Shown here: positions 1 to 64,000 of the stretch, in pieces | Position numbering within the stretch: the first letter of the stretch is position 1 | Layout of the letters: each line of letters begins with the position of its first letter | Origin: Fusobacteria bacterium ZRK30 | Lineage (GTDB): Bacteria; Fusobacteriota; Fusobacteriia; Fusobacteriales; Fusobacteriaceae | Length of the DNA stretch: 64,000 bases | Assembly: GCA_024628785.1 (NCBI GenBank) | Contig: CP102405.1 | Coordinates: 186,001-250,000 of the forward strand | Reading direction: 5' to 3' | Made by a program: the position numbers and the translations under genes | The notes under the pieces: generated by a model | What the model was told of the DNA's origin: nothing | Databases searched by the model: none | What the model saw: only the letters and a program-made list of their open reading frames with translations

Positions 1-2
1 AA

Positions 3-2774
3 ACTCCCGTAGTGGATGACACCGGAGTAAATCACGTATTTGAACATGCTGTTTTACAGGGATCCAAAAAATACCCGGATAAAAATTTATTCTATGAACT
101 GGATACCAAAAATATCCCGTCATTTTTAAACGCTATGACTGGTCAGGACTATACAGTTTATCCATTTTCAGCAGTGGAACCAAAATCTTTTAATAATCTT
201 ATGGATATCTATTTAGATGCCGTTTTCAATCCACTGGTATTAGAAGATGAAAATACCTTAAAAAGAGAGGGATGGAGATATGATAGAAACCCAAATAACG
301 GTGAATTAATCATAAATGGGATAGTTTATAATGAGATGAAGGGAGCTTTTTCTAACCCATATAGAAACCTATCTTTTAGAATGAATAGATTGATGTATCC
401 AGATGAGATGGCAAACTACAGGTTTTCTTCTGGAGGGTTACCCAGCAGTATCCCAAATTTAGACCTGGATCATCTAAGAAAAACTCACGAAAAATACTAT
501 ACTCCCTCTAATTCCATTGTGGTCTTAGCAGGAAAACAGGATATAAAGAAAACATTAGCTAAATTAGATGAATACTACAGCCAATATGACAAATCAGAGG
601 TAGCTGAAATTGAGACTCAGAATACAGAGTTAAAGGACGAATTCCATAATGAGAGTTATCCCGCTCCTAAGGGATCTCCAAATATCTATATCTACGGAAC
701 CCTTATGAAACCTAAGACATCCCTACCGGAACTTATGTTTATAACATCTCTTTTGGCCGACTATGAGATCTCTCCACTAAAAAAATTATTTGTGGATGAA
801 AAATTCAGCGGTAGTTTTGGTCTTTATAACGATAATACCATCCAGCCAAGAGGATATTACCTTATCCAGGGTGCAAAGAAGGAAGAAGTTGCTAAATTTA
901 GAAAGTTGATGGATACTAAGATGAAGGAGATCGCTAAAACAGGAGTAGACCCTGAGATCGTTGAACTAGCTCTGAGAGATTATAAAAAACAACTGGCTAA
1001 GTCTCAATACTCCAAAGAAAGAGCATCTGATCTGACAACCAGTATAGCTACAAGTTATTTTTATTATGACAAACCATATCTATTTATCTCTGACGATAAG
1101 ATAAAAATATTGGAAGATTTGGCTAATAATCCTGAAAAAATTAAAAAATTAATAAAGGAATACTTCGTAAACAATACCAATAAATTGGAGATTTTCTTCA
1201 CTCCAGACGAAGATCTTTTAGCTGAAAATGAAACTTTGGAAAAAGAAAAGTTAAACAAATTTGAAGAAAGTCTAAACGATAAAGAATTAGAAAATTTAAA
1301 TAAAGAGATTAAAAAGTTCAATGCCTGGTCAAAGGAACCTGTAGATAAAAAAATTATCGATTCTATCCCCAGTGTGAAACTAGATGATCTTTCTGATTCA
1401 GAGATTCCTACTGTAAAAAGAAGTAAAGAATCTGTAGATGGAGTCACATTTGTAGACAACGATATCAATACCTACGATATCAACTTAGTTTCTTTAAAAT
1501 TCGATGCCAGCGGTTTAGATCAATCTGAAAAACTAGACTCGGAGTTATTTTCATATCTGATGACAACCAGCAGTACCAAAGACTTCTCCTTTGAGGAGAC
1601 CTCTAATAATTTAACTAAATATTTTTTCAAACTTAGTTTAAACAACAGGACTTCTCTTTTAGGTAACGACAGTATCTCCAGAAGATTTGTAATAAATTTT
1701 GAATATCTTCAGGATGACAGCGCAGAAGTATACAATACACTAGAAAATTTATTCTTAGAGGGAAATTTTGACAATAAATTAGAGATCAAAAAGAGATTAG
1801 AAGGTCTCCGTGATTCAATCTTAACTAGCTCTTCAGATGCCAATGTTATTAACAGGATGTCGGTAATCAAAGCTATGTCTATGATCAATCCAAACTATAA
1901 CTATTATTTAGATGAGGAAGTTAATTTTGGAGGTAGAGGTTACTATGTCTATCCTCCTATGCTGACTAAATTAAATAAAATTCTAGAAAATTATGATGAA
2001 AACTTTATACAATTACAGGAAGATATGAAAAACATCAGAGAAAAAATATTCAATAAACATAACTTACTTATCTTCTACGCCAACAGAGGGAACTATGAAA
2101 ACTTCAAAAATGATATCACACCTCTTTTAAGTAAGATGAATGATATACCTATTGAAAAGGAAAGTTATGGAAAGCTAGAAAATTCTAATTTAGCCATTAC
2201 AGTACCAGCCCAGAATGGATCTACCTCTTGGGGGAATAACCTGGTAGATATGGGCTATGAGTACAACGGAAAATATAAGATTATGTCTAATATGATCAAT
2301 GAATATTTAAACAACAAGATCAGAGTGCAAAATGGTGCCTATGGTGCCTGGTTCTATATCACATTAAACAGGGATATAGTGGCTTCATCTTATAGGGATG
2401 GAGAAGTGGATAAAACTATCGATACCTATAAGGAAATACCTAATTATTTACAGGGTGAATTGGATATAAAGCAGGAAAAATTTGACGGATTTATCCTGAA
2501 AAGTATGGCAAAATACTATCAGGCTTATACTCCTGATACCCTTATGAACCTTTCATATACCCACTACCTTTATGATATAAGCTTAGAGGATATGGAGAGG
2601 GAAAAAGCGGAAGTTTTGTCTACTTCTAAGGAAGATATCTCAGAATTTATTGAGATAATGACTAAGTTCAGCCAGCAAAAACATTATTCTACTGTAAACA
2701 ATGAAAATATTATAAAAGAAAAAGGCAGTAATTCCCACTTCGATAAGGTTATCGAATTTGAGGAGATAAAATAA
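3..2774 (+). CDS. M16C family zinc metallopeptidase (presequence-protease-like), 5' end cut by window
   Basis: Large insulinase-type peptidase, probably degrading peptides. The frame is open to the first base of the window, and the first visible residues (TPVVDDTGVNHVFEH) match the conserved start of the M16C core. The true start therefore lies upstream and only a short N-terminal part is missing. The inverted zinc motif HxxEH is seen as HVFEH about 11 residues in, followed by a GSxKYP-type loop; a downstream NEMKG segment fits the family's third zinc-ligand region. At over 920 residues it has the length of two fused M16 halves, as in PreP/Cym1 enzymes; the second half lacks an HxxEH, as usual. 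Visible part starts inside the mature enzyme, so no signal peptide can be judged. Followed by a strong terminator. Family call is firm; substrate unknown. Confidence 0.9.
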   Translation, partial: TPVVDDTGVNHVFEHAVLQGSKKYPDKNLFYELDTKNIPSFLNAMTGQDYTVYPFSAVEPKSFNNLMDIYLDAVFNPLVLEDENTLKREGWRYDRNPNNGELIINGIVYNEMKGAFSNPYRNLSFRMNRLMYPDEMANYRFSSGGLPSSIPNLDLDHLRKTHEKYYTPSNSIVVLAGKQDIKKTLAKLDEYYSQYDKSEVAEIETQNTELKDEFHNESYPAPKGSPNIYIYGTLMKPKTSLPELMFITSLLADYEISPLKKLFVDEKFSGSFGLYNDNTIQPRGYYLIQGAKKEEVAKFRKLMDTKMKEIAKTGVDPEIVELALRDYKKQLAKSQYSKERASDLTTSIATSYFYYDKPYLFISDDKIKILEDLANNPEKIKKLIKEYFVNNTNKLEIFFTPDEDLLAENETLEKEKLNKFEESLNDKELENLNKEIKKFNAWSKEPVDKKIIDSIPSVKLDDLSDSEIPTVKRSKESVDGVTFVDNDINTYDINLVSLKFDASGLDQSEKLDSELFSYLMTTSSTKDFSFEETSNNLTKYFFKLSLNNRTSLLGNDSISRRFVINFEYLQDDSAEVYNTLENLFLEGNFDNKLEIKKRLEGLRDSILTSSSDANVINRMSVIKAMSMINPNYNYYLDEEVNFGGRGYYVYPPMLTKLNKILENYDENFIQLQEDMKNIREKIFNKHNLLIFYANRGNYENFKNDITPLLSKMNDIPIEKESYGKLENSNLAITVPAQNGSTSWGNNLVDMGYEYNGKYKIMSNMINEYLNNKIRVQNGAYGAWFYITLNRDIVASSYRDGEVDKTIDTYKEIPNYLQGELDIKQEKFDGFILKSMAKYYQAYTPDTLMNLSYTHYLYDISLEDMEREKAEVLSTSKEDISEFIEIMTKFSQQKHYSTVNNENIIKEKGSNSHFDKVIEFEEIK

Positions 2775-2784
2775 AGTAAAATAC

Positions 2785-2842
2785 AAAATCAAAACTAAAA
2801 AAAGCTGGGGAATCTTCCCCAGCTTTTTTTAGTTTTGATTTT
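2785..2842. terminator. Long perfect-palindrome terminator after the M16C peptidase
   Basis: Two 28-base arms (2785-2812 and 2815-2842) are exact reverse complements with only two bases between them. The core is AGCTGGGGAA/TTCCCCAGCT, flanked by an A-tract on the left and T-tract on the right, so it would terminate on either strand. The arm is far longer than the other terminators in the window. Confidence 0.85.
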
Positions 2843-2906
2843 TTAATCTTTTTAAAGCATAATTAATTAGATGCTATTATACTTTTTATTTGAGGAGGTT
2901 TTCATC

Positions 2907-4124
2907 ATGAAAGAATTTATCGATAGTCATTGCCATATATTTAATATCGTTGATATTCCACTCTACGAAACGATCCAGGGGAAGGTAAATTTTAATACTT
3001 TTTCTAAACTTTTTTTGGGAACTGCGGTCCCTTTAGCCGGTGCACTATATGGAGCCAGTAAGATTAAGGAGATAGAAAAAAAGAAAGATTTCATTAAATT
3101 TTTTGAAAGAAGTTTAAAAGACAGTATATTTAAATTTGAGAACCATCTATTGGACCTGACCGGCGGTAATACCGATATATTAATAACCCCTCTAATCATT
3201 GATTTCGATTCTGTAAAAGAGGATGAAGATAATTTTTCTAATTTAGAAGCCCAGACTAAAAGGCTAATAGACGCAATTGATGAATCATCATCAAAATTAA
3301 AAATTAAGATCTGCCCGTTTATAGGGTTTGACCTAAGAAAATTAATCTTAGCAGATGGATTGGAGCAAATACAACGTCTATGGAGAAATTATGGTTTTTC
3401 TCCACAAAAAAACACCACCATAAAAGAAATTAAAAATGGAAGTATCCTGGGGATCAAATTATATCCTCCAATGGGATTCAACCCTTATCCATCCAAAAAT
3501 AGAGAAAGATATTTAGAATTTTACAGGTGGTGTGTTGAAAAAAATATTCCCATTACCGTCCACTGCCAGGAAGGAAGTTATGGAGGCAACAGTACAAAAA
3601 AAGAGATTAAAAATTATACAAACCCTTTAAATTGGCTGAAGCTGTTTAATGATAATCCGGAACTAAAAAATTTAAAGGTAAATTTTGCACACTTTGGCGG
3701 AGAAGACGGGGTAGAAGACATGCTTGATCCTTTAAAAATATGGGTTGGAGGTATAGATAAAAATTCATGGACCTATACTATAATTAAATTACTTCAAAAA
3801 TACCCAAACACATATTCCGATATATCCGCATACAAATATGGAAAGGATAAATTAAATGATTTCTCCAGTAATCTAAAAAAAGTCATTGAATTTGATTATA
3901 AAGGTAAATTTATGGAGGGAGAGTTCAGACTAAAAGACAAGCTTTTATGGGGTTCTGACGTCCCTATGGTTTTATCCGATCGGTGCTACGAAGCACATTA
4001 TAAAAATTATTTCAATAAATTTGAAAAGGTAGTCAATTCAGCCAATATCAGTGATCTCCATAAAAAAGAGTTTTTAGAAAATCTCACTATGAATAATCCC
4101 AAGGAGTTTTTAAATTTAAAATAA
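2907..4124 (+). CDS. Amidohydrolase-family metal-dependent hydrolase (TIM barrel)
   Basis: 405-residue predicted cytoplasmic hydrolase of the amidohydrolase-2 type. Residues 6-10 read DSHCH, the HxH metal motif at the end of the first barrel strand. Further on come VHCQEGS (third metal histidine), an AHFGG segment and a C-terminal GSDVP carrying the late aspartate, all in the expected order. A lysine-containing GIKLYPP stretch precedes the VHC motif. The start is set at the ATG six bases after GAGGAGG at 2892-2898; an upstream in-frame start at 2871 would lack this ribosome site. It stands alone between two terminators, so context gives no substrate. The family contains lactonases, decarboxylases and deaminases and the reaction cannot be told from sequence. 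Confidence 0.8.
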   Translation: MKEFIDSHCHIFNIVDIPLYETIQGKVNFNTFSKLFLGTAVPLAGALYGASKIKEIEKKKDFIKFFERSLKDSIFKFENHLLDLTGGNTDILITPLIIDFDSVKEDEDNFSNLEAQTKRLIDAIDESSSKLKIKICPFIGFDLRKLILADGLEQIQRLWRNYGFSPQKNTTIKEIKNGSILGIKLYPPMGFNPYPSKNRERYLEFYRWCVEKNIPITVHCQEGSYGGNSTKKEIKNYTNPLNWLKLFNDNPELKNLKVNFAHFGGEDGVEDMLDPLKIWVGGIDKNSWTYTIIKLLQKYPNTYSDISAYKYGKDKLNDFSSNLKKVIEFDYKGKFMEGEFRLKDKLLWGSDVPMVLSDRCYEAHYKNYFNKFEKVVNSANISDLHKKEFLENLTMNNPKEFLNLK

Positions 4125-4150
4125 CTGTTGCTCATCACCTACATATCAAA

Positions 4151-4178
4151 AAAAGCTGTGGAAAATTCCACAGCTTTT
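4151..4178. terminator. Bidirectional terminator between convergent genes
   Basis: Thirteen-base arms (4151-4163 and 4166-4178), core GCTGTGGAA/TTCCACAGC, with A-tract and T-tract outside. It lies between the amidohydrolase (+) and the transketolase C subunit (-) and can serve both. Confidence 0.85.
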
Positions 4179-4185
4179 AATATAA

Positions 4186-5115
4186 TTACATACTTTCTTT
4201 TACTTTTGCTACTATATCCTTTGCTCTTAATCCATATTCATCTAATAATTGGTTACCTGTTCCAGATTGACCAAATTGATCGTAGATTCCTAATTTCTTG
4301 ATAAGAGTAGGATGAGTTTCTCCTAAGAATTCAGAGATAGCTCCTCCTAATCCTCCTATTACTGAATGCTCTTCACAAGTTACAATAAACTTTGTCTCTT
4401 GTGCTGCCTTTAAGATAGTAGGACCATCTAATGGTTTAATTGTAGAAACATTGATTACTCTAACTGAGACCCCTTCTGCTTCTAATGTCTTTGCTGCTTC
4501 CATAGCTTCATGAACTAACATTCCTGTAGCTGCAATTGTAACATCTGTTCCTTCTTTTAAAGTATCAGCTATTCCAATCTCGAATTTATAGTCAGTATCT
4601 TTATAGATATCTTCTGTATCTAATCTTCCTGATCTAAGGTATACCGGACCATCATATTCTGCTGCTGCGAATACCATTTGTCTAGTTTCTTCTGCATCTG
4701 CAGGACATAATACTACCATTCCCGGGATAGATCTCATAAGAGACATATCTTCTACAGATTGGTGTGATCCCCCGTCCTCTCCTACAGAGATTCCTGCATG
4801 AGTTGGAGCTATTTTAACATTTAATTTTGGATATGCTATAGTATTTCTGATTTGCTCAAATCCTCTTCCTGCTGCGAACATTGCAAATGTAGAAGCAAAT
4901 GCTACCTTCCCGGTAGTTGCGAATCCTGCTGCTGTAGCCATTAAATCTGCTTCTGCAATTCCTACATTAAAATGTCTTTCAGGGAATTCAGATTGAAATA
5001 TTGCAGTCTTTGTAGATTTAGATAAGTCTGCCTCTAAAACCACTACATCTTTATTTATTCTTCCTAATTCAGCTAACGCTTCTCCGTAAGCTTGTCTTGT
5101 AGCTTTTTTACTCAT
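4186..5115 (-). CDS. Transketolase, C-terminal subunit
   Basis: 309 residues covering the pyrimidine-binding and C-terminal domains of transketolase. With the preceding gene it makes a thiamine-diphosphate enzyme that moves two-carbon units between pentose, tetrose and hexose phosphates in the cytoplasm. Visible markers are the EADLSKST start, FNVGIAEADLMATAAG (the glutamate that activates the cofactor), HAGISVGEDGGSHQSVED in the substrate-binding region, and the RVINVSTIKPLD stretch of the C-terminal domain. It starts at the ATG after AGGAGGCC, 15 bases downstream of the N subunit, so the two are translated from one mRNA. Two-gene transketolases are common in clostridia, fusobacteria and archaea. 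The split is normal, not a frameshift: both halves have their own ribosome sites. Confidence 0.95.
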   Translation of the reverse strand: MSKKATRQAYGEALAELGRINKDVVVLEADLSKSTKTAIFQSEFPERHFNVGIAEADLMATAAGFATTGKVAFASTFAMFAAGRGFEQIRNTIAYPKLNVKIAPTHAGISVGEDGGSHQSVEDMSLMRSIPGMVVLCPADAEETRQMVFAAAEYDGPVYLRSGRLDTEDIYKDTDYKFEIGIADTLKEGTDVTIAATGMLVHEAMEAAKTLEAEGVSVRVINVSTIKPLDGPTILKAAQETKFIVTCEEHSVIGGLGGAISEFLGETHPTLIKKLGIYDQFGQSGTGNQLLDEYGLRAKDIVAKVKESM

Positions 5116-5130
5116 TTTTTTGGCCTCCTA

Positions 5131-5964
5131 TTAGTTATTACAACATTCTACGTGAGTTAATTCTTCTAATGCTTTGTCTGTTTCTTCAGGTGTAGGAGCT
5201 ACTCCATGGAATCCACATACGTTTTCCATAAATGAGATACCCTTACCCTTAGTAGTTTTAGCTATAACCATTGTAGGTTGACCTTTATGAGCCTTAGCAG
5301 CTTCTAAAGCTCCTAATATTTCCTCGAAGTTATGACCATCTATTACGATTACATTCCATCCAAATGCTCTCCATTTTTCATCTAATGGCTCAACACCCAT
5401 TACTTTATCTACATTTCCATCTATTTGTAAGTTATTAGAGTCTAAGAATGCACATACATTGTCAAGGTTATAGTGAGCTGCAGTCATAGCTGCTTCCCAT
5501 ACTTGACCTTCTTGTACTTCTCCATCCCCTAATAATACATATGTTCTATATGATTTATTGTCTAATTTTGCTGATAATGCCATACCATTTGCTACTGATA
5601 ACCCTTGTCCTAATGAACCTGTTGAGATATCTACTCCTGGTAATTTTTTCATATCCGGATGCCCTTGTAAAGGTGATCCAAATTTTCTAAGTGTTCCTAA
5701 TAACTCTCTATCAAAATATCCCTTCTCTGCTAATGCCGCATATAATACTGGTGCTGCATGCCCCTTTGATAAAACGAATCTATCTCTGTCTGCCATCTTT
5801 GGATTCTTTGGATCAACGTTCATCTCATTGAAGTATAGTGCACTCACTATATCCGCTGCCGATAAAGATCCCCCTGGATGTCCTGATTTTGATTTACAAA
5901 TCATAGTCACAATATCTTTTCTTATCTGTGTAGCTTTTTCCGTTAACATCTTGATATCTGCCAT
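5131..5964 (-). CDS. Transketolase, N-terminal (thiamine-diphosphate-binding) subunit
   Basis: 277 residues forming the diphosphate-binding half of transketolase. SKSGHPGGSLS near residue 25 and LSKGHAAPVLYA hold the conserved histidines. GDGEVQEGQVWEA is the GDG(x)n motif that binds Mg-thiamine diphosphate and continues into LDSNNLQIDG with the closing asparagine. It ends in a cysteine-containing tail (VECCNN). Preceded by AAAGGAG and by a textbook promoter. It links ribose-5-phosphate made by the nearby rbs genes to glycolytic intermediates, together with the transaldolase gene immediately upstream. Confidence 0.95.
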   Translation of the reverse strand: MADIKMLTEKATQIRKDIVTMICKSKSGHPGGSLSAADIVSALYFNEMNVDPKNPKMADRDRFVLSKGHAAPVLYAALAEKGYFDRELLGTLRKFGSPLQGHPDMKKLPGVDISTGSLGQGLSVANGMALSAKLDNKSYRTYVLLGDGEVQEGQVWEAAMTAAHYNLDNVCAFLDSNNLQIDGNVDKVMGVEPLDEKWRAFGWNVIVIDGHNFEEILGALEAAKAHKGQPTMVIAKTTKGKGISFMENVCGFHGVAPTPEETDKALEELTHVECCNN

Positions 5965-6018
5965 TTTAACTCCTTTTTAAATAAAAATTAGTGTACATTA
6001 TTTGTTTTTTCTAACAAC

Positions 6019-6047
6019 ATTATATGTAATATACTAGTTATTGTCAA
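6019..6047 (-). promoter_or_regulatory. Consensus sigma-70-type promoter for the transketolase pair
   Basis: Read on the minus strand: TTGACA (6042-6047), a 17-base spacer, TATAAT (6019-6024). Both hexamers are perfect. The transcript would start near 6012 and have a leader of about 50 bases. This gives the transketolase genes expression independent of the rbs operon. Confidence 0.85.
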
Positions 6048-6049
6048 GT

Positions 6050-6113
6050 TATAAAAAAATAGTACAGAGTTCAGAATCTTGAATTTCCAACTTAAAATTC
6101 AGCACCAACTCTG
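6050..6113 (-). terminator. Probable terminator after the transaldolase
   Basis: On the minus strand CAGAGTT (6107-6113) pairs with AACTCTG (6065-6071), enclosing a second small hairpin with GAATTT/AAATTC. It is followed by TACTATTTTTTT. The stem is branched and less regular than the others here, so the call is moderate. Confidence 0.5.
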
Positions 6114-6138
6114 CCTCCCGCACTATAATTCAATTTAT

Positions 6139-6780
6139 TTATTTTACCCCTTCCCAGTCAGCCAGGAATTTAGCGATTCCTGCATCTGTTAATGGATGCT
6201 GGGTCATTTTTTCAATTACACCAAGTGGCATAGTTCCAATATGTGCTCCTGCTTTAGCAGCTTCCTTTGCATGTAGTGGATTTCTGATACTTGCAGCAAT
6301 TATTTCTGATTTTATATTGTGCACACTAAATATTTGTACAATCTCTCTGATTAATTCTATTCCATCTACACCGATATCATCTAATCTTCCTAAAAATGGT
6401 GATACAAATGTAGCTCCTGCTCTGGCTGCTAATAGTGCCTGGTTAGGAGTAAAAATTAAAGTTACATTAGTTTTTATCCCCTTTTTAGATAGTGCAGAAC
6501 AAGCTTTTAATCCCTCTACAGTCATAGGTAGCTTGATTGTGATGTTTGGATGAATTTTGATTAATTCCTCTGCTTCTTCTAACATCTTAGGAGCTTCTAG
6601 TGAGATTACTTCTGCACTTATAGGCCCGTCTACGATAGATGTTATTTCTGTTACAACCTCTTTAAATACTCTTCCTTCCTTTGCAATAAGTGATGGATTT
6701 GTAGTTACCCCACAAATAACACCCATATCATTAGCTTTTTTTATGTCTTCCACATTTGCCGTATCGATAAATATTTTCAA
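6139..6780 (-). CDS. fsa: Fructose-6-phosphate aldolase / small transaldolase (TalC/Fsa family)
   Basis: 213-residue class I aldolase of the short transaldolase group. The N-terminal [30 protein letters not shown], the KLPMT strand with the Schiff-base lysine near residue 84, and [26 protein letters not shown] are all family hallmarks. Members either split fructose-6-phosphate or act as true transaldolases moving dihydroxyacetone units; sequence reading does not settle which. Next to transketolase genes, a transaldolase role in the non-oxidative pentose phosphate pathway is the simpler reading. The ribosome site is AGGAGGAAT. It is separated from the kinase gene upstream by about 400 bases of repeat-rich DNA. 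Confidence 0.88.
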
Positions 6781-6837
6781 TTTTATTCCTCCTTGGATGT
6801 CTGCTCATGCAAACATATTTGATAGCTGATAATTATT

Positions 6838-6985
6838 GTAATATTCTTAATTTATAGAATAAATTTCATCTCAAAATTCTATGTTTACAGAGTAAACTAT
6901 TATCTCACAATTCTTAGATTATGTAATAATCTCTAGAAATTTTGGTGATGCCACTCGCTGGTAATTTTTGGTAATTTCCTTTATT
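6838..6985 (+). repeat. Modular intergenic repeat, copy A (body and tail)
   Basis: About three degenerate 30-35-bp units begin ATCTCAAAATTC or similar. The middle one contains GTTTAC-AGA-GTAAAC, able to form a small hairpin. They are followed by a TTTTGGTGATGCC...CTGG tail. The same order of parts occurs near 19790-19940 and 41309-41432. It lies upstream of the transaldolase gene. Confidence 0.65.
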
Positions 6986-7176
6986 TAAGTAAATTATTAA
7001 ACTTTTATACTGTTTATCTTAGCTCTAAATACACACAAATTAAATATACTTATTTTTTCATTAATTTCCTACAATTTATGCCCAAATAAAATCTTTGATC
7101 TTATAAGTTATTTTACTACAATTCGTATGTTATAAATATGCCTTTTGTCCTAAAAATAGATGGGTTTTTCTTTTTT
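6986..7176. other. AT-rich intergenic DNA with no recognised feature
   Basis: Rest of the roughly 400-base gap between the sugar kinase and the transaldolase. It is very AT-rich. I see no clear hairpin, small ORF with a ribosome site, or convincing promoter, although the transaldolase promoter may lie here. Confidence 0.5.
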
Positions 7177-8049
7177 CTAACACACTACTAATTCTGCCAA
7201 TGCCAATGCCCCACAGATCCCTGCATCGTCTCCTAATTTTGGATAGACTATATAATTATCTATATCTTCTAATATATTTTTATGGGATACATAGCCATTT
7301 AACCTTTCAACTACTTTTTTTCGAATCATTGGAAATAACTGCTTTTGTTTCATTACTCCCCCACCTAATATTATTTTTTTAGGTGATATTATCAGGATAT
7401 AGTTGATCAGCCCCTGGGCTAGGTAGTGTGCCTCTAAATCCCATGCTCTGTGATCTTTTGGCAGTTCATATGGATTTATTCCCCACCTTTCTGCCATAGC
7501 CGGGCCAGATGCCATCCCTTCCAGGCAATCTCCATGATAGGGACATTTCCCCTTATAGCTGTCATCCTCTGCCCTGTTCACAAATATATGACCGGTCTCC
7601 GGGTGAGTCATCCCATGGACCAAATTTCCGTCGATATATATTCCACCACCAATCCCCGTCCCAACAGTTAGGTAGATCAAGGAATCCAATCCAATAGCAC
7701 TTCCCCACCTGGCTTCCCCTAAGGCTGCACCATTTACATCGGTATCAAAGTTTATGGGAATATCAAAATGCTTTTTCAGTTCTCCTACAATATTATAGTT
7801 ACTCCACCCGGGTTTGGGAGTAGAGGTTATATAACCATAAGTTTTCGAACTTTTATCCAGATCAATGGGCCCAAAACAACCTATACCTAAAGCCTCTATT
7901 TTTTTACCTGAAAAAAATCCTGCTACTTTTTTTAAAGTTTCTTCCGGATCAGTGGTCGGATATGATATTCTTTCTAAAATTTCTCCCTTTTCTGTTCCCA
8001 CTGCACAGACAAATTTTGTTCCACCTGCTTCTATTGCTCCAAGTAACAT
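7177..8049 (-). CDS. ROK-family sugar kinase (fructokinase-like)
   Basis: 290-residue ATP-dependent hexose kinase. GAIEAGGTKFVCAVG is the phosphate-binding start of ROK proteins; GIGCFGPIDLD, the TVGTGIGGG loop and the HPETGHIFV zinc/substrate motif follow. CPYHGDCLEGMASGPA supplies the usual Cys-His-Cys zinc ligands. The pattern and length fit the bacillar fructokinase (ScrK-like) branch better than glucokinase. The start is the ATG at 8049, six bases after AGGTG; a GTG nine bases upstream falls inside the ribosome site and is rejected. It is the last gene of the rbs run, 68 bases after rbsB, with a GGAAGAAATTTCTTCC palindrome in the gap that might reduce read-through. Substrate assignment is inference. 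Confidence 0.85.
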   Translation of the reverse strand: MLLGAIEAGGTKFVCAVGTEKGEILERISYPTTDPEETLKKVAGFFSGKKIEALGIGCFGPIDLDKSSKTYGYITSTPKPGWSNYNIVGELKKHFDIPINFDTDVNGAALGEARWGSAIGLDSLIYLTVGTGIGGGIYIDGNLVHGMTHPETGHIFVNRAEDDSYKGKCPYHGDCLEGMASGPAMAERWGINPYELPKDHRAWDLEAHYLAQGLINYILIISPKKIILGGGVMKQKQLFPMIRKKVVERLNGYVSHKNILEDIDNYIVYPKLGDDAGICGALALAELVVC

Positions 8050-8117
8050 AAAATACACCTCTTTTAATAGAATAAATGGGAAGAAATTTCTTCCTTCCCA
8101 CCTGTTATATAATTCTC

Positions 8118-8990
8118 TTATTTTGTGATTAATTTTAATTCTACTGGGATAAACTTAGGAGTTTTTTCTCCCTTTATTATCTTATTTGCTGTTTCTACCC
8201 CTTGAGATCCGATCAATCTAGGTTGTTGAGCTACAGTTGCTGCCATTTCACCTTTTTCAACTGATTTTACAGCATCAGCAGTAGCATCAAATCCTACAAC
8301 TAAGATATCTTTATTGTTTCCAATAGCTCTCAATGCTCCCAGAGCCATCTCATCATTATGAGCAAATACACCATCTATTTTTGGTTGAGCCTGAATCATA
8401 TTCTCCATTACATTTAGTCCCTTAGTTCTGTCAAAGTCAGCAGCTTGTCTACCTACTACATCTAAGTTTCCTTTAGCAACTTCATTGAATCCTTTTCCTC
8501 TGTCTCTTGCAGCTGTTGTTCCTGGAATTCCTTCTAATTCAACAATTTTAGCACCCTTACCTAACTTTTCTAAGATAAATTCTCCAGCCATCTTACCACC
8601 AGCTGCATTATCTGAAGCAATATGAGTAACTACCTCTCCTCTGTTTGCTCCTCTGTCCAAAGTTACTACAGGTACTTTTGATCTGTTGGCATTTCTTACT
8701 GCTCTGTATACTGCATCTGAGTCTGTAGGATTGATTAATACTACATCCACTCCTCTTACAATTAAATCTTCTACATTTGATAATTCTTTAGCCGGGTCAT
8801 TTTGAGAATCTAAAACTATAAGTTCCATATCTAGTTTTTTCGCTTCATCCTCTGCTCCCTCTTTTAGATCTACAAAGAAAGGATTATTTAGAGTAGATAC
8901 CACTAATCCTACCTTTCCCTTAGCAAAAGCTACCGTTGACATCATTCCAACACAAAGTCCTACAACCAATAATTTTAATGTTTTTTTCAT
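8118..8990 (-). CDS. rbsB: Ribose ABC transporter, periplasmic substrate-binding protein RbsB
   Basis: 290 residues with an export signal: MKK, a hydrophobic stretch and a cleavage-like AFA near residue 23. The mature part begins [23 protein letters not shown], the typical start of type I sugar-binding proteins. [33 protein letters not shown] and the [13 protein letters not shown] hinge segment match RbsB. It captures ribose in the periplasm and delivers it to RbsC/RbsA. It is the last transporter gene of the operon, 15 bases after rbsC, with GGGGGC as ribosome site. Closely related proteins bind allose or AI-2, but the rbsD/rbsK/rbsR context favours ribose. Confidence 0.95.
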
Positions 8991-9005
8991 TTTTTAGCCC
9001 CCTTT

Positions 9006-9977
9006 TTATTTATGTGTTTTTCTATCAATTAATACTGCCGCTAATATAACTATCGCCTTTATCATCATCTGGTAATATGAAGATACATCCAATAAATTTA
9101 ATGCATTTCCCAAAACTCCTATAATAAGTGCTCCTGTTATAGTTCCCGATATACTTCCTATTCCTCCAGAAAGTGATGTTCCTCCTAATACTACTGCTGC
9201 AATGGCATCCAGTTCATACCCTGTTCCTGCTGTAGGCTGAGCTGACCCCAACCTGGATGTAATTATGATTCCTGCTAAGGCAGCCAATCCACCACTTATA
9301 GCATACACTTTAACTTTCAATTTTTCTACATTTATTCCGGATAATTTAGTAGCTTCCTCATTTCCACCTACGGCAAAAACATACCTACCAAATTTTGTAT
9401 TTTTTAAAACATAGTTACACACTGCAAATACTGCTATCATTATATATATTGGTACCGGAATTCCAAAGAGGTATCCCCCGCCTATGGTATCAAACAAAAG
9501 GGCATTATCTCCAAATCCCATAGAAATTGGTTTTCCATCTGTAAATACTAAAGTTGCACCTCTAAGTAATGTCATAGCTACCAAAGTTGTTATAAAAGCC
9601 TGTAATTTTCCATAACTTATAAAACTTCCACTGACTGCTCCTAATATAGTTCCTAGTACTATAGTTATTATTAAAACTATATAACCATTGACTCCTCCGG
9701 CCAGCATACTTGCAGATACTGCTCCACAGATAGCCAGGATCGATCCTACTGAAAGATCTATTCCACCGGTTAATATTACAAAGGTCATCCCTGCTGCTAT
9801 TATTGCATTTATAGATGTCTGTCGGAGTATATTCAATAAATTCGCTGTGGATAAAAATCTGGGGTTTAATATTGAAACTATTACTCCAAATATAATCAGA
9901 CCTATCAGGGGTTTATTTTTTAACAATTTATTTTCCTTTTTAACTGTTGCACCATTTAATACTGTACTAGTTTTCAT
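9006..9977 (-). CDS. rbsC: Ribose ABC transporter, permease RbsC
   Basis: 323-residue inner-membrane permease with about eight to ten hydrophobic segments. [30 protein letters not shown] is the highly conserved first periplasmic loop of this permease family; [21 protein letters not shown] is the coupling loop that contacts the ATPase, and [19 protein letters not shown] follows. It begins inside the last codons of rbsA (11-base overlap), with its ribosome site GGAGGAG in the rbsA coding region, so the two are translationally coupled. Confidence 0.95.
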
Positions 9978-11472
9978 CTATCTCCTCCTTCATAACACCT
10001 ATAGCACACTTCATTATCTTTTCCTGGGTAGCTTCTTCTCTGCTGAATGTTCCCGTAATAGTTTGGTCATACATCACCATTATTCTGTCACTGAGGCCCA
10101 ATATTTCCGGCATTTCAGAGGAAATTATAATTATACTCATCCCTTGATGCTTAAACTCATTTATAAGATCATATATTTCCTTCTTCGCTCCTACGTCTAC
10201 TCCCCTTGTAGGTTCATCCAAGATCAATATTTTTGGATTGGTCATAAGTGCCTTTGCTATGGCTACTTTCTGCTGATTTCCCCCACTGAGGTTTTTTATA
10301 AGCTGATCCATTGTAGGAGTCTTTATGTTGAATTTCGATATAAATTCTTCCACTTCTATCTTTTCTTTTTTTTCATCTATTTTTTTATATGTATTTTCAA
10401 ACTTTAACAGGGAAGATAAACTCATATTTTCTTTTACAGAAAGTCCCAGCAGCAATCCATCTCCCTTTCTATCTTCAGAAACATATGCTATCTTCTTTTT
10501 TAGAGCTTCCTGGGGAGAATTTATCTCTACTTTTTCCCCGTCTATATGAATTTGACCACTTGTTTTTTTGAAACATCCATAGATTGTCTTAGCCAGTTCT
10601 GTTCTTCCTGCTCCCATAAGTCCTGCTATTCCTAATATTTCACCTTTCTGAAGGGAAAAATTAATATCTTTTGTAACTTCACCGCTGAGATCTTCTACTT
10701 TTAAGGACACATCTCCTAGTTTTGTATCTATCCTGGGAAATTGATCTTTTAATTTTCTTCCTACCATCTTTTCAATTATATGATCTTCAGTTATATCTGC
10801 TACCACAGCTTCATCTATAAACTTTCCGTCCCTCATAATAGTAGCATGGTCACATATTTCAAATATCTCCTTTAACCTATGGGATATATATACTATACTT
10901 TTATTTTCAGCTACCAGTTCCTTAATTACATTGAACAAACTCTCTGTTTCAGTATCTGTCAGTGCATCTGTAGGCTCATCCATAACTATTATTTTTGCAT
11001 TTTGAGAGAGGGCTTTTGCTATCTCTATCATCTGTTTCTCTCCGATACTTAGTTTTCCTACCAATTCTCTAGATGAATGTTCCAGATTTAATTTCTTTAA
11101 GATTATGTCTGCCTCATTGAACATCATATCCCAGTCTATTCTAAAATTTTTAGTCAATTCCCTTCCTAAAAAAATGTTTTCTGCTATGGAAAGGTGATCT
11201 ATTAAGTTTAATTCCTGATGAATTATGGATATTCCTGCATCCTGTGATTCTTTGGGGCCGCTAAATTCCACTTCTTTTCCATTGTGTTTAATGATTCCTG
11301 CATCCCTTTTGTATATTCCTGTCATTATTTTCATCATTGTAGATTTTCCTGCACCATTTTCACCGAGTAAAGCCATTACTTTTCCCTGATATACATTCAG
11401 TTTGGCTCCATCCAATGCTCTTACACCTGGAAAATCTTTAATTATTCCTGAAATTTCTAATATTTTTTCCAT
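9967..11472 (-). CDS. rbsA: Ribose ABC transporter, double-domain ATPase RbsA
   Basis: 501 residues with two ABC domains in tandem. Domain 1 has Walker [10 protein letters not shown] near residue 37, signature [15 protein letters not shown] and Walker [14 protein letters not shown]. Domain 2 has the degenerate Walker [12 protein letters not shown] normal for this family, signature [15 protein letters not shown] and Walker [21 protein letters not shown]. In E. coli RbsA only the first site is a full ATPase site, and the same asymmetry is visible here. It powers ribose import through RbsC. It follows rbsD by 12 bases. Confidence 0.95.
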
Positions 11473-11484
11473 ATATTTTTCTCC

Positions 11485-11892
11485 TTAGAACGTTACTCCT
11501 GATTTCAAAATAATATTAGCATATGGTGTACACTCTCCAGTTCTTACTACAGCCTTACTCTCCTTAGTTATCCCTTTAAATTCTTCGTGGGATACTTCTA
11601 TAATATTTATCTCTCCACATTTTTTTTCCAATAATTTCAATAACTGGATATGGAATTCTCCACTTATATATTTCATCTCCTTAGCAATTACCACTTCTTC
11701 TACCTTTAATTCATCCAAGATCACTTCTAAAGTTCCTAAAAAAGTAGGCACGCCCTTTTCCACTGCTAAGTCTACTCTCTTTACTTCGTTTGGAATTGGT
11801 AACCCTGCATCCCCCACAGTTATATGATCTGTATGTCCCATCCTGGATATTACAGAACTGATCTCACTATTTAATAATCTTCCTTTTTTCAT
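11485..11892 (-). CDS. rbsD: D-ribose pyranase RbsD
   Basis: 135-residue cytoplasmic enzyme that interconverts the pyranose and furanose forms of ribose so ribokinase receives its substrate. MKKGRLLNSEISSVISRMGHTDHITVGDAGLPIP carries the conserved catalytic histidine (HTD) and the DAGLPIP loop. The C-terminal VRTGECTPYANIILKSGVTF is the usual end of the family. It sits between rbsK and rbsA, as in the B. subtilis order. FucU-type mutarotases are related, but the operon decides for RbsD. Confidence 0.95.
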   Translation of the reverse strand: MKKGRLLNSEISSVISRMGHTDHITVGDAGLPIPNEVKRVDLAVEKGVPTFLGTLEVILDELKVEEVVIAKEMKYISGEFHIQLLKLLEKKCGEINIIEVSHEEFKGITKESKAVVRTGECTPYANIILKSGVTF

Positions 11893-11916
11893 AAAGTTTT
11901 CTCCTTCTTTGTTGGA

Positions 11917-12831
11917 TTATTTTTTAAATTTATAATTTACCACTTCATCCCATGTAGGCAGAGAACTCTGAGCCCCTTCTTTTGTTACTGTTATAGCTCC
12001 TACACGAGCCCCAAATTCCATGGCTTCCTCTATTTTTTTCCCTTCTGCCAGCATTCTGATAACTCCGCCGATAAACGAATCCCCTGCTGCTGTTGGATCT
12101 ACTGCTTTTACTTTGTGGATTCCTACTTTCACCACTTTATCCTCTCCTACAAAGATCGAACCATTTTTCCCCATGGTAACTATGAGATTTTTTACTCCCA
12201 TATCCATAAGTTTTTTAGAAGCCACTAATACCTCTTCCTCAGAATCTGTAGGCATCCCGCTGAGCAACTCTAATTCCGTTTCATTGGGCACCAGATAGTC
12301 TACATTCTTTATTATATCTACCGACAGGTTTTCAGCCGGAGCCGGATTAAGTATCGTAATTTTATTGTATTCCTTTGATTTTTTCAGGATATATTCCACT
12401 ACATCTATAGGTATTTCCAACTGGAGGAGAACTATATCTGCATCTTTTATTAACTCTATATTTTTATCTATATCATCTGTGCCTATCTCAAAATTAGCTC
12501 CCGGGACTACTATTATTGTATTATCTGCATTTTCATCTACTACTATTGTAGCTATCCCCGTATTTTTTTCGACCTTTTTTACACAATCTATATTTACATC
12601 GTTCTTTTTTAATTCCTCTATTAATATATCACCGTGAGAATCTTTCCCTACACAGCCAAACATAGTTACATCCCCGCCTAATTTAGATATGGCAACCGCC
12701 TGGTTCCCTCCTTTTCCTCCTGGAATCTGAAAGAAGCTTTTTCCTATAATTGTCTCTCCTAATTTAGGGTGCCTCTCACTCATGGTAACTAAATCCATAT
12801 TAAGACTTCCAATTACTAATATTTTTTTCAT
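11917..12831 (-). CDS. rbsK: Ribokinase RbsK
   Basis: 304-residue PfkB-family kinase making ribose-5-phosphate from ribose and ATP. It begins ILVIGSLNMDLVT, followed by the GGKGGNQAVAISKLGG substrate-binding signature; near the end AVDPTAAGDSFIGG holds the catalytic aspartate and anion hole. The ATG at 12831, just after GGAGGG, is chosen: the longer open frame would run back over an operator-like site and repeat DNA. Just upstream, TGTAACCGTTTACA at 12842-12855 looks like an RbsR site, so this gene may be controlled separately from rbsR. Confidence 0.95.
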   Translation of the reverse strand: MKKILVIGSLNMDLVTMSERHPKLGETIIGKSFFQIPGGKGGNQAVAISKLGGDVTMFGCVGKDSHGDILIEELKKNDVNIDCVKKVEKNTGIATIVVDENADNTIIVVPGANFEIGTDDIDKNIELIKDADIVLLQLEIPIDVVEYILKKSKEYNKITILNPAPAENLSVDIIKNVDYLVPNETELELLSGMPTDSEEEVLVASKKLMDMGVKNLIVTMGKNGSIFVGEDKVVKVGIHKVKAVDPTAAGDSFIGGVIRMLAEGKKIEEAMEFGARVGAITVTKEGAQSSLPTWDEVVNYKFKK

Positions 12832-12841
12832 TTTCCCTCCT

Positions 12842-12855
12842 TGTAACCGTTTACA
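12842..12855. promoter_or_regulatory. LacI-type operator upstream of rbsK
   Basis: TGTAACCGTTTACA is a near-perfect 14-base inverted repeat, centred on the CG common in LacI/PurR/RbsR operators. It lies about ten bases upstream of the rbsK start. It closely matches the site in front of rbsR (TGTAACCGCTTACA), so RbsR itself is the likely ligand. Confidence 0.7.
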
Positions 12856-12898
12856 TTTTATATTAAAAATTTTATTTTTTTTATCTAGAAAATTATAC

Positions 12899-12975
12899 CT
12901 CCAGAGAGCATCACCAAAATAAATTATAAACTTTAGATTATTCCCCTCTGGATGCAACGTCACGTTGCTTTTTTT
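12899..12975 (-). repeat. Composite intergenic repeat (palindrome head plus short body and tail)
   Basis: On the minus strand it starts with GCAACGTGACGTTGC (12954-12968), then CATCC, a shortened module (ATCTAAAGTTTATAA) and the tail TTTTGGTGATG...CTGG. The head overlaps the 3' end of rbsR and supplies its TGA stop codon. The same head is found near 19744 and 24885. Confidence 0.65.
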
Positions 12976-13937
12976 ATTTTCCCTGGAATTTTAACGATCT
13001 TCCTGGAACTGTCTCCATTTAATTTACCTTTTAAAATATCTACTGCTTTTTCCCCAACAGATTTTACATCAAATTCTAAATAATCTATCTTTATTCCAAA
13101 AATTTCAGCCATTTCAACTTCATCAAAACTAAATATTAAGATGTTTTCTGAAATTTTAATATTATTTTCTATAAGTCCCTTTATAACTCCCAAGGTCATC
13201 ATATTATTGGCCACAAATAGTGCTTCAGGAAGCTTTTTCTCCCTAATTATTTGGGTTATTACCTTATATCCTGATTCTATTCTGTAATCACCATAGTAAA
13301 TTTTTTTCTCTAACTTTTTCTCCCCCATGGCTAAACTATACCCCTCTAATCTTTTAGTAGCTGTAGTAGTTCTTATAGGTCCGGATATCATGGCTATATC
13401 ATCTACCTTAGTCAGCAGGTATTTAGTTGCCTTATAGGCACCGTTTCTATTTTCTAAATATACCTTGGAAAAGTTATCTCCTTCAATCTCCCTGTCTATA
13501 AGCACATAAGGAATTTTAAATTCATCTAACCTGTTAAAGTGCTTATAACTTGAAAACCTGTCTTTTGCTACGGGGACTATTATAACTCCCTTTACCCTTT
13601 GTTCTATCAAAGTCTCTATTACCCTTTTTTCTTTTTTTATACTACCATAACTGTTTAGAAGGATTATATTTAAGTTTTCTTCCTCTATCTTTTCATATAT
13701 CCCCTTTATTATCTTTCCAAAAAAAGGATTATCCAGATCTGGTATTACCACTCCTATAGTATTGGTTTCTTTTTTAGCTAAATTTTGAGCTGTTATATTG
13801 GGTCTGTAATTTTTAGCCTTTATCACTTCTAAGACCATTTTTCTTGTTTCTTCTCTCACCGAAGAGGAATTATTTATTACCCTCGATACTGTGGCTGTGG
13901 AGACCCCTGCTAATTCTGCTATATCTTTTATCTTCAT
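12960..13937 (-). CDS. rbsR: LacI-family transcriptional regulator, probable ribose repressor RbsR
   Basis: 325 residues. The first 50 form the LacI helix-turn-helix and hinge: IKDIAELAGVSTATVSRVIN, then VREETRKMVLEVIKAKNYRPN. The rest is a periplasmic-binding-protein-like sensor domain (IGVVIPDLDNPFFGKIIKGI). It is first in the rbs run and has matching operators in front of itself and of rbsK, so autoregulation and control of the operon by ribose is the natural reading. The end is odd: the last residues (KKAT) and the TGA stop are encoded by the repeat palindrome at 12954-12968, suggesting that insertion of this element changed the original C-terminus. Ligand identity is inferred from context. 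Confidence 0.88.
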   Translation of the reverse strand: MKIKDIAELAGVSTATVSRVINNSSSVREETRKMVLEVIKAKNYRPNITAQNLAKKETNTIGVVIPDLDNPFFGKIIKGIYEKIEEENLNIILLNSYGSIKKEKRVIETLIEQRVKGVIIVPVAKDRFSSYKHFNRLDEFKIPYVLIDREIEGDNFSKVYLENRNGAYKATKYLLTKVDDIAMISGPIRTTTATKRLEGYSLAMGEKKLEKKIYYGDYRIESGYKVITQIIREKKLPEALFVANNMMTLGVIKGLIENNIKISENILIFSFDEVEMAEIFGIKIDYLEFDVKSVGEKAVDILKGKLNGDSSRKIVKIPGKIKKAT

Positions 13938-13957
13938 CCTGCTCTCCTCATCTATGT

Positions 13958-13971
13958 TGTAACCGCTTACA
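13958..13971. promoter_or_regulatory. LacI-type operator at the rbsR transcription start
   Basis: TGTAACCGCTTACA, a 14-base inverted repeat with central CG, directly downstream of the predicted -10 box and covering the predicted start site. Repressor bound here would block initiation. A further half-like AAACGGTTT overlaps the -35 region at about 14002-14010. Confidence 0.75.
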
Positions 13972-13974
13972 TAT

Positions 13975-14003
13975 GTTATACACCACTATAACATGTTTGT
14001 CAA
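13975..14003 (-). promoter_or_regulatory. Promoter of the rbs operon
   Basis: On the minus strand TTGACA (13998-14003), a 17-base spacer and TATAAC (13975-13980). The operator follows immediately, which is the usual layout for a repressed sugar operon. Confidence 0.8.
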
Positions 14004-14070
14004 ACGGTTTTTTGGTTTTATTTCCGAACATTTGCAGATTCGTGTTTTTTAAAATTTTTTAAACCTTATT

Positions 14071-14442
14071 TTACAGTTCTTTCATCCCTTTAATCAAGAG
14101 GTCCGCTGTAGCCGTATTTGTGGCTACCGGTATTTTATGAACATCACATAATCTTATGAGAGCCTGTACATCTGGTTCATGGGGCTGAGATGTAAGGGGA
14201 TCTCTAAAGAAAAATATCGCCTCCACCTCATCAGTTGCAATAAGTGCTCCTACCTGTTGGTCTCCTCCAATTGGTCCAGATTGAAACCTGATAACCTCTA
14301 AATCTGTAGCTTGTATAATTCTTCCTCCAGTAGTTCCCGTACTAACCAAACTATGTTTAGAAAAGAACTCTCTGTGTTCCTTCACAAAATCAACCAATTC
14401 ATCTTTTTTTCTATCATGGGCTATAAGTGCTATTTTTTTCAT
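14071..14442 (-). CDS. mgsA: Methylglyoxal synthase
   Basis: 123-residue cytoplasmic enzyme converting dihydroxyacetone phosphate to methylglyoxal and phosphate, a bypass used when sugar phosphates accumulate. [27 protein letters not shown] (phosphate site), [14 protein letters not shown] with the catalytic aspartate and [22 protein letters not shown] are all present. The ATG at 14442 follows AGGAGGGATAAG; a much longer open frame upstream has no such site and no family match. It lies upstream of rbsR in the same direction but before the rbs promoter. A link to ribose overflow is possible but is inference. Confidence 0.95.
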
Positions 14443-14544
14443 CTTATCCCTCCTAAAAAATTTCATCTTTCTTAAGATAGAGTTTAACATTTTTTTATCT
14501 TTATAGTAAAATATAATAATTATATTAATACAAGGAGACAGCCT

Positions 14545-14877
14545 ATGATACAAATATTTGGAGTTAAAAACTGTAATGATACAAAGAAAGCCATAAGATT
14601 TTTTAAGGATAGAAAGATCAATGTTCAATTTATCAACCTCAAGGAAAAAGAGATCTCAAAAGGAGAGTTGAGAAGTATAACAAAAACTTTTGATATTGAG
14701 GAGCTCCTAGACAGAGAGGGAAAGGAGTTTAAAAAACGTAATTTAGAATACTATGTATTTGATACTTTAGAATTATTGATGGAGTCCCCTACCCTGTTCA
14801 AAACACCCATCCTAAGGGAGAAGGATAAAGTAACCCTGGGATATCAGCCTGAGATATGGAAGGAATGGATAAAGTAA
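14545..14877 (+). CDS. ArsC/Spx-family protein (thioredoxin fold)
   Basis: 110 residues beginning [19 protein letters not shown], the ArsC/Spx thioredoxin-like start with a single cysteine at residue 10 in a CxxT rather than CxxC arrangement. A late KTPILR segment matches the conserved loop of YffB/ArsC proteins. The family includes arsenate reductases and RNA-polymerase-binding Spx regulators. With one cysteine and no arsenic genes nearby, neither role can be assigned. It is divergent from mgsA and convergent with rplS; the ribosome site is AAGGAG. Confidence 0.8.
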
Positions 14878-14885
14878 TAATAAAA

Positions 14886-14911
14886 AAAGCATCGAGTTTC
14901 CTCGATGCTTT
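14886..14911. terminator. Bidirectional terminator between the ArsC-like gene and rplS
   Basis: Eleven-base arms (14886-14896 and 14901-14911) with core GCATCGAG/CTCGATGC and a four-base loop. There is an A-tract on the left, so the best fit is termination of rplS on the minus strand; the right side has a shorter T-run. Confidence 0.8.
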
Positions 14912-14922
14912 CAAAGTTATAA

Positions 14923-15273
14923 TTACTTTCTAAGTTCAGTGATTCTAGCTTTCTTACCAGATAATCCTCTAAGGTAGAATAATCTTGATCTTCTAACTTT
15001 TCCGATTCTCTTAACTTCAATACTGTCGATCATTGGTGAGTTAATAGGTAATATTCTCTCTACTCCAAATCCAGCAGTTACTTTTCTGATTGTGAAAGTC
15101 TTAGCAACTCCTCCACCATTTACTCTGATTACTACACCTTCGAAATGTTGGATTCTTTCTTTTGCTCCCTCTTTTACTTTTAAAGCTACGTTTAAAGTAT
15201 CTCCAGCTTTAAATTCAGGCATATCAGTTCTGATATAGTCTTTTTCTACTAACGCGATTAATCTCTCTTTCAT
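14923..15273 (-). CDS. rplS: 50S ribosomal protein L19
   Basis: 116 residues, the normal length of L19, at the interface of the ribosomal subunits. [29 protein letters not shown], the [21 protein letters not shown] core and [18 protein letters not shown] at the end are near-invariant. It has its own strong promoter and its own terminator; the usual partners trmD, rimM and rpsP are absent on both sides. The ribosome site is GGAGGAAC. Confidence 0.98.
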
Positions 15274-15351
15274 TTTTGTTCCTCCTAAGTTCTAAGACAT
15301 TCTTAATAACGCATACAGGTTACAGAGGAATATCCGATTTTTAACTAGATA

Positions 15352-15380
15352 ATTTTACCATATCTGTTATTATATGTCAA
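15352..15380 (-). promoter_or_regulatory. Promoter of rplS
   Basis: On the minus strand TTGACA (15375-15380), a 17-base spacer and TAAAAT (15352-15357). The -35 box touches the stop codon of the upstream activase gene. The transcript leader of about 70 bases could carry a regulatory structure, but I see none I can defend. Confidence 0.8.
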
Positions 15381-16256
15381 TCAGATTATAATTACTTTTT
15401 CTACTCCATTGCTTCTCGCAAGTTTAGATAATTCCTCCATCATCTCATCTCTAGGACTTGATATTTCAAGGAGTTTTTCATCTAAGATTTCTTTTCTTAC
15501 ACCTACCTGCCTATACTTTATAAGTTTATAGATAATATCCTCACCTGATTGATTTTTAGAGTTTATCCCGCCTATCAGCCTCGATACCTCACTAACAGTC
15601 TCTAGATTATCTAAAAACTCAGGTACAATTACCGTTCTCACCTCATATAACTTACCTAATACTCCTAAAAATTCTATATTTTTTTTCACAATTAAGTTGT
15701 CTATGTTTGTAAGATCTATATGAGCTTTTTCATCCCATACCTTCATATCTACCATAAATTTGTCTGTTGCCCGAATAAATTCACTGTAGATATCCTCCCT
15801 TAGATCTAGAGAGCCATTGGTGTCTACAAAGGTAGTCAGCCCCATTTTTTTTACTTCTTTAAATAACTCAGTTATAAATTTATAATTCAGAGTAGCTTCC
15901 CCGCCACTTACAGTGATCCCACGAATAAAACCACTGACCTTTTTTATCTCCTCTAAAAGTTCTTCCATACTGTAATCCATTGTTTTTGGAGATGAGTTTC
16001 TCATACAGATCTCTGTACACAGATCACATTCTACACAAAGTTTCTTATCCCAGCAAACCTTTGAATCCACTATACAAAGTGCCCCTGCAGGACAACTATC
16101 TACACAAGCTCCACAGGAGTTACATCTATTTATAGTCTCAGGATTATGACAGTAGAGACAATTATAGTTACACCCCTGGAAAAATATACTCATCCTATTT
16201 CCCGGACCATCCACATTGGAAAACTTTATTATCTTGTTTATTTTTGCTCTTCTCAT
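15381..16256 (-). CDS. yjjW: YjjW-type glycyl-radical-enzyme activase (radical SAM)
   Basis: 291-residue radical-SAM protein that should install the glycyl radical on the YjjI enzyme encoded just upstream. CNYNCLYC near residue 30 is the CxxxCxxC motif binding the S-adenosylmethionine cluster. It is followed by an insert with two ferredoxin-type sets, CNSCGACVDSC and CVECDLCTEIC, for two more 4Fe-4S clusters, as in glycerol-dehydratase and YjjW activases but not in PflA. ITVSGGEATL is the GGE motif. Only 188 bases of repeat-containing DNA separate it from yjjI. The pairing is the main support for the name. Confidence 0.88.
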   Translation of the reverse strand: MRRAKINKIIKFSNVDGPGNRMSIFFQGCNYNCLYCHNPETINRCNSCGACVDSCPAGALCIVDSKVCWDKKLCVECDLCTEICMRNSSPKTMDYSMEELLEEIKKVSGFIRGITVSGGEATLNYKFITELFKEVKKMGLTTFVDTNGSLDLREDIYSEFIRATDKFMVDMKVWDEKAHIDLTNIDNLIVKKNIEFLGVLGKLYEVRTVIVPEFLDNLETVSEVSRLIGGINSKNQSGEDIIYKLIKYRQVGVRKEILDEKLLEISSPRDEMMEELSKLARSNGVEKVIII

Positions 16257-16296
16257 AAACTCACTCTTCCCTTACTAAATTCTAACTTTCTTTTTG

Positions 16297-16435
16297 TCAC
16301 AAATTCCACGAATACAAAAGCCTTAACAAAGAGAGAGTATACGAATATTAGAGTCTTACAGAATTTTTATTTTTTCTCTGTGTGACTTTCCTTCCTCTCA
16401 GTGTATCTCTGTGACCATTTTTTTTCGTGTGTATG
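16297..16435. repeat. Dispersed CTCTGTG-type intergenic repeat, copy 1
   Basis: An AT-rich block containing TATACGAATATTAGAGTCT, CTCTGTG and ATCTCTGTGACCATTTTTT. A second, diverged copy with the same order of parts lies at 42002-42143. It sits between yjjI and yjjW, so the pair may be transcribed through it. Confidence 0.5.
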
Positions 16436-16444
16436 ATCAAATCA

Positions 16445-17941
16445 TTATTTTTTCCTCAATTTCCTCTCTAGTACCCTTCCATTATCTCTGGCACCTTTTC
16501 CTAGGATAGTTGTATCTCTTAACACTACCTTTCCCTGATCTAATTTTTCCATCTCAGATTTTTTTACCAAATATCCTGTGACTCTGACTACGTCACAATC
16601 ATTTCCATACATAGAAAAAAATCTAAGTCCCATGTTAAACCCACCGTTTATTATATCCAGGATCGCCTGGGGATTTTTTTTATAGGTTTCATCAAAGGAA
16701 TATATATCTCCTATTCCACTGGCAAAATACTTATGAAATGGGGAAGCCTGTACTATATGTTCAAATATCTCCGGTTCCTCACCGATTGGAATCCTGCATC
16801 CCGGGCTTTCCCCTGCATCGGTTTCAATCCCTACCTGGGAATGCAGGAGATGCTTTTTCTCTTCCCTATCAAAATACTTACACTTATGATCCTTTAATAT
16901 CTTTGTAAGAGCTTTTACTATCTCTTCACCTAATTTATTGGCCAGATCATTGTTTCCAAATCTTCCGCTATTTCCCTCTAATTCCATAAGATGATTTACA
17001 CACTCAGCTAATCCAACCATTCCAAAGAGCCCTGTAAACTTCTCTTTTTCTATAAATCCTTCTGCTACCAGGAAATTAACCTTAAAAAACACCGATTCTT
17101 CCAAGATAAACCTTATTCTTTCATCTATATACCCAAGCATTTCATGGGCTAATTCAGGCAAAACTCTCTCCATAAAATCAGATTTATTAATAGCTTTTTT
17201 AGCTAACCTTCCCAATCTGACCCTTACCAAGGTATGAGCTCCTCCGCCTACTTCTAATCCATTATAACAGCTCACGATTCCATATTCATTTCCGCCAAAG
17301 TCTTCTCTGTACATACTATCTTTGGCAAAACTAGGCTTTGCTGTAACCAAAGCTGTATTTATAGATTCAATAGCTAACCTATCGGTAGTTTCTTTACTGT
17401 ATTTTAATGTCAAATTAGGAGTAGGTAACTCTAATTCTCTCATAGCTTTTAATATCAACATCCCAGCTTTTGTTTCACGGGGCCCTATGTTAGCATGACA
17501 AAATGAATCTGTAATAGTTGTATCTATATGCTTTAAAAATAATTTTATAGCTCTATAAGACTCCTCCTCATTTTCGTCTGTCACGAACTTTTCCAAAAGG
17601 TAGTCTATATTTCCTATGTACACAGGCATAGTCGTTATAGATGGTACATGTTTATAAAACATCAATAGATTATTTGTGGCTTCCCAAATATCTGTAGGAG
17701 GAGCAATATTTAAAAACTCACACCCCTCCTTTATAAATTTATCATAATCGGGCAAGATATATCTCGGTCTATATGGTGCATTTCCCTCAAATAAATCACA
17801 TATAATTCCCGCTTCCCTATATTCTTTTACATAATCTGTCATTTTTAGCACATCTAAACTGTTCTCTGCAGCACGAGCTAATCCCAACACCCTCTGCTCA
17901 AAGGTAATATTTGTATCTTTAATTATATCTAATATACTCAT
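16445..17941 (-). CDS. yjjI: YjjI-family glycyl radical enzyme, substrate unknown
   Basis: 498 residues, the typical YjjI length and much shorter than pyruvate formate-lyase (about 760). The C-terminal RVTGY near residue 456 is the glycyl-radical loop; the glycine would carry the radical after action of YjjW. GIVSCYNGLEVGGGAHTLVR and ESPGCRIPIGEEP hold cysteines, one of which may be the active-site thiyl residue, but I cannot say which. The ATG at 17941, after AAGGAGAG, is preferred over a start ten codons upstream. The enzyme must work without oxygen. It lies 48 bases after an ABC exporter gene. No characterised reaction for this family is known to me. Confidence 0.88.
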   Translation of the reverse strand: MSILDIIKDTNITFEQRVLGLARAAENSLDVLKMTDYVKEYREAGIICDLFEGNAPYRPRYILPDYDKFIKEGCEFLNIAPPTDIWEATNNLLMFYKHVPSITTMPVYIGNIDYLLEKFVTDENEEESYRAIKLFLKHIDTTITDSFCHANIGPRETKAGMLILKAMRELELPTPNLTLKYSKETTDRLAIESINTALVTAKPSFAKDSMYREDFGGNEYGIVSCYNGLEVGGGAHTLVRVRLGRLAKKAINKSDFMERVLPELAHEMLGYIDERIRFILEESVFFKVNFLVAEGFIEKEKFTGLFGMVGLAECVNHLMELEGNSGRFGNNDLANKLGEEIVKALTKILKDHKCKYFDREEKKHLLHSQVGIETDAGESPGCRIPIGEEPEIFEHIVQASPFHKYFASGIGDIYSFDETYKKNPQAILDIINGGFNMGLRFFSMYGNDCDVVRVTGYLVKKSEMEKLDQGKVVLRDTTILGKGARDNGRVLERKLRKK

Positions 17942-17989
17942 AATATCTCTCCTTATTTTTTCCGTGATCAAGGTTCTATTTAAATTATA

Positions 17990-19714
17990 TCATACAAATC
18001 CATGAAATTCAGAGTTATACAGTTTCTCATATTTTCCCTTTTTCTCAATGAGCTCTGCATGGGTTCCCTCTTCCTGGATCCCGTCTTTATCCAGATAGAT
18101 TATATTATCTGAATTTTTTATAGTTGTCAGCCTGTGAGCTATAGTAAGGGTAGTTCTCCCCTCTGACAATTTAGCCAGGGAATCCTGGATATATTTTTCG
18201 GTCTGATTATCCAGAGCACTGGTAGCTTCATCAAGTATTAAAATCTTTGGATTTTTCAAAAATATTCTGGCGATAGATATCCTTTGTTTTTGTCCTCCTG
18301 ATAATTTTACTCCTCGTTCTCCTACTAAGGTATCCATCCTATCGGGCAGTTCATTTATAAATTCCAGTGCATTGGCCATGGATGCTGCTTTTTCTATCTC
18401 ATCTTCAGTGGCATCAATCTTTCCTAGACCTATATTCTCTCCTATAGTTCCATGAAATAGATATACATCCTGCTGAACAATTCCTATATTTTTTCGTAGA
18501 GAATTCTGAGTTATCTTCTTGACATCGACACCATCTATGATAATTTCTCCACGGCTCACATCATAAAATCTCGGTAATAGACTGCATATTGTAGATTTTC
18601 CTGCTCCACTTGGACCGACTAAAGCTACTTTTTCTCCAGCTTTTATCTCCAAATTGAAATTTTGCAATATTACCTCACCGTCATTATATGAAAAATCTAC
18701 AGACTTAAATTTTAGGTTTCCGGAAATATCTTCTAAATTTTCAGCACCTTCACTATCTTTTATGTCGGGATCTATAGCCATAACCTCACAAAATCTTTCA
18801 TAACCTACTGTTCCCTGCTGATACATCTCTAAGAATGAAATAATTCTCTTGATCGGATCTAAAAACCTGTTTACAAAGAGTAAAAAAGCAATCAATATAC
18901 CAATTGTAAGTTGTCCTTTCATCACCATAGTTCCACCTAAGACCAAGATTACAATTTGAATTCCACCAGAAAATAACCCCGTTGCACTGGTCAGTATACT
19001 TATTGGTTCAAAGGCTTTCATCAAGCTGTCTGCTACACTTTTATTATATCTGTCAAAATTTTTCGAGCTTGTTTTTTCATTTCCAAATGCTTTTACAACT
19101 CTAACTCCTGCTATACTATCCTCTAAGTGGGAATTAACTTCTGCCGATACCACCCTGTAATCTTTAAAAGCCCTCTTCATCTTTTTGTTTTCTTTTATCA
19201 CAAAATAAATATAGAAAGGTAGGATTAAAAATACCACTATCGTCAGGGTAACATTTAGATTTATCATTAGGATAAAAGATCCTATAAAGGTAACTATTAT
19301 TATAAATAGATCCTCGGGACCATGGTGGGCCAGCTCAGATAGGATCTCTAAATCCCCCATAACTCTAGACATTATCGTCCCTGTTTTAGCATTATCATAG
19401 TAAGACAGAGATAACTTCTGTAAATGACGAAATAATTTATTTCTCATATCGTACCTTATATTTACCCCCATCTTGTGGCCATAATAGGTCACTATATAGG
19501 CTAAGACAGCTCTTACTCCCTGGAGTGCCGCTAAAGTTAATATCAAAATTATAAAAAATTTATAATTTCTATTTGGCAGCTCTACGTCTATTATCCTCTG
19601 GGTAAATACCGGAAACGCCAAATCTATCATTGCCATAAAAAATGCACTTGTAAAATCCAAGATAAACAATTTTTTATGGGGTTTAAAATGTTCAAAAATA
19701 TCCGTTAATTTCAT
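17990..19714 (-). CDS. ABC-type exporter, half-transporter (membrane domain fused to ATPase)
   Basis: 574 residues: six predicted membrane helices in the first 300, then an ABC domain. Walker A is GPSGAGKST, followed by the Q-loop IVQQDVYLF, signature LSGGQKQRISIARIF, Walker B ILILDEATSALD and the switch histidine in AHRL. This is the MsbA/multidrug type, working as a homodimer or as half of a heterodimer; no second half lies adjacent. The ATG at 19714 after AAGGAGGAAAG is used; the longer frame upstream only encodes the repeat palindrome at 19744. Its substrate cannot be told. Proximity to yjjI-yjjW is noted but may be chance. Confidence 0.88.
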   Translation of the reverse strand: MKLTDIFEHFKPHKKLFILDFTSAFFMAMIDLAFPVFTQRIIDVELPNRNYKFFIILILTLAALQGVRAVLAYIVTYYGHKMGVNIRYDMRNKLFRHLQKLSLSYYDNAKTGTIMSRVMGDLEILSELAHHGPEDLFIIIVTFIGSFILMINLNVTLTIVVFLILPFYIYFVIKENKKMKRAFKDYRVVSAEVNSHLEDSIAGVRVVKAFGNEKTSSKNFDRYNKSVADSLMKAFEPISILTSATGLFSGGIQIVILVLGGTMVMKGQLTIGILIAFLLFVNRFLDPIKRIISFLEMYQQGTVGYERFCEVMAIDPDIKDSEGAENLEDISGNLKFKSVDFSYNDGEVILQNFNLEIKAGEKVALVGPSGAGKSTICSLLPRFYDVSRGEIIIDGVDVKKITQNSLRKNIGIVQQDVYLFHGTIGENIGLGKIDATEDEIEKAASMANALEFINELPDRMDTLVGERGVKLSGGQKQRISIARIFLKNPKILILDEATSALDNQTEKYIQDSLAKLSEGRTTLTIAHRLTTIKNSDNIIYLDKDGIQEEGTHAELIEKKGKYEKLYNSEFHGFV

Positions 19715-19737
19715 CTTTCCTCCTTGTATAATCAAAT

Positions 19738-19937
19738 AAATAAGCAACGCGGCGTTGCACCCAAACATGCATAACCTATATTTTTATAATCTTTTATCTC
19801 AAGATTCTTAGGTTATATAACAATCTTTATCTCAAAGTTATTAATTTACATGGTAAATTTTTATCTCAAAATTCCTATGTTTACTCAGTAAATTAATAGT
19901 ATTTTGGTAGTCCTCCTTTCAGGTACGATTCCCTGGA
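19738..19937 (+). repeat. Composite intergenic repeat, fullest copy (head, three modules, tail)
   Basis: It begins with GCAACGCGGCGTTGC (19744-19758) and ACCCAAA. Three units follow, beginning ATCTCAAGATTCTTAGG, ATCTCAAAGTTATTAATT and ATCTCAAAATTCCTATG, each about 33 bases and containing an inverted pair such as TTTAC/GTAAA. The end is ATTTTGGTAG...CCCTGG. The head separates this copy from copies A and C, which lack it. Confidence 0.7.
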
Positions 19938-20109
19938 TAGTAAAAAATTTTTACAATATTTCATAATACACAGTATATAACAAGATCTCTCCTATGTTAA
20001 CCTTATTTCGTATAATTTTAGGGTCTAAAACTTAAAATACTAAAAACAAATACTTTATCTTATTTTCACCTAAATAAACAATACTAAAGTATTTTTTTTT
20101 AGATAATTC

Positions 20110-20138
20110 TTTACATCTCCAAAAAACCATGTTATTAT
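20110..20138 (+). promoter_or_regulatory. Promoter of the metNIQ leader
   Basis: TTTACA (20110-20115), a 17-base spacer, TATTAT (20133-20138). Predicted start is near 20145, only about 23 bases before the leader ATG, leaving room for little more than a ribosome site, as in known leader-peptide attenuators. Confidence 0.7.
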
Positions 20139-20167
20139 CTAAAAAAATTATTAAGCGAGGAAGATCT

Positions 20168-20227
20168 ATGAGAAACTTTGAATTCAGACAATTAAATATA
20201 ATGATGATGCTTTGGAAGGGTTTGTAA
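20168..20227 (+). CDS. Putative methionine leader peptide of the metNIQ operon
   Basis: A 19-codon ORF reading MRNFEFRQLNIMMMLWKGL, with three consecutive ATG codons at 20201-20209. A GAGGAAG ribosome site at 20157-20163 is four bases upstream of its start codon. It follows a promoter by about 30 bases, and hairpins plus an intrinsic terminator lie between it and metN. This arrangement, with clustered codons for the amino acid handled by the operon, is what ribosome-mediated transcription attenuators show. The peptide itself would have no function; charged tRNA-Met would decide whether the ribosome stalls. Translation is not proven. In a 60-base ORF four Met codons could occur by chance in AT-rich DNA, but three in a row in front of a methionine transporter is unlikely. 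Confidence 0.6.
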   Translation: MRNFEFRQLNIMMMLWKGL

Positions 20228-20338
20228 CTTAAATTATTTAATTTAAGGGCAGACTCATTTTGTATTAAATTACATGAGTCTGCCAAACATCTTTCAAGCA
20301 ATTACGAAAGCCTGTGGTAGACGCCACAGGCTTTTTTT
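20228..20338 (+). promoter_or_regulatory. Attenuator structure of metNIQ (hairpins and intrinsic terminator)
   Basis: Three stems follow the leader stop codon. Stem A is CTTAAATT/AATTTAAG (20228-20247). Stem B is GGCAGACTCAT/ATGAGTCTGCC (20248-20258 with 20274-20284). The terminator is AAAGCCTGTGG/CCACAGGCTTT (20307-20317 with 20324-20334), with T-run to 20338. The 3' arm of stem B (GTCTGCC, 20278-20284) can instead pair with GGTAGAC (20316-20322) in the terminator arm and loop, with one G-U pair, giving a possible antiterminator. I saw no SAM-riboswitch or T-box consensus. Exact switching partners remain unresolved. Confidence 0.6.
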
Positions 20339-20395
20339 ATTAGCTAGGAAATTACAGATTAATACATAACCTAAATTTTAAAAGGAGATAAAATT

Positions 20396-21409
20396 ATGAT
20401 TCAGATTAAAAATATCAGAAAAACTTACACCAGCAATAATATCAGTGTAGACGCACTAAAAAATATCAGCTTAGACATTGAAAAAGGAGATTTCTACGGA
20501 ATTATCGGTCTCAGTGGGGCTGGAAAATCGACTCTTATAAGACTTTTAAATAGATTAGAGGAACCAACCAGCGGAGAGATCATAGTGGATAAAAAAGATA
20601 TTCTAGGTTTTAATAATTTCGAACTTCAGGAATACAGGAAGAAAACAGGGATGATCTTTCAGCACTTTAACCTCATGAATTCTAGGAGTGTAGGAGGTAA
20701 TATAGCATTTGCACTGGAAGTAGCTAATTATCCCAAGGAAAAGATAAAACCCAGAATTATCGAACTCCTAAAATTAGTAGAATTAGAAGATAAGATCCAC
20801 AGCTATCCGGCCCAGTTATCCGGAGGACAAAAACAAAGAGTCGCTATCGCCAGAGCCCTGGCTAACCATCCAAAAGTTCTTCTTTCAGATGAAGCCACCA
20901 GTGCATTGGATCCAAAAACCACCAAGAATATCTTGAACTTATTAAAAGATATCCAAAAAAAATTAAATTTAACTATCATCCTCATAACCCATCAAATGGA
21001 AGTTATCAGAGATTCATGCAATAAAGTAGCAGTTTTAGATGGAGGGAATGTTGTAGAGGTAGGAGAGGTTACAAATATATTTTCCAATCCTCAGACTATA
21101 ATTACCCAGGAATTTATAAAACATCTGATTCCAGAGGAGGAGGAAGAAGTTGCATTCAGTCAGAAGATAGGCAGAAAGATAATAAAAATCTCCTACATAG
21201 GAGCAACTATTGATAAACCTATTATTTCTCAGCTCATTAGAAAGTTTGATATAGATATAAGTATCCTGGCTGGGAGTATCAATAAACTAGTTACTAACAG
21301 TGTCGGTTATCTTATATTGGAATTAAATGGTGAGATGGAAAAACAATTAAAAAGTATCAAATGGCTAAAACAAAATAAATTAGGAATTGAGGTGTTATAC
21401 AATGGATAA
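20396..21409 (+). CDS. metN: Methionine ABC transporter ATPase MetN
   Basis: 337 residues. Walker A is GLSGAGKSTLIRLLN, then the Q-loop MIFQHFNLM, signature LSGGQKQRVAIARAL and Walker B VLLSDEATSALDP. After about residue 265 comes a C-terminal ligand-sensing NIL domain (ISYIGATIDKPIISQLIRKF), which in E. coli MetN binds methionine and shuts down transport when the cell is replete. It drives uptake of methionine through MetI. It overlaps metI by eight bases. The ribosome site is AAAGGAG. Expression is probably set by the leader at 20168-20338. Confidence 0.95.
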   Translation: MIQIKNIRKTYTSNNISVDALKNISLDIEKGDFYGIIGLSGAGKSTLIRLLNRLEEPTSGEIIVDKKDILGFNNFELQEYRKKTGMIFQHFNLMNSRSVGGNIAFALEVANYPKEKIKPRIIELLKLVELEDKIHSYPAQLSGGQKQRVAIARALANHPKVLLSDEATSALDPKTTKNILNLLKDIQKKLNLTIILITHQMEVIRDSCNKVAVLDGGNVVEVGEVTNIFSNPQTIITQEFIKHLIPEEEEEVAFSQKIGRKIIKISYIGATIDKPIISQLIRKFDIDISILAGSINKLVTNSVGYLILELNGEMEKQLKSIKWLKQNKLGIEVLYNG

Positions 21410-22058
21410 AATTATAAGTCTGCTCTTACCAGCATTTAACGAAACTATATATATGGTGTTCTTTTCAGTGATCTTTTCCCTACTCATAGGTATCCCCATG
21501 GGAATATTATTATATGTCACAAAACCTGATAATATTCTGCCTATGAACAAATTAAATAAAGTTTTAGATCTTATCATAAACATAGGAAGATCCTTTCCAT
21601 TTATCATATTGATGATCTTAGTTTTACCTATATCACGATTTATTATCGGAACAACTATTGGCTCTACAGCCAGTATTGTACCCCTCTCTGTCTCAGCAGC
21701 TCCATTTGTTGCGAGAATCATAGAGGGAGCTGTCAGCGAAGTGGATAGAGGTATTATCGAAGCTTCTATCTCATTAGGGGCATCTAAATTTGAAATTATC
21801 ACCAAAGTATTGATCCCAGAGGCACTTCCAAGTCTTATTCACGGGATCACCCTGACTATAATTAATTTAATTGGATATTCTGCCATGGCAGGAGCCATTG
21901 GAGGAGGTGGTTTAGGAGATGTAGCAATCAGATATGGATACCAGAGGTTCCAGGTAGATATAATGATCATATCGGTTATCAGTATAATAATACTGGTTCA
22001 AATAGTTCAATTTACAGGAAATAGTATTGTCAGTAAGATCTCGGCCAGAAGAAAATAA
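21402..22058 (+). CDS. metI: Methionine ABC transporter permease MetI
   Basis: 218-residue inner-membrane permease with about five hydrophobic segments. IGRSFPFIILMILVLP, the EAAxxLG-like coupling loop (EASISLGASKFEIITKVLIPEALPS) and the GYSAMAGAIGGGGLGDVAIRYGYQRF end are family hallmarks. The ATG at 21402, eight bases inside metN and preceded by GAGGTG, is the true start; an earlier in-frame TTG lies within the ribosome site. Confidence 0.95.
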   Translation: MDKIISLLLPAFNETIYMVFFSVIFSLLIGIPMGILLYVTKPDNILPMNKLNKVLDLIINIGRSFPFIILMILVLPISRFIIGTTIGSTASIVPLSVSAAPFVARIIEGAVSEVDRGIIEASISLGASKFEIITKVLIPEALPSLIHGITLTIINLIGYSAMAGAIGGGGLGDVAIRYGYQRFQVDIMIISVISIIILVQIVQFTGNSIVSKISARRK

Positions 22059-22074
22059 AAGTATTTTCGACATA

Positions 22075-22197
22075 GCCACTAATGGACACTAATATTCACG
22101 AAAGAGAGATTAATACGAAGAGATAAGAATAGAAAGAATAGAAAGAGACACAAAGATTAAGTATTTTAATTGGAATTAATTGGTGTAAATCAGTGGC
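22075..22197. repeat. MITE-like element with terminal inverted repeats, between metI and metQ
   Basis: GCCACTAATGGACACTAAT (22075-22093) and ATTGGTGTAAATCAGTGGC (22179-22197) are inverted copies matching at 15 of 19 positions. They enclose 85 bases of purine-rich DNA with no ORF. It fills most of the unusually long 212-base gap inside an operon whose other genes overlap, suggesting a later insertion. Confidence 0.5.
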
Positions 22198-22270
22198 AAA
22201 AAGAAAAAGATTTTAAACTTATCTTTCTAAGTTATTAGTTTCGCCATAGGCGGACAGGGAGGAATTTATT

Positions 22271-23062
22271 ATGAAAAAAATTATATTATTATTAACGCTT
22301 ATTGCTATATTTATAGGTTGTGGAAAAAAAGAAGCAGCAGAAAACAATGTACTTAGAGTAGGAGCATCACCGTCTCCCCATGCTGAAATTTTAAACCTTA
22401 TAAAAGATGATCTGGCCAAAGATGGAGTCCAGCTTGAAACTGTTGAATTTACTGATTATGTTACTCCAAATCAAGCTCTAAATGACGGTGAGATAGATGC
22501 TAACTTTTTCCAGCATCTACCATATTTAGAATCGTTCTCAAAGGACAGAGGATTAGATCTAAGTTCTGTTGGAGGAGTATTTGTATCTCCCCTAAGCCTT
22601 TTTTCAGATAAGATAAAAGATATAAGTGAGCTAGAAGAGGGGGCTACTATTGCTATCCCAAATGATCCATCCAATGGTGGAAGAGCACTAATCATATTAG
22701 AAAAAACTGGCCTTATAAAATTAGATCCTAATGCCGGATTAAGAGCAACAGTACTGGATATCACAGAAAATCCTAAAAAATTAAACTTTAAAGAGCTCGA
22801 TGCAGCCCAGCTACCTAGATCTTTACAGGATGTAGATTGTGCATTTATCAATGGGAACTATGCTTTAGATGCTGGTATCGATCCTGTAAATGATGCTATA
22901 TTGAGAGAGGGGAAAGACTCACCTTACGCCAATATTGTAGCAGTTAAAACAGAAAATAAAGGAGATGAAAAAGTAGAAGCATTAATGAGAGCACTTCACA
23001 GCGAAAAAGTAAAAAACTTTATCACCGATAAATATAAGGGTATTATAGCACCAACATTTTAA
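22271..23062 (+). CDS. metQ: Methionine-binding lipoprotein MetQ
   Basis: 263-residue NlpA-family solute-binding protein. MKK, a hydrophobic run and the lipobox IGC at residues 15-17 predict lipid anchoring to the membrane. The mature part has VGASPSPHAEIL, the VEFTDYVTPNQALNDGEIDANFFQHLPYLE block that lines the methionine pocket, and AIPNDPSNGGRAL. It delivers methionine to MetNI. It is separated from metI by the MITE-like element; a good ribosome site (GGGAGG) is present. Confidence 0.95.
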   Translation: MKKIILLLTLIAIFIGCGKKEAAENNVLRVGASPSPHAEILNLIKDDLAKDGVQLETVEFTDYVTPNQALNDGEIDANFFQHLPYLESFSKDRGLDLSSVGGVFVSPLSLFSDKIKDISELEEGATIAIPNDPSNGGRALIILEKTGLIKLDPNAGLRATVLDITENPKKLNFKELDAAQLPRSLQDVDCAFINGNYALDAGIDPVNDAILREGKDSPYANIVAVKTENKGDEKVEALMRALHSEKVKNFITDKYKGIIAPTF

Positions 23063-23100
23063 CAAAAAAATATACCTCTATTCTAAATAATCAGAAATTT

Positions 23101-23128
23101 ATTAAAGAAGGCGAAAGCCTTCTTTAAT
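23101..23128 (+). terminator. Probable terminator after metQ
   Basis: Twelve-base arms (23101-23112 and 23117-23128) around a GAAA tetraloop. The T-rich portion lies inside the 3' arm rather than after it, so strength is uncertain. Confidence 0.55.
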
Positions 23129-23140
23129 ATTCAAATTAAT

Positions 23141-23166
23141 AAAAAAAAGAGGCTTTTCACCTCTCT
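23141..23166 (-). terminator. Terminator of the DUF3179 operon
   Basis: On the minus strand AGAGG/CCTCT with a seven-base loop, followed by eight T residues (23141-23148 on the plus strand are A). Confidence 0.6.
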
Positions 23167-23195
23167 TAAATCTTGAATTCAAGTCTGTCCTATCA

Positions 23196-23735
23196 CTATT
23201 TTACTCTTTTAACTCCCCATACAGCTCCCCATATTAAGATCAAAAGACTCCCGGGAATCAAAAATACCCTTATCTTTATAAAAAATAAAGTCAAACCACT
23301 AAAAACCGGCCCCAATACAATTATAAATGTAGGAACACAGCAGGCAAACCCTCCTAAAAAACTTGCAAATACACCTAAAAATCCAGTTTTCATCCCCAGA
23401 GAGCAGCTCCCGGGGTGTTTCTTGGCATACAATGCTGTAGATATATTGATAAAGATTAACCCCGATAAAATAAGCCCTAATAATATATTTAATGGAGAAA
23501 TAGCCATATAGATGTTTTTGCCTGAGACCACTCCTACAGCCTCCCAAATAAAAGTACTTTTCATTTTAAAGATCACATCTTCCCACTTAGAAAGAAAAAA
23601 TATTCCTCTCTCAATACCGCTTCCTAAAGATATATCTCCTACACTATAGAGATATAACATAAAATAGATCAGTCCCGATAAAAATCCAACCCTTCTAGCA
23701 CCCTTATCCCTTAATATTTTATTCAAACTTGTCAT
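23196..23735 (-). CDS. Uncharacterised membrane protein with a GFACCVP motif
   Basis: 179 residues with about four or five predicted membrane segments. The region GVFASFLGGFACCVPTFIIVLGP places two adjacent cysteines at the start of a helix, reminiscent of metal- or redox-handling membrane proteins; a further cysteine lies in a PGSCSLG loop. I do not recognise the family. The ATG at 23735 follows AGGTG by six bases and overlaps the 3' end of the DUF3179 gene by 17 bases, so the two are probably translated together and work together. Function unknown. Confidence 0.7.
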   Translation of the reverse strand: MTSLNKILRDKGARRVGFLSGLIYFMLYLYSVGDISLGSGIERGIFFLSKWEDVIFKMKSTFIWEAVGVVSGKNIYMAISPLNILLGLILSGLIFINISTALYAKKHPGSCSLGMKTGFLGVFASFLGGFACCVPTFIIVLGPVFSGLTLFFIKIRVFLIPGSLLILIWGAVWGVKRVK

Positions 23736-24741
23736 CTGAATCACCTACCAATTGGGTATTTGGGTAAAAAGCATACCAGGCAAACCAGAATGCATCCATT
23801 CCTTCGTAGTGAGCAAGATGATGTTTCCCGGATTTTCCTTTTGAATTCCACACCCTTTTCTCTATATTATCTACTATCTTTCCGTCTCTCACCTCAAACT
23901 TCAGATCATCCCCTTGAAATTCCCGGGAAAATCCTCGTACTGTATCAAGTTCTTCATCATAGAAGAGAACTGCCTTTATCTCTTTTATATCTATATTTAC
24001 TACCTTTTTTCTCTTCACTTGATCCCAGGATACCGCTGCCTGACTTTCCTTCCCTATAAGTCCCCGAACCATAGTTTTAGGATTTAATCTATCACTCTTT
24101 GCCATGAGCGGGAAAAAGGCTCCTCCTTTATTGTAATAACTGTTTTTATCTGAAAAATCTCCATAGGGGTCCTGCTGATAATTTCGTATAGCTCCTGTCC
24201 TTTGGGACAGTATATATGCATCGGGATAATTCTTTTTAACTCTGTCCCATTTGGTCCATACCAAAGGAAACTGATCTAACTCCTCTCCTTTCCTCTTCCC
24301 ATCTATGGATACTCCCATTATCTGTGGCCAGAGACTTTTCGTTTTTCTGTCATACATTACCAAATTGCTGTTTAAAAGCTTTCCCGAAACTCCCATTGTA
24401 GTTCCTGATATTTTATAACCAATTACTGTAGATGTAAGGGGACAGTAAGTTATAACCACCTCTTCCCCTGCCACCTTATCATTGATAATCTCATGCCACA
24501 CCAAAATTTTTTGAGGAATAATTTTTATAAAATCATTACCTTCCCAGACAAAAACCCTGTCACCATCTCTCATAAATTTTTTACTGTCTCTCACCTTTAT
24601 ATATTTAGGTGCTCCTATTGCCGGTATCCCGTCTCTAGGGACACCTCCACTTAAAATATTTTTATTCAGTTCTTCAAAACTATAACCAAAAGTAATTATC
24701 GAATAAAAAATAAATATATATAACTTCAACAAGATAATCAT
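23719..24741 (-). CDS. DUF3179-family exported protein
   Basis: 340 residues with an N-terminal signal or anchor (residues 3-19 hydrophobic). SGGVPRDGIPAIGAPKYI, GDRVFVWEGND, VAGEEVVITYCPLTSTVIGY (single cysteine in a YCPLT motif) and the SLWPQIMG/LSQRTG segments match the DUF3179 pattern. Its biochemical role is not known to me; the conserved cysteine near residue 100 is a candidate functional residue. It is cotranscribed with the membrane protein. The start is the ATG after GAGGGAG. Confidence 0.75.
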   Translation of the reverse strand: MIILLKLYIFIFYSIITFGYSFEELNKNILSGGVPRDGIPAIGAPKYIKVRDSKKFMRDGDRVFVWEGNDFIKIIPQKILVWHEIINDKVAGEEVVITYCPLTSTVIGYKISGTTMGVSGKLLNSNLVMYDRKTKSLWPQIMGVSIDGKRKGEELDQFPLVWTKWDRVKKNYPDAYILSQRTGAIRNYQQDPYGDFSDKNSYYNKGGAFFPLMAKSDRLNPKTMVRGLIGKESQAAVSWDQVKRKKVVNIDIKEIKAVLFYDEELDTVRGFSREFQGDDLKFEVRDGKIVDNIEKRVWNSKGKSGKHHLAHYEGMDAFWFAWYAFYPNTQLVGDSDDKFE

Positions 24742-24877
24742 CTCCCTCTTAAATTTTATAAACCTTTATATAGTAATACAAAGAATAAAATTTTATCCTT
24801 CCTAGGGATTTTTCCCATTTTAATAAAATTTATAAACGAATTAAAATAGAAAGATTTGATTATGAACTTTAGAAAAT

Positions 24878-24908
24878 AAATAAACAACGTGACGTTGCAT
24901 CCAAATTT
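24878..24908 (+). repeat. Composite repeat, head only
   Basis: AAATAAACAACGTGACGTTG followed by CATCCAAA. It contains the 13-base palindrome CAACGTGACGTTG at 24885-24897. It matches the heads at 12954 and 19744 including the flanking ATAA and YCCAAA, but has no modules behind it. Confidence 0.65.
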
Positions 24909-24913
24909 CTATA

Positions 24914-24947
24914 CTTAAAAAAAAGGAGCTGAAATTTCAGCTCCTTT
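24914..24947 (-). terminator. Terminator of the acc-pfk-pyk operon
   Basis: A perfect 26-base palindrome (24922-24947, core GGAGCTGAAATTTCAGCTCC). On the minus strand it runs into eight T residues. Confidence 0.85.
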
Positions 24948-24969
24948 CCATATATTTATATAATTTTTA

Positions 24970-26400
24970 TTATTTAATAGTTATTACTTTTAAAGTGTTT
25001 GTAGTTCCCGGCTTATATAACTCTTCTCCACAAGATAATACTACTACATCTCCTGCTACTGCCTCTACATATCTCTTAGATATGATTTGTGCAAATCCTG
25101 CAAATGCTTCGATAGTCTTTACATCATCATCGATTGCTGAATCTGTATTCATAACTGGGTAAACACCCTTAGTAAGCATAAGTTGGTTAGCTGTAGTCTC
25201 ATTATTTGTAAGAGCTACAATGTGTGCTGATGGGAAGTATTTTCTTAAGTTTCTAGCTGCTCTACCAGTTTCAGTTGCTACGAAAATTAATTTAGCGTTT
25301 AACGTCTCTGCTACTTCTACAGTTCCTTTAGAAACTGCTTCAGTTATACTCATATCTCCTCTGAAATCATGGTGAACATATCCCATTACTGAATCAGTTT
25401 TTTTACAGATTTGTGCCATTGTAGATACAGCTTCTACTGGATATTTACCCTTAGCTGTTTCTCCTGAAAGCATTACTGCATCTGTACCATCTAAGATTGC
25501 ATTGGCTACGTCTCCTGCTTCTGCTCTAGTTGGTCTTGGGTTTTGGATCATTGAATCTAACATTTGTGTAGCTGTAATTACCATCTTTCCAGCTTCGTTA
25601 CATTTGTCGATCATCATTTTTTGTGCAAATGGAACCTCTTCTACAGGTATCTCTACCCCTAAGTCTCCTCTAGCTACCATGATTGCGTTAGATAGTTCTA
25701 AGATCTCATCAAAGTTATCAACACCCTCTTGGTTTTCTATCTTAGATATAATTTGGATCTTAGCTCCTCCATTTTCATCTAAAACTTTTCTTACTGCTCT
25801 TACATCATCAGCTTTTCTGATAAATGAAGCTGCTACAAAATCTACTCCTTGTTCGCAACCAAATTTAAGGTCGTTGATGTCTTTTTCTGATAATGCTGGT
25901 AAGTTTACAGATACACCTGGTAAGTTCACACCTTTGTTTTCTCCTAAAGCTCCAGTATTATTTACAGTACAGATTACCTTGTTTCCAGTAACTTCTTTAA
26001 CTGTAAGTCCTACTAAACCATCATCTAATAAGATTGTATTTCCAGCTTTTAAATCCTCTGTTAACCCTTTATATGTAACTGCTACTATATCCTTGTTTCC
26101 AATGATAGTTTCGTCAGTTGTAATTGTAAATTCTTGACCTGCTTCTAAGATTACGTCATCTCCACCTTCTAATTTGATAGTTCTGATCTCAGGTCCCTTT
26201 GTATCTAAAAGGATAGCTGCTTTAATTCCAGTTTCCTTTATTACTTCTCTCATTGTATCTATTCTGCCACCATGTTCAACATAGTTTCCATGGGAAAAAT
26301 TTAATCTCATTACATTCATTCCAGCTTTTAATAAGCTAGTTAACATTTCCTTTGATTCTGATTTTGGACCAATGGTACATACGATTTTCGTTTTTTTCAT
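24970..26400 (-). CDS. pyk: Pyruvate kinase
   Basis: 476 residues. [13 protein letters not shown] at the start, [44 protein letters not shown] and [44 protein letters not shown] are the classic substrate, K+/Mg2+ and catalytic segments. The length is that of an enzyme without the extra C-terminal PEP-utiliser domain found in Bacillus. It makes pyruvate and ATP at the end of glycolysis. It lies 57 bases after pfkA with AGGAGGAG as ribosome site and ends the operon. Confidence 0.97.
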
Positions 26401-26457
26401 TCTTCTCCTCCTGAATTTGTAAAAATTATTATAAATGAGCTTCTGCTCAGCATTATA

Positions 26458-27426
26458 TTATTTAGTTAAGATATGAGCTAATTCAATATCTTTTCTTTTT
26501 TGAGTATCATCTACGATTCCATTCCATGCATAATCGATGAATTTTGTAGTTATCTTATTACTCTCAGAACAAATCATCATTCCACTTTCTCCTGCCATAA
26601 GTTCTTTTATAGCTTTAGCACCCATTTTTGTTGCTAATACTCTATCGAATGCAGATGGTGATCCCCCTCTTTGAATATGTCCTAATACAGTTATTCTAAG
26701 CTCTGTATCCACAATTTTCTTTAAATCTTTTCCGATTTCATAGGCTGACCCCACTCCTTCAGAAACTAAGATAATGTCATGTAATTTACCCATAGCTCTT
26801 CTCTCTTTTATAACATCAGCTATATCTTGCACTGTATCCTTTGCTTCTGGTATGAAGAATCCGTCTCCTCCAGCAGCTAATGATGCATATAGTGCTAAAT
26901 CTCCTGCATCTCTTCCCATTACTTCTACTAAGTAAGTTCTCTCATGGGAAGTAGCAGTATCTCTCAATCTAACCATAGCTTCTATGATTATATTTAAAGT
27001 TGTATCATATCCAATTGTAAAATCTGTTCCGATAATATCATTGTCTATTGTCCCTGGAATTCCAATAACCTTAATTCCATGTTCCTTGTATAAAAGATCC
27101 GCTCCATGAAACGATCCGTCTCCACCAATAACAACAAGCCCCTCTATCTCATGAGCCTTTAAATTATCAGCAGCAATTTTTCTTACCTCTGGATCTTTAA
27201 ATTCAGGCAATCTAGCACTTAAAAGTACCGTTCCCCCTCTATCTATAATTCCACTTACATCCGAACTAGTCATCTTAAAGATATCATTATCTAACATCCC
27301 CTTATAACCTCTTCTTACTCCAAACACTTCTATTCCATGGTGAAATGCAAGCTTTGCCGCTGATCTGATAGCAGCATTCATTCCTGGTGCATCTCCCCCA
27401 CTTGTTAATATGGCTATTCTTTTCAT
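26458..27426 (-). CDS. pfkA: ATP-dependent 6-phosphofructokinase
   Basis: 322-residue PfkA. ILTSGGDAPGMNAAIR starts the ATP site; IGGDGSFHGA, GIPGTIDNDIIGTDFTIGYDT (catalytic aspartates) and EVMGRDAGDLAL follow, and LGHIQRGGSPSAFDR is the family signature. The glycine after GGD supports ATP rather than pyrophosphate as donor. Length and motifs are those of the tetrameric, allosteric bacterial enzyme. It sits between accA and pyk, as in Bacillus. Confidence 0.97.
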   Translation of the reverse strand: MKRIAILTSGGDAPGMNAAIRSAAKLAFHHGIEVFGVRRGYKGMLDNDIFKMTSSDVSGIIDRGGTVLLSARLPEFKDPEVRKIAADNLKAHEIEGLVVIGGDGSFHGADLLYKEHGIKVIGIPGTIDNDIIGTDFTIGYDTTLNIIIEAMVRLRDTATSHERTYLVEVMGRDAGDLALYASLAAGGDGFFIPEAKDTVQDIADVIKERRAMGKLHDIILVSEGVGSAYEIGKDLKKIVDTELRITVLGHIQRGGSPSAFDRVLATKMGAKAIKELMAGESGMMICSESNKITTKFIDYAWNGIVDDTQKRKDIELAHILTK

Positions 27427-27502
27427 AATCCAAACACCCCTTCAAATATAACTTCTACGGTTATTTCCTAATAATTTTATAATTATTCAAGAGGTTTTCT
27501 AT

Positions 27503-28450
27503 CTATACCCCTTGATTTACTTCACCCATTTTTCTAAATTTTTCATATCTCTGATCTTTTAATTCCAAAATAGGAAGATCTTTTATTTCTGAATAAGCTT
27601 CTAATACTTTTATTTTTATATTTTTAGCCATGGCTTCATGATCTCTATGAGCTCCCCCTAAAGGTTCCTCTATAATATCATCTACTACTCCTAATTTTAT
27701 TAACTGATTAGCTGATATTTTAAGATCATTTGCTGCCTGTGATGCTTTAGATGCATCTTTATATAAAATTGCTGCACATCCTTCTGGTGATATTACAGAA
27801 TACACACTGTTTTCAAGCATAAATACTCTATCTGCAACTCCCAGAGCTAACGCTCCTCCAGATCCACCTTCTCCAATAACAATTGCTATAATCTGAGTCG
27901 ATAAACCGGCCATCTCCATAAGGTTTCTGGCTATTGCTTCTCCCTGCCCATGTTTTTCTGCATCTATTCCTGGATATGCTCCAGCTGTATCTATCAGTGT
28001 TAACACCGGTAGTTTAAATCTTTCTGCTAATTTCATAAGACGAAGAGCTTTTCTATATCCCTCTGGATTTGCCATTCCAAAGTTCCTATATATATTAGAT
28101 TCCATATCTCTTCCTTTTTGATGCCCGATTATTACAAATCTCTTTCCATCTATTTTTCCAATTCCTCCTACAATAGCCGGATCATCTTTAAACAATCTAT
28201 CTCCATGCAGTTCTTCGAAATCTTCTACAATATGCTCTATATAATCTAAAGTATATGGTCTCTTTGGATGTCTGGCTACCGACACCTTCTCCCATGAACT
28301 CAGATTTTTATAAGTTTCCGATAGTACCAACTCTTTTTCTGCCTCTAATTTCTCTATCTCAGCAGATAGGTCTATCCCCTTCTCTTTAGAAAATTCTTTT
28401 AATTCATCTATTTTTATCTCTATATCTTTTAATTTCTTTTCAAATTCCAT
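27503..28450 (-). CDS. accA: Acetyl-CoA carboxylase carboxyltransferase, alpha subunit
   Basis: 315 residues. With AccD it moves the carboxyl group from biotin to acetyl-CoA, the committed step of fatty-acid synthesis. SVARHPKRPYTLDYI, FEELHGDRLFKDDPAIVGGIG, GHQKGRDMESNIYRNFGMANPEGYRKALRLMKLA and LIDTAGAYPGIDAEKHGQGEAIA are AccA landmarks. The ATG at 28450 is preferred to a TTG upstream that would overlap accD. It begins 16 bases after accD. Confidence 0.96.
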   Translation of the reverse strand: MEFEKKLKDIEIKIDELKEFSKEKGIDLSAEIEKLEAEKELVLSETYKNLSSWEKVSVARHPKRPYTLDYIEHIVEDFEELHGDRLFKDDPAIVGGIGKIDGKRFVIIGHQKGRDMESNIYRNFGMANPEGYRKALRLMKLAERFKLPVLTLIDTAGAYPGIDAEKHGQGEAIARNLMEMAGLSTQIIAIVIGEGGSGGALALGVADRVFMLENSVYSVISPEGCAAILYKDASKASQAANDLKISANQLIKLGVVDDIIEEPLGGAHRDHEAMAKNIKIKVLEAYSEIKDLPILELKDQRYEKFRKMGEVNQGV

Positions 28451-28466
28451 ATTATTAACCCCCAAA

Positions 28467-29348
28467 TTATAGTCCAAATAAATTATCTAATACCCTGTGT
28501 ACAGTTTTCTTTAAGTCTTCCCTCTTAGCAATGATATCAACCATTCCACATTCTTGGACGAATTCACTTAATTGAAATCCTTCAGGTAATTTTTGTTTTA
28601 TTGTCTGTTCTATAACTCTGGCTCCTGCAAATCCTATAAGAGCTTTTGGTTCACTAATAATTATATCCCCTAGCATTGCAAATGATGCAGTTACTCCTCC
28701 AGTAGTTGGATCCACCGGAATAGATATAAATGGAATTCCGTTTTCACGAAGTCTGTCTAAGGCCGCTGAGGTCTTTGCCATCTGCATAAGTGATAAGATT
28801 CCCTCGTGCATTCTAGCTCCTCCAGAAGTAGCAACTACTATTACAGGTATCTTTCTTTCAATACCTCTTTCAATTGCACGGGTTATTTTTTCTCCTACAA
28901 CTGTTCCCATACTTCCACCTAAGAAAGAAAAATCCATGGCAGCTATACTGACTTCCATCCCAAACATCTTTCCGACACCTGAGATAACTCCTTCTTTTAA
29001 CTTAGTTTTTATCTTTGTATTTTCTATTTTTTCTGCATAGTCAGGAAATTTAAGGGGATCTTTTGTAAATAAATCTACATCAAACTCCTCAAAAGTATCC
29101 TTATCTATCAGTAATTCTATCCTTTGTTTCCCACTCATTTTAAAGTAGTTGTCACAGTTTGGACATCTCATCTGATTTTTTTTGATGTCTTTTTTGTAAA
29201 TTATTTCATTGCACCCCGGGCACTTAACCCATAGTCCTGATCCTGTTATATTCGGCTCCACCTTTTTAGGTTCTACCTTTTTTTCTTCCTTTTTTTTCTC
29301 AATCTTCAATGTAGCGTATTTTTTTTTATTAATAGAGAAAATACCCAT
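28467..29348 (-). CDS. accD: Acetyl-CoA carboxylase carboxyltransferase, beta subunit
   Basis: 293 residues. After a lysine-rich N-terminal stretch comes the zinc ribbon CPGC...CPNC (residues about 45-70), then the carboxyltransferase fold with AAMDFSFLGGSMGTVVGEK, ATSGGARMHEGILSLMQMAKTSAAL and PTTGGVTASFAMLGDI. The ATG at 29348 lies ten bases after AGGAGG; a GTG upstream almost touches the ribosome site. It is the first gene of accD-accA-pfkA-pyk. Confidence 0.95.
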   Translation of the reverse strand: MGIFSINKKKYATLKIEKKKEEKKVEPKKVEPNITGSGLWVKCPGCNEIIYKKDIKKNQMRCPNCDNYFKMSGKQRIELLIDKDTFEEFDVDLFTKDPLKFPDYAEKIENTKIKTKLKEGVISGVGKMFGMEVSIAAMDFSFLGGSMGTVVGEKITRAIERGIERKIPVIVVATSGGARMHEGILSLMQMAKTSAALDRLRENGIPFISIPVDPTTGGVTASFAMLGDIIISEPKALIGFAGARVIEQTIKQKLPEGFQLSEFVQECGMVDIIAKREDLKKTVHRVLDNLFGL

Positions 29349-29366
29349 TAACTTCACTCCTCCTAG

Positions 29367-29379
29367 TTAGTAAAACTAA
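29367..29379. promoter_or_regulatory. Possible operator in the accD leader
   Basis: TTAG-TAAAA-CTAA (29367-29379), an inverted repeat between the predicted start site and the accD ribosome site. Its position would suit a lipid-synthesis repressor, but I cannot match it to a known operator and the repeat is short. Confidence 0.25.
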
Positions 29380-29405
29380 ACATAAGACTTTTACGCCTAA
29401 TATAA

Positions 29406-29434
29406 ATTTTACTAGATTTTATATATTATTGCAA
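29406..29434 (-). promoter_or_regulatory. Promoter of accD-accA-pfkA-pyk
   Basis: On the minus strand TTGCAA (29429-29434), a 17-base spacer, TAAAAT (29406-29411). Predicted start near 29399. Confidence 0.65.
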
Positions 29435-29658
29435 TCTTCCCGTTGCGTCATTATTGTTATTTTACCATATAATCTTGTTTAATTTTTACTCAAAACAAAA
29501 AAAGTACCTTTTTTGTAGAATAAGTAAATTTTTTTAGCTTTTTTTCTTCCACCCCATAAGAAAAAATATAGATATATAATATAATTACAACTGTTATTAT
29601 ACACTATTTTACACTTTTTTTGTATCTCTATCTTTTTCCCTTTATATCATTAGAGAGA
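29435..29658. other. Divergent intergenic DNA, nothing further recognised
   Basis: Very AT-rich stretch between the accD and lipoprotein promoters, with several T-runs. I see no ORF with a ribosome site or stable hairpin in it. Confidence 0.4.
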
Positions 29659-29687
29659 TTGACATTTAAAGATTAGAATTATATACT
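29659..29687 (+). promoter_or_regulatory. Promoter of the lipoprotein gene
   Basis: TTGACA (29659-29664), a 17-base spacer, TATACT (29682-29687). Start near 29694, leader about 24 bases. Confidence 0.8.
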
Positions 29688-29717
29688 TTACTGACAATAA
29701 ATTTTTAGGAGGCTTTT

Positions 29718-30422
29718 ATGAAAAATAAATTAAAGATGCTTTTTCTCTCTGGATTAATCCTGTCTTTAGGAGCATGTACCAATATTCAAGATACATTTAC
29801 GGGTACTCCTACATATACCGAGGTAGAAAGATCTAATTTCAATGTTCAGGAAGAAACACAACTATTTGCCATGGGCAATTATAAGGTCAATGAAAGTGGG
29901 ACTGCTGTAGCTAAGATGAAAGCAAAAGATCAGGCAGAAATATATCTAAAGAAACAAATTTTTAATGAAACTACAAATGTATTAAATTCATTTTTTAATG
30001 AAGTTCATACTAAAAACATCGTAATCTCTAAAAATACCATTGAGGATCTGGCTAATCTTGTTTCATCAGAACTGATAAAAGATGCTGTTACAACAAACTC
30101 CTGGAACAATGAAGGAAAGGAATTTATTGTTTTAGCTATAGATAAAAACAGAGTTCCTGAAAAAGTAAAAGAGATCTTTGTTATCCACCTTCAGGCTATT
30201 ATCGATGACTTAGACGGAGCTATAAACAAGGTTTCCAACGAATACTTAGATATCGCTAAACCTCCTGTTGCTGTAGTTGAGGAGACACCTCAAGTTGAAA
30301 AAGTTGAAGTTAAACCTGTTGACAATACAGCAGACGTAGAGAATTTAGATCCTAAAGATCCTATAGAAAATTCAAATCCAGAAAAAAATTCTGAACCAGA
30401 AGTATTTTTAGATGATTTTTAA
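29718..30422 (+). CDS. Predicted lipoprotein, LPP20-like
   Basis: 234 residues with a lipoprotein signal ending in the lipobox LGAC (cysteine at residue 20). The middle, with MGNYKVNESGTAVAKMKAKDQAEIYLKKQIF, resembles the LPP20 fold, in which alanine-rich helices follow a short strand, but the match is by eye only. The last 50 residues are rich in Pro, Glu and Asp (VEETPQVEKVEVKPVDN), a flexible acidic tail. It is a single-gene unit with its own promoter and terminator. Likely an outer-membrane or periplasm-facing lipoprotein of unknown role. Confidence 0.75.
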   Translation: MKNKLKMLFLSGLILSLGACTNIQDTFTGTPTYTEVERSNFNVQEETQLFAMGNYKVNESGTAVAKMKAKDQAEIYLKKQIFNETTNVLNSFFNEVHTKNIVISKNTIEDLANLVSSELIKDAVTTNSWNNEGKEFIVLAIDKNRVPEKVKEIFVIHLQAIIDDLDGAINKVSNEYLDIAKPPVAVVEETPQVEKVEVKPVDNTADVENLDPKDPIENSNPEKNSEPEVFLDDF

Positions 30423-30439
30423 ATAATTCGACAATAATT

Positions 30440-30469
30440 AAAAAATGGAAGTTTAAACTTCCATTTTTT
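30440..30469. terminator. Bidirectional terminator between lipoprotein and diguanylate cyclase genes
   Basis: A perfect 30-base palindrome centred at 30454/30455 (core TGGAAGTTTAAACTTCCA) with A-tract left and T-tract right. It touches the stop codon of the minus-strand gene. Confidence 0.8.
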
Positions 30470-32073
30470 TAATTATATCTTTCTATCCTATTTCTTCCAT
30501 TTTCCTTGGCTCTGTATAAAGCCAGGTCAGCTCCTACTATCATATCCTCTGATTCTTTCATCTGATTTGTAGACCTTGCAACTCCCAAACTTATAGTCAC
30601 TCTGATCTTTTTTTCATCTATCTTCAAGATCAAATTAAATATATCACTACGAATTTTTTCTAGTATTTCATCTATTTCATAATCTTCTTTACCTAGAAAT
30701 ATCAAGAAAAATTCGTCTCCTCCATACCGTCCAAAGAGATCATCAAAGCTTATATTTTCTATAACTATTTTAGTTATTTTTTTCAATACAATGTCCCCAA
30801 TCAGGTGACCATAGGTATCATTTATAGTTTTAAACCTATCTACATCAAACAAAACACAGGTTATTTTTTTATCTGATTTATAGAGTTTAAATTCCTTCTC
30901 AAATAATTTCATTATATATCTTCTATTATATATTCCTGTTAGACCATCTCTAGAAGAAAGATGAAAGAGTTCATCATTTTTTATCTTTAACTCTAGGTTT
31001 TTCTTCTCTATTATATTTATTTTTTCCAGCTCTGAACATTTTCTATCTGCAGAAACCAGGGAAATCAATGTTAATATAGTCAGTATTATCATCCCGCTAA
31101 ATAAAAATGTCAGTATTTTTTCATCTTTAATAGCATCTATATGTTTCTTTGGAACATATGAAACCAATATCCAATAATAACCTTTTTTAGCTTCTAGTGT
31201 TGTATCAATAGTTTCCAATGGTCTTATTTTTGTATATGTAAACAGCTGGGAACCGTTCATATATTGACCACTTTCATTTTTCTCTATCTCTTCCCAAATA
31301 TCCGGAAATTCATTTTTAAAGTTAATATCTTTTTTATCATACATAAACCCCCATTCTTTCCCCTTCTCCCCCAACAAATAATACGATTCTTTATTCAATA
31401 AAAATGGGATTGAATATGGTTTTTTTATATATATAGTTGATATTTTATCCAAAAGTTTTTCCCCTAGATAATTTAATACCACCAAACCTTTGACCTCTTT
31501 ATTTTCATTGAATACAGGGGTTACAAACCTAATCATGGGTTTTAACGGTATCTCTATCTCTTTATTTTCTTTATTTAGGTCCAAGGGAGAGACATAGATT
31601 TGATTTAATTTTAAATCTATGGAATTTTTAAAATAATATCTATCTTTTTTGTTTTGCAGTTCTGATTTTTTTATAATTAGAGGTGTATTAGGGTCAATTT
31701 TGTTACTGTTAATTCTAACCAACTCAAATCCCTTTTCATCTATATATCTTATCTGATCATACATTTTTTTGTTTTTAGAATATATATATAACTCTTTTGA
31801 CCATTCCCCTAAAGAATAACTCTTTTTATTGATATAATTGTTTAAATAAGTCGTTTGAGACAGGTATAAAAGATCTGTTTTAACCTCCAACATATCTTCC
31901 ATTATTACTTCCTTGGAGATCTCTAAATTAACATTTTCTTCCATCTTAATCTTATTGACCGTTGTATTCAATTGTACTTTTCCCATTATAGAAAAAGCTA
32001 TTAATCCAATCAGACTAAATGGTATGAAAGTCTTCAAGAAAAATTTAAGTTTATCTATCTTCTTAGCTTCCAC
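30469..32073 (-). CDS. Membrane diguanylate cyclase with extracytoplasmic sensor
   Basis: 534 residues. A membrane helix near residues 12-30, a roughly 290-residue periplasmic sensor (Cache-like by length and position, inferred), a second helix near 325-345, then a GGDEF domain. The active site RYGGDEFFLIF is intact, as are SSRDGLTGIYNRRY and DVDRFKTINDTYGH, so it should make cyclic di-GMP. The residue where the RxxD inhibitory site should start is serine, so product inhibition is probably absent. It starts with GTG seven bases after AAGGAGG. It is the last gene after rodA, 17 bases away. The signal sensed is unknown. Confidence 0.88.
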   Translation of the reverse strand: MEAKKIDKLKFFLKTFIPFSLIGLIAFSIMGKVQLNTTVNKIKMEENVNLEISKEVIMEDMLEVKTDLLYLSQTTYLNNYINKKSYSLGEWSKELYIYSKNKKMYDQIRYIDEKGFELVRINSNKIDPNTPLIIKKSELQNKKDRYYFKNSIDLKLNQIYVSPLDLNKENKEIEIPLKPMIRFVTPVFNENKEVKGLVVLNYLGEKLLDKISTIYIKKPYSIPFLLNKESYYLLGEKGKEWGFMYDKKDINFKNEFPDIWEEIEKNESGQYMNGSQLFTYTKIRPLETIDTTLEAKKGYYWILVSYVPKKHIDAIKDEKILTFLFSGMIILTILTLISLVSADRKCSELEKINIIEKKNLELKIKNDELFHLSSRDGLTGIYNRRYIMKLFEKEFKLYKSDKKITCVLFDVDRFKTINDTYGHLIGDIVLKKITKIVIENISFDDLFGRYGGDEFFLIFLGKEDYEIDEILEKIRSDIFNLILKIDEKKIRVTISLGVARSTNQMKESEDMIVGADLALYRAKENGRNRIERYN

Positions 32074-32090
32074 TCCTTCGCCTCCTTAGA

Positions 32091-33203
32091 TTAATATTTA
32101 TCACTATGAACTTTTACACTCTGAACTATACCTAACATCATAAAGGTAAAGATATATGAACTACCACCATAACTCATTAGGAGCAGCGGCAACCCTGTTA
32201 CCGGCATAATCCCTATTATCATTCCCAAGTTTACTGTGGTATGAAAAAATATTATTGCAGCTACCCCATAACAGATCAATCTTCCATATTCATCGTTAGA
32301 ATTATTCCCTATCCGAACCACATTATAGATAAGGGAATAGTATAGGACTAATAATATCAATCCTCCTACAAAGCCTGTTTCTTCTAAAAAGACAGCACCT
32401 ATAAAGTCTGTATGGGATTCCGGTAAAAATTTAAGTTTACTCTGAGTCCCCTGAAATAACCCCTTTCCAAATAATCCACCTGAACCCACTGCTATCATAG
32501 ACTGGGTTACATTCCACCCACTTCCCAAAAGATCTTTTTCAGGATTTAAAAAGGTTAAAATCCTTGTCTGCTGATATTCTTTCAAAAGAAAGAAATATGC
32601 AAAGGGAACAAAGGCTACCAAACTCCCGAGCATTATAGTTATTGTTTTGGTATCTATCCCATGAACAAATATTAATACTCCAAATATTGCAATCAATGTT
32701 AGGGAAGTCCCCAGATCCGGTTGTTTTAGTATAAGTATGAATACAGGCAGAATATGAACTCCAGACTTAACTACATCTTTTAGACCTGAAAAACTACTTT
32801 TATAACTATTTACCAGGAGAGCTGAAAAGGTTAATACCATGAATATTTTTGCAAACTCTGAGGGCTGTAAGTTCATAAACCCTAAGTCTATCCATCTTTT
32901 AGCTCCTAATTTAGTTACTCCAAATGCAAAAACAGCCAGCAGAGATATCAGACTTGCTCCATAGATCAGCCTGGAATAGCGTCTATATAACTTGAAATCT
33001 ATCATAGAAAATACAAAATACACCACTATCCCCAAAAGGAGCCAAATCAAATCTTTTTTTAAAAAAGAAGTAGTTTTAGTGTAAGTTGCACTATATATTG
33101 AAAATGCACTGATTACAGCTATTAATACTGCATTCAATAAAATTCTATAACTCATTTTTTTTACTTTTTTGATCAAAACTCTTACATCTCTATTATTTTT
33201 CAT
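32091..33203 (-). CDS. rodA: Rod-shape SEDS glycosyltransferase RodA
   Basis: 370-residue inner-membrane peptidoglycan polymerase of the FtsW/RodA/SpoVE family, with about ten membrane segments. LGAKRWIDLGFMNLQPSEFAKI, KQPDLGTSLTLIAIF, SQSKLKFLPESHTDFIGAV-type loop (here GTQSKLKFLPESHTDFI) and GLPLLLMSYGGSSYIFTFM are family hallmarks. The NLQPSEFAK form and no cell-division neighbours favour RodA over FtsW. The ATG at 33203 follows AGGTGG by five bases; a GTG nine bases upstream overlaps the ribosome site. Confidence 0.92.
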   Translation of the reverse strand: MKNNRDVRVLIKKVKKMSYRILLNAVLIAVISAFSIYSATYTKTTSFLKKDLIWLLLGIVVYFVFSMIDFKLYRRYSRLIYGASLISLLAVFAFGVTKLGAKRWIDLGFMNLQPSEFAKIFMVLTFSALLVNSYKSSFSGLKDVVKSGVHILPVFILILKQPDLGTSLTLIAIFGVLIFVHGIDTKTITIMLGSLVAFVPFAYFFLLKEYQQTRILTFLNPEKDLLGSGWNVTQSMIAVGSGGLFGKGLFQGTQSKLKFLPESHTDFIGAVFLEETGFVGGLILLVLYYSLIYNVVRIGNNSNDEYGRLICYGVAAIIFFHTTVNLGMIIGIMPVTGLPLLLMSYGGSSYIFTFMMLGIVQSVKVHSDKY

Positions 33204-33228
33204 TTTTTCCACCTATCTGTCATCATTA

Positions 33229-33669
33229 CTATTTCCCAGTATGGCCAAAACCACCTGTAGATCTTTTACTTTCTTCCACACTATCTGTTTCAACGAATTC
33301 CATCTTATAAACCTTTTGAAGGACAAGCTGTCCAATTCTTTCCATTGGATTTATAGTATATTCTTCTGAACTCAGATTGATCAAAATTATTCCGACTTCT
33401 CCCCTATAATCTGAATCTATAGTTCCTGGAGAATTTACTAATGTGATTCCATGCTTCATTGCTAATCCACTTCTAGGCCTTACCTGAACCTCATAGCCAA
33501 ATGGTATCTCTATAACTATTCCTGTAGGAATCAGTCGTCTTTCTAAACTTTTTAAAGTTACAGGTTTTTCAATATGAGCACATACATCCATTCCAGCTGC
33601 ACCATCTGTCATATACTTTGGAAGAGCTACCCCTTCTGCTTTTATTATCTTGACTTCTACTTTTTTCAT
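33229..33669 (-). CDS. dut: dUTP diphosphatase
   Basis: 146-residue trimeric dUTPase that removes dUTP and supplies dUMP. All five motifs appear in order: DGAAGMDVCA, RPRSGLAMKHGI, NSPGTIDSDYRGEV, ERIGQLVLQKV and the C-terminal RSTGGFGHTGK arm that closes the active site. It lies 17 bases after the M16 protease gene and 25 bases before rodA. Confidence 0.97.
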   Translation of the reverse strand: MKKVEVKIIKAEGVALPKYMTDGAAGMDVCAHIEKPVTLKSLERRLIPTGIVIEIPFGYEVQVRPRSGLAMKHGITLVNSPGTIDSDYRGEVGIILINLSSEEYTINPMERIGQLVLQKVYKMEFVETDSVEESKRSTGGFGHTGK

Positions 33670-33686
33670 ATTAAAATTCTCCTTTT

Positions 33687-34910
33687 TTACTCTATATCTC
33701 CTAAGATAGTGTATGAATAATATTCCTCTGAAAAAACTTTATTTGCCACTTTTTTTATATCTTCACAAGTTATTTTTTCTATTTCTTCTATAGTTTCTTC
33801 GATTGTTTTTATACGTCCATAAGTCAGATATGAACTGGCTAATCTACTCATTCTGGCCCTGCTGTTTTCCAATCCAAAAGTTAATGAACTTAAAAATTGA
33901 TTCTTTGATCTTTCCAGTTCTTTTTCAGTTACACTATTTTTCTTTATTTCCTCGAACTCTTCTAGAACTATCTGAATTACTTCGTTATAATCTTTAGGTG
34001 TTGTCCCTGCATAGATGGTAAATAGTCCGCCTTCTTTAAAATTTGACATATAACTATAGATTGAGTAAGCCAGTCCACGGTCTTCTCTGATCTTTTGAAA
34101 TAACCTGGAACTCATATTTCCGGCTAATATATTAGAAATTATAGAGTATTTATATCTGTCCTGATCTAAGTAGGAGATTCCCTTTGTGTTTATACACAGG
34201 TGTACCTGACTCATCTCTTTCTTAGAGATCTGTTTTCCAGGATTTATCTTCATAGAAAATTCTTTCGAAGTCTGAGCTTCTTTTTTCTCTATAGTTCCCA
34301 TGGTATCCTCTAACATCTCCATAACTTTATCTATATCCATATTTCCAGCTAAAGATATAACCATATTTTCCGGTGTATATCTCCTATTGAAATAATTAAC
34401 TAAGATATCTCTACTGATTCCATTTACACTTTCAATACTTCCTAAAACTATATTAGACTGGTCTCCGGAGATAGCAAATGTAGAATTTATATCGTGTACT
34501 TTTTCCTCTGGGATATCCTCGTACATATTTATCTCTTCAATTACAACTTTTTTTTCCTTTTCTAAATTTTCATCTGAAAAAGTAGAGTTTAAAAACATAT
34601 CTGATAAGATATCCACTCCTACTTCTAATCTAGAAGATAACAGCTGTATATAATAAGCTGTAGTTTCCTTTCCAGTATACGCATTTATATTTCCGCCTAC
34701 ATTGTCTATCTCTTCAGACAGTTCTTTAGCTGACCTTCTGTTAGTACCTTTAAACATCATATGTTCCAAAAGGTGAGATACACCGTATTCATCTTTTTTT
34801 TCATGTTTTGACCCGGTTCCTACAAAGACCCCTATAGTTACTGATTGTATCCCATCCATCTTGTCAAAAAAAACAGGAATTCCATTTTTTAATTTTTTCT
34901 CTATTATCAT
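33687..34910 (-). CDS. M16 family zinc peptidase (YmxG/processing-peptidase type)
   Basis: 407-residue single-half M16 peptidase. HLLEHMMFKGT is the HxxEH zinc motif near residue 46; the distal glutamate ligand lies in VVIEEINMYEDIPEE. The second part (GLAYSIYSYMSNFKEGGLFTIYAGT) carries the substrate-contact R/Y-type segment of the family. It may work as a homodimer in the cytoplasm; no signal peptide is visible. First gene of a four-gene run with dut, rodA and the diguanylate cyclase. Substrate unknown. Confidence 0.9.
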   Translation of the reverse strand: MIIEKKLKNGIPVFFDKMDGIQSVTIGVFVGTGSKHEKKDEYGVSHLLEHMMFKGTNRRSAKELSEEIDNVGGNINAYTGKETTAYYIQLLSSRLEVGVDILSDMFLNSTFSDENLEKEKKVVIEEINMYEDIPEEKVHDINSTFAISGDQSNIVLGSIESVNGISRDILVNYFNRRYTPENMVISLAGNMDIDKVMEMLEDTMGTIEKKEAQTSKEFSMKINPGKQISKKEMSQVHLCINTKGISYLDQDRYKYSIISNILAGNMSSRLFQKIREDRGLAYSIYSYMSNFKEGGLFTIYAGTTPKDYNEVIQIVLEEFEEIKKNSVTEKELERSKNQFLSSLTFGLENSRARMSRLASSYLTYGRIKTIEETIEEIEKITCEDIKKVANKVFSEEYYSYTILGDIE

Positions 34911-34943
34911 AATCTTCTCTCCTCTTATTTTACTTTTTTCCTA

Positions 34944-34959
34944 TGACCTCATAAGGTCA
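34944..34959. other. Short inverted repeat upstream of the M16-dut-rodA run
   Basis: TGACCTCATAAGGTCA, six-base arms with a four-base centre. No T-run follows on either strand, so a protein-binding site is more likely than a terminator. No partner can be named. Confidence 0.3.
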
Positions 34960-35023
34960 AATTCTTAAACAGTAATTTTTCTTTTAACACCATAATTTGA
35001 AATAACAACAGAGAAAATCCACA

Positions 35024-36100
35024 TCAATATTCTGCCTTATTCATCGCTACTAGCCCTATACCTATAAAGATAAGGTTTGGCATCCATGCTCCCATAAGGG
35101 GGGACAGGATTCCTCCCATGGCTACCGCTTCAAAACTAGCCTGAACAATATAATAACCATAACCAAAAGCAATACTAAGGGCTATATTTATAGCTGATGA
35201 ACCTCTTACATATCTGCTTCCTAAGGCCAGCCCCAGGATTCCTATAACAACACAGGCAAACGGATAAGCTATTCTCTTATGAAATTCTACATCAAATTCC
35301 TTGGCTTCTCCTCCGGTTTTACGGAGAAGCAATGCTATCCTTTTTAATTCCGTTAAACTTAACTCCTCTTTTCTATATTTAGGAGTCAGGAATAATTTAG
35401 GTTCATCTTTTAACTGTAAATTTATATAGGTTTTATGAAAAACTACTTTTTTTTCATCTATCTTATTTTCATTGGCCCCATCTAATTCCCACCTGCCATC
35501 GTCAGTATATCTTGCTGACTTAGCTGTGATTATAGATTTTATGGCATCAAAGTTTTTACTTAGAATTACTACTTGTACCCCTTTAGCTATATTTTTCTCT
35601 CTGTTTATATAATCAAAATGATAGATATAATCTCCATTCCCCCTGAGGTATACATTGTTTTTTGCTACCGGGATCTTGTCATCATCTATCTGGTTTTTTC
35701 TCTTTAACTCCCTGGCTGTCTTTAAGCCTTCCGGCTGCAGAGAATTACTGATATAAAAAACTCCTCCTGCCATTATAAATGTAGCAATTATAGGCAGAAG
35801 AACTATCCTTCTAAAACTGATCCCAGAAGTTTTTAAGGCTATAACCTCTAGACTGCTGGCCATCTTATTTATCGTTATCAATCCACCTAACAGTGCTGCC
35901 AGTGGGGAGACCTGTACCAAAATACCGGGGATCAGTGCTGCCATATACTTGGCACCTTCAATAGTTGTCATCCTTCCGGAAGTAACATAATTTATTACTT
36001 TAAAAATCTGGGATAGTACAAAAATCCCTATAAAAGCAAAGAGGGATAATAGAACTGACTTTATAAATTTAACTATTATATATCTATCTATTTTTTTCAT
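35024..36100 (-). CDS. lptG: LPS export permease LptG
   Basis: 358-residue YjgP/YjgQ-family inner-membrane protein. Three N-terminal helices (KSVLLSLFAFIGIFVLSQIF, PGILVQVSPLAALLGGLITINKMASSLEVIALKTSGISF), a periplasmic jellyroll-like middle, and three C-terminal helices (RIAYPFACVVIGILGLALGSR). With LptF and the ATPase LptB it extracts lipopolysaccharide from the inner membrane. It starts in the base after the lptF stop. The LptG/LptF names rest on gene order and could be swapped. Confidence 0.9.
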   Translation of the reverse strand: MKKIDRYIIVKFIKSVLLSLFAFIGIFVLSQIFKVINYVTSGRMTTIEGAKYMAALIPGILVQVSPLAALLGGLITINKMASSLEVIALKTSGISFRRIVLLPIIATFIMAGGVFYISNSLQPEGLKTARELKRKNQIDDDKIPVAKNNVYLRGNGDYIYHFDYINREKNIAKGVQVVILSKNFDAIKSIITAKSARYTDDGRWELDGANENKIDEKKVVFHKTYINLQLKDEPKLFLTPKYRKEELSLTELKRIALLLRKTGGEAKEFDVEFHKRIAYPFACVVIGILGLALGSRYVRGSSAINIALSIAFGYGYYIVQASFEAVAMGGILSPLMGAWMPNLIFIGIGLVAMNKAEY

Positions 36101-37192
36101 CTATCCCCTCCTTACCTTTCTAAGATACATAGTTCCTGTAAGAGTTGCTAATAGTAAATTAGGAAACCAAATGGCTATTACCGGATCGACCGCCCCTTTA
36201 CTGGATAACACTATTCCTACATTGAATAAAGTTATATATAGAAAAATAACTGCCATACTCAGTCCGTAGCTGACACTTTTCCCGCTTCTATGGTGTCCCA
36301 AAGAAAACAATACCCCCAGGATTCCTAAAAATACTGCCGAGAATGGAGATGCTAATTTTTTCTGCAGCTCTACCTTATAGGGCAATATCTCTTCAGCTAC
36401 ACTGTTATTCTCCTTCATTTTTTTTATATTTTTTAGGAGCATTGCCACAGACATGGTATCTATCTCCTTTATATCTACATCAAAATCAGAGAGAAACGAG
36501 GTCAACGGATGAACCTGACTCTCAAAACTCCCCCTTAACTTTTCCTTTCCCTCTTCGTCTAATTGATAGAAAGTGGCATCTTTTAAAGTCATAGCCCCAT
36601 CTTTCCAAATAGTTCTGTCTGCCAGCATAACATTAGGATAGATGTCTTTCTCACTTTTTTGAAAAATAACAACATCCTTTGCCTGGTTTGTTTTGGGATC
36701 TAGCGTATCTATGTAGATACTATATTCTCCTACATTTTCCAAAAACGTCTTCTCAGTCAATTGAAATGACGGTGTTTCAGTAGCAATTTTTACCCCTAAT
36801 GTCTCCGCTCTCATAAAAGATTCAGGTATTATTTTTTCCTGCAAAAAAATAGTAAGAAAAAATATCCCTACCGACATAAAAAACGGTACTTTCAATATCT
36901 TGTTCAGACTCATCCCTATAGATACCATAGCCACACTTTCACTGGTTGAAGTAAGCTTATTATAGGTTATCATTACCCCTAGAAAAAATCCCATGGGAAT
37001 CGTCTGAGATAATATTGGAGGAATGTAGTAGGTAAGCAGGTGGAGCATATCTAATGCCGGCACCCTCTTAACCAAAATACTTTCCATCATCTTTACCATC
37101 ATCTCTATTAAAAATATAAAGGTGAATAGACTTATCCCAAACAAAACAGGCATCTTTAATTGATTAAACAAATATTTATCTATTATTTTCAT
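36101..37192 (-). CDS. lptF: LPS export permease LptF
   Basis: 363 residues, same fold as LptG: FGISLFTFIFLIEMMVKMMESI, the SQTIPMGFFLGVMITYNKLTSTSESVAMVSIGMS coupling-helix region, a periplasmic domain of about 150 residues, and C-terminal KLASPFSAVFLGILGVLFSLGHH helices. It forms the transmembrane part of the LptBFG pump. It follows cvpA by ten bases. Confidence 0.9.
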   Translation of the reverse strand: MKIIDKYLFNQLKMPVLFGISLFTFIFLIEMMVKMMESILVKRVPALDMLHLLTYYIPPILSQTIPMGFFLGVMITYNKLTSTSESVAMVSIGMSLNKILKVPFFMSVGIFFLTIFLQEKIIPESFMRAETLGVKIATETPSFQLTEKTFLENVGEYSIYIDTLDPKTNQAKDVVIFQKSEKDIYPNVMLADRTIWKDGAMTLKDATFYQLDEEGKEKLRGSFESQVHPLTSFLSDFDVDIKEIDTMSVAMLLKNIKKMKENNSVAEEILPYKVELQKKLASPFSAVFLGILGVLFSLGHHRSGKSVSYGLSMAVIFLYITLFNVGIVLSSKGAVDPVIAIWFPNLLLATLTGTMYLRKVRRG

Positions 37193-37202
37193 AAAATACC
37201 CC

Positions 37203-37754
37203 TTATTTTGACATATATTCTTTAATTTGTTTTTCTACACTTTTTCTAAATTCAAGCTCCTCTAACTTCTCTTTTACAGCATCAGGATAATACCCCTCTA
37301 ACTTTGTGACATTCTTCAGGAAAAATTTATTTATCCTGCTGTCTTTTGAATACCCTTCCATCTCTGAAACCATACTGGAGAGTAAGTTAAAAAATATTAA
37401 AAGTACAAATATTATAAAAGATCCCTTTAATCCTCCTAAAATGCCACCTAAAACACTATCTGTTAATCCCATGAACATCTTAGGAAGAACTTTTCTTAAG
37501 ACAGATAGTATAGCAGAAGTCACTATATAGAGCCCCACTAAAAGAGCCAGATAAGTTAAAAAATATACAACATTGTGCTCTTTCATTTTGATACTGTCAC
37601 TGATATAGTTATAGACATAGGGGGTCCACTTTTTTGCTAACACTACATTTAATATCAAAATAAAAAATGATAGAACCTCAAAGAAAAAACCCTTTTTAAA
37701 ACCTATTAATACTCCTAAAATCAGTATAACTCCAGCTATAATATCTATATACAT
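37203..37754 (-). CDS. CvpA-family membrane protein
   Basis: 183 residues with four membrane helices in the first 120: DIIAGVILILGVLIGFKKGFF is the conserved CvpA start and LTDSVLGGILGGLKG the second conserved loop. A charged C-terminal tail follows. E. coli CvpA is needed for colicin V production and envelope homeostasis; the exact role is unclear. It lies between an rRNA methyltransferase and lptF with gaps of about ten bases. Confidence 0.85.
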   Translation of the reverse strand: MYIDIIAGVILILGVLIGFKKGFFFEVLSFFILILNVVLAKKWTPYVYNYISDSIKMKEHNVVYFLTYLALLVGLYIVTSAILSVLRKVLPKMFMGLTDSVLGGILGGLKGSFIIFVLLIFFNLLSSMVSEMEGYSKDSRINKFFLKNVTKLEGYYPDAVKEKLEELEFRKSVEKQIKEYMSK

Positions 37755-37763
37755 TAACTCCTC

Positions 37764-38945
37764 CTATCTTTCAATAACTCTTACCCAAAGAGCCTTTAAA
37801 TATAGTGTTTCAGGCACATGTAATACCCATGGGTGATCTGCAGGCTGATAATTTATTCCTATTACCTCTAAACATAAACCATTTTTAGAAGCTGCCATCC
37901 TTGTCACTTCCATTATATCCTCTAAACTCATATGATAAGCACAAGTTATAACTCCTAATATTCCCCCTGTTTCCATCATCTTAAAACTATCTACACATAG
38001 TTTGTAGAAGAAATCTCTTCCCCTCTGTATATCTATTTTCTTCTTGATAAGTGAAGGAGGATCTAGAGTTATTACATCATACTTTTCCCCTCTATTTGAT
38101 AGTGTTTTTAAGATAGAGAAAGCATCTCCCTCTACCACTTCAAATTTATTTTCAAAACCATTTAATTCATAGTTTTCTAAACATAGTTCTAAAGCATGTG
38201 GGTTTTTATCCACAGCTACAACTTTTTGACATCCCTCAGCAAGTGCAGCCACAGAGAATCCGCCACTAGATGAAAATACATCTAAAAATCTGGTATTGGA
38301 GTTTAAAAATGGTCTTATGAATTTTCTAGAGTCTCTCTGATCCAGGAAAAAACCGGTCTTTTGCCCGTCAATTATATCCACAGTATACTTTAAACCATTA
38401 TCTTCCATAGTAATTCTATCTGGGATATCACCGTATATTACACCGGTCTTTTGCTCTACTCCCTCATGGGTTCTATTTTCTACATCACTTCTCTCATAGA
38501 TTCCCTTTGTTTTTGTCACTTTTTTCAACGCATTTATGATCTCTTGACGAAACGCCTCTACACCTGAATTTCTGAATTGTACCGATAAATATTTATCAAA
38601 TTTATCTACAATTAATCCCGGTATTCCGTCAGCTTCTGAGAAAAATACCCTGATACAATTAGTTTCTTCATTTAAATATTTTCTTTTATCATATGCAACC
38701 TTTATCTTATTTAATATAAACTTCTTATCTATAGTTTCTTCCTTAGTTGTTAAAACCCTTACCAAAGCATTTGTATTTTCTACAACATATCCACGACCAA
38801 TAAATGTAAGGTCTTCACTACATACATCTACTATATCTCCAGTTTTAACTGTTCCCATTATTTGCTTTATCTCATCTTTAAATACATTTGGATAAAAATT
38901 CTGAATCTTCTTTTCTTTACCTTTTTTCAACATAACTCTTGCCAT
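37764..38945 (-). CDS. RlmI-like class I SAM-dependent RNA methyltransferase with PUA domain
   Basis: 393 residues. The N-terminal part (LKKGKEKKIQNFYPNVFKDEI) is the PUA RNA-binding domain of the RlmI/YccW group. The catalytic part has DGQKTGFFLDQRDSRKFI, the SAM-binding loop FLDVFSSSGGFSVAAL, AVDKNPHAL and the DPPSLIKKK motif typical of cytosine-C5 rRNA methyltransferases; HPWVLHVPETLYLKALWVRV ends it. Probable 23S rRNA modification. The ATG at 38945, five bases after GAGGAGAT, is preferred over a TTG upstream. Confidence 0.88.
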   Translation of the reverse strand: MARVMLKKGKEKKIQNFYPNVFKDEIKQIMGTVKTGDIVDVCSEDLTFIGRGYVVENTNALVRVLTTKEETIDKKFILNKIKVAYDKRKYLNEETNCIRVFFSEADGIPGLIVDKFDKYLSVQFRNSGVEAFRQEIINALKKVTKTKGIYERSDVENRTHEGVEQKTGVIYGDIPDRITMEDNGLKYTVDIIDGQKTGFFLDQRDSRKFIRPFLNSNTRFLDVFSSSGGFSVAALAEGCQKVVAVDKNPHALELCLENYELNGFENKFEVVEGDAFSILKTLSNRGEKYDVITLDPPSLIKKKIDIQRGRDFFYKLCVDSFKMMETGGILGVITCAYHMSLEDIMEVTRMAASKNGLCLEVIGINYQPADHPWVLHVPETLYLKALWVRVIER

Positions 38946-38989
38946 TTTATATCTCCTCAAAACCTTTTTTAATTTTTTTTATACTCTTA

Positions 38990-38998
38990 ATTATAACA
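38990..38998 (-). promoter_or_regulatory. Extended -10 promoter of rlmI-like-cvpA-lptF-lptG
   Basis: TGTTATAAT on the minus strand: a perfect -10 box with the TGn extension. No good -35 box is seen at the right distance, as often with extended -10 promoters. Confidence 0.55.
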
Positions 38999-39042
38999 CA
39001 AACCGTTATTTTAATTCTTATAAAATTTCAGCTAAAATATCA

Positions 39043-39076
39043 AAAGGCTGATTCAATATCTATTGAACCAGCCTTT
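39043..39076 (-). terminator. Terminator of secDF
   Basis: Sixteen-base arms with one mismatch (core AAAGGCTG/CAGCCTTT). On the minus strand it is followed by TTGATATTTT, a weak T-run. Confidence 0.6.
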
Positions 39077-39149
39077 CTTATAATTAAGACTATCCCTAAT
39101 TCTCTCTTTTATTTTTACCTATCAACATAAATATTAAAAATTTAACTTC

Positions 39150-40043
39150 TTAATTATGCCCGATATCGCTTAACTTTTCATCCTTATCTAATAGATAGAT
39201 AACTGGACTGGCCAAGAAGATAGATGAATAAGTTCCTATTAATACTCCTATTAATAGAGTTGTGATAAACACCTTTAAACTAGCTCCTCCAAATATCAAG
39301 ATAGCCAGAACTGCTAAGAATGTTGTAAATGAAGTATTGATCGATCTAGTCAAAGTCTGATTGACACTTAGGTCTACTGCTTCGGCTAATGTACTTGCCT
39401 TCTTCTTTTTCAACACTTCTCTGATCCTGTCAAACACTACTATCGTATCATTTATAGAATATCCTAAGATAGTTAAAACTGCAGCTATAAATGGTGTATT
39501 TACTTCATACCCTAATAATGCAATTCCTCCTACAGCTATTATTACATCATGGAAAAGAGCTAATACTGCTGCTAATGCAAATTTAAACTCAAATCTAATG
39601 GTGATATACCCGACTATTAAAAACAGTCCCACCAATAAAGCTATTATTGCCGTACTCTTTAATTCTTCTCCTACAGAAGCTCCTACCTTGTCAGATCTCA
39701 AGAGGTCATATTTCCCGGCTTTCTCTTCTAAGTCTTTCATAAAGTTATTTTTTACATCCTCACTCATCTCTGGCGTTCTTACGATAACTACGTTACCATC
39801 AGAGACCTGTACTTTCCTGCTGTTATTATCTAACTGCGGGATCTCCTTAGAGATCTCATTTAATATTGGATTCAATTCCTTCAATTCCATAGTCTTTTCA
39901 AATTTAACTTGAATAAGGTTTCCACCAGTAAAATCAAGGCCATAGTTTACACCTTTAAATACCAATGCCGATAAAGCTAATACCACTAATATAGTTGAGA
40001 ATGTAAAGAATTTTTTTCTATTTTCAATTATTTTTATTTTCAC
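39150..40043 (-). CDS. secF: Protein-export membrane protein SecF
   Basis: 297 residues with six membrane helices. GLDFTGGNLIQVKF after the first helix is the SecF signature; VGASVGEELKSTAIIALLVGLFLI and YSINDTIVVFDRIRE are the conserved later helices. With SecD it uses the ion gradient to pull secreted proteins across the membrane after SecA. It starts with GTG after AGGGGG, two bases after secD. Confidence 0.95.
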   Translation of the reverse strand: MKIKIIENRKKFFTFSTILVVLALSALVFKGVNYGLDFTGGNLIQVKFEKTMELKELNPILNEISKEIPQLDNNSRKVQVSDGNVVIVRTPEMSEDVKNNFMKDLEEKAGKYDLLRSDKVGASVGEELKSTAIIALLVGLFLIVGYITIRFEFKFALAAVLALFHDVIIAVGGIALLGYEVNTPFIAAVLTILGYSINDTIVVFDRIREVLKKKKASTLAEAVDLSVNQTLTRSINTSFTTFLAVLAILIFGGASLKVFITTLLIGVLIGTYSSIFLASPVIYLLDKDEKLSDIGHN

Positions 40044-40045
40044 TA

Positions 40046-41275
40046 TTATTTCCCCCTAACACCAAACAAGCTTGGCTTATCTATTTTAAATAACATTGTA
40101 AATCCTCTAAGTAATACCTTAGTTATTGTTATAGCTGTAAACATCGATGCAAGTACACCGATAGTCAGTGTTACTGCAAATCCTTTTACAGGTCCCGTTC
40201 CTAAAGTGAATAAGATCGTTGTTATTATAAGGGTTGTGATATTTGAGTCCATTATTGTACTGAACGCCTTCTTAAATCCTGCCTCTATAGAAGCCATTAC
40301 TGTATTTCCAAATCTTAACTCTTCCTTTATCCTTTCAAATATAATTACATTGGCGTCTACTGCCATTCCTACTGAAAGGATGATCCCTGCAATACCTGGT
40401 AATGTAAGGGTAGCATCAAAGAAATTAAGTGTTGCAAAGGTAATAAGACCAAAACAAACAAGTGCCAAGTTAGCTACTAATCCTGGTAATCTATAGAAGA
40501 CCATCATAAATACAGCGATAAGTCCTATTGCTATAATTCCAGCTGTTTCTGATTGAGCGATAGATTCATCTCCCAATGTAGCTCCTACTGATCTAGTTTC
40601 CAAGATCTCAGCCTTCACCGGTAAAGCTCCTGCATTTAATAATGATGCAGTATTTTTAGCTTCTTCAGCTGTATAGTTTCCTGTGATAACTCCTTGTCCG
40701 CCAGCTATCTCACTGTTGATTCTAGGAGCAGTCTGGATTACTCCATCCATTGTGATAGCAAGTTGTTTTCCTATATTGTTTCTAGTTATCTCAGCAAATT
40801 TAGCTGCTCCATCCAGAGTCATTTCAAATGAAATTTGTGGTCTTCCTAAATTATCATAAGATACTGCTGCTGATTTTAATGCTCCACCAGTCAATAAAGT
40901 TTCTCCCAATGTCCCATCTGCATTTTGGATCTTAAATTCCATAAGTGCAGTTTTACCGATCATGTCTATAGCTTGTTCTGTATCAGTTATTCCAGGCAAT
41001 TCAACCATTACCCTTTTATCTCCCACTTTTTGTACAGAAGATTCCGATACTCCTAAACCATTTACCCTTCTATTTAATACTTCAATAAGTCTTCCCATCG
41101 CTTCATTGTCTAACTTTTGTCCCTCTTCCGGTTTCGCTTCGAGTAACACATATACTCCACCCTTTAGATCCAATCCTAATTTTACTGGTTTAGTCACTGT
41201 AAACCATGCAGCACTCAGTACAACTATTGCCACAAACATTATTCTGTACATATATCCTTTTCTCATTCTAGCCAC
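40046..41275 (-). CDS. secD: Protein-export membrane protein SecD
   Basis: 409 residues with an N-terminal helix, a periplasmic P1 domain and five C-terminal helices. VKLGLDLKGGVYVLLEA is the SecD signature and AVDANVIIFERIKEELR the conserved ion-path helix. It is shorter than E. coli SecD (about 615), as in many low-GC bacteria. It starts with GTG eight bases after GGAGG; an ATG three codons later is poorly spaced. Confidence 0.95.
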   Translation of the reverse strand: MARMRKGYMYRIMFVAIVVLSAAWFTVTKPVKLGLDLKGGVYVLLEAKPEEGQKLDNEAMGRLIEVLNRRVNGLGVSESSVQKVGDKRVMVELPGITDTEQAIDMIGKTALMEFKIQNADGTLGETLLTGGALKSAAVSYDNLGRPQISFEMTLDGAAKFAEITRNNIGKQLAITMDGVIQTAPRINSEIAGGQGVITGNYTAEEAKNTASLLNAGALPVKAEILETRSVGATLGDESIAQSETAGIIAIGLIAVFMMVFYRLPGLVANLALVCFGLITFATLNFFDATLTLPGIAGIILSVGMAVDANVIIFERIKEELRFGNTVMASIEAGFKKAFSTIMDSNITTLIITTILFTLGTGPVKGFAVTLTIGVLASMFTAITITKVLLRGFTMLFKIDKPSLFGVRGK

Positions 41276-41308
41276 TTTTCCTGCCTCCCCTAACGGCTTT
41301 TAGCCGAA

Positions 41309-41432
41309 TTATTCAAAGTTCTTAATTTACACAGTGAATTTCTATCTCAAAACCCTATGTTTACGCAGTAAACTAATAGCATTTTGGTGATACCATTCCC
41401 TGGCAGATACTTTGGTGATACCTTTTATAGAT
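41309..41432 (+). repeat. Modular intergenic repeat, copy C (two modules and tail)
   Basis: Two units, TTCTTAATTTACACAGTGAA and ATCTCAAAACCCTATG with GTTTAC-GCA-GTAAAC, then the tail ATTTTGGTGATACCATTCCC and a second TTTGGTGATACC. It is closest in sequence to the last module of the copy near 19861. It lies between ruvX and secD. Confidence 0.65.
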
Positions 41433-41484
41433 AATAGTTGATAATTAAAAATTTAATTTCCAACTTTTTACCTTGATTTTTTTC

Positions 41485-41904
41485 CTATCTTTTCATATCC
41501 AGATAAGTTTGTAAAATAATTGCGGCGGCTACCTGATCAACTGTTTTCCTCTTGTTTATCGCACCCTTTACACCATTATTCTGTAACATTTTATCGGCTG
41601 ATACAGTCGATAATCTCTCATCTATCTCTATAAATTCCAATCCATCTATCTTTTTATTCAGCTTTTCCATAAATTCTCTTACTTTTTCAGCCTGACGTTT
41701 TTCTGTTCCATCCAGACTCTTTGGAATACCAATAACTATACTCTTGGTGTTGTGCTCCTCACAGAGTTCTTTTACCCTCTTTACAGCCTTGGTTTTTCTC
41801 CTGTCTATTACTTCTAAAGGGGTTGCTATCATACCCATTATATCAGATTTAGCCACTCCTATCCTTACATCTCCTACATCTAGAGACAGATATTTTTTAA
41901 ACAT
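41485..41904 (-). CDS. ruvX: Putative Holliday junction resolvase RuvX (YqgF)
   Basis: 139 residues of the YqgF fold. YLSLDVGDVRIGVAKSD holds the first catalytic aspartate, VIGIPKSLDGTE the conserved loop, and FIEIDERLSTVSAD the second acid; VDQVAAAIILQTYL ends the RNase-H-like core. Related proteins also act on rRNA ends, so the DNA role is inference. The ATG at 41904 after TAGGAG is used; 24 extra in-frame codons upstream lack an ATG and match nothing. Confidence 0.9.
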   Translation of the reverse strand: MFKKYLSLDVGDVRIGVAKSDIMGMIATPLEVIDRRKTKAVKRVKELCEEHNTKSIVIGIPKSLDGTEKRQAEKVREFMEKLNKKIDGLEFIEIDERLSTVSADKMLQNNGVKGAINKRKTVDQVAAAIILQTYLDMKR

Positions 41905-42001
41905 AATTTCTCCTATTTTCACTTCTTTTTCCACCACTAATTCCCATGGGTTAAAATCAAAAACTTTTGCCACCAATTTACATTAGTTTTTTCAAAAAAC
42001 A

Positions 42002-42143
42002 TTTTGGAACACAGAGGTATACCGAGAGGTTATACGAGTATTAATTTTTTTCATACTTAATGAAAAAATTAAATGTATAATTAGAGTTTCACAGAGGTTT
42101 TCTCCGTATAACTTTTTTTATCCTCTGTGTAGCTCCGTGACCA
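42002..42143. repeat. Dispersed CTCTGTG-type intergenic repeat, copy 2
   Basis: CACAGAGG occurs at 42010-42017 and 42090-42097 and its complement at 42122-42129, so the right half can fold on itself. ATTAGAGTTTCACAG and GCTCCGTGACCAATTTTTT align with parts of the block at 16297-16435. It lies just after alaS; an AT-only hairpin at 42041-42072 might terminate alaS. Confidence 0.5.
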
Positions 42144-42156
42144 ATTTTTTAGAAAA

Positions 42157-44781
42157 TTAAAGTTTTTCTTCTAATAGAGTTCTTGCCACCTCTAAAGCTT
42201 CAGGAACTTTATCTCCAGTTTTTCCCCCTGCTTGGGCGAAATCCGGTCTTCCTCCACCATTTCCATCAGCGATTTTAGCGATTTCACGAACCAGGTCTCC
42301 GGCTTTTACCTTCCCCATAAGATCTTTAGTTACTCCTACAGCAAATACAGCTTTCCCATTATCCGTTCCTAAGATCACTACACAGCTACCTAATTTATCT
42401 TTGGCTTTATCTACGATCTCACGGAGTCCGCCAGCTTCTTTACCTTTAAATCCGGAAATTAAAACTTTTACACCGTTGATTTCCTCTACATTGTCAAATA
42501 ATGAGTTAGCTTCATATCCGGCTAATTTAGATTTAAGTGCTTCAACTTCTTTATTGGCTGCCTTTAAGTCTTCTACTACCTTATTTGCTTTAGCAATTAA
42601 ATGCCCGTGATAAGGATCTGACTTCAATATCTTCGCCAATTCAACTATACCATCTTCCATCTCATTTACTACCTTATACGAAGTAAATCCTGTTGTTGCC
42701 TCTATTCTTCTTACTCCGGCAGCAATTCCAGTTTCAGTCAATATATTAAATAATCCAATCTCTCCAGTTCTTTCTACATGAGTTCCCCCACATAATTCCA
42801 TAGAGAATCCAGGTATTTCTACAACTCTTACTTTACTTCCGTACTTGTCTCCAAATAACATTGTTGCACCTTTTTCTTTAGCTTCATCCATTGTAAGTTC
42901 TTCAATACTTAAAGGAACATTTCTGAATATTTGTTCATTTACAATTTTTTCTACTTCTTTTATCTGGTCCCTTGTTGCAGCTTCATAGTGAGTAAAATCA
43001 AATCTTAATCTATCTTGCGATACCAGTGATCCTGCCTGCTGTACATGGTCTCCAAGAACTTCTTTTAAAGCTTTGTGTAATATATGTGTTGCAGTATGGT
43101 TTCTCTTAATCTCTATTCTTCTATGTTTATTGATAGATAACTCTAACTCTAAACCTTTTTTCAGCTTATTTCCACCCTCTGCCATCTTTACAGTATGGAT
43201 AAATATATCTTTTTGCTTTCTCACACTTGTAACTGCTCCAAAAATATCTTCTCCGATTATTTTCCCAGTATCTGTAGATTGTCCACCTGACTCAGCATAA
43301 AACGGGGTTTTATCGAAAATTATTGTATAGTTTCCTTCATTGTTATCTTTTACGTTTAATATTTTAGCTTTTGTTTTAAACACTTCATAACCAACAAAGT
43401 CAGTTTTCCCGTGTTTATCAAAAAACTCTTCTATAAATGAATCCTGCCCGGCTTCTTTTACTACTTCTCTAGATGATCTAGCTCTCTCTCTTTGTTCCTC
43501 CATCTTTGCAAGGTAATCTTCATGAGAAACAGTTACTCCCTCTTCCTCACAAATTTCCTCTGTAAGTTCATATGGGAATCCAAAAGTATCATATAATTTA
43601 AATACTACACCAGCATCTAATTCTGTTTTATTTTCCGATTTAGCTTTTTTAATCTCATCCAATGCGATAACCATCCCTTGATCCAGGGTAGTTGAGAATT
43701 TTTCCTCCTCAATTCTTACCATTTTAACGATGTGATCTTTATTTTTAACTATATCTTTATAAGCTTCTCCCATTAATTCTATTACTGTATCTACTAATTT
43801 ATATAGGAAGTTTTCTTTATTCCCTAATAATCTTCCATGTCTTACTGCACGTCTCAAGATCCTTCTAAGAACATACCCTCTTCCCTCATTAGAAGGTAAG
43901 ATCCCATCACTTATCATAAATGTAATGGCTCTGATGTGGTCAGCTATTACCTTTAATGAGAAGTCAACTTTATCATCTTTTCCAAATGTATATTTAGAAT
44001 TTGTCAGTTCTCCTGCTCTTTCAATAATAGGGAAAATCAGGTCTGTCTCAAAGTTATTAGCTTTTTTCTGAACCATTGCAGCTACTCTCTCAAGACCTGC
44101 TCCTGTATCGATATTTTTCTTTGGTAATGGTTCTAACGACCCATCTTCCATCCTGTTATACTCAGTAAATACCAGGTTCCATATCTCGATAAATCTATCG
44201 TCTGTCCCCTCATCTCCTAATTTCGAGTTTTCGTCTCCTCCATACTCTACTCCCAGGTCTACATGAATTTCACTACAAGGTCCACAAGAACCTACTGGTC
44301 CTGCTGACCACCAGTTATCATCTTCACCTAATCTTACTAATCTTTCCATTGGTACACCAATTTTTTTATTCCAGATCTCTTCAGTTTCATCGTCTGTTGT
44401 AAACACAGATATCCATAACTTTTCTGCATCTAATTTTAATACCTCTGTAATAAATTCCCAAGACCAGGCTATCGCTTCTTCCTTGAAATAATCTCCAAAT
44501 GAAAAGTTTCCTAACATCTCAAAAAAAGTATGATGTCTAGCTGTTCTTCCTACATTTTCAAGGTCATTAGTTCTGATACACTTTTGATGAGTAACCACTC
44601 TCGGTGTAGGAGCTTCTTTTTGTCCTAAAAAATAAGGTTTAAAAGGTACCATTCCAGCTACTGTCAATAACAGCGTGGGATCATCTGGTATCAATGATGC
44701 ACTCTCATAGTGTTTATGCTGTTTCCCTTGAAAAAATTCTATAAATTTTCTTCTGATTTCATTACCCGTTAAATTATTCAT
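42157..44781 (-). CDS. alaS: Alanyl-tRNA synthetase
   Basis: 874 residues, full length. Class II core with FFQGKQHKHYESASLIP, LFTVAGM-like LLLTVAGMVPFKPYFLG and TNDLENVGRTARHHTFFEMLGNFSFGDYFK. Editing domain zinc ligands are RNHTATHILHKAL and CGGTHVERTGEIG, and a C-Ala domain contains GNGGGRPDFAQAGG. It charges tRNA-Ala. The ATG at 44781 lies five bases after GGAGG. Transcription begins about 200 bases upstream (see promoter). Confidence 0.98.
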   Translation of the reverse strand: MNNLTGNEIRRKFIEFFQGKQHKHYESASLIPDDPTLLLTVAGMVPFKPYFLGQKEAPTPRVVTHQKCIRTNDLENVGRTARHHTFFEMLGNFSFGDYFKEEAIAWSWEFITEVLKLDAEKLWISVFTTDDETEEIWNKKIGVPMERLVRLGEDDNWWSAGPVGSCGPCSEIHVDLGVEYGGDENSKLGDEGTDDRFIEIWNLVFTEYNRMEDGSLEPLPKKNIDTGAGLERVAAMVQKKANNFETDLIFPIIERAGELTNSKYTFGKDDKVDFSLKVIADHIRAITFMISDGILPSNEGRGYVLRRILRRAVRHGRLLGNKENFLYKLVDTVIELMGEAYKDIVKNKDHIVKMVRIEEEKFSTTLDQGMVIALDEIKKAKSENKTELDAGVVFKLYDTFGFPYELTEEICEEEGVTVSHEDYLAKMEEQRERARSSREVVKEAGQDSFIEEFFDKHGKTDFVGYEVFKTKAKILNVKDNNEGNYTIIFDKTPFYAESGGQSTDTGKIIGEDIFGAVTSVRKQKDIFIHTVKMAEGGNKLKKGLELELSINKHRRIEIKRNHTATHILHKALKEVLGDHVQQAGSLVSQDRLRFDFTHYEAATRDQIKEVEKIVNEQIFRNVPLSIEELTMDEAKEKGATMLFGDKYGSKVRVVEIPGFSMELCGGTHVERTGEIGLFNILTETGIAAGVRRIEATTGFTSYKVVNEMEDGIVELAKILKSDPYHGHLIAKANKVVEDLKAANKEVEALKSKLAGYEANSLFDNVEEINGVKVLISGFKGKEAGGLREIVDKAKDKLGSCVVILGTDNGKAVFAVGVTKDLMGKVKAGDLVREIAKIADGNGGGRPDFAQAGGKTGDKVPEALEVARTLLEEKL

Positions 44782-44990
44782 CCTATCCTCCAAAATTTAA
44801 ATCTTAAAATTACCCTGAGCCCCTTAATATTTCGACAGATATTTTCATCTCGTCTTTTATCTTAACTCTTTTTTCTATCTTTTCATAAGTTTACAAATCA
44901 CAGCAAATTCTTGTAGTTAAAAAGAATCTCTCAAATGTAAAACTAGAAAACCTTAACAAAAGGAGTTCATATTTATTTTGCTTAATTTTT

Positions 44991-44999
44991 ATTATATCA
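44991..44999 (-). promoter_or_regulatory. Extended -10 promoter of alaS
   Basis: TGATATAAT on the minus strand, a perfect -10 box with TGn extension. It implies a leader of about 200 bases before alaS; I found no T-box consensus or alanine-rich small ORF in it. Confidence 0.5.
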
Positions 45000-45026
45000 C
45001 ATCTGGTTACCGAAAAATCAGATAAT

Positions 45027-45752
45027 CTAATCTAATTTAAATCCCTCTCCTAAATAGATCTTTTTAGCTCTTTCATCGTTGGCTATTTCCTCTGGTGACC
45101 CGCTTATTAGAAGCTCTCCCTGAGCCATTACATAAGCTCTGTCGGTGATTCCCAGTGTTTCCCTTACACTATGATCTGTGATCAGGATCCCTAATCCTCT
45201 TTTTTTCAAATATCTTATGATCTCCTGAATATCCTCTACTGCTATGGGGTCTACACCTGCAAAAGGTTCATCCAATAGAATAAAATCAGGATTATTAGCT
45301 ATTGTCCTGGCTATCTCAACCCTTCTTCTTTCTCCTCCTGAGAGGGAATAACCCATAGATTTTTCCACATGGGTCAATTTAAATTCCTCCAAAAGATCAT
45401 CCTTTATCTTAATTCTTTCCTCTTTTTTTATCTTCCTCATCTCTAAGATCGCCAGGATGTTGTCCTCTACACTGAGATCTCTAAAGATAGATGGTTCCTG
45501 AGCCAGATACCCAATTCCCATATTAGCTCTTTTATGCATGGGATAATCAGTTATATCCTGCTCATTAAAAAAAACTTTTCCAGATTCAGGTTTTACAATC
45601 CCTGTTATCATATAAAAAGTAGTAGTTTTTCCTGCTCCATTAGGCCCTAAAAGCCCAACTATCTCACCCTTATGCACTTCTAAACTTATTTTATTTACAA
45701 CTCTTCTTTTTTTATAGCTTTTACACAGATCATGAGCAATTATACTCTTCAA
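45027..45752 (-). CDS. lptB: LPS export ATPase LptB
   Basis: 241-residue ABC ATPase. Walker A is GPNGAGKTTTFYMI, signature LSGGERRRVEIART and Walker B ILLDEPFAGVDPIAVEDIQ, then ITDHSVRETLGITDRAYVMAQGELL, all closely like LptB (YhbG). It powers LptFG. It begins with TTG, six bases after AGGAGG; no ATG is available nearby. It is ten bases downstream of the LptC/LptA-like gene. Confidence 0.95.
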   Translation of the reverse strand: MKSIIAHDLCKSYKKRRVVNKISLEVHKGEIVGLLGPNGAGKTTTFYMITGIVKPESGKVFFNEQDITDYPMHKRANMGIGYLAQEPSIFRDLSVEDNILAILEMRKIKKEERIKIKDDLLEEFKLTHVEKSMGYSLSGGERRRVEIARTIANNPDFILLDEPFAGVDPIAVEDIQEIIRYLKKRGLGILITDHSVRETLGITDRAYVMAQGELLISGSPEEIANDERAKKIYLGEGFKLD

Positions 45753-45762
45753 ATTTTACCTC

Positions 45763-48450
45763 CTACTTTTTATAATCTATCCTTACATTTCCTTCGGCAT
45801 TTAATATCCCTGTTTCCATAAAATATTTTGCATAGTCAGCTTCAATATGATTTTCTGCTGTATCTGCTACTACATTTTCTCGTAAAACAGCAACCTTAGT
45901 TTTATTAAAGATCTTCCCTTTATCAGATGAGGCAGTCATGACCTTCCCCTCTTGATCTACATTTTTAAATTCCACATCATTTATAAGAATTGCTATCTCT
46001 GTATTCATATCAATATCTGTAATTTCAGATTTAACATCGGTTGTCCCGCCTATATTCAGGTGGTTTCCACGACGTCCCAGAGCTAGCTTTTTTATCAAGT
46101 CTACTTCCATATAGTCTGAATAGAGGGTCATATCCTGATATTCATAGATTCCGTTTTTCTTTATCTCAGATCTTGAAATAGATAGTTCTCCATTCACATC
46201 TTCATATAAAAATATCTTAGCCGTGTCACCCCGTATTTTAACAGGTTCTTTTTTCTGTGTTTTTTTATCTACATTAAAAGCAAGGGCACGTACATTTCCA
46301 TCTAGGTCGATCTGTCTGTTCTTTAGATCCCCAAACATAAAGTCACCATAAAGTTTTTCTCCTGTAGACGATGTGAGATTCACTTTAGTTCCATCTAAGA
46401 TCTCACTTTTCATATTTCCCTTCATAGTTTCTCCATCTATTATATAGTTCTCATAATAGATCTTATATTTTTCCGAAGTATATATATCATCTGTAATAAA
46501 TGAATATTCTACCTGACTTCCTGTAAATTTCATTCCCGGGTTTTGTACTACTACATTTTTGTTCAATTGAGCGACCTGCCTTGCGATATAGTAGTTAACC
46601 TCATCACCAGATGCTTTTTTATCCCCGCTTATTCCATCAAAGTTTTTAGCTTTAACCCTTTCTTCAGCAACAAAATAAACTCCATCGTTCATAGTTGCAT
46701 TTCCATCTTTAGATATTATCTTGATATTCCCTGGTATATACACTCTCTCCTCAGCAAAGATATATTTTCCACGGTCAGCATAAAGAGTGGCATCCTTTGT
46801 TTTTATCTTTAAATTCCCGATAATCTCTGCATAGTTATTGGTATCAAATTCTCCTCGAGCTCCTGTCATCCTAGATCCATCTTCATCTACAATAACTATA
46901 TTTTTTTCTATCTTCCCTAACCCCGTATTTGAATTATAGGTTAAGTTTTCACCAGTCATAGTTTTTTTATCCTGGATCACTTTTACTCTATTTCTAGAGA
47001 TCAAATCTCCTGTATCCATATTATATTCTGCATTTTCACCGTAAAAGGTTATCTTATCCTCAGGATTATAAACTGTATATTTACCATAGATATAAGCTTT
47101 TTTGTTGAGATCATCTACATCTATCCTTTGACTCTCTAAGATAGAGCCGCTATAGGCAACTTTAGCGTTCCCTGTAAATACATATGATTTTTTTTCTAAA
47201 TTAAAGTCAACCTTATCAGCTCGGCCATCTATCTGATCCCCTTTAAAACTACCATCTATAACTTTTCCAATTTTCGTTCCATCATTATAATAAAGTTCTT
47301 TTCCTACACTCTCATAGGTATTGTCCTTATAATCATAACTATTTAATAGTTTTAATTCCTTGGTTTTACTGTTATAAGTAAGGTCTTTAGTTAATATTTT
47401 TCTATCTGAATCCTCGTAGCTCACTAATTTTTTAGAGGTCATATAGAGATCCCCTGTTTTTGTATCATAAGTCCCACTATCAGCTAAAAGTTTACTTGTC
47501 TTATTCTCAATTTTAATATTACCATCTATTTTCAACATCCCACTGAGAGTATCGTACACGCCGTTATCAGCAAACAGATTAAAGTCACCGTTTTTACCCC
47601 TAAGAGGTCCTGTGAAATACATCTTATTTTCACTGGCTACATAATTTATCTTTTCAACAACCAAGTTTCCACTTTCAAATTCTATCACTATATCTTTAGA
47701 GATAGTAAAATCACCTGTAACCTCATCATATTTAAAGTCTTTAGCTCTAAGGTTTGCCCCTTTATAATATACAACAAAATCTCCCTGGGCATGGATAGTT
47801 TTCTTTATCCCATCATACCTGGCTTCCTTAAAGTGGCCCGACACTTCATCTGTTTGCAGGTTTCCTAATTTCCTACCTCTTATCCTGATGTTTTCCTTCA
47901 CATCCAAAATCTTAGTGGTATCATTATAATGTACAAAATTGGCACTGAGCTGCATCTTATCTGTGACCACTCTTATATCATCTTTTAAATTTAAATCCTC
48001 TAATTTTGTATCTGTAATCAATGAATCACCGTAAAGGGTGATCCCTTCCTCTTCATTGTATGCTTTTACCTGATTACTAGCATAGACCTTATCTGCTTTC
48101 TGGTCATAATTAGCTTTTTCAGCCTCTATCTTCCAACCATTTTTGGATATTCCCTGTATATTATTTTCTAAAAATATATTATTCGTGCTGTCTACCAGGG
48201 CATCATCACCAGACAGCTTCATCCCATCAAATATGGCTATAGCTTTTTCAAAGGTTCTTTTATTATTCACAGTATCATCGATCTGTTTCTCTGCTTCTAC
48301 ATGGTAATTTTCCACATCATAAGAAACATTTGAAGTTACCAGGGATTCCTCACCTTTTTTTTCTAGTTGCTCTGGTTCCTTTATATAGTTAAAGTAGACA
48401 AATACCACTAAAAGTATTGCACTTATATAATATGATATTTTTTTGAGCAT
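45763..48450 (-). CDS. Giant LptC/LptA-like periplasmic LPS-transport protein
   Basis: 895 residues: a single membrane helix at residues 4-21, then an exported region made almost wholly of repeating short beta-strand units. The recurring pattern is a Y-D/N-x(3)-G or T-G-x-L step followed by a strand with v-x-a or k-A-d, for example AKYDGIKKTI-, KYDEVTGDFTI-, VYDTLSGMLKI- and TYDTKTGDLYM-like stretches spaced 35-45 residues apart. This is the jellyroll architecture of LptC and LptA (OstA). E. coli LptC and LptA are about 190 and 185 residues, so this protein could build much of the bridge by itself. It sits between mutS and lptB. No separate lptA or lptC lies in the window. The domain call is by eye. 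Confidence 0.8.
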   Translation of the reverse strand: MLKKISYYISAILLVVFVYFNYIKEPEQLEKKGEESLVTSNVSYDVENYHVEAEKQIDDTVNNKRTFEKAIAIFDGMKLSGDDALVDSTNNIFLENNIQGISKNGWKIEAEKANYDQKADKVYASNQVKAYNEEEGITLYGDSLITDTKLEDLNLKDDIRVVTDKMQLSANFVHYNDTTKILDVKENIRIRGRKLGNLQTDEVSGHFKEARYDGIKKTIHAQGDFVVYYKGANLRAKDFKYDEVTGDFTISKDIVIEFESGNLVVEKINYVASENKMYFTGPLRGKNGDFNLFADNGVYDTLSGMLKIDGNIKIENKTSKLLADSGTYDTKTGDLYMTSKKLVSYEDSDRKILTKDLTYNSKTKELKLLNSYDYKDNTYESVGKELYYNDGTKIGKVIDGSFKGDQIDGRADKVDFNLEKKSYVFTGNAKVAYSGSILESQRIDVDDLNKKAYIYGKYTVYNPEDKITFYGENAEYNMDTGDLISRNRVKVIQDKKTMTGENLTYNSNTGLGKIEKNIVIVDEDGSRMTGARGEFDTNNYAEIIGNLKIKTKDATLYADRGKYIFAEERVYIPGNIKIISKDGNATMNDGVYFVAEERVKAKNFDGISGDKKASGDEVNYYIARQVAQLNKNVVVQNPGMKFTGSQVEYSFITDDIYTSEKYKIYYENYIIDGETMKGNMKSEILDGTKVNLTSSTGEKLYGDFMFGDLKNRQIDLDGNVRALAFNVDKKTQKKEPVKIRGDTAKIFLYEDVNGELSISRSEIKKNGIYEYQDMTLYSDYMEVDLIKKLALGRRGNHLNIGGTTDVKSEITDIDMNTEIAILINDVEFKNVDQEGKVMTASSDKGKIFNKTKVAVLRENVVADTAENHIEADYAKYFMETGILNAEGNVRIDYKK

Positions 48451-48483
48451 ATTTACCCCCTTTTAATCGGTAATTAGTAATTA

Positions 48484-51093
48484 CTAATTGTTCAGCAGTT
48501 GTTTAAGTTCGTTTAATTTCATCATGGCATCTAGCGGTGTAAGGTTGTTTACATCTAATTTAGCTACCTCGGATAAAATTTGCTTTTCACCTTTACTTAT
48601 TTGAGGTTCTATAACTTTTGGTTTCTCAATTTTTATAGGTGCTCCTCCAAATAGTGACAGTTGTTCAGACCCTATTTTTTCCTCAATTATAGCTTTTTTT
48701 GTCTCCAAAACCTGTAGGAGCTGTTTAGCTTTAAGAAGTATTTCCCCTGGCAACCCAGCCAGTCTAGCTACCTCTATTCCATAAGATTTGTCGGCTCCAC
48801 CTTTTACTATTTCACGAAGAAATACCACTTCATCGTTGGCTTCACTGACTTCTATTCTATAGTTAGAAAGATATTTTAATTTATATTCCAACTCTGTAAG
48901 TTCATGATAGTGGGTAGCAAATATAGTTTTAGCTCCTAAATTATCATGGATATACTCTGTGATAGCACTGGCTAGAGATAACCCGTCAAATGTAGAAGTT
49001 CCACGACCTACTTCATCTAAAATAACAAAAGATTTATCCGTAGCATTGTTTACTATATTAGCTACTTCACTCATCTCTACCATAAATGTAGACTGTCCGC
49101 TCACCAGATCATCACTGGCCCCGACTCTTGTAAATATCTTATCTATAATACCTATTGTAGCACTAGAGGCCGGTACATAAGAACCCATTTGGGCCATTAG
49201 TATAATAAGAGCAGCCTGCTTCATATAGGTAGATTTACCCGCCATATTTGGTCCTGTCAGGACAATTACCTTGGTCTTCTCATCCAAGATAATATCATTA
49301 CTTATATAATCCTCTCCCACAACGAGTTTTTCAACAATGGGATGACGACCACTTCTTATCTCAAGGTCGTATCCCTCTACTATTTTTGGACACACATAGT
49401 TATTTTTAGTAGCTATATCAGCCAGTGATGCGATTACATCTACATAGGCTAATCCAAAGGCCAGCTTTTGCAGTAATTTTATCTCTCCTACCAGCTTACC
49501 TGATATCTCTTTCAGCAGATCATATTCCAGACCTTCTATCTTTCCCTTAGCGTTCAATATAGTCGATTCATATTCCTTTAATTCAGGGGTTATATATCTT
49601 TCTGCATTGGTCAAAGTCTGTTTTCTTATATATTCCTCTGGTACCAAATGAGAGTTAGCCCGGCTTACTTCCAAGAAGTAACCGAATACTTTATTATATT
49701 TTATCTTCAGAGTTTTTATTCCTGTCTTTTCCTTCTCTGTTTTTTCTATCTCCAATATATAGTTTTTTCCTGATTTAGAGATCGTATGAAGTTCATCCAA
49801 AGTTTCATTGTGACCAGTTTTGATCATCCCCCCTTCCCTTACAGAAAACGGCGGCTCCTCCACTATAGATGTCTCTATCAGATTATAGATCTCAACTAAT
49901 TTTTTTATATCGGTGGTAAACATCTGATTTGTTCCCAATATTTTTATAACTTCCAATGATGATTTTATAGATTTTTTAATAGCTATCAGGTCTCTAGCAT
50001 TTTCAGTTCCTAATATTATCTTACCTATAAGTCTTTCCAAATCATAGATACTCTTCAACCCTTCCCTTACATCTTCACGGATTAAAACCTCATCTATAAA
50101 ATAACCTATATCTCCCTGCCTTTTTTCTATCTCATCGATATTTAAAAGGGGATTCTTTATCATCTTTTTCAGCATTCTGGTTCCCATAGAGGTCTTACAC
50201 CTATCTAAGACCCATAAGAGAGTACCCATATTAGTTTTTTCCCTGGTATTTTCCACCAGCTCTAAATTTTTCTGGGTAGCCAGGTTTAATTCTAAATAAT
50301 TTTTTCTGTTGTCATAGGAGATAGTCTGAATGGGCAATTCATTGTATTTATGTAGTTCCAATACGTATTCCAAAACAAATCCACCAGCTTCTACAGCCAA
50401 TTCCTTTCTCTCTATCCCATAACTTTCCAACGAGATCACATTGAAATACTTCTTTAATATCTCCCCTGCATTTTTTATTTTATTTATTGGATTTATAACA
50501 ATTTCATTTAATTTTTTATAGTCACTGAATTCTTCATTAAACCTTTCCAGTGTTCTGCTCTCTACCAATATCTCTGTAGGAGACAATTTATATATCTCAT
50601 TTATAGCTGCAGATATTATATCTTTTCCTTCCAATTGGGTTACCTTAAACTCTCCTGTAGTTATATCCAGATAAGATATCCCGGCTTTATTTTCTCTGAT
50701 TATTATCCCTAAAAGATAGTTGTTACTCTTATCATCTAGATAATCTGTATCTATTACAGTACCAGGAGTTATAACCTTTACAACTTCCCTCTTTACAAGA
50801 CCCTTAGCTTCGCTGGCAGCTTCTACCTGTTCACATATGGCTACCTTGTATCCCTTAGCCACTAACTTTGATATGTATCCTGCTGCTGAATGATATGGTA
50901 TTCCAGCCAAAGGCACATTTTGTCCTTTTTCCTTATTTCTGCTGGTTAAGGTTATACCTAATTCTTTTGAGCAAATTACAGCATCCTCAAAAAACATCTC
51001 ATAGAAATCTCCCAACCTAAAAAATAGGATATTTTCCTGATTTTGTTCCTTTATCTCCTTATATTGTTTCATGAGTGGCGTTTCTTTACTCAT
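48484..51093 (-). CDS. mutS: DNA mismatch repair protein MutS
   Basis: 869 residues. N-terminal FFRLGDFYEMFFEDA contains the Phe-x-Glu mismatch-reading motif. The ATPase domain has TGPNMAGKSTYMKQAALI, DDLVSGQSTFMVEMSEVA, ILDEVGRGTSTFDGLSLASAI and ATHYHELTELE. It binds mismatches after replication; no mutL is seen in this window. The ATG at 51093 is chosen over a GTG five codons earlier because of GAGG spacing. Cotranscribed with dus upstream (38 bases) and the Lpt genes downstream (33 bases). Confidence 0.97.
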   Translation of the reverse strand: MSKETPLMKQYKEIKEQNQENILFFRLGDFYEMFFEDAVICSKELGITLTSRNKEKGQNVPLAGIPYHSAAGYISKLVAKGYKVAICEQVEAASEAKGLVKREVVKVITPGTVIDTDYLDDKSNNYLLGIIIRENKAGISYLDITTGEFKVTQLEGKDIISAAINEIYKLSPTEILVESRTLERFNEEFSDYKKLNEIVINPINKIKNAGEILKKYFNVISLESYGIERKELAVEAGGFVLEYVLELHKYNELPIQTISYDNRKNYLELNLATQKNLELVENTREKTNMGTLLWVLDRCKTSMGTRMLKKMIKNPLLNIDEIEKRQGDIGYFIDEVLIREDVREGLKSIYDLERLIGKIILGTENARDLIAIKKSIKSSLEVIKILGTNQMFTTDIKKLVEIYNLIETSIVEEPPFSVREGGMIKTGHNETLDELHTISKSGKNYILEIEKTEKEKTGIKTLKIKYNKVFGYFLEVSRANSHLVPEEYIRKQTLTNAERYITPELKEYESTILNAKGKIEGLEYDLLKEISGKLVGEIKLLQKLAFGLAYVDVIASLADIATKNNYVCPKIVEGYDLEIRSGRHPIVEKLVVGEDYISNDIILDEKTKVIVLTGPNMAGKSTYMKQAALIILMAQMGSYVPASSATIGIIDKIFTRVGASDDLVSGQSTFMVEMSEVANIVNNATDKSFVILDEVGRGTSTFDGLSLASAITEYIHDNLGAKTIFATHYHELTELEYKLKYLSNYRIEVSEANDEVVFLREIVKGGADKSYGIEVARLAGLPGEILLKAKQLLQVLETKKAIIEEKIGSEQLSLFGGAPIKIEKPKVIEPQISKGEKQILSEVAKLDVNNLTPLDAMMKLNELKQLLNN

Positions 51094-51131
51094 TGTCTTA
51101 AACCTCACTTTTAATTTTATTTTCTTACTTT

Positions 51132-52085
51132 TTATTGTGAATTATATTCCTCTAATTTTTCTTTCAACCTTATCAATACTTCACTTATCTCATCATAATT
51201 ATCTATCTTGTTCAGTAGATTTTTTATCTTACTTCCACCAGTTACCCCTTTTAAATACCAGCACAGGTGTTTTCTTATCTCAAAATTAAACTGTTTTTCA
51301 GGATAGTCTTCCTTCATATATTCAATATGCTTTAAAGCCATATCTATCTTGTCTATGTATGTTACTTTTGTCTTAACTTCTCCAGTTTCAAACCTTTCCC
51401 TTATCTGCTGGATCAACCATGGATTTCCATATATTCCACGGGCCAGCATTATCCCGTCTACCCCTGATTCGGTAGCTTTTTCATAGGCATCTTCAGCTGA
51501 AAATATATCCCCGTTTCCTATAACTGGTATAGAAACAGCTTCTTTTATCTGCTTTATCGTCTCCCAATTAGCCGTCCCACTATACATCTGCTCTCTGGTT
51601 CTACCATGGACTGTAATGTGATGAAGACCTAATTCATCTGCTATCTTAGCTATCTCTATTGGATTTTTGTGTTCCTTATAACCGATTCTTATCTTCATAG
51701 ATAATTTCGTTTCAGGTTTTAACGCCTCTTTTATAGCTGTCATCAATTTTCTTATATGTTCTGGATCCTCTAACAGAGCTGATCCATAGCCGTTCTTTGT
51801 GATCTTTGGCATGGGACATCCCATGTTTACATCTATATAGGTTACTCCTAAACTCTCCACATATTTAGCACATTCCACCATAATATCTATATCCCGGCCA
51901 AAAATCTGTACCCCGTCATTGGGCAGTAATCTAAGCATTTGTTTTATCGTTTTTTCATTGGCCATCTTTACTGCATTTACACTTACCATCTCGGTAAACA
52001 TCAAATCCGGATTGAATTTATTCATAATTCTTCTATATGTATAATCTGTTACTCCTGCCATGGGAGCTATATATATTTTTATCAT
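51132..52085 (-). CDS. dusB: tRNA-dihydrouridine synthase
   Basis: 317-residue flavin enzyme that reduces uridine in tRNA D-loops. YIAPMAGVTDYTYRRIM begins the FMN barrel; DVNMGCPMPKITKNGYGSALL has the catalytic cysteine, KMRIGYKEH and HHITVHGRTREQMYSGTANW follow, and GNGDIFSAEDA plus GIMLARGIYGNPWLI bind phosphate. The helical C-terminal domain is present. The letter (B) is by overall resemblance only. First gene of the dus-mutS-lpt run. Confidence 0.93.
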   Translation of the reverse strand: MIKIYIAPMAGVTDYTYRRIMNKFNPDLMFTEMVSVNAVKMANEKTIKQMLRLLPNDGVQIFGRDIDIMVECAKYVESLGVTYIDVNMGCPMPKITKNGYGSALLEDPEHIRKLMTAIKEALKPETKLSMKIRIGYKEHKNPIEIAKIADELGLHHITVHGRTREQMYSGTANWETIKQIKEAVSIPVIGNGDIFSAEDAYEKATESGVDGIMLARGIYGNPWLIQQIRERFETGEVKTKVTYIDKIDMALKHIEYMKEDYPEKQFNFEIRKHLCWYLKGVTGGSKIKNLLNKIDNYDEISEVLIRLKEKLEEYNSQ

Positions 52086-52163
52086 CTATTTCACCTCTTA
52101 TTGCTATTTTTCATAACTTATCCTAGTTATCACTAAGTGCATAACTATCCATTTAATCATAAA

Positions 52164-52192
52164 ATTATACCATAGATAGAGATGTTTTTCCA
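52164..52192 (-). promoter_or_regulatory. Promoter of dus-mutS-lpt
   Basis: On the minus strand TGGAAA (52187-52192), a 17-base spacer, TATAAT (52164-52169). The -10 box is perfect, the -35 matches at four of six. Confidence 0.6.
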
Positions 52193-52258
52193 CTTGACAG
52201 ATTTGACTAATCCTTGATTTTTAAAGAGTAAAATTCCAAGAATTAAAAATACTTATAC

Positions 52259-52286
52259 AAAAAAAATCCCTGAATAATCAGGGATT
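52259..52286 (-). terminator. Terminator overlapping the stop of the 116-residue gene
   Basis: AATCCCTGA/TCAGGGATT (52265-52273 and 52278-52286) with a four-base loop, then a T-run on the minus strand. The stop codon lies within the first arm. Confidence 0.75.
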
Positions 52287-52635
52287 AATGTCTTTTTATC
52301 TTGGAATTAGTTTTTTCAGGTAATTTACTCAGATGAACATATCTACTATTTGCCGAATGAGCAAATCTGTCTATAATAGCTCCTAAATCTGAACTTTCAA
52401 AGGCAGTTTTAAAATTTTCTTTTTTCAACAACTTTTCTGTAAACCTATAATAACACTCTTCTTTAGGATGAAAAAGAATATCCTCTGAATAGATTTTTTC
52501 TCCGAGAACCTCACTTAAAAGATCTGCTATCATCATGGTAAATACCCCTTCAACTTCAACGGTATTTCTAGAATGATTTATTTCTTCACGATATTTAGGC
52601 CATAATTTTTTTTCAACATCTGAATAAGAATTCAT
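52285..52635 (-). CDS. Hypothetical protein, 116 residues
   Basis: A small soluble protein, not recognised. It is mixed charged with aromatic residues (KKLWPKYREEINHSRNT, FHPKEECYYRFTEKLLK) and a basic C-terminus. One cysteine, no signal peptide, no membrane segment. A strong ribosome site (GGGAGGGAC), own terminator and codon use like its neighbours argue that it is a real gene. Context gives no clue beyond two other small unknown genes upstream. Confidence 0.65.
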   Translation of the reverse strand: MNSYSDVEKKLWPKYREEINHSRNTVEVEGVFTMMIADLLSEVLGEKIYSEDILFHPKEECYYRFTEKLLKKENFKTAFESSDLGAIIDRFAHSANSRYVHLSKLPEKTNSKIKRH

Positions 52636-52746
52636 AAGTCCCTCCCTTTATATTTTTTTTACCTTATTTAAATTTACATATTTTTTGAGGTAATTCCTTT
52701 AAAAATAAAAAAAAATTGATTTTTTATACCAATTAAAGCAAAAATA

Positions 52747-52778
52747 AAAAATCTACCCTGTCAAAAGAGTAGATTTTT
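52747..52778 (-). terminator. Terminator of the zinc-ribbon gene
   Basis: AAAAATCTAC/GTAGATTTTT with a 12-base loop, followed on the minus strand by a T-rich run. Confidence 0.7.
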
Positions 52779-52797
52779 ATTAAAAATTAATCTGATT

Positions 52798-53157
52798 TTA
52801 TTTTTTTTTAAATCTGTCAAAAAATGATTTTTTATTTGCTTTTTCAGCTTCCTTCATACGATTTTCTTCTTTTTTTACATTGGACCAATTAGGATCTGAC
52901 TTCATATTTTTTTTGACCTGTTTCATATATTTAGCAGTATTTTTAGCCATAGTATACTTGGTTTTTACCCCGACAACTATGTCTCTTCCCGTTTGAAATA
53001 TTCCGGCTATAACTTTCCCAGGATATCCAGCCACTTTTTTTAATGCAGTATACTTATAGACCTCTCCACAACTGGGGCACCTGTATTTAGCAGGTTTATC
53101 CATAATTTTCATTTTTTTCTTACACTTTGGACATCTAATAACTATTTTTTTAACCAT
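52798..53157 (-). CDS. Small basic protein with N-terminal zinc ribbon
   Basis: 119 residues. IRCPKCKKKM and YRCPSCGEVYKY give a CxxC...CxxC zinc ribbon in the first 40 residues. The rest is very lysine-rich and probably helical, ending DRFKKK. Such proteins often bind nucleic acid or a partner, but no function can be assigned. Its start is two bases after the stop of the gene upstream, with AGAAGGAAC inside that gene as ribosome site, so the two form one unit. Confidence 0.75.
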   Translation of the reverse strand: MVKKIVIRCPKCKKKMKIMDKPAKYRCPSCGEVYKYTALKKVAGYPGKVIAGIFQTGRDIVVGVKTKYTMAKNTAKYMKQVKKNMKSDPNWSNVKKEENRMKEAEKANKKSFFDRFKKK

Positions 53158-53158
53158 C

Positions 53159-53572
53159 TTACAATGTTCCTTCTATTTCAAATGCCAATTCCTTTACGAT
53201 ATTTTTATACCCTAATATTTCTCTTATTCTGATATGGTTTCCGTATAATTTTATTGCTATATCCCCAATATGAGTTTTATAGTTTTCCTTAGTAAAAGTT
53301 AATTTTGGATAGAAGGGCTTTCTTTTTTCTACCTTCCCATCTATTTCTACTAAGATATAACCTTTCTTATATCCTACTAACGTTAATTGTTTAGCCGCAT
53401 CTATCTTAGCCTGCTTTTCTTCCTTTTCTTTTCTCGCTTCTGCATTCAATCTTTTTTTATCAGTTCTTCTAGCAGCTTCCTTTACTTCAGCAAATCTCTT
53501 TGATTTTTTTATAGCTTTCATTATACTGTATTCTGTTCCTTTTGGTTTATCTTTATTTACACCTTTTTTCAT
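53159..53572 (-). CDS. Hypothetical basic protein
   Basis: 137 residues. The first half is a highly charged lysine/arginine/alanine helix (KEAARRTDKKRLNAEARKEK), the second a small domain (GYKKGYILVEIDGKVEKRKPF, then IRIREILGYKNIVKELAFEIEG). Not recognised. The ATG at 53572 follows AGGTGG; a longer frame reaching 53758 lacks a ribosome site. It is paired with the zinc-ribbon gene. Confidence 0.65.
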   Translation of the reverse strand: MKKGVNKDKPKGTEYSIMKAIKKSKRFAEVKEAARRTDKKRLNAEARKEKEEKQAKIDAAKQLTLVGYKKGYILVEIDGKVEKRKPFYPKLTFTKENYKTHIGDIAIKLYGNHIRIREILGYKNIVKELAFEIEGTL

Positions 53573-53814
53573 TTTTTTACCACCTAATTTCTTTATTGTT
53601 TTATATTGTATTATATAACATTTAATGAATTTTGGCAATAAAAATAGGTTTCTTCCAACTCCTATTTCAAGGGTTAAAAAGGGCTCCTTATAAAATTCTT
53701 TTAACAATTTTAGTTTGATTTTGCCTGTTATATCGGGTAAAATTAAAGAACAATTCAAAAACTAGTTTAATATAGGCATGATTTTTAATTTATTTATACA
53801 AAAGGAGAGTTCAA

Positions 53815-54891
53815 ATGAAAAAAATAAACAAACCCCTATTTACAGGGATAATTTTAATTTTAATCTATACAAGGCTTAATAACTCAGGAGCCATCACCCT
53901 TACTTTTAACAAATTTTTCTCCTTTTTTTCAGTGTTTATCTATGGGGGAATTATTGCTTTTCTATTGAATCCCATCCTTAAATTCTTAGAAAAAAATAAA
54001 AAAATAAAAAGAAAATACAGTATCTCAATATTATATTTTTCCCTTATTCTTCTTTTAGGATTATTCTTTTCATTTATCATTCCTAGATTAACGAGAAATA
54101 TATCCGATCTGATAGAAAATTATCCAAAATATATCTCAGTCTTTGAAAGTTCTGTAGATAAATACAGGCATCTCCTTCCATTTTTAAAGGATGTCAATAT
54201 TTTAAATGAACTTTTACTTTTACAGCAAAAAACTCTTATTTTCCTCCAACAGGAATTTTCCTTCTTAGTTGGCCAGTTTTTAGGAGTCACAGCAAAGATC
54301 ATAAGTTTAATTTTTTCCCTTATTTTCTCTATATTCTTTTTAGGAAACAAGGAATATTTTCATAAGCTGGCCAAGGAGATCTTAGATACCTTTTTATCTA
54401 AAAAATTATCCAGAGAAATAAAAGCTTTATCTAAAAAAATAGAAAGGGTATTTTTAGGATACCTTTCTGGAAAAACATTGGATTCTATGATAATTGGAGG
54501 AATCGCCATGGTTGGGTTGACCATCCTGCACATCCCCTATGTTATTTTACTGGGAATATTTATCACTATATTCAATTTTGTTCCCTATGTAGGACCTTTT
54601 ATAGGAATTGTTTTAGGAGCAACTATCGCATTATTTGCCAATCCTAGCAACACCCTTATAGTTATAATTTTCCTGGCATTGCTCCAGCAATTTGACGCAT
54701 GGGTTTTAGAACCTAAGATCTTAGGAAACAGTCTGAATCTCAGCATGTTTTGGACTATCGCAGCTGTTACCCTTGGCGGAAGTATTTGGGGCGCTCTGGG
54801 AATCATCATAGCTATTCCTAGTTTTGCTCTAATAAAAGAACTGTATCTAATAAAGAGTACATCCAAAAAATCTCATGATATAGTCGAATAA
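53815..54891 (+). CDS. AI-2E-family (PerM/YdiK-type) membrane transporter
   Basis: 358 residues with about eight membrane segments. FSVFIYGGIIAFLLNPILKFLEK near the start, the large soluble loop after LIPRLTRNISDLIENYPKY, and the C-terminal NFVPYVGPFIGIVLGATIAL plus LQQFDAWVLEPKILGNSLNLSMFW motifs are typical. Relatives have been linked to AI-2 export or ion antiport; the substrate here is unknown. Single gene with its own ribosome site AAAGGAG and a terminator. Confidence 0.88.
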   Translation: MKKINKPLFTGIILILIYTRLNNSGAITLTFNKFFSFFSVFIYGGIIAFLLNPILKFLEKNKKIKRKYSISILYFSLILLLGLFFSFIIPRLTRNISDLIENYPKYISVFESSVDKYRHLLPFLKDVNILNELLLLQQKTLIFLQQEFSFLVGQFLGVTAKIISLIFSLIFSIFFLGNKEYFHKLAKEILDTFLSKKLSREIKALSKKIERVFLGYLSGKTLDSMIIGGIAMVGLTILHIPYVILLGIFITIFNFVPYVGPFIGIVLGATIALFANPSNTLIVIIFLALLQQFDAWVLEPKILGNSLNLSMFWTIAAVTLGGSIWGALGIIIAIPSFALIKELYLIKSTSKKSHDIVE

Positions 54892-54905
54892 TTCATTCAA
54901 TTAAA

Positions 54906-54943
54906 AAAGGCTTAGATCCCAAAATTACAGGATTTAAGCCTTT
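54906..54943. terminator. Bidirectional terminator between transporter genes
   Basis: Fourteen-base arms (54906-54919 and 54930-54943) pairing with one G-U, core AAAGGCTTAGATCC, then a T-run on the plus strand and A-tract for the minus strand. Confidence 0.75.
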
Positions 54944-54979
54944 CTTTTTTTATCAGCTTATAGTATTATTCATGAATTT

Positions 54980-56269
54980 TTAAACAATGGTATCTACTTT
55001 TAATTCCTCTGAGTTTTCAATAGATTTTTCCATCCAGCCTTTCCCTTCAACTCTTCTTGCCACCATCATAGATGCCACGCAATCTCCAGTTGCATTTATC
55101 ATTGTAGCCATAGCATCTGTAAGAATCCCTATTGTTACAATAATAGGGATAACTTCTGGGTTAAATCCGTAGAAAGCAACAATGATAAGTGAACCCATCA
55201 TTCCTCCTCCCGGAATCCCGCTTATTACAACTCCAGACATTACCGATATGGCAATAGCAGTTGCCCATGTTCCTATTCCTGTGAATTCCATATTAAAGAT
55301 TCCAAATAAGAAAGCTATTTTCATCAACGTAGTCAATGCTGTCCCATCCATATGAATAGTTGCTCCAAGTGGAAGAGTTATACTGCTTATGTCTTCAGGG
55401 ACACCTATTTTTTTCCCACTTTCAAAGTTAGTAGGCAGGGTAGCCACTGAACTTTGAGTAGCCAGAGATGTTAATACTACAGGAAATATATTTTTATAAA
55501 ATAATTTCACTCCTTTTTTCCCGCCGGCATAATATGCATACCCTGTAAATGCTGTTAAAAAATAGATGATACAGATAGGATAAAACATCAAGATAGCTCT
55601 TGCATAAGCTCCTAATAAGTCAGCACCAAACTGACCTATTAATGCTGCAAAATAAGCTCCTAATCCAATCGGTGCATATAACATGATAATACTTATCATC
55701 TTCATAAAAACTTCACTGCACATATCCAACACATCTACCAGGGCACTTGTAGTAACGCCTTTCGCTTTATTTACCGAACTGACACAATAACCAAATGTCA
55801 TGGCAAATATTATGAGTGGAAGCATGGCATTCTTAGATAGAATTAAATTAAAGTCTCCAACTGTAAGAGCTTTTACCAATTGATCCAATAAATTAGCTTT
55901 TTCAGGTTGAACATATTCACCAAAATCCATTACCACACCCTGTGCCGGTGGATAGATTCTAACTATGATGATAATGATAATTGCAGCGAACATTCCTGTT
56001 ATACAAAAGATCCCTAAAACATTTCTGAGTATCTTTCCTAAACGCTGCATATTTGACATCTTAGCTATTGAACTTGCTAAACTAAAGAATACCAGTGGTA
56101 CTACTGCTGTAAACATTAAATTAAGAAAAATTTGACCAAAGGGTTTCAAGACTGTTGCTTTTTCCCCATAAATTAAACCAATAATACTTCCGGCTACGAT
56201 TCCCATTAACAAAAGAATCATAGGTTTATACGATTCCCAAATTCCATTTTTTTTCAGCTGCCCAGACAT
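54980..56269 (-). CDS. Sodium/proton:dicarboxylate or amino-acid symporter (DAACS family)
   Basis: 429 residues with the glutamate-transporter fold. FLNLMFTAVVPLVFFSLASSIA, the SQSSVATLPTNFE-type serine-rich hairpin (here TQSSVATLPTNF), LPLGATIHMDGTAL, SGIPGGGMMGSL and the substrate-binding NATGDCVASMM in helix 8 are present. It imports an acidic or small neutral amino acid or dicarboxylate with sodium. It lies just downstream of megL in the same direction (26 bases), so an amino acid that feeds that pathway is possible. Confidence 0.9.
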   Translation of the reverse strand: MSGQLKKNGIWESYKPMILLLMGIVAGSIIGLIYGEKATVLKPFGQIFLNLMFTAVVPLVFFSLASSIAKMSNMQRLGKILRNVLGIFCITGMFAAIIIIIIVRIYPPAQGVVMDFGEYVQPEKANLLDQLVKALTVGDFNLILSKNAMLPLIIFAMTFGYCVSSVNKAKGVTTSALVDVLDMCSEVFMKMISIIMLYAPIGLGAYFAALIGQFGADLLGAYARAILMFYPICIIYFLTAFTGYAYYAGGKKGVKLFYKNIFPVVLTSLATQSSVATLPTNFESGKKIGVPEDISSITLPLGATIHMDGTALTTLMKIAFLFGIFNMEFTGIGTWATAIAISVMSGVVISGIPGGGMMGSLIIVAFYGFNPEVIPIIVTIGILTDAMATMINATGDCVASMMVARRVEGKGWMEKSIENSEELKVDTIV

Positions 56270-56295
56270 AAATAACCCCCCCTAAATAATTTTAT

Positions 56296-57486
56296 TTATA
56301 TTTTTTCCAATCCCTGTTTTAAGTCATCTATAATATCATTTACACCTTCTAAGCCTACAGATATCCTAACTAATCCATCTGTAATCCCTGATGCTAGTCT
56401 TTCTTCCCTGGTATATGGAGAATGCGTCATAGATGCCGGATGCTGGATCAATGTTTCTGTATCTCCTAAACTTACTGCCAGAGTACATAATTCTAAGCTA
56501 TTCAATAATTTCTTTCCTGCTTCTATTCCACCCTTTACCTCAAAGGCCATTATTCCACCAAACCCGTTCATTTGCTCCTTTGCAATTTCATGTCCTTCAT
56601 GAGATTCAAGTCCTGGATAGTATACCTTCTCTACCATAGGATGAGCATCTAAAAACCTGGCTACCTCATATGCATTACTGCAGTGTCTTTCCATTCTTAG
56701 TTCTAAAGTCTTCATTCCTCTTATCATAAGAAAAGCGTCTTGGGGGCTAAGAACCGAACCTGTCATATCCTTTACACCAATTAATCTTATTTGAGTTACT
56801 GTTTCTAAATCTCCTGCTACAAATCCTGCTACTACGTCTCCATGACCGTTTAAATATTTAGTTGCTGAATGAACTACTAAATCAGCTCCTAATTTTATAG
56901 GATTTTGAAGGTATGGTGTTGCAAATGTGTTGTCTACCACTACCTTAGTTCCTTCATTTTTATGAGCTATCTCACAAACAGCTGTTATATCTACAACTTT
57001 TAAGTTAGGATTTGCCGGTGTCTCTAAATAAACTATTCTGGTATTAGGTTTCATAGCTTTTTTCACTGCTTCTAAATCAGAGGTATCAACAAATTCTACA
57101 TCGATTCCGAATTTAGTTAATCCATGACTTAATAAAGCGTATGTACACCCGTATAAAGTTTTGTCCGCTAATAAATGATCCCCGGCTTTAAGTAATGTCC
57201 ACATAGTCGATGAGATAGCTCCCATTCCTGAACTAGTTGCTAACGCCGCTTCTGCTCCCTCTAATAATGCTAATTTTCCCTCTACAACACTTGATGTAGG
57301 GTTTCCTAATCTCGAATAAATATATCCTGCTTCTTCTAAAGCAAACCTTTTTCCACCTTGTTCTGCAGTGTCAAATACAAATGTAGAACTTTGATATATT
57401 GGTGTAGTTAATGTTCCAAATGGATTTTTTTCTGCTCCCCCATGTATCGCCTTTGTTCCAAACCCTTTTTCTTGAATCCCCTTCAT
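56296..57486 (-). CDS. megL: L-methionine gamma-lyase
   Basis: 396-residue Cys/Met-metabolism PLP enzyme, splitting methionine into methanethiol, ammonia and 2-oxobutyrate. SSGMGAISSTMW, YGCTYALL (the tyrosine and cysteine specific to methionine gamma-lyases), VDNTFATPYLQNP and SATKYLNGHGDVVAG with the PLP-binding lysine are visible; LAVSLGDTETLIQHPASMTHS follows. The cysteine in YGCTY separates it from cystathionine lyases, which usually carry glycine or proline there. First ribosome site AGGAGG. It follows the malY-like gene by about 50 bases. Confidence 0.92.
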   Translation of the reverse strand: MKGIQEKGFGTKAIHGGAEKNPFGTLTTPIYQSSTFVFDTAEQGGKRFALEEAGYIYSRLGNPTSSVVEGKLALLEGAEAALATSSGMGAISSTMWTLLKAGDHLLADKTLYGCTYALLSHGLTKFGIDVEFVDTSDLEAVKKAMKPNTRIVYLETPANPNLKVVDITAVCEIAHKNEGTKVVVDNTFATPYLQNPIKLGADLVVHSATKYLNGHGDVVAGFVAGDLETVTQIRLIGVKDMTGSVLSPQDAFLMIRGMKTLELRMERHCSNAYEVARFLDAHPMVEKVYYPGLESHEGHEIAKEQMNGFGGIMAFEVKGGIEAGKKLLNSLELCTLAVSLGDTETLIQHPASMTHSPYTREERLASGITDGLVRISVGLEGVNDIIDDLKQGLEKI

Positions 57487-57539
57487 TTTTCCTCCTTTAA
57501 ATCCCTAATAAATGTAACTTTTTATATCTCAACCATTGT

Positions 57540-58718
57540 TTATAGATGACTCAATGCTTTTTTTATTCTCTTTACTCCCTCTTCTAACATATATCTTGGA
57601 CACGCTACATTTATCCTTTCATAACCTTCCCCTTCTACTCCAAACCAATAACCATCATCTAGTGCTATCTTTCCTTTTTCCTGCATTAGTCTCGAAAGTT
57701 CATCTTTATTTAGACCATAGTCTGAAAAATCAAGCCAAACAAGATAAGTCGCCTCTGGTTTTCTTACCCTTACTCTTGGTATGTTTTTAGAAACATAATC
57801 TACCAAATAATCCATATTTCCATCTATATGCTCTACCAGTTGATCTGCCCACGAATGGCACCTTGTAAAAGCTGCTTCAACTGCAACAATTGCAAATGGA
57901 TTATTTCTTTTTATATCTAATATCCCAAGCTCTGTATCCACTATTTCTCTCTCATCCATTCTTGGAAAGTGTAAAAATGCTGCCTGAAGTCCTGCTAAAT
58001 TAAAAGTTTTGGCTGCAGAAAAACAAGTAATTGTAATGTCCTCTATCTCCTTTGAGATAGAAGACATTGGAGTATGTACATTCCCAGGCATTACAAGGTC
58101 TCTCCATATCTCATCTGAAATTATTCTTACATTATTTTCTAAACAGATCTTTCCTATCTTTTCAAGCTCATCTCTCTTCCAAGATCTTCCCACTGGATTA
58201 TGCGGGTTACAAAGAATAAAAAACTTTAAATCTGGATCCTTTGCTTTCTCCTCAAAATCTGTATAATTCATAGTATAGTATCCACTCTCATCTTTGATTA
58301 ATGAGTTTACCACAAGGTTTCTGTTATTCTTCTTTACTACATTTGTAAATGGATAGTATACAGGATTTTGTATCATTATTTTATCCGAGGGGTTCGTTAA
58401 TAGTCTTATCATAAGAGATATCCCCGGTACTACTCCTGGAGTATGAATGAGGTTTTTTGTCTCTATCTCCCAGGAAAATCTATCTTTACACCATCCCACA
58501 GCACTCCTATAGTAGGCATCCGGTCTATAAACATAACCAAAAATACCTTCTGAAGCTTTTTCTGCCATGGCCTTAGTTACCTCTGGAGCTGTTTTCAGGT
58601 CCATATCCGCTATCCACATAGGCCAAAGGTCATTTGAAACAAAATTTTTATCCATCTCTGACCATTTAGCAGAATGGTTGTTTTTTCTATCAATTTTTTC
58701 ATTAAAGTTATACTTCAT
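57540..58718 (-). CDS. MalY/PatB-type C-S lyase (cystathionine beta-lyase-like aminotransferase fold)
   Basis: 392-residue fold-type I PLP enzyme. WPMWIADMDLKTAPEV at the start, IFGYVYRPDAYY, TPGVVPGISLMIRLL, ILCNPHNPVGRSWKRDEL, ISDEIWRDLVMPG and SAAKTFNLAGLQ with the PLP lysine match MalY/PatB. These enzymes release H2S or thiols from cysteine, cystathionine or related compounds. The ATG at 58718 after GGAGGAG is used. It is the first gene of the run with megL, divergent from the MocR regulator, which probably controls it. Confidence 0.9.
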   Translation of the reverse strand: MKYNFNEKIDRKNNHSAKWSEMDKNFVSNDLWPMWIADMDLKTAPEVTKAMAEKASEGIFGYVYRPDAYYRSAVGWCKDRFSWEIETKNLIHTPGVVPGISLMIRLLTNPSDKIMIQNPVYYPFTNVVKKNNRNLVVNSLIKDESGYYTMNYTDFEEKAKDPDLKFFILCNPHNPVGRSWKRDELEKIGKICLENNVRIISDEIWRDLVMPGNVHTPMSSISKEIEDITITCFSAAKTFNLAGLQAAFLHFPRMDEREIVDTELGILDIKRNNPFAIVAVEAAFTRCHSWADQLVEHIDGNMDYLVDYVSKNIPRVRVRKPEATYLVWLDFSDYGLNKDELSRLMQEKGKIALDDGYWFGVEGEGYERINVACPRYMLEEGVKRIKKALSHL

Positions 58719-58738
58719 ATTAACTCCTCCACAACAAC

Positions 58739-58857
58739 TGTTATACACCATTTAATACTGTTATTGATTTTTTTGTATTATTGTCGTATATTTATAACAA
58801 GTATAGTATTCAAATTACACTTTGTCAATAAGATCTGGACAAAAGTGGTGTATAACA
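58739..58857. promoter_or_regulatory. Divergent control region with mirrored 12-base sites
   Basis: TGTTATACACCA (58739-58750) and its exact complement TGGTGTATAACA (58846-58857) stand near the starts of the two divergent genes, 95 bases apart. Each contains a TATAAC that could be a -10 box for the gene it faces, but neither has a good -35, as expected for activator-dependent promoters. The same 12-mer overlaps the rbs promoter -10, so part of the match may be core-promoter sequence. Confidence 0.5.
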
Positions 58858-58878
58858 CTTTTAAACAAAGGAGAATAA

Positions 58879-60309
58879 ATGAACATAAAAATAATTCTAA
58901 ATAAAGACACAGATATCTACAAACAAATCTATTTATATTTCAAGGAAGAAATATTGGTTGAAAGATTTAAAGTAAATGAAAAATTACCCTCAATACGACA
59001 GATTGCAAACAAACTGAAAATAAATAATATAACTGTTTTAAAAGCATATTCACTGTTAGAAACAGACGGTTATATCTACAAAGTGAAGGGAAGCGGATCT
59101 TTTGTTAAAAATATAAATTTAAACAATACCTGTACCCTGCAAAAACCAATCTTGGAAAATTTTAAAGGGGGGCAGATAAAAATAAATTCTAATATTAACT
59201 TTGCCAGCGCTACCCCTAATAAAGAGATATTTCCAACTAAGATATTTCAAAATATTATTTCCGATCTTTTTTTAGAAGATGCTCCGGATTTATTTATTTA
59301 TGAAGATTCACAGGGAAATTTAGCCTTAAGAAAAAACATTGCTAATCTACTAAAAAAAGAGATAAAAAATATATCTCATAGGGAAATTCAGATTATTAAC
59401 GGAGCACAACAGGGTTTAGATCTATTAAAAAAAGGAATAATAAAAAATAACTCTACCATTGTTTTGGGAAGTCCCACTTATTCTGGTGCAATCACTACTT
59501 TTTCCAATTTTTGTAAAATTAAAACTATACCTGTACAAGCAGACGGTTTTGATATGGAAGCATTAGAAGACCTCCTTAGATCAACAAAAATAGATTATAT
59601 ATATGTCATGACCAACTTTCAGAGTCCAACGGGATATAAATGGTCCAATGATAAAAAAACTAAACTATTAAACCTGGCTGAAGAATATAATTTTTATATC
59701 CTTGAAGATGATTGCTTATCTGAATTGTATTACCATGACATCTCTACTTCTTCTATAAAATCTATAGATTTTAACGATAAAGTTTTTTATATAAATACTT
59801 TTTCTAAAGTTATTATGCCTGGTCTCAGATTAGGATATTTGATCCCGCCTAAAAAATTTATTTCCAGCGTTATTAACTCCAAATTTATATCTGATATATC
59901 GTCTTGTAATCTATCTCAAAAATCATTAAATGTCTTTTTAGAAAATCATTATGAGGAACACCTGGCAAAAATAAGAAGTTTTTATAAAAAGAAATATGAG
60001 CTGGTAAAATCTCTTATTTTTAAATCAAAATTTTTAAAATTAGATTATCTTCCTGAAGGTGGTTTTTATTTCTGGGTTTCAATTGTAAATAACTTAAATT
60101 GTGATTTATTGTATATGAAATTTAAAGAACGAGGGGTCAATGTTCTGCCTGGGAATGTATTTTTTCATAAAAAAACTAGTTCCAATAAAATAAGAATTAG
60201 TTTTGCTGCTGTCAGTGAAGATGAGATAATATTGGGATTTAAAATTATAGAAGAAACTATCGACAAAATAATAAATGAAGGGGAGAATATCTATACTCCT
60301 TTAATTTAA
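58879..60309 (+). CDS. MocR-family regulator (GntR DNA-binding domain fused to aminotransferase domain)
   Basis: 476 residues. Residues 10-75 are a GntR winged helix (IYKQIYLYFKEEILVERFKVNEKLPSIRQIANKL, then DGYIYKVKGSGSFV). The rest is a class I aminotransferase fold with INGAQQGLDLL, TNFQSPTGYKW, LEDDCLSELYY and INTFSKVIMPGLRLGYL, where the lysine would bind PLP. Such proteins sense PLP or an amino compound and usually activate or repress a neighbouring divergent gene. Here the neighbours are two PLP-dependent C-S lyases, so sensing a sulfur amino acid or PLP adduct is a reasonable guess. Confidence 0.9.
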   Translation: MNIKIILNKDTDIYKQIYLYFKEEILVERFKVNEKLPSIRQIANKLKINNITVLKAYSLLETDGYIYKVKGSGSFVKNINLNNTCTLQKPILENFKGGQIKINSNINFASATPNKEIFPTKIFQNIISDLFLEDAPDLFIYEDSQGNLALRKNIANLLKKEIKNISHREIQIINGAQQGLDLLKKGIIKNNSTIVLGSPTYSGAITTFSNFCKIKTIPVQADGFDMEALEDLLRSTKIDYIYVMTNFQSPTGYKWSNDKKTKLLNLAEEYNFYILEDDCLSELYYHDISTSSIKSIDFNDKVFYINTFSKVIMPGLRLGYLIPPKKFISSVINSKFISDISSCNLSQKSLNVFLENHYEEHLAKIRSFYKKKYELVKSLIFKSKFLKLDYLPEGGFYFWVSIVNNLNCDLLYMKFKERGVNVLPGNVFFHKKTSSNKIRISFAAVSEDEIILGFKIIEETIDKIINEGENIYTPLI

Positions 60310-60391
60310 AATAATATTATACAGATAAAAAATTATGAATTTTCCTTTACCCTGTATTATAATTAAAGTAGTAATAATATAGGAGGTAACC

Positions 60392-61099
60392 ATGAAAATT
60401 ATATTTTCACCTGCAAAATCTATGGATTTTTCAAATTCCATAAAAGATCCCCTTAAAATAAATTTTACCGATAAAACAAATTTTCTTTTAGAACACTTAA
60501 AAACTCTGTCTCTGGATGAAATAACTAAGATAATGAAGGTTAAGGGAAATACCTTAGATCATGTAAAGGAGATCTATGAAAACTTCCAAGATGCCAATAC
60601 TAAAAAAGCCATAACCGCTTACAATGGAGTCTCATTTAAACAACTGGATTTAGTTGAGTACAGCGAGGAGGAGTTTGCATTTTTAGACACCCACCTCATC
60701 ATCCTTTCGGCTCTCTATGGGGTAATAGAACCTTCTAACCTTATAAAAGAATATAGACTGGATATGAATATGAAACTCCTAAAGGATCAGAATTTATATA
60801 AATTTTGGAAGAAAGAAGTGAATCAATATTTTAAAGAGGATGAATTTATCATAAACTTAGCTTCTAAAGAATTTTCTAAACTCATAGATAAACCCATGCT
60901 GACTATAGATTTCAAAGAAAAAAAAGAAGATCTCTATAAATCAGTCAGTGCTTATTCAAAAAAAGGAAGAGGTATGATGCTGAACTATATAATAAAAAAT
61001 AAGATTACTTCTATCGATGAGATCAAAGATTTTAATTTAGACGGGTATTCTTTAAATGATAAATTGTCCGATAAATTTAATTTGATTTTTACAAGATGA
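60392..61099 (+). CDS. yaaA: Peroxide stress protein YaaA
   Basis: 235 residues of the YaaA/DUF328 family. MKIIFSPAKSMDF, the KGN...AITAYNGVSFKQLDL block, HLIILSALYGVIEPSNLIKEYRLDM and INLASKEFSKLI are all conserved. In E. coli YaaA limits free iron and DNA damage during hydrogen peroxide stress. A good ribosome site (AGGAGG) and the following short genes suggest a small operon, though gaps of 50 bases leave this open. Confidence 0.95.
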   Translation: MKIIFSPAKSMDFSNSIKDPLKINFTDKTNFLLEHLKTLSLDEITKIMKVKGNTLDHVKEIYENFQDANTKKAITAYNGVSFKQLDLVEYSEEEFAFLDTHLIILSALYGVIEPSNLIKEYRLDMNMKLLKDQNLYKFWKKEVNQYFKEDEFIINLASKEFSKLIDKPMLTIDFKEKKEDLYKSVSAYSKKGRGMMLNYIIKNKITSIDEIKDFNLDGYSLNDKLSDKFNLIFTR

Positions 61100-61151
61100 T
61101 ATAAATTTCATGATATAATAGAGTATAAAATTAAAAAATCAGGAGGAATAT

Positions 61152-61442
61152 ATGTTTAAAGTAGAAGTTGGAAAGGGACCGCTTATGTTTATGTCCTACT
61201 CTAGAATAATGAAAGAGGTTACTAGAGAAGCTCAGGTTGAAGAGGTTAAAGATTCATACTATGCTATCTTATACGATTTTGGAATGCCCATTGGCTGCGG
61301 TAGGATGAAGATCGAAGATACTCTTTACATCATAGATAACATTAAAATATTTAAGGAGTTCAGTACTCAGGGACTTATCGAAGATATTTCGACTCAGCTC
61401 CTAAAAAAGGCAAAGTCCATTGGTCTTGAGGAGAAAAACTAA
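61152..61442 (+). CDS. Hypothetical protein, 96 residues, possibly GNAT-related
   Basis: A small soluble protein with strand-helix pattern. SYYAILYDFGMPIGCGRMKIEDTLYIIDNIKI followed by a helix (EDISTQLLKKAKSIG) vaguely recalls the core of N-acetyltransferases without an intact acetyl-CoA loop; this is weak. The ribosome site is CAGGAGGAAT. Its stop codon overlaps the start of the next gene (TAATG), so the two are translationally coupled. Confidence 0.6.
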   Translation: MFKVEVGKGPLMFMSYSRIMKEVTREAQVEEVKDSYYAILYDFGMPIGCGRMKIEDTLYIIDNIKIFKEFSTQGLIEDISTQLLKKAKSIGLEEKN

Positions 61443-61978
61443 TGAAAAAAATTATAACACTATTTTTTTTAACAACATGCTTAACCTTTGCCATTCCGAA
61501 TTTTGAAAGTTTAGGATGGGGATTTACTATAGATGCCATCAAAGGTTTCTATCCTGAGGTGGAAAGTGAGTTTACAACCAGCAATGAAGTCACAAAGTAT
61601 AACTACTATCCAAAAGATACAAATATGGGTAAGGTAGTTTTTTATCTAGTGGAGAACCAGCTTTATAAGATAGTAACGGTCTTTGATACAACTAAGGTCA
61701 GATCAGCTGATGTAGAAGGATTATTCAAAGATTATTCAGAAAAATGGGGTGAACCAAACTCCACTCCCTTTGAAGAAAACTACGATAATTTTTCTATCAG
61801 AGGAAATGAACATACCTGGATTGTAGGTTCTACCTACGTTTCATTTATTGGACAGGATTATTTTGACAACAACAACAACTTAACCGATTCGAAGTTAATG
61901 GTTGAGTACGGTCTGATCGACCCATCTAAAAGGAAAAAAGAATCATCTTTAAATAATTTGATTTTAGATAAAAAATAA
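61442..61978 (+). CDS. Hypothetical exported protein
   Basis: 178 residues beginning with a clear signal peptide (MKK, hydrophobic residues 4-16, cleavage probably after TFA). The mature part has GWGFTIDAIKGFYPEVESEF, LVENQLYKIVTVFD and YSEKWGEPNSTPFEE, a pattern seen in small periplasmic proteins that compare conformational or ligand states; I do not recognise the family. Starts inside the previous stop, with GAGGAG in that gene. Confidence 0.65.
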   Translation: MKKIITLFFLTTCLTFAIPNFESLGWGFTIDAIKGFYPEVESEFTTSNEVTKYNYYPKDTNMGKVVFYLVENQLYKIVTVFDTTKVRSADVEGLFKDYSEKWGEPNSTPFEENYDNFSIRGNEHTWIVGSTYVSFIGQDYFDNNNNLTDSKLMVEYGLIDPSKRKKESSLNNLILDKK

Positions 61979-61998
61979 ACAGATCATGGGGGGAGAAA

Positions 61999-63501
61999 AT
62001 GAAATATCAAGAAGCACTGGATTATGTAATCAATAAGTTAGAGGAACTAAGTAATTATGACTATGCATCATCAATTATTTACTGGGATTTAGAAACTGGA
62101 GCACCTAAGGAAGGGATCAGGAAAGCTTCTAAAGTTTTAGGTTTTTACAGTGGTGAATCTCATAAAATTTTAACTGATCACAAATTCAATAAAAATTTAG
62201 ATCTTTTACTAGAAAATTTAGATCTTTTAGATGCCATCCATATAAAAATTATTATTGAAACTAAAAAAGATATTGAAAATATAAAAAAAATACCTCTAAA
62301 TGAGTATAAAGAGTATAGTGAACTTCTATCTAAGGCCCAGCCCATATGGGCTGAAGCACGAGAGAAAAATGATTTTTCATTATTTTTACCCTACTTAAAG
62401 AAGATCATCCAATATAAACAAAAATATGTAAACTATAAAGGGTATAAAGAGCATCCCTATGATGCTGTTCTAGATGACTATGAGCCTGGAATAACTGTTA
62501 AGCAGCTGGATGTGTTTTTTGAAAATTTAAAGGATAAACTTGTTCCCCTCATCTTAAAGATCAACCAAAAGAAAGATTTTATCTCTAATGATCTTTTAAA
62601 ATTGGATTATTCTATCGAAAAACAAAAAGAATTTTCTATATTTATAGCAAAATATCTTGGATTTGATTTCGAAAGAGGTTTATTGAAAGAAAGTGCACAT
62701 CCATTTTCTATGGGACTCAACAAATATGACGTGAGAATGACTACCAGATATTTCTTAGATGATTTACAGCCATCTCTTTTTGGAACTATCCACGAATCAG
62801 GTCACTCACTCTACGAGCAAAACATAGGGGAGGACATCTGGGAAACCAGATTAGGCGGTGGAAATTCCATGGGTATCCATGAATCACAGTCTAGATTATA
62901 TGAAAATTTAATTGCCAGAAGTTTGGAATTTTGGATCCCGATCTACCCACAATTACAGGAGGCTTTCCCTGAAAATTTAAAAGGTGTTACTTTAGAAGAA
63001 TTTTATAAAGCCATCAATAAGAGCCAGTCGGACCTGATTAGAGTTGAAGCCGATGAACTGACTTATTCATTACATATTATCCTCAGATATGAGATTGAAA
63101 AGGAACTTATTGAAGGGAAGATTGCCCCTGAGGAGCTGCCTAAAATTTGGAATGAGAGAATGAAAAAATATCTGGGAGTAACCCCTCCTAACGATTCTGA
63201 TGGTGTTCTGCAGGACGTCCATTGGGCTGCCGGGTTATTTGGATATTTCCCATCTTACGCTCTGGGAAGTGCCAATGCTTCTCAAATAATGAACACAATG
63301 AGAGATAAATTAGATGTAGATACACTCTTAAAAGAAGGAAAGTTAGAAAAAATTAAAGAATATTTAGGAGAAAATATCCATAAATACGGAAAATTAAAAG
63401 ATCCCAATGAAATTATGGAGATTGCCACTGGAGAGACTCCTAATTCAAAATATTATGTAGACTATTTAATCGAAAAATACAGTAACTTATACGAAGTATA
63501 G
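61999..63501 (+). CDS. M32 family metallocarboxypeptidase
   Basis: 500-residue thermostable-carboxypeptidase-1-type zinc enzyme that trims C-terminal residues from peptides in the cytoplasm. TIHESGHSLYEQ is the HExxH zinc site near residue 262; GIHESQSRLYENLI is the family-specific second motif holding the third ligand; HPFSMGLNKYDVRMTTRY and the C-terminal DVHWAAGLFGYFPSYALG complete the pattern. Strong ribosome site (GGGGGGAG). It ends at a bidirectional terminator. Confidence 0.95.
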   Translation: MKYQEALDYVINKLEELSNYDYASSIIYWDLETGAPKEGIRKASKVLGFYSGESHKILTDHKFNKNLDLLLENLDLLDAIHIKIIIETKKDIENIKKIPLNEYKEYSELLSKAQPIWAEAREKNDFSLFLPYLKKIIQYKQKYVNYKGYKEHPYDAVLDDYEPGITVKQLDVFFENLKDKLVPLILKINQKKDFISNDLLKLDYSIEKQKEFSIFIAKYLGFDFERGLLKESAHPFSMGLNKYDVRMTTRYFLDDLQPSLFGTIHESGHSLYEQNIGEDIWETRLGGGNSMGIHESQSRLYENLIARSLEFWIPIYPQLQEAFPENLKGVTLEEFYKAINKSQSDLIRVEADELTYSLHIILRYEIEKELIEGKIAPEELPKIWNERMKKYLGVTPPNDSDGVLQDVHWAAGLFGYFPSYALGSANASQIMNTMRDKLDVDTLLKEGKLEKIKEYLGENIHKYGKLKDPNEIMEIATGETPNSKYYVDYLIEKYSNLYEV

Positions 63502-63504
63502 ACT

Positions 63505-63537
63505 AAAAAAAGAGCGATAAAATCGCTCTTTTTTTTT
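63505..63537. terminator. Bidirectional terminator between the carboxypeptidase and hcp
   Basis: AGAGCGAT/ATCGCTCT (63511-63518 and 63522-63529) with a three-base loop, continued by A-tract and T-tract on either side. Confidence 0.85.
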
Positions 63538-63554
63538 ATGCTGTTAAGCAAGGT

Positions 63555-63998
63555 CTACTCACCCATAAATAATTTGATATCATCCTCGACACTTCCGATT
63601 CCTGCTATTCCAAAGTTTTTAACTAATACATCTGCAACTGTTGGAGATAAGAATCCTGGTAATGTTGGTCCTAAGTGGATATTCTTCACACCTAATGATA
63701 ATAGAGCTAATAATACAATTACTGCTTTTTGCTCATACCATGCAATATTATATGCAATCGGCAATTCATTTACATCTTCTAACTCAAACACTTCCTTTAA
63801 TTTAAGAGCTATAAGAGCTAAAGAATAAGAGTCATTGCATTGTCCTGCATCTAATACTCTAGGAATCCCACCGATATCCCCTAATGCTAATTTGTTGTAT
63901 CTATATTTTGCACAACCTGCTGTCAAGATCACTGTATCCTTTGGTAAATTATCTGCAAACTTTGTATAATAATCTCTTGATTTCATCCTTCCGTCACA
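63555..63998 (-). CDS. hcp: Hybrid cluster protein (hydroxylamine reductase), C-terminal part, cut by window end
   Basis: The last 148 codons of a gene whose frame runs out of the window. The visible start [62 protein letters not shown] and [14 protein letters not shown] are the hybrid-cluster ligands and conserved tail of Hcp. The two cysteines (GCAKYR and GQCNDS) and the glutamate further upstream in the family bind the Fe-S-O cluster. Hcp reduces nitric oxide or hydroxylamine under anaerobic nitrosative stress. The ATG at 63986 is internal, not the start. Confidence 0.93.
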
Positions 63999-64000
63999 AC

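Follow-up and report, generated by a model that had tools for sequence, protein, structure and literature searches.

The metNIQ operon of the window (the whole 64,000-nucleotide stretch of DNA analysed here) encodes the ATPase, permease and substrate-binding lipoprotein of a methionine ABC transporter. It is preceded by a leader which includes a promoter, a short open reading frame (ORF) with a run of Met codons, two hairpins and an intrinsic terminator (Table 1). The metI and metQ products score above the cut-offs of their models; the best model for metN, TIGR02314 (MetN), gives 380 bits (E 1e-113) and does not reach its equivalog cut-off of 499.7.

Table 1. Features of the metN leader and the metNIQ operon (coordinates in the window)
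Feature	Coordinates	Strand	Basis
sigma-70-type promoter TTTACA-17-TATTAT, TG before -10	20110..20138	+	sequence and promoter scan
leader ribosome-binding site GAGGAAG	20157..20163	+	sequence
leader peptide ORF MRNFEFRQLNIMMMLWKGL*, 19 codons	20168..20227	+	sequence; orthologous and paralogous ORFs
regulatory Met codons ATG ATG ATG	20201..20209	+	alignments
segment B, GGGUUUGU; predicted partner of C during an upstream ribosome stall	20218..20225	+	pair counts, folding
AU-rich hairpin capping the B:C helix	20228..20247	+	folding; in 12/12 copies
segment C, 5′ arm of the large hairpin	20248..20258	+	C:D pair counts
segment D, 3′ arm of the large hairpin; also pairs with E through 20278-20285	20274..20285	+	C:D and D:E kept
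segment E, terminator 5′ arm and loop; 20315-20322 pairs with D (antiterminator)	20306..20322	+	pair counts
intrinsic terminator, stem 20306-20335 and T-run to 20338	20306..20338	+	scan, folding
metN, methionine ABC transporter ATPase	20396..21409	+	best NCBIfam model TIGR02314
metI, methionine ABC transporter permease	21402..22058	+	NF008049, above cut-off
metQ, MetQ/NlpA substrate-binding lipoprotein	22271..23062	+	TIGR00363, above cut-off

Much of this layout had been described in the original prediction, and as an observation it is confirmed. The promoter and the three consecutive ATG codons are present in the sequence, and the two hairpins are recovered by folding as the AU-rich hairpin and a large hairpin (20248-20284) with the arms GGCAGACTCAT and ATGAGTCTGCC (20248-20258/20274-20284). 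The 19-codon ORF with its ribosome-binding site is also found, its ends shifted by 1-2 bases, and both scan and folding identify the terminator with its T-run, whose end (20338) is separated from the metN start (20396) by 57 nt rather than the 58 first given. The suggested pairing between the large hairpin (3′ arm) and the terminator (5′ arm and loop) is real; it involves 8 bp (GUCUGCCA:UGGUAGAC, 20278-20285 with 20315-20322) and is referred to as D:E, segment F being the 3′ arm of the terminator. A further helix, B:C, had been overlooked: here GGGUUUGU (20218-20225) pairs with GCAGACUC (20249-20256) and encloses the AU hairpin. The leader has a folding energy of -60.7 kcal/mol (z = -7.2). The leader ORF is more than chance. 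It is the sole case, on both strands of the 64-kb window, of a short ORF preceded by a ribosome-binding site and carrying at least 3 Met in 7 codons, and the same criterion found 0 in 60 random 64-kb sequences.

Alignment of the metN upstream regions shows that ORF, Met codons, stems and terminator are retained as a set, with covariation in the stems. Among the window and four relatives whose metN is intact, the leader has a DNA identity of 90-99% (mean 94.8%), metN one of 83.5% (third codon positions, 63%) and the 200 bp upstream of the leader one of about 55%. The -35/-10 region is retained in relatives, and the GAGGAAG ribosome site is intact or almost so in all those of the metN type. Orthologues of the ORF occur in five genus relatives, all of which (5/5) have ATG at the position of the ATA found at 20198-20200 in the window; the relatives carry four Met codons and the window AUA AUG AUG AUG. 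The fifth relative, G056, also has a metN-type leader, retained upstream of a metN which is broken after its first codons (L208, G056:C71).

A covariance-model search with the leader identified two additional copies in the window genome, each with a paralogous ORF: one upstream of the methionyl-tRNA synthetase gene, metG (leader MKNIEFRQLNMMMMLWKGL), and one upstream of hom-metY-metF-metA-lysC (leader MVNSRIGQLNMLMMMLW). One element type is linked in this genome to three methionine transcription units, and from these linkages the metN leader appears to be one element of a methionine regulon. Relative G054 includes both metG-type and hom/metY-type copies, G055 and G057 the metY-metF type. A metG of the leader-linked type is present in only 2 of 8 genus genomes; that of the window genome is split by a frameshift (L202, G000:C2:1505373-1507047), where sequencing error is not distinguishable from mutation, and that of G054 is intact. 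The ORF is nowhere missing from a leader that retains the stems. In the hom/metY copies the leader stop codon lies earlier and the Met run is kept; segment B is also retained there although the ORF stops upstream of it.

Most other metN genes of the Fusobacteriaceae have a SAM-I riboswitch upstream. Cetobacterium-type genomes possess a second metN behind a different Met leader (MTTYNLISKTTMMNMMMPMGVGTKN), located in C. somerae on plasmid NZ_CP092522.1 (at the same coordinates as on contig 4 of genome G009). Their metY-metF operon carries the Met leader MFNKAMKTTMMNMMPLGVGTKN, and further copies lie upstream of genes for an aspartokinase and a peptide-binding protein. All indels in the ORF of the Cetobacterium metN leader are multiples of three. 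The covariance models of the genus and Cetobacterium leaders cross-match weakly (E about 1e-6 to 1e-3), for which reason a common origin of the two is possible. The metN leaders of a second family of the order (f4), by inference of the Leptotrichiaceae type, differ again (MINKVVTFKMNMMHM, MKKFAKNMMMDM, MNNYALTLMMMYMCR). No convincing Met leader was found at 80 metN loci from the genome collection.

Pairing was compared across 12 related copies in a hand alignment, used for the pair counts because MAFFT misplaced segment D between the metN and hom types. In these counts, whose cells are not independent events, standard pairs occupy 95/96 cells in B:C, 119/120 in C:D, 96/96 in D:E (with one bulged base, placed by hand, required in the hom copies) and 108/108 in E:F. 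Double changes occur in 3/10 pairs of C:D, 2/8 pairs of D:E and one pair of E:F. B:C has one-sided changes only and zero double changes, and its single mismatch among the copies is that of the G056 leader, whose metN is also broken. The most telling double change is found in the G057 metN copy, where a C-to-U change in D is matched by a G-to-A change in the terminator loop, a base which is paired only in D:E. C:D and D:E are mutually exclusive, yet both are retained with double changes.

The leader thus has the components of an attenuator: an ORF preceded by a ribosome-binding site, a run of cognate codons, a terminator before the first gene and a covarying, mutually exclusive antiterminator. 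We propose that it is a ribosome-mediated transcription attenuator which senses charged methionyl-tRNA, and give this reading a probability of about 0.87. With ample Met-tRNA, the ribosome would pass the Met codons, reach the stop codon and cover segment B; C would then pair with D, E would be left free and the terminator E:F would end transcription ahead of metNIQ. Under a shortage of Met-tRNA, the ribosome would stall on the AUG run and B would pair with C, with the AU hairpin as a cap. D, freed in this way, would pair with E (the terminator's 5′ arm and loop), the terminator would not form and metNIQ would be transcribed. Within this scheme we infer that the ORF is translated, that ribosomes stall on it, that transcripts terminate or read through in the cell, and in which direction the operon responds. 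Charged tRNA is indicated as the signal because the methionyl-tRNA synthetase gene is among the targets. Control through stalling at low Met-tRNA had been the original interpretation; conservation, covariation and the regulon support it, and three points are corrected, namely that the stall acts through a relay at a distance, that the metN copy itself switches weakly and that the leader belongs to a regulon. We considered and rejected the possibility that the stalled ribosome covers the large hairpin directly: the last Met codon lies 38 nt upstream of C (32 nt in Cetobacterium), and from such a distance a stall must act via the B:C relay.

The influence of ribosome position was modelled on the transcript as far as F, which was folded with each codon in turn occupied by a ribosome footprint. 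With E. coli trpL as a control, this protocol gave the antiterminator at the Trp codons and the following Arg codon, as known. For metG of G054, 6.3-7.8 of the 8 D:E pairs form while the ribosome occupies one of the first three Met codons (7.8 on the second), and about 0 at the last codon and the stop. The window genome's own metG gives 3.8 D:E pairs at the Met codons vs 0 later, and its own hom copy 6.1-9.0 when the ribosome is on the first, second or third of them, falling to 0.1 at the stop. Nearly all Cetobacterium leaders are predicted to switch likewise when the ribosome moves across their Met codons, except that the peptide-transporter copy stays on; in several, D:E partly re-forms once the stop codon itself is reached. 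In Cetobacterium and several hom/metY leaders, the untranslated leader is predicted to favour antitermination. Shuffling of the linker reached the observed effect in 1 of 100 cases for G054 metG, 4 for the own hom copy, 5 for G057 metY, 0 for Cetobacterium metN and 1 for Cetobacterium metY. At four f4 loci (L248, L250, L251 and L257), folding likewise indicates that the terminator arm becomes free depending on where the ribosome stands. At L252 ribosome position made no difference, and at L249, L253 and L254 the automatic choice of terminator looked wrong; the scans of these last four loci were left out as support. Selection of the antiterminator by ribosome position is therefore predicted to be clear in G054 metG, in hom/metY and in nearly all Cetobacterium leaders, and weak in the metN copy of the window. 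Counting against the attenuator are this weakness, the return of D:E at the stop and the antitermination expected of untranslated leaders, the lack of double changes in B:C with the mismatch in G056, and the narrow distribution of the metG target, frameshifted in the window genome.

In that copy the alternative helices are found by folding, and C:D is favoured by 2.6-5.1 kcal/mol with the ribosome on the Met codons in an equilibrium model, the energies of C:D and D:E being obtained with penalties on the competing helix. The footprint effect is near zero (5/100 in linker shuffling). If the upstream RNA is barred from pairing, D:E reaches 0.5-2.6 of 8 pairs with a +13 footprint and up to 4.9 of 8 with +17. 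The metN copy of the window is thus modelled as the weakest switch among the copies. It may be tighter and less inducible, or the kinetics of folding may play a part, B:C being first to form as the transcript grows. Termination is predicted for this copy in almost all states of the ribosome, as would be expected of a constitutive early terminator or a small RNA, unregulated and accompanied by an ORF arising by chance. Such an element would hardly have its alternative pairing conserved with double changes, be linked to three methionine transcription units and have sister copies which switch clearly when folded, and we regard this explanation as extremely unlikely.

A riboswitch binding methionine or SAM directly, to which the short ORF would be incidental, could account for a highly structured and strongly conserved leader upstream of methionine genes, the more so as SAM-I precedes most other metN genes of the family. 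The absence of a SAM riboswitch or T-box consensus had been noted in the original prediction, and the Rfam scan agrees: no family reaches its gathering score in the 64-kb window, and relaxed matches at the locus are weak. SAM-I (RF00162) has no match in the window at gathering score and, with E values up to 5 admitted, none at the locus, the T-box model (RF00230) has none at the metN leader, and two leader families remain below threshold at the locus (Thr_leader, 23.1 bits vs 55; Phe_leader, 21.1 vs 55). Furthermore, the fold consists of simple hairpins and includes no aptamer-like multi-helix core, the frame of the Cetobacterium metN ORF is preserved by its indels, and at least three leader sequence types share only the ribosome site, the Met-rich ORF and the switching helices. 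Direct ligand binding is very unlikely on these grounds. Elsewhere in the window genome, the only SAM-I element (L222, G000:C2:690677-690778) lies upstream of an ECF-type transporter operon, and a sub-threshold T-box match (74 bits vs 93) at G000:C1:493452-493626 is also found in four genus relatives.

The nascent peptide itself could also be the sensor, a Met-rich arrest peptide responding to free methionine or SAM much as TnaC does to tryptophan. The C-terminal MMMMLWKGL is indeed nearly invariant in the metN and metG copies, but the hom/metY copies end in LW, those of Cetobacterium in PMGVGTKN or PLGVGTKN, and Leptotrichiaceae-type leaders in HM, DM or YMCR, leaving only Met richness in common. 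Moreover, the codons following the Met run overlap segment B, so that their conservation is explained at the level of RNA. An arrest peptide is accordingly improbable, and attenuation governed by charged Met-tRNA is the interpretation retained here.

The distribution of leaders was examined on a metN tree of 92 proteins, of which 44 are preceded by SAM-I (assigned by motif), 21 by a Met leader and 27 by neither. The Met-leader label requires four changes of state, forced by well-supported branches, one of the four depending on L254, a long branch. On balance, we consider it probable that Met-tRNA attenuation has become linked to metN several times in the Fusobacteriota, with leaders of differing sequence but one logic, in the position that SAM-I occupies in sister lineages, and that in one genus it governs a whole regulon which includes the methionyl-tRNA synthetase. 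At one locus (L031, G024:C18), metN lacks the SAM-I motif of its close relatives and a transposase-like sequence ends upstream. In Cetobacterium-type genomes (L217-L221), an AGCS-type amino acid carrier gene lies downstream of a leader ORF containing five Tyr codons (MKQKIVFNTNAYYYYYLT) and of a terminator. From its sequence this is a possible Tyr leader attenuator; ribosome-position folding of these loci gave no clear switch.

The proposed relay resembles the his attenuator of enteric bacteria, in which hairpins A:B, C:D and E:F alternate with B:C and D:E. Common to both are a run of cognate codons, a relay of alternative hairpins acting at a distance and a terminator before the first gene. 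The leader described here differs in its amino acid (Met), phylum and sequence, in that B follows the regulatory codons and either spans the stop codon or lies beyond it, and in that its targets include a transporter and a tRNA synthetase. With E. coli trpL, folded by the same protocol, it shares an antiterminator which forms while the ribosome occupies the regulatory codons; the trp codons overlap segment 1, whereas those of the metN copy and of Cetobacterium metN lie 38 nt and 32 nt upstream of C. The SAM-I riboswitch (RF00162) of other Fusobacteriaceae has the same target gene and position before metN but senses SAM directly and is absent from the window metN locus.

Leader-peptide attenuation is described mainly from Proteobacteria and Actinobacteria, with some cases in Firmicutes (PMC2965389). 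The original prediction knew of no case in Fusobacteria, and we found no Met leader from Fusobacteriota in the literature within reach of our search, which most subscription journals lie beyond. Met leaders have already been predicted in other phyla. According to the portions of the reports available (PMC3847290, PMC11955535), Campylobacter has MetL, a peptide of 20 aa with 3 Met codons before metBA, for which a translation-initiation peak is reported, and CJsORF19 (MMYQMR) before metQ; MetL is reported there only in C. jejuni, C. coli and C. doylei. These are likewise Met-rich leader ORFs before methionine genes; phylum and sequence differ, and the same portions describe a short terminated RNA and not alternative helices. 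In S. lividans, a leader peptide with several Met, metL, is predicted before metNIQ (PMC8079986), but it is leaderless, 29 aa long, with spaced Met codons and no typical terminator (PMC8079986). Since Met leaders had been predicted in Campylobacter and Streptomyces, the kind is already known, and it is the regulon in Fusobacteriota which appears to be new. New as well are the phylum, the inclusion of a tRNA synthetase gene among the targets, and the backing by covariation and folding. That one sensing system may be exchanged for another at a given gene is already familiar (PMC2965389). If our reading is correct, the signal sensed for the same gene has switched from SAM to charged tRNA between sister genera, and the orthologous and paralogous attenuators, of graded strength, make such a replacement of switches directly testable.
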